DNA from: Gammaproteobacteria bacterium
Lineage (GTDB): Bacteria; Pseudomonadota; Gammaproteobacteria; UBA1113
NCBI GenBank assembly: GCA_019752835.1
Contig: JAIELR010000223.1
Location: forward strand, 1-9,139
Length of the DNA: 9,139 nucleotides
Reading direction: 5' to 3'
The notes beneath the pieces are model-generated. The model did not search any database, was not told the origin of the DNA, and saw only the letters and a list, made by a program, of their open reading frames with translations. Both the position numbers and the translations under genes were made by a program. This document shows positions 1-9,139 of the stretch, piece by piece (within the stretch, counting starts at the first letter, position 1; every line of letters begins with the position of its first letter).

Positions 1-700
1 TAGCGTAGCAGGCAGAGCTACGAATCTTCCCGTTATTATCCTGGAGCAATCCGCTTAAGGTTGCTAAAAAATCCGGAGTAGCGGCAGCCGCACCAAGCTT
101 GCCTACAGCATCACCAGCAGAGCTACGAATCCTCCCGCTATTATCCTGGAGCAATTCGCTTAAGGTTGCTAAAAAATCCGGGGTAGCTGCAGCCGCGCCG
201 AGCTTGCCTACAACATCACAGACAGATTGTCGAACATTCGCCCTATTATTTCGGAGCAATCCGCTTAAGGTTGCTAAAAAATCCGGGGTAGCGGTAGTCT
301 CACCAAGCCTACCTATGGCATCACAGGCAGATTGGCGAACGCGTGCCTCCTTATCCTGGAGCAGTTCGCTTAAGGCCGCTAAAAAATCCGGGGTAGCTGT
401 CGTACCCAGTCTGCTTATGGCATCACAGGCAGATTGACGAACGCGTGCCTCCTTATCCTGGAGCAATCCGCTTAAGGTTGCTAAAAAATCCGGGGTAGCT
501 GCAGTCGCACCAAGCCTACCTATGGCATTACAGGCAGACTGACGAACGTCCGCCTCCTTATCCTGGAGCAGTTCGCTTAAGGCCGCTAAAAAATCCGGGG
601 TAGCTGCCGTACCCAGTCTGCTTATGGCATCACAGGCAGATTGACGAACGTATGCCTCTTTATCCTTGAGCAATCCGCTTAAGGCTGTTAAAATATCAAG
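1..700 (-). repeat. Tandem 102/105-bp repeats coding for HEAT-like units
   Basis: The motif cttaagg recurs at 54, 159, 264, 369, 471, 576 and 678, giving periods of 105, 105, 105, 102, 105 and 102 bp. All are multiples of three, so the frame is kept. Each unit encodes 34-35 residues of the form TPDFLATLSGLLQD followed by a variable acidic or basic turn, then VRQSACDAI, then G/S-R-LG. This is a two-helix HEAT-like repeat. Units alternate strictly between LSGLL and LSELL, which points to a two-unit (about 207 bp) ancestral duplication. The array continues beyond the left edge, so copy number is unknown. The oldest-looking unit is the first (residues about 1820-1850), which is the most divergent. 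Confidence 0.93.
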
Positions 701-3700
701 TGTGGCGGCAGATGGGCCGAGCCTTGCTACTGCACGACAAACAGAGCCGCAAGCAAGAGGAGAAGACAATAATAAATACTTGGCGCATCGATGCAGGAGC
801 GGCTCCGTGACAATGACCTCACCCAGCACATCGATGTAACGGAGCGCCTTTTGGGGATTGCTCACGGCCTCGACATCTAAAGATTGAACCAACAAAGGCG
901 CTAGGTGTTTTCCCCAGGCAGAACTTTGTCGTAATTCTGAGGTAATCGGATGGGAATAGTGATAAACATTTGATTTATTGATAACGTCCTGTGATAATTG
1001 ACTCACAAAACCGCACCAAGCTGACGGCACTCTATCAATCAACAACTCTTCGATACAGCGGACACGCAAGACGTTATGGAAAGTTCCGTTTAACGGTAAG
1101 GGCGGGGAATCCATCAATGCGACTAGATTATCCAGGTGTGGATGGACTTTATCTTGCACCAATAACCCCATCACAAACGGCCAAAAACGGGCAAAATGAA
1201 CATCATACTTATAGCGCTGAACGAAAAGCCTATTATTGTCTGCCTGAGTAGAATTTTTCCATTGTTCGACAAACACCCAGGCAGCCAAGTATTCCTGTAA
1301 GGTTAAATGCAGAAATTCGCCCTGTCCTCCGAAATCCTTGTGATGGGAAGACCAGACCAATCCCCTGACCAACCCACTGTAAAACACATCATAAAAACAC
1401 GCTTGCTCGTTTTGCCCATAGGCGTCGCGCATGACATGTCGTAAAGCCGCTTTCAACTCACCCGCCTCAAACTGCGCTTGACTATTTTTCAAGCCCTTTA
1501 AGGCTAGCTGACCCAAGCCCATCAGAAGGCACTGTACTTTCGGAGACGTCAAAAAAGTATTGTCATCCGTTAAAGCGCCTACTGAGATAAAATCCACTGA
1601 TAAGGTGTTGGCGTCATAGGCCCGTTTCATCAAATAAACGAAAAGTTGGGTGTAAAGCTGGGTGGTGTTTAAACCACTGAAATCAGGCAGCGCCCCACCT
1701 GACATCACCGCACATAAAATCTCCAGATTCACTGGTATGTGGGCTAATCCCCGTATTTTAAGATGCTCGGTCAATAAAGTCTTTAAGCGAGAGTAACCGG
1801 GGTGGTTTTGTTTTTTTTCAAAATGCTTATCGACATAAGCCATAACATTTGCTTGTGAAAACCCTAATAATTCAACCTGCCGAAAGGGCTGTTCGGCATG
1901 TTCGACAGGGCAACGATAATACGGCCGAGACGTCACCACCACCCAGGGTTGCTTTAAGAAAAAATCATGAAACATCTGCTGAACAGGGTCCACTCGGGGC
2001 AAACTTGCTATTTCATCATATCCATCGACTAAATAAAGTATGTCATTTTTATCGGTTTGTAACAGGGTTTTGATATCTTGTACGGAGCTTGCTATGGCAT
2101 AGCTCTCTTTTAGAGGGTCCCAGGATTGTTCCTTTAAGTAAGTCGCCATACTGCTGAGTGGTAAAAAACGGGCATGGGCGCCTTCCTCCTGATAACGCCA
2201 CCAGGCAGCAGAGTCAGGAGACGCAGGCAACATATTGCGTAGTTTGACCCATATGACGCACTTTATTCTCTCTGGCAGCCAAGGCGCCGCCTCTTTCTCA
2301 CCCATACTCCATTCGTAGGCCAGCCGCTGCATCAGTGTGCTTTTGCCGCTGCCGGCAGCACCTGCTATCCACACTTTTTGTACAGGGTTGCTCGCCTTAG
2401 GCAACGCCCGAAAAAGCTGAGTATAGGCAATGTTTTTTTTCTCTTGGGTGATTTTCTCCGCCGGATTCACATACAGCTCATGCCAGTCCTGTGGTGTTTT
2501 TTTCTCATCACGTTGCGCAGGGTTACCTTGTTGAGCAGATAACAACAAAGCCAATTGAATGAACGAATCCGTAATCGGCCAAGATTTCTCCGCTATCGGG
2601 CGTACGAGCCAGCGTGCCTGATTTTGATAAATTTCTCTCAGAGTAAAGTTTAGCGATACCCGAGGTACTGCTGCTTTGGTAAGAACAGTTATTATGTCAT
2701 TATGCTGATTTTCTCGGGCTAATTCTAAAGGGGTTTTATTTTCAGTATTCCTATAATAAGCTTTAGCTCCACATTTTAACAATAATTCAACCGATTGTAT
2801 CCAGCCACGCTTAGCAGCGGTATGTAGATAGTCATCATCGTTAACATGTTCTCTATAAAACTTATCAATAAGATAATAAGCAATATTATCTCGATTATAA
2901 TTTTGCTTAAGGTTAACAGTAAGCGCCGCCATAAGGGGGTTCCTTCCCTCTTGATTCCGCTGGGTATTTATAGGGTATTGATTAGTTTTCTCAAGTAAAA
3001 ATTTAACCATCTCAAAGTAACCATGATAGATAGCGATAAACAATGCATTAGCACGGTTACCGCTGAAAATTATTGAAGTATCAATACCTAGATTTTCATA
3101 TCTATTTTGCAATAATTCTAAAATTGCTAACTGATTACGGGATGCTGCCTCTATAAATACGGCACGGCGATTAGTAGACTCCTCTAAGTCTTTAGTTTTA
3201 ATAAGCACTTCATCCGTCATTGCCTTTATTATTGCTAAACCTATTTCTAAATAACCACCTTGGAGCGCATGATGTAAGGCCGTATTACTTTTTATATCTT
3301 GAGCCTCCAAAGATATTCGCTCTTCAGACAAAAAATATTTGACAATATTTTTACGATTCTTTATTGTAGCAATCATAAGTAAAGTTTGCGATTCGCTGTT
3401 CTTTGTGTTCCATAAAGGGCTTTTATCTTTATCGACTCCAATCAACATCTTAACTTGCTCTAAATTACCTGCCTCCACACTTGCAATCAACTTGTGTTCT
3501 TGTTCGATTAAAAAATTATCAAATTTCGCCACTAATTCTTTTTTATCAACTTGCTCATTTTTTTGTTTATTGGAACGTTGGCTCACTACTTTTAAAGATA
3601 AACCATCTTCGATAATAAGAGAGGGCCTTGGCTGGGGAAGTGAAGCTGGTTTAAACGGATGTCCCCACGCTTGTGCCATAGAAGACCCATATTGAGGTCG

Positions 3701-6157
3701 AATCAATAGTTCATCTCTACTTTTTGCTGTTATTTTTGATTGGAACGTCACTTTAAAGAGCGTTATGGCCGCATTGAGAAGATGCTCTTTATCACTCATC
3801 AGCCATTTCTCAAACGGCTGATATCTTTTTATATTTTTAGGTAATAACCACCCTTCGAATTTATCTCTTAAGTCACCGGCGGAGGATTGAAAGTCTTGTG
3901 TATAGTATCTAAAACAAACCAATAAGGCATCATAAGGTTTTTGATAAATGGGAATTTTTGCATTCTTTTTGACTTCGTTAATTAACGCAATACTGCGATT
4001 TAACAGCGCAAAAAGTGCCACATGGAAAACCTGGATATCAATAGGTTCTAATGCTTTTAATCGCGCGAGCAAGCTATCCCCTTTCTGATAAGGGCGGTCA
4101 TTAAACCACTGGGCGAGCGGCCCCCAGAGCATATCAGCGACCCGTTCATCATACTTGGCCGTACGATATAAAATCTCCCCTAAACTTACGCCTTGTGATT
4201 GATATTGCTGGGTATGCAATAGCCGAAAACCGACTTGTTGCAGTACCGAGCACAACACCACATGCCGGCGGTCAATGCGTAAACTGTCATCCTGGCTTTG
4301 TTGCCACGCCACCGTATGATAAATCGCACTGTCATTGACATACCCCTCGTGTGCAAACAAATTCGCTAAAATCAACGCTTCTAGCTGCTTTTGATGGGCT
4401 TTCAGGAAGGTGGCGACTCCCTTACGGTAGGCTTTTTTTTGCGTTTGTACCTCTTGATAGAGGGAAACTCTTTCTGTTTTGGCTCGCTCTATTCCTAATA
4501 TGATGACCTCTTTCAGGTCATCGTCGTCCAATTGCTTCAATGAAGCTTTTAATTTTTCGATTTTTTTATCTGATGCATCTAATTTTACCTGGCACTCCTG
4601 TAATTGTTTGTTCGATTGAACGGTTTCCTTTGCCGTCTGTTTTAACGTGAAGCGCATCGAAGAAACGTTAAAAATATGTTTGGCGTACAACAATTGCAGC
4701 GCGTAAATCTCATTATCTTGCTTTACAAGAGAGGCTTTCAGATTTAACTTTAATCCTTCGGGCCCTCGTATGTTTTTTAGGCTTTCTACAAAAGCAGCGT
4801 CGTTCAGTTGCTGGGCCAAGGCATCTTTTTTAAAGGTATAAAAGTCTTCAACTTGTTGGGCCACTTTCTCCATTAAGCTGGCTATTTCGATAGCATTGGG
4901 AGTCCCATGCCAATCCACCGTGATTTTCTCAATCACCTCACTTTGCCACTTTTTTTTATTTTTGCCATAATATTCTCGCAAGGAAAAAAGACTGGCGGCT
5001 AACTCCAACACCTGCTTCTCTTGCTTATACGTCGTATAAAAATCTTCTTTTTCAAACGACCTCAGCACATCTTTATTAATCAAAGGTTTCTTATTGAACT
5101 TCAAGGCTACATCGGGATGTAAAAACCCCTTTGAATACACATTAGAGTCCCGGCTGGTAGCGCTGGTTAAACCCAGCTCTTCAAAACTGATTTTATTAAA
5201 ATACGCCATAAGAGCCGCTTCTGTTACGACTTCAATATCGGTGCTTGCTGTGGGTGCTGAAAATAAATTCGGCCAAAATTCATGCGGCCATATCGCCTTC
5301 TTGACCCAGTCTGTTCGGTGGCATTCCACTTGGATACTCGTATCAATATCGGAGGTTACATCCCGGCTACCCGGTGCTTGAATACTGACGGTGAATAACG
5401 GGCTATTGTCATTCCCGACTGATTCAAATACTTGCCAAACGTAATACTGTAACTTATACTCCGTCGCGTCTTTATTAACGCCCGTGTTTCGACGTAAGCG
5501 GTTATACTGGTATTGATTTCCCCCTGCTCTGTCATTCAAGAGTAGTTTAATCGCCTCTTTATAAATCACGGTATCGAGCTCATCTCTTTTGTTAATCAGG
5601 GCTTTCACGACCTCTTCACATTCTTTTTGTTCTGCTTCCGATAAATGCGGGTTAAAAAGATGCCAGTCCAAAAGCGTGCGCCAATCATATCCTTTTTTAA
5701 CTAGAGATAAAAAGAGTCCATACGGATTCCCTTTGGGCTCCTCAATAAAAGACGTTGTTAACAGTGGCTTCCTTTCTTTTTCTATAAAGTGTATAAGGTC
5801 TTTCGTTTTTTCATGGTATTTGGTTCCCTCGACACGCTGATTTGACGGGACACTTAAATTTAAGATATTAACGTTATCCAGATTCACACAGGGGATTGGT
5901 ACAGTTGGGACAATGCTTTGTGATATATCAATATTCGTAGCCTCCCCAAGAGGAGGGACTTTCGGTAAAGAATATGTTGGCAAGGACGAGTTGTTAAGAG
6001 CTGTAGGTAAACAATCAGAATAAACTTTGTCAGAATTTAAAAAATTCTCAAGATCCTTCATTGAAGACTCACCTAACCAATGAAGTATTTTTTGACGCTC
6101 TTCTTCAATGAGCGCTATTTCAATGGGTGAAAGCTGACTAGGGTTGCTTTTTTTCAT
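1..6157 (-). CDS. Giant STAND/NLR-like protein: nucleotidyltransferase-like block, coiled coil, ankyrin repeats, NACHT NTPase, HEAT repeats (3' end beyond window)
   Basis: Reading the minus strand from ATG 6155-6157 gives 2052 sense codons without a stop up to the window edge, so the C-terminus is missing. Residues about 1-225 are unassigned. Residues 262-274 read PGSRDVTSDIDTS, the GS...DxD signature of Pol-beta-type nucleotidyltransferases, followed by a possible third acidic residue in RDSNVY (D337). Residues about 503-580 are charged and heptad-like, a probable coiled coil. Residues about 886-1165 hold degenerate ankyrin repeats (TALHHALQGGYLEI; LHTAAKRGWIQSVELLLKCGA). Residues 1258-1440 are a NACHT domain: Walker A GAAGSGKST (1266-1274, K1272), Walker B ILYLVDGYDE (1373-1382) and sensor VVVTSRP (1406-1412). 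The FLHLTLQEYLAA motif (1615-1626) is typical of the helical region after NACHT. From about residue 1820 on there are HEAT-like repeats. The start follows directly on the stop of the upstream gene with no good ribosome binding site, so translation is probably coupled. Family knowledge: NACHT proteins are ligand-triggered oligomerising switches, used in bacteria in antiphage defence and in eukaryotes in immunity. Effector role and target are inferred. Very sure of NACHT, ankyrin and HEAT; moderately sure of the nucleotidyltransferase block. Confidence 0.93.
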   Translation of the reverse strand, partial: MKKSNPSQLSPIEIALIEEERQKILHWLGESSMKDLENFLNSDKVYSDCLPTALNNSSLPTYSLPKVPPLGEATNIDISQSIVPTVPIPCVNLDNVNILNLSVPSNQRVEGTKYHEKTKDLIHFIEKERKPLLTTSFIEEPKGNPYGLFLSLVKKGYDWRTLLDWHLFNPHLSEAEQKECEEVVKALINKRDELDTVIYKEAIKLLLNDRAGGNQYQYNRLRRNTGVNKDATEYKLQYYVWQVFESVGNDNSPLFTVSIQAPGSRDVTSDIDTSIQVECHRTDWVKKAIWPHEFWPNLFSAPTASTDIEVVTEAALMAYFNKISFEELGLTSATSRDSNVYSKGFLHPDVALKFNKKPLINKDVLRSFEKEDFYTTYKQEKQVLELAASLFSLREYYGKNKKKWQSEVIEKITVDWHGTPNAIEIASLMEKVAQQVEDFYTFKKDALAQQLNDAAFVESLKNIRGPEGLKLNLKASLVKQDNEIYALQLLYAKHIFNVSSMRFTLKQTAKETVQSNKQLQECQVKLDASDKKIEKLKASLKQLDDDDLKEVIILGIERAKTERVSLYQEVQTQKKAYRKGVATFLKAHQKQLEALILANLFAHEGYVNDSAIYHTVAWQQSQDDSLRIDRRHVVLCSVLQQVGFRLLHTQQYQSQGVSLGEILYRTAKYDERVADMLWGPLAQWFNDRPYQKGDSLLARLKALEPIDIQVFHVALFALLNRSIALINEVKKNAKIPIYQKPYDALLVCFRYYTQDFQSSAGDLRDKFEGWLLPKNIKRYQPFEKWLMSDKEHLLNAAITLFKVTFQSKITAKSRDELLIRPQYGSSMAQAWGHPFKPASLPQPRPSLIIEDGLSLKVVSQRSNKQKNEQVDKKELVAKFDNFLIEQEHKLIASVEAGNLEQVKMLIGVDKDKSPLWNTKNSESQTLLMIATIKNRKNIVKYFLSEERISLEAQDIKSNTALHHALQGGYLEIGLAIIKAMTDEVLIKTKDLEESTNRRAVFIEAASRNQLAILELLQNRYENLGIDTSIIFSGNRANALFIAIYHGYFEMVKFLLEKTNQYPINTQRNQEGRNPLMAALTVNLKQNYNRDNIAYYLIDKFYREHVNDDDYLHTAAKRGWIQSVELLLKCGAKAYYRNTENKTPLELARENQHNDIITVLTKAAVPRVSLNFTLREIYQNQARWLVRPIAEKSWPITDSFIQLALLLSAQQGNPAQRDEKKTPQDWHELYVNPAEKITQEKKNIAYTQLFRALPKASNPVQKVWIAGAAGSGKSTLMQRLAYEWSMGEKEAAPWLPERIKCVIWVKLRNMLPASPDSAAWWRYQEEGAHARFLPLSSMATYLKEQSWDPLKESYAIASSVQDIKTLLQTDKNDILYLVDGYDEIASLPRVDPVQQMFHDFFLKQPWVVVTSRPYYRCPVEHAEQPFRQVELLGFSQANVMAYVDKHFEKKQNHPGYSRLKTLLTEHLKIRGLAHIPVNLEILCAVMSGGALPDFSGLNTTQLYTQLFVYLMKRAYDANTLSVDFISVGALTDDNTFLTSPKVQCLLMGLGQLALKGLKNSQAQFEAGELKAALRHVMRDAYGQNEQACFYDVFYSGLVRGLVWSSHHKDFGGQGEFLHLTLQEYLAAWVFVEQWKNSTQADNNRLFVQRYKYDVHFARFWPFVMGLLVQDKVHPHLDNLVALMDSPPLPLNGTFHNVLRVRCIEELLIDRVPSAWCGFVSQLSQDVINKSNVYHYSHPITSELRQSSAWGKHLAPLLVQSLDVEAVSNPQKALRYIDVLGEVIVTEPLLHRCAKYLLLSSPLACGSVCRAVARLGPSAATLDILTALSGLLKDKEAYVRQSACDAISRLGTAATPDFLAALSELLQDKEADVRQSACNAIGRLGATAATPDFLATLSGLLQDKEARVRQSACDAISRLGTTATPDFLAALSELLQDKEARVRQSACDAIGRLGETTATPDFLATLSGLLRNNRANVRQSVCDVVGKLGAAAATPDFLATLSELLQDNSGRIRSSAGDAVGKLGAAAATPDFLATLSGLLQDNNGKIRSSACYA

Positions 6158-7648
6158 TTAAGTATTCTTAAATAGAGGTTGAACCATATCATTTTTTTTT
6201 AAGGATTGTAACTCTTTCCAATGTTTTTCAGTTATTTTTGGTTCCAAATCTTGAAGATTATTGTATTTCATTAAAATACGTGAAAAATTGAAAAGTGGTT
6301 TCCACTCCATAGCCGTTCTTATCACCTTTTTAGTTTCACTGTCCGTCGCGTTAAGTGAAGAAAATTTTGATTTTGCTAATTCTTTTGGGGAAAGGCCGGT
6401 TGCTTTACTTATATCTGCACAATCTAGTAAGGTTAAGTGCAGTTTTGTATTGGTGAAAGTACACGAAGAAAGAATAGCATTTGAAAACTTAGCTCGTGAA
6501 AAATCCGCTTCGGAAAGGTCCTCACCTTCTAATGTAAGCGTTTCACAATTAGCTTTATCGTTGTTTTTTCCAAACACATGATGAGAAGAAGAAACGCATT
6601 TTGTAAAAAACTCATTAAAACTTCCCTTCGGCTCACAAGCTAAATAGCGCTTTACAATATTCACTCGCTCATCTGAATTGCCACTGTTGTGGCTAAGATT
6701 CTCCTCTTTTTTATCAAAATTTTTATTTTCAGTGGAAAACCCTGTTAAGGCTGATTGCAGCTTATCTTCCTCATCTTGAGTAGAGAGTGAGTAGTAATGA
6801 AATGAGCAATTATTATACGCTTCCCGTGTTGCGGAGAATTTTTCAGCATACACATTACCATTTATTTTCGCAAGATTCGTCTGAGTTGGTGTATCATCAG
6901 AGCTGCCACTTAGTTTTTTTCTCTCTCCACCACCCGTGTGGCCGACGTTTAGTGGTGGAGAGGTGCCTGGGAAAGCCGCGAATTTAAGGCTCTCGTGTAA
7001 ACGAAGTACTTCTTGCTCAATGAGTTTCTGGCATTTTTTAGCAGCGCGCTCAGATTTAAAGCTTAGCTGAATAATACAATCCTCTTCCACCACCGCCGAA
7101 TCTGGAATATAACCAAATATTTTTTTCCCTTCGTTTTGTATCACGATTTGTAACGCTAATCGCTCATTCTCATTTAAGGGCAAATCAACATAATCTACGT
7201 CAATCACGTGAATCTTTTCCTCTTCTTTTGAATAAATAATTCCCTTGACCTCGACTGCATGCAATGACGTTAAAACAGGTTGAGATGCAAAATGTCCGCC
7301 CCCTTGGCCCGGGTTTATATTTGACGCAAACGAAGACACCGGCCCATCAGACATTACTTTTTCTTCCTCATCTATCGCTTCAATGTCGACGTCAATGTTA
7401 TGCATGTCTTTTGCTGTTATCTTTCTTGCTAATATATAAGATTGGTGAGGAATACTTAAATCCTGCTTTTCTTTTTCAACCGCCAATCGGTACATTAAGG
7501 GGTCACGATACAGACCGGTGACTTCTTTCCCCCTGTCTTTGGAAAATTTGATTTTATTGGACGTATTGGTCATGGTCCCCGTAACTTTAATTTCGTCTGC
7601 GGTAATAAAAGCGCCTTGCACTGTGGGTTGTTTGTCTTGTTTTTTCAT
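6158..7648 (-). CDS. Pentapeptide-repeat protein, partner of the NACHT protein
   Basis: A 496-residue protein, first gene of the operon. Most of it is unrecognised. Residues 1-100 are hydrophilic. Residues about 130-225 look like a small alpha/beta domain ending in a basic helix. Residues about 226-260 are a Gly/Pro/Ser-rich linker. Residues 371-415 form nine consecutive pentapeptide repeats, with the central hydrophobic residue exactly every five positions: L373, L378, F383, F388, L393, F398, L403, L408, I413. Such repeats build a right-handed quadrilateral beta-helix, here only about two coils, so much shorter than the DNA-mimicking Qnr/MfpA proteins. No signal peptide or membrane segment is visible, suggesting a cytoplasmic protein. 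The ATG at 7646-7648 is preceded by AGGA at 7659-7662 (10 nt away) and by purine-rich GGAAAGAG. Its TAA (6158-6160) touches the ATG of the giant gene, so the two are almost certainly co-transcribed and coupled. Function unknown; regulator, adaptor or co-sensor of the NACHT protein is only a guess from position. Confidence 0.9.
   Translation of the reverse strand: MKKQDKQPTVQGAFITADEIKVTGTMTNTSNKIKFSKDRGKEVTGLYRDPLMYRLAVEKEKQDLSIPHQSYILARKITAKDMHNIDVDIEAIDEEEKVMSDGPVSSFASNINPGQGGGHFASQPVLTSLHAVEVKGIIYSKEEEKIHVIDVDYVDLPLNENERLALQIVIQNEGKKIFGYIPDSAVVEEDCIIQLSFKSERAAKKCQKLIEQEVLRLHESLKFAAFPGTSPPLNVGHTGGGERKKLSGSSDDTPTQTNLAKINGNVYAEKFSATREAYNNCSFHYYSLSTQDEEDKLQSALTGFSTENKNFDKKEENLSHNSGNSDERVNIVKRYLACEPKGSFNEFFTKCVSSSHHVFGKNNDKANCETLTLEGEDLSEADFSRAKFSNAILSSCTFTNTKLHLTLLDCADISKATGLSPKELAKSKFSSLNATDSETKKVIRTAMEWKPLFNFSRILMKYNNLQDLEPKITEKHWKELQSLKKNDMVQPLFKNT
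6923..6962. repeat. Perfect 11-bp inverted repeat inside the pentapeptide gene
   Basis: Left arm CTCTCCACCAC (6923-6933) and right arm GTGGTGGAGAG (6952-6962) are perfectly complementary, separated by 18 nt. The element lies within codons about 229-242 of the pentapeptide-repeat protein, in the Gly/Pro/Ser-rich linker. It could fold as a strong mRNA hairpin. No T-run follows on either strand, so it is not an intrinsic terminator. It may be a small palindromic element tolerated in a flexible linker. Confidence 0.7.
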
Positions 7649-7664
7649 CTCTTTCCATTCCTAT

Positions 7665-7680
7665 CCTCTTATTGAAGAGG
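7665..7680. promoter_or_regulatory. 6-bp inverted repeat just upstream of the operon start
   Basis: CCTCTT and AAGAGG (7665-7670 and 7675-7680) flank a 4-nt centre, 16 nt upstream of the pentapeptide gene's ATG. On the mRNA this is a small hairpin next to the ribosome binding site; on DNA it could be an operator. Role inferred only from position. No convincing -35/-10 pair was found between the preceding terminator and the gene. Confidence 0.4.
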
Positions 7681-7700
7681 TATTAACGCATGAAGCAGTG

Positions 7701-7727
7701 AAAAATAAAGGGTTTTGCGGCCCTTTA
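7701..7727 (-). terminator. Rho-independent terminator between the nuclease gene and the operon
   Basis: Reading the minus strand, TAAAGGG (7721-7727) and CCCTTTA (7706-7712) form a 7-bp stem with an 8-nt loop, followed at once by TTTTT (7701-7705). This is about 130 nt beyond the nuclease stop and about 50 nt before the pentapeptide ATG. It should separate the two transcripts. If the operon promoter lies upstream of it, it would instead act as a leader attenuator. The stem is rather AT-rich, so it may be leaky. Confidence 0.6.
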
Positions 7728-7744
7728 ATACTTTGTGTGGAAAT

Positions 7745-7794
7745 CATGCATAAACGCCTTCTTGGTCTTGTGATAGTGTCGCGTTTTTTGCATG
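7745..7794. repeat. Imperfect inverted repeat in the intergenic region
   Basis: CATGCATAAACGC (7745-7757) and GCGTTTTTTGCATG (7781-7794) are complementary apart from one mismatch and one extra base, with a 23-nt spacer. It contains no coding frame of note. Possibly a protein-binding site or RNA structure controlling the operon; no T-run follows, so it is not a terminator. Confidence 0.45.
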
Positions 7795-7801
7795 CGGTTA
7801 T

Positions 7802-7825
7802 GGCTTGTCATGCTTTGAACAAGCC
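7802..7825. repeat. 7-bp inverted repeat after the nuclease gene
   Basis: GGCTTGT (7802-7808) and ACAAGCC (7819-7825) are perfectly complementary with a 10-nt spacer, 34 nt past the nuclease stop codon. There is no T-run on either strand, so it may be an mRNA 3'-end stabilising hairpin rather than an intrinsic terminator. Confidence 0.45.
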
Positions 7826-7858
7826 CCCTTAGCCCACTAAAAGGTAGCATTCATCCCT

Positions 7859-8746
7859 TTAATCCGTTTTTTGAGCGCTCAATGCTTCCAGAATACTCCT
7901 GTCAAGCCCGGTCATAGCATGGACCTCTTCTACCGTTTTGCCCTGGGCAAATAATTCGATAGCGTGAAGGGTTTGTTGTATCGTTTCCGCTTTACCCTCG
8001 GCTTTACCCTCAACTTTGCCTTTCGCTAAGCCTTCTTCAAACTTATCATGCAACATCGCCTTTTCTGTGCTCACGTAATGCCAATATTGATCATAGGCAG
8101 CCAATTCATCGGCATTGTAAGCCGACATTTCACTTAACTCCACGGCTTGCTTAATCTCAGGGACCTCGAGCCACTCTAGCGGAACTTCTTTCGTCTTCTT
8201 ATCCAGCTCGGACATGAACCGTAACCACAACACTTGCAATTTGCGATGACTCACTGAAGTGGCTTTAAATTTGGGCAACTCGATAAACACTAACTGTAAA
8301 TCTTTGATATCGCGCTGGGTATTTTGAACATTGACCAGTTTGTAATGGTGATACCAAGCATCCGAGGTGGGGTCAAACGTACTGCCCAACAAGCCTAACC
8401 CATACACCGGTTTCAAGAGGTCATAGGCTTCCCCTTGTTCGAGCTGACGCACATACGCCGTACTGGCCCCAAACAATAAACGTTGCATGAAGCTTTTCGT
8501 CCACTGAATCTGCATCTCCACGATGAAAATCCGCCCTCGACTATCGGTGCATTTCACATCCACCAAGGTGGATTTAAAACCGGGGATGTGGGGCACTTGC
8601 TCGCCGGGCAGATAGGTCAAGGATTCAATCAAGCCATCCTCAGGCAGCGGCAGTACGGCGTTTAAAAAACTTTTTAAGAGTTTGGGGTGTTGACCAAAGA
8701 TTTTTTTGAACACCACATCGGATTTTGGGTCAAGATAACGTGACAT
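7859..8746 (-). CDS. Rpn family recombination-promoting nuclease / putative transposase (PDDEXK_2)
   Basis: A complete protein of 295 residues, within the usual length for the family. It begins MSRYLDPKSDVVFKKIFG, the characteristic Rpn N-terminus. The PD-(D/E)XK nuclease core is intact: VDVKC (D63) followed by IFIVEMQ (E77, Q79), the D...ExQ arrangement of this family. A hydrophobic mid-region follows, then a charged helical tail with GKVEGKAEGKAE (residues 243-254) and a C-terminal helical stretch ending in TGLDRSILEALS, both usual in this family. Family knowledge: these are DNA endonucleases related to E. coli RpnA, promoting RecA-independent recombination; they are abundant and often multicopy in host-associated bacteria. 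The start at 8744-8746 is chosen because AGGAG lies 7 nt upstream and because homology begins exactly here; the frame stays open for 42 more codons upstream, but those look non-coding. A terminator separates it from the downstream operon, so shared function is not required. Confidence 0.9.
   Translation of the reverse strand: MSRYLDPKSDVVFKKIFGQHPKLLKSFLNAVLPLPEDGLIESLTYLPGEQVPHIPGFKSTLVDVKCTDSRGRIFIVEMQIQWTKSFMQRLLFGASTAYVRQLEQGEAYDLLKPVYGLGLLGSTFDPTSDAWYHHYKLVNVQNTQRDIKDLQLVFIELPKFKATSVSHRKLQVLWLRFMSELDKKTKEVPLEWLEVPEIKQAVELSEMSAYNADELAAYDQYWHYVSTEKAMLHDKFEEGLAKGKVEGKAEGKAETIQQTLHAIELFAQGKTVEEVHAMTGLDRSILEALSAQKTD
7989..8024 (-). repeat. 12-bp tandem repeat coding for GKxEG units in the nuclease
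   Basis: Two almost identical 12-bp units (gctttaccctcg / gctttaccctca, 7989-8012) and a third diverged one (8013-8024) encode GKVEGKAEGKAE in the Rpn tail. Whole-codon units allow copy-number change without loss of frame. Confidence 0.7.
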
Positions 8747-8753
8747 GAAGCGG

Positions 8754-8758
8754 CTCCT
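8754..8758 (-). promoter_or_regulatory. Ribosome binding site of the Rpn gene
   Basis: AGGAG on the minus strand, 7 nt before the ATG at 8744-8746. It decides the start of the 295-residue form over the longer open frame that reaches 8872. Confidence 0.8.
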
Positions 8759-8782
8759 AAGGAGGGTGGACGAGATAGCGAC

Positions 8783-8788
8783 AGTATA
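8783..8788 (-). promoter_or_regulatory. Candidate -10 box for the Rpn gene
   Basis: TATACT on the minus strand matches the sigma-70 -10 consensus at five of six positions and would give a leader of about 30 nt ending in the AGGAG site. No good -35 is seen at the right distance. Instead the GC-rich inverted repeat GGCCT/AGGCC (8800-8804, 8811-8815) lies there and could be an operator. Confidence 0.4.
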
Positions 8789-8799
8789 CCCGAAAGGAA

Positions 8800-8815
8800 G
8801 GCCTAAGGCGAGGCC
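8800..8815. repeat. GC-rich inverted repeat upstream of the Rpn -10 box
   Basis: GGCCT (8800-8804) and AGGCC (8811-8815) pair across 6 nt, next to an alternating GCGCGCGC tract (8815-8822). This is a sharp GC peak in otherwise AT-rich intergenic DNA, placed where a -35 region or an operator would be. Confidence 0.4.
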
Positions 8816-8865
8816 GCGCGCGCTCTTGACCAGGGCAATCGCATCTAAATTTTGAATAAAATGAC

Positions 8866-8894
8866 TTGACAAACTGTTACGGAGATGATCTATT
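8866..8894 (+). promoter_or_regulatory. Candidate sigma-70 promoter, plus strand
   Basis: TTGACA (8866-8871, perfect -35 consensus), a 17-nt spacer and TCTATT (8889-8894, four of six matches to TATAAT). Transcription would start near 8901 and give a very short leader before the ribosome binding site at 8904-8908. Pointing away from the Rpn gene, it would make the locus divergent. Confidence 0.35.
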
Positions 8895-8916
8895 GAGCCA
8901 TTTGGAGGCTGAGTAG

Positions 8917-9093
8917 ATGGAAAAGACGGCTCTTTTACAAAGCTGTAGAAATCAGTTAAGCAAAGATTTCAGCTCCTTGAAAATCGAGGAAGAGTCGCTG
9001 AAAAATAGTTTTGACTTGACTAAAGCCATAACATCGTCGTTTAGCGACTTTAATTTTATTAGTCATACCGCACCAGCGAAGCGGGTGGCTTGA
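8917..9093 (+). CDS. Possible small protein of 58 residues (doubtful)
   Basis: The ORF starts at ATG 8917-8919 and ends with TGA 9091-9093. GGAGG (8904-8908) lies 8 nt upstream, a promoter-like pair lies upstream of that, and a hairpin terminator follows 9 nt after the stop. The peptide is hydrophilic (starts MEKTALLQSC), with no recognised family and no membrane segment. Against it: the whole ORF is antisense to a recognisable transposase fragment, so the frame may be accidental. If transcribed, the product could equally be a non-coding or antisense RNA, since the 3' half contains two further hairpins (9036-9048 and 9071-9087). Confidence 0.25.
   Translation: MEKTALLQSCRNQLSKDFSSLKIEEESLKNSFDLTKAITSSFSDFNFISHTAPAKRVA
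9036..9048. repeat. Short stem-loop GTCG/CGAC
   Basis: GTCG (9036-9039) and CGAC (9045-9048) flank 5 nt. It is the first of three successive stem-loops up to 9119, within the transposase remnant. Confidence 0.35.
9071..9087. repeat. Stem-loop CACCAGC/GCGGGTG
   Basis: CACCAGC (9071-9077) and GCGGGTG (9081-9087) pair with one mismatch around a 3-nt GAA loop. This is the second of three consecutive hairpins. Confidence 0.4.
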
Positions 9094-9102
9094 CGGTTGT
9101 TA

Positions 9103-9125
9103 GCAGCCTCAAAGGCTGCCGTTTT
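9103..9125 (+). terminator. Hairpin with short T-run, candidate terminator on the plus strand
   Basis: GCAGCCT (9103-9109) and AGGCTGC (9113-9119) form a perfect 7-bp, GC-rich stem with a CAA loop, followed by CG and TTTT (9122-9125). The orientation fits termination of plus-strand transcripts, such as one from 8901. On the minus strand no T-run follows. Confidence 0.5.
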
Positions 9126-9139
9126 AAAGTTCAGATTAA

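What the first reader, a model, noticed from the sequence alone, without database searches (positions are those of the whole stretch)
1..6157. Giant fusion: nucleotidyltransferase-like block + coiled coil + ankyrin + NACHT + HEAT in one reading frame
Seen: 2052 codons without interruption and all NACHT motifs intact (Walker A with K1272, Walker B DGYDE, sensor TSRP, FLHLTLQEYLAA). Two repeat-type recognition regions flank the NTPase: ankyrins before it and HEAT units after it. Known: bacterial NACHT/STAND proteins usually carry one N-terminal effector and one C-terminal sensor in 600-1500 residues. Inference: a sensor-switch-effector machine of unusual size, with two separate recognition arrays, that could serve phage sensing or manipulation of a eukaryotic host. 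I am not aware of this exact domain order as a described system.
Basis: partly seen in the sequence, partly recalled or inferred. Interest (0 to 1): 0.85.

Follow-up and report, generated by a model that had tools for sequence, protein, structure and literature searches.

The report
Giant NACHT switch with unknown module
A very large bacterial protein joins an immune-receptor-like molecular switch to a previously unnamed 700-residue module that related microbes, several of them symbionts of amoebae, seem to have wired to such switches more than once, so it may be a new kind of output for bacterial immune-like receptors.

Summary
The frame is real: 2052 codons on the minus strand (window 6157 to 2). 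It runs off the window inside a tandem HEAT array, so the C-terminus is missing. Ankyrin, NACHT and HEAT are confirmed by Pfam. Residues 137-845 match no Pfam or NCBIfam family but form one conserved module, M, found in 19 of 35 proteins scanned. M also stands alone in Parachlamydia and kin and occurs with histidine-kinase/PAS domains, an OTU and another unnamed domain, U. Four M proteins carry a NACHT-type NTPase, with M on either side; the M tree needs four label changes. U is the start of the gene directly upstream, in the same frame, separated by one TAA; it is fused to M in one relative and to NACHT-HEAT in another. The 15 NACHT relatives found carry no M. Best reading: a STAND switch with M as output module. 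'Nucleotidyltransferase' is not established: M has a conserved GS-x5-DxD motif and third aspartate, but the spacing is non-canonical and fold and profile matches are weak. Target (phage or eukaryotic host) is open. New variant of a known kind.

The parts
2..6157 (-). Giant ORF, 2052 codons, ATG start, open at the window edge (C-terminus missing)
5750..6157 (-). N-terminal linker, residues 1-136, no family match
   Evidence: boundary
3623..5749 (-). Module M, residues 137-845: conserved family without a Pfam or NCBIfam match in these scans
   Evidence: HMM match 740 bits (its own row is in the seed); AF2 pLDDT 80, pTM 0.83 for residues 130-850
5336..5377 (-). Motif APGSRDVTSDIDTS, residues 261-274; P262, G263, S269, D270, D272, T273 invariant in 15 of 15 rows
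   Evidence: pattern PG[ST][RK]xxxSD[IV]D in 19 of 19 M proteins
5135..5155 (-). Motif SRDSNVY, residues 335-341; D337 is a candidate third acidic residue
4361..4735 (-). Predicted long helices (coiled-coil hairpin) inside M, residues 475-599
   Evidence: model residues 346-470
4139..4366 (-). C-terminal conserved patches of M: ANLFAHEGYVNDSAIYH 598-614, VLQQVGFRLLH 638-648, AKYDERV 667-673
2663..3505 (-). Ankyrin repeats, residues about 885-1165
   Evidence: Pfam Ank_2 99.3 bits; extent from PDB matches 890-1164
2378..2656 (-). Pre-NACHT segment, residues about 1168-1260; a similar segment stands at the N-terminus of several relatives
   Evidence: sequences (P0020, P0022, P0023, P0025, P0026), by eye; motif W.ITDSFIQLALLL at 1193-1206
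1814..2374 (-). NACHT NTPase, residues 1262-1448
   Evidence: PF05729 51.0 bits (cut-off 26.7); motifs
698..1813 (-). NACHT-associated helical region, residues 1449-1820, including FLHLTLQEYLAA
   Evidence: weak NLRC4_HD2 match 18.2 bits (below its cut-off 33.1); otherwise inferred
2..697 (-). HEAT array, residues about 1821-2052; seven units of 34-35 aa, the last cut by the window edge
6158..7648 (-). Upstream gene, 496 aa; same frame as the giant, its TAA directly precedes the giant's ATG
6959..7648 (-). Domain U, residues 1-230 of the upstream protein; fused to M in P0005 and to NACHT-HEAT in P0019
6389..6559 (-). Pentapeptide-repeat-like stretch of the upstream protein, residues 364-420
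   Evidence: Pfam Pentapeptide 26.1 bits (cut-off 20.2), best stretch 377-403; wider range from a sub-threshold NCBIfam match

Best explanation
A STAND/NLR-like signalling ATPase in which the ankyrin array (before the NACHT) and/or the HEAT array (after it) recognise a ligand; the NACHT then exchanges nucleotide and oligomerises, which clusters and switches on the N-terminal module M. M is the output (effector) module, probably an enzyme with an acidic active centre (D270, D272, D337 and invariant basic and polar residues). The upstream U-pentapeptide protein, made from the same frame, is a working partner. Shown: the architecture, intact NACHT motifs, M and U as separate conserved domains, and their fusions in relatives. 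Inferred: ligand recognition, oligomerisation, M's activity and its dependence on the switch, U as partner. On the target I lean slightly to functions that face a eukaryotic host rather than phage.
For: Ank, NACHT and HEAT in one frame with all four NACHT motifs looked for. M in 19 of the 35 proteins scanned, 15 of the 19 being rows of the seed alignment; joined to a NACHT-type NTPase in 4 (this one, P0002, P0003, L001), to HATPase-response regulator-PAS in P0004, to a Polyketide_cyc2 domain in P0014, and alone or with other N-termini elsewhere. The M tree needs 4 changes (gains or losses) of the label NACHT-fused, all 4 forced by strongly supported branches. The 15 other proteins returned for the NACHT core lack M, the nearest being P0019 62%, P0020 51%, P0021 46%, so M was probably added to a NACHT-HEAT core. 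Members of that group carry patatin (P0026) or TIR (P0025); P0026's patatin also matches PADLOC effector models. Characterised bacterial NACHTs are described as N-terminal effector, central NACHT, C-terminal sensor (PMC12169576, passages). U links to both other parts: U-M in P0005, NACHT-HEAT-U in P0019.
Against: No activity of M is known and no Foldseek match reached E 0.001. In 3 of the 4 NACHT-M proteins M lies C-terminal to the NTPase, unlike the usual effector place, as do patatin and TIR in P0026 and P0025. P0002's NTPase scores below Pfam's NACHT cut-off (21.5 against 26.7). In 15 of the 19 M proteins no NACHT was seen, so M can exist without the switch. The four label changes are no fewer than shuffled labels need (500 of 500 shuffles as low): they show scatter, and may include losses. 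The C-terminus of this protein is unseen.
Confidence: 0.55

Rival explanations
1. Host-directed protein: an amoeba-associated bacterium delivers this protein, or M relatives, into a eukaryotic cell, where Ank/HEAT bind host proteins and M modifies a host target.
For: The named carriers of stand-alone M are Parachlamydia, Protochlamydia and Neochlamydia, with four M proteins in Parachlamydia sp. AcF125. The genome holding L001 has a DotI/IcmL gene, E 1.5e-64, with 0 of 14 control genomes matching. Company of Ank, OTU, patatin, LRR in M proteins, NACHT relatives or that genome. Parachlamydiaceae have expanded F-box/(OTU)/DUF294/TPR families thought to act in the host (PMC4209131, one section read). 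Wolbachia phage WO has a NACHT-ankyrin-latrotoxin protein (PMC5062602, passages).
Against: No secretion signal was tested for this protein; its C-terminus is missing. For 17 other proteins only glutamates in the last 30 residues were counted (0-5), which decides nothing. The source organism of the window is unknown.
Confidence: 0.4
2. Intrabacterial antiphage receptor: HEAT/Ank sense a phage product and M stops growth or kills the infected cell, as bacterial NACHT proteins do.
For: Same tripartite plan as characterised bacterial NACHT proteins (PMC12169576, passages); similar repeat units recall fast-evolving NLR sensor arrays described in fungi (PMC4986451, passages); a NACHT relative carries TIR and another a patatin that matches PADLOC phospholipase effectors; an Rpn-family nuclease gene lies in the window.
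Against: In the giant PADLOC models hit only HEAT, Ank and, weakly, the P-loop; none hit the upstream gene or P0003, P0005, P0008. P0002 and the Rpn gene were not scanned with PADLOC.
Confidence: 0.35
3. M is not an effector but a scaffold, ligand-binding or oligomerisation module.
For: Large helical content with a long coiled-coil hairpin; M lies after the NTPase in 3 of 4 NACHT fusions.
Against: Invariant acidic, basic and polar residues of a kind often seen in catalytic sites, 15 of 15 rows; stand-alone forms exist.
Confidence: 0.25
4. Degenerate or misassembled gene: an originally longer U-M-Ank-NACHT-HEAT protein broken by a nonsense codon, with the array collapsed in assembly.
For: U gene and giant share one frame with a single TAA at codon 497; P0005 has U and M in one protein; no Shine-Dalgarno-like sequence found before the giant's ATG; the contig ends in tandem repeats.
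Against: 2052 codons with no further stop, motifs intact; module and NACHT at 60 and 62% identity to their nearest relatives; abutting stop and start also fit translational coupling.
Confidence: 0.12

Closest known systems
Bacterial NACHT (bNACHT) antiphage proteins, e.g. bNACHT25 (PMC12169576, passages read)
   Same: Central NACHT with domains on both sides; effector-switch-sensor plan
   Different: bNACHT25 has an N-terminal PD-(D/E)XK DNase; here an unnamed ~700-aa module plus ankyrins precede NACHT, and HEAT follows; more than 2050 aa; no antiphage test
Gammaproteobacterial MAG NACHT-HEAT proteins P0019, P0020, P0021
   Same: 62, 51 and 46% identity over the NACHT core; HEAT after it
   Different: No M; P0019 ends in U, P0021 begins with an AAA-ATPase_like domain
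Stand-alone M proteins of Parachlamydia, Protochlamydia, Neochlamydia (7 hypothetical proteins of 750-782 aa)
   Same: Full-length M, same motifs, 25-27% identity to the window's M
   Different: No precomputed Pfam domain; none found in P0008 by a scan
Fungal NLRs with internally conserved repeats (PMC4986451, passages read)
   Same: NACHT plus superstructure-forming repeats with highly similar units
   Different: Eukaryotic; other effector domains; diversification there was shown with isolates, not here
Wolbachia phage WO NACHT-ankyrin-latrotoxin protein (PMC5062602, passages read)
   Same: NACHT and ankyrins in one protein of a eukaryote-associated bacterium
   Different: Ankyrins and a latrotoxin C-terminal domain lie after NACHT; no M described in the passages seen
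Neochlamydia NEX2 family: F-box/(OTU)/DUF294/TPR (PMC4209131, section read)
   Same: Amoeba-symbiont family with a putative nucleotidyltransferase, sometimes beside OTU
   Different: DUF294 is not among the 25 of 40 Pfam families shown for the M alignment; M's head matches a DUF294 profile from 16 unnamed-genome loci no better than shuffles; NEX2 proteins themselves were not compared

Membership tests
NACHT / STAND NTPases | Pfam NACHT above gathering score | tested here: met
   51.0 bits against 26.7
NACHT / STAND NTPases | Walker A, Walker B, sensor and C-terminal helical motifs intact | tested here: met
   GAAGSGKS, DGYDE, TSRP, FLHLTLQEYLAA located; motif roles are recalled
Bacterial NACHT antiphage proteins | N-terminal effector, central NACHT, C-terminal sensor | tested here: inconclusive
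   Order M-Ank-NACHT-HEAT fits, but M's effector role is inferred and the C-terminus is missing
Bacterial NACHT antiphage proteins | Protection against phage | not testable with these tools
   needs phage challenge
Bacterial NACHT antiphage proteins | Match to a PADLOC defence model over the NACHT or effector | tested here: not met
   only HEAT and Ank matches and a 12.4-bit, E 0.02 match of 24 residues at the P-loop
Polymerase-beta-like nucleotidyltransferases | G[GS] followed by about 7-13 residues and Dx[DE] (pattern recalled) | tested here: not met
   M has 5 residues between GS (GT in one) and DxD in 19 of 19; 10-14 in the 20 of 25 SMODS/NTP_transf_2 loci with a legible motif, longest reading (L026 was not given), and 10 in 16 of 16 DUF294 loci, where the script looked for 8-12; linkers read by eye
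Polymerase-beta-like nucleotidyltransferases | Third acidic residue on a later strand | tested here: inconclusive
   D337 invariant 15 of 15, just before predicted strand 338-342; geometry not measured
Polymerase-beta-like nucleotidyltransferases | Nucleotidyltransferase fold | tested here: inconclusive
Polymerase-beta-like nucleotidyltransferases | Profile similarity | tested here: inconclusive
   head vs NTP_transf_2: aligned on the GS/DxD motif, P 0.035, probability 1.5%, 0 of 60 column shuffles as high; vs SMODS 8 of 60 and DUF294 6 of 60 as high, DUF294 with longer flanks 9 of 100. Controls: NTP_transf_2 vs SMODS 77%, DUF294 vs NTP_transf_2 15.9%, DUF294 vs SMODS 0.3%: the method misses true relatives too
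Dot/Icm or type III translocated effectors | Translocation into a host cell | not testable with these tools
   no C-terminus in the window
Module M family (defined here) | Full-length match to the M profile and its motifs | tested here: met
   residues 137-845, 740 bits; the sequence is itself in the seed alignment

The most novel reading that the evidence does not exclude
M is a previously undescribed enzyme family, distantly nucleotidyltransferase-like, that amoeba-associated bacteria have repeatedly wired to NLR-like NACHT switches and other sensors; together with U and giant Ank/HEAT/LRR arrays it forms a bacterial NLR repertoire aimed at eukaryotic hosts or their parasites, not only at phage.
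Probability: 0.3. Interest if true: 0.82.

Novelty: new variant of a known kind. Interest (0 to 1): 0.6.

Why it matters
If M is the output of these switches, it adds an unnamed effector family, without a match in the Pfam and NCBIfam scans made here, to bacterial NLR-like receptors. Because M also exists as a stand-alone protein in named Chlamydiae, its activity can be tested on its own. The M/U/NACHT-HEAT fusions give directly testable predictions about which proteins work together.

Tried and rejected
Assembly artefact as the main explanation: rejected because M keeps 60% identity over the whole query to P0005 and the NACHT region 62% over 96% to P0019; an array collapse at the contig end cannot be excluded.

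Nucleotidyltransferase as a settled identity: rejected after profile comparisons with SMODS, NTP_transf_2 and DUF294 loci, Pfam on 15 members, a PDB profile search whose 9 matches all lay at profile positions 277-468, away from the GS/DxD motif, and Foldseek/VIA. A fold missing from those VIA lists is not excluded, and the profile controls show low sensitivity.

M in viruses, phages or plasmids: two viral-contig scans gave no relative; the best places in 3 phage records were the ankyrins; the best places in 6 plasmid records were NACHT or the region from 1749 on, mostly HEAT; U gave no plasmid match. M in further genomes: 1 of 185 relatives and 1 of 369 class-mates of G001, both being G001 itself; the two sets overlap. 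One genome-contig scan found nothing, the second one locus; Chlamydiae were not returned although protein records exist, which I cannot explain.

NACHT tree: my motif filter kept 14 sequences and dropped P0002, P0003, P0028, P0030 and P0031; L001 and others sit on long branches, so only the P0001-P0019 pairing (94/97) and the distance of L001 are used. Short two-copy repeats and inverted repeats were not pursued. The 134 non-synonymous and 77 synonymous codon differences among HEAT units were not tested against a model and carry no weight.

Literature: ten searches listed no paper that I recognised as describing M or this domain order. Seen beyond listings: passages of PMC12169576, PMC5062602, PMC10907252, PMC4986451 and PMC4209131 and one section of PMC4209131. 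The library lacks many subscription papers.


Full report
What is there. The minus-strand frame from window 6157 to 2 holds 2052 codons without a stop and runs off the window. Pfam gives ankyrins (residues about 885-1165), NACHT (1262-1448) and HEAT (about 1821-2052), above the curated cut-offs; the NACHT motifs are present. The window ends inside a tandem array of 102-105-nt units; the second copy is 90% identical to the first, the other five 60-79%. So both the number of HEAT units and the C-terminus are unknown. Seven units of 34-35 residues are visible, the last cut.

The N-terminal block is a family. Residues 1-880 have no Pfam match above cut-off among the 25 of 36 families shown. A search with this region returned three other proteins, and a four-sequence profile returned 14 more; in both, only the candidates sharing most words were scored. 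A genome scan added one locus, L001. An HMM of the module, M, built from 15 rows that include the window, hits 19 of the 35 proteins scanned, best domains 325-985 bits, P0014 in two pieces. All 19 have PG[ST][RK]xxxSD[IV]D. In the 15-row alignment G263, D270, D272, R336, D337, S338, N339, Y341, K353, K378, E385, H614, Q641, K668, Y669 and R672 are invariant. The best relative is P0005, 60% identical, from a Gammaproteobacteria MAG; seven stand-alone forms come from Protochlamydia, Neochlamydia and Parachlamydia, four of them from Parachlamydia sp. AcF125. AlphaFold2 gives mean pLDDT 80 and pTM 0.83 for residues 130-850; the head alone (145-470) is poorer, pLDDT 72 and pTM 0.57.

M is joined to switches in several proteins. 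NACHT-type NTPases accompany M here (M first), in P0002 (a STAND-like domain below the NACHT cut-off, then WD40, then M; a pentapeptide domain is in its precomputed list), in P0003 (NACHT, HEAT, M, OTU) and in L001 (NACHT, a long region, M). P0004 carries HATPase, response regulator and PAS before M. On the M tree the label 'NACHT-fused' needs four changes, all forced by well supported branches, and 0% of 200 bootstrap trees show a single change. These are gains or losses, and shuffled labels need no more (500 of 500 as low), so this shows scatter, not clustering. With M on different sides of the NTPase, and L001's NTPase far from the window's, I read it as repeated joining; that is an inference.

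The NACHT core has its own history. Its nearest relatives are P0019 (62%), P0020 (51%), P0021 (46%) and P0022 (45%); none of the 15 other proteins returned has M. In the NACHT tree P0001 pairs with P0019 (94/97) and L001 lies outside a 100/98 branch that holds the window's group (14 sequences, long branches). Several relatives start at the pre-NACHT segment (by eye). So M and the ankyrins were probably added in front of a NACHT-HEAT core. Group members end in ankyrin-patatin (P0026) or TIR (P0025), or start with an AAA-ATPase_like domain (P0021).

A third part. The upstream gene encodes 496 aa. Its first about 230 residues, U, match the start of P0005 (46% over 279 columns), where U and M share one protein, and the end of P0019 (52% over 219 columns), where U follows NACHT-HEAT. 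The U profile, built from these three, hits only these three of 35. Thus U, M and NACHT-HEAT are linked pairwise. In the window, U and the giant are in one frame of 2549 codons with one TAA at codon 497, followed at once by the giant's ATG, before which no Shine-Dalgarno-like sequence was found. This may be a coupled pair or a split gene; I describe it and leave it.

Host side or phage side? Carriers with names are Chlamydiae, which infect amoebae according to abstracts seen in a listing, and uncultured Gammaproteobacteria or Proteobacteria. The genome with L001 has DotI/IcmL and further large NACHT proteins, one of 2987 aa with LRR, ankyrin and thioesterase domains. That leans towards eukaryote-facing biology. 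The architecture itself is that of bacterial NACHT antiphage proteins (PMC12169576, passages), and a NACHT relative's patatin matches PADLOC effector models. No test here decides.

Verdict. A real, large STAND protein of known kind, with an unnamed module as probable output and a domain order not met elsewhere in the searches made here.

Noticed in passing
window 6158-6160 and 6157: The 496-aa upstream gene and the giant share one reading frame, separated by a single TAA directly followed by ATG, with no Shine-Dalgarno-like sequence found.
   Followed up: partly
window 7862-8872 (-): Rpn-family recombination-promoting nuclease/putative transposase (PDDEXK_2 147.4 bits; TIGR01784 114.5 bits); an ATG at about 8746 (by eye) may be the true start.
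   Followed up: partly
window 8957-9060 (-), approximate: Short open stretch ending in a stop that looks by eye like the tail of a transposase; no family search was made.
   Followed up: no
L053:333-9296: 2987-aa LRR-ankyrin-thioesterase-NACHT protein in the genome that holds L001: the giant NACHT size class is not unique to the window.
   Followed up: partly
P0003 and P0029 (proteins): NACHT-HEAT proteins that also carry an OTU-like domain (P0003; P0029 from the precomputed Pfam list).
   Followed up: no
P0007 and P0016 (same longest-contig length 12,586): Two M proteins apparently on one contig, paired in the M tree (100/100), suggesting a local duplication.
   Followed up: no
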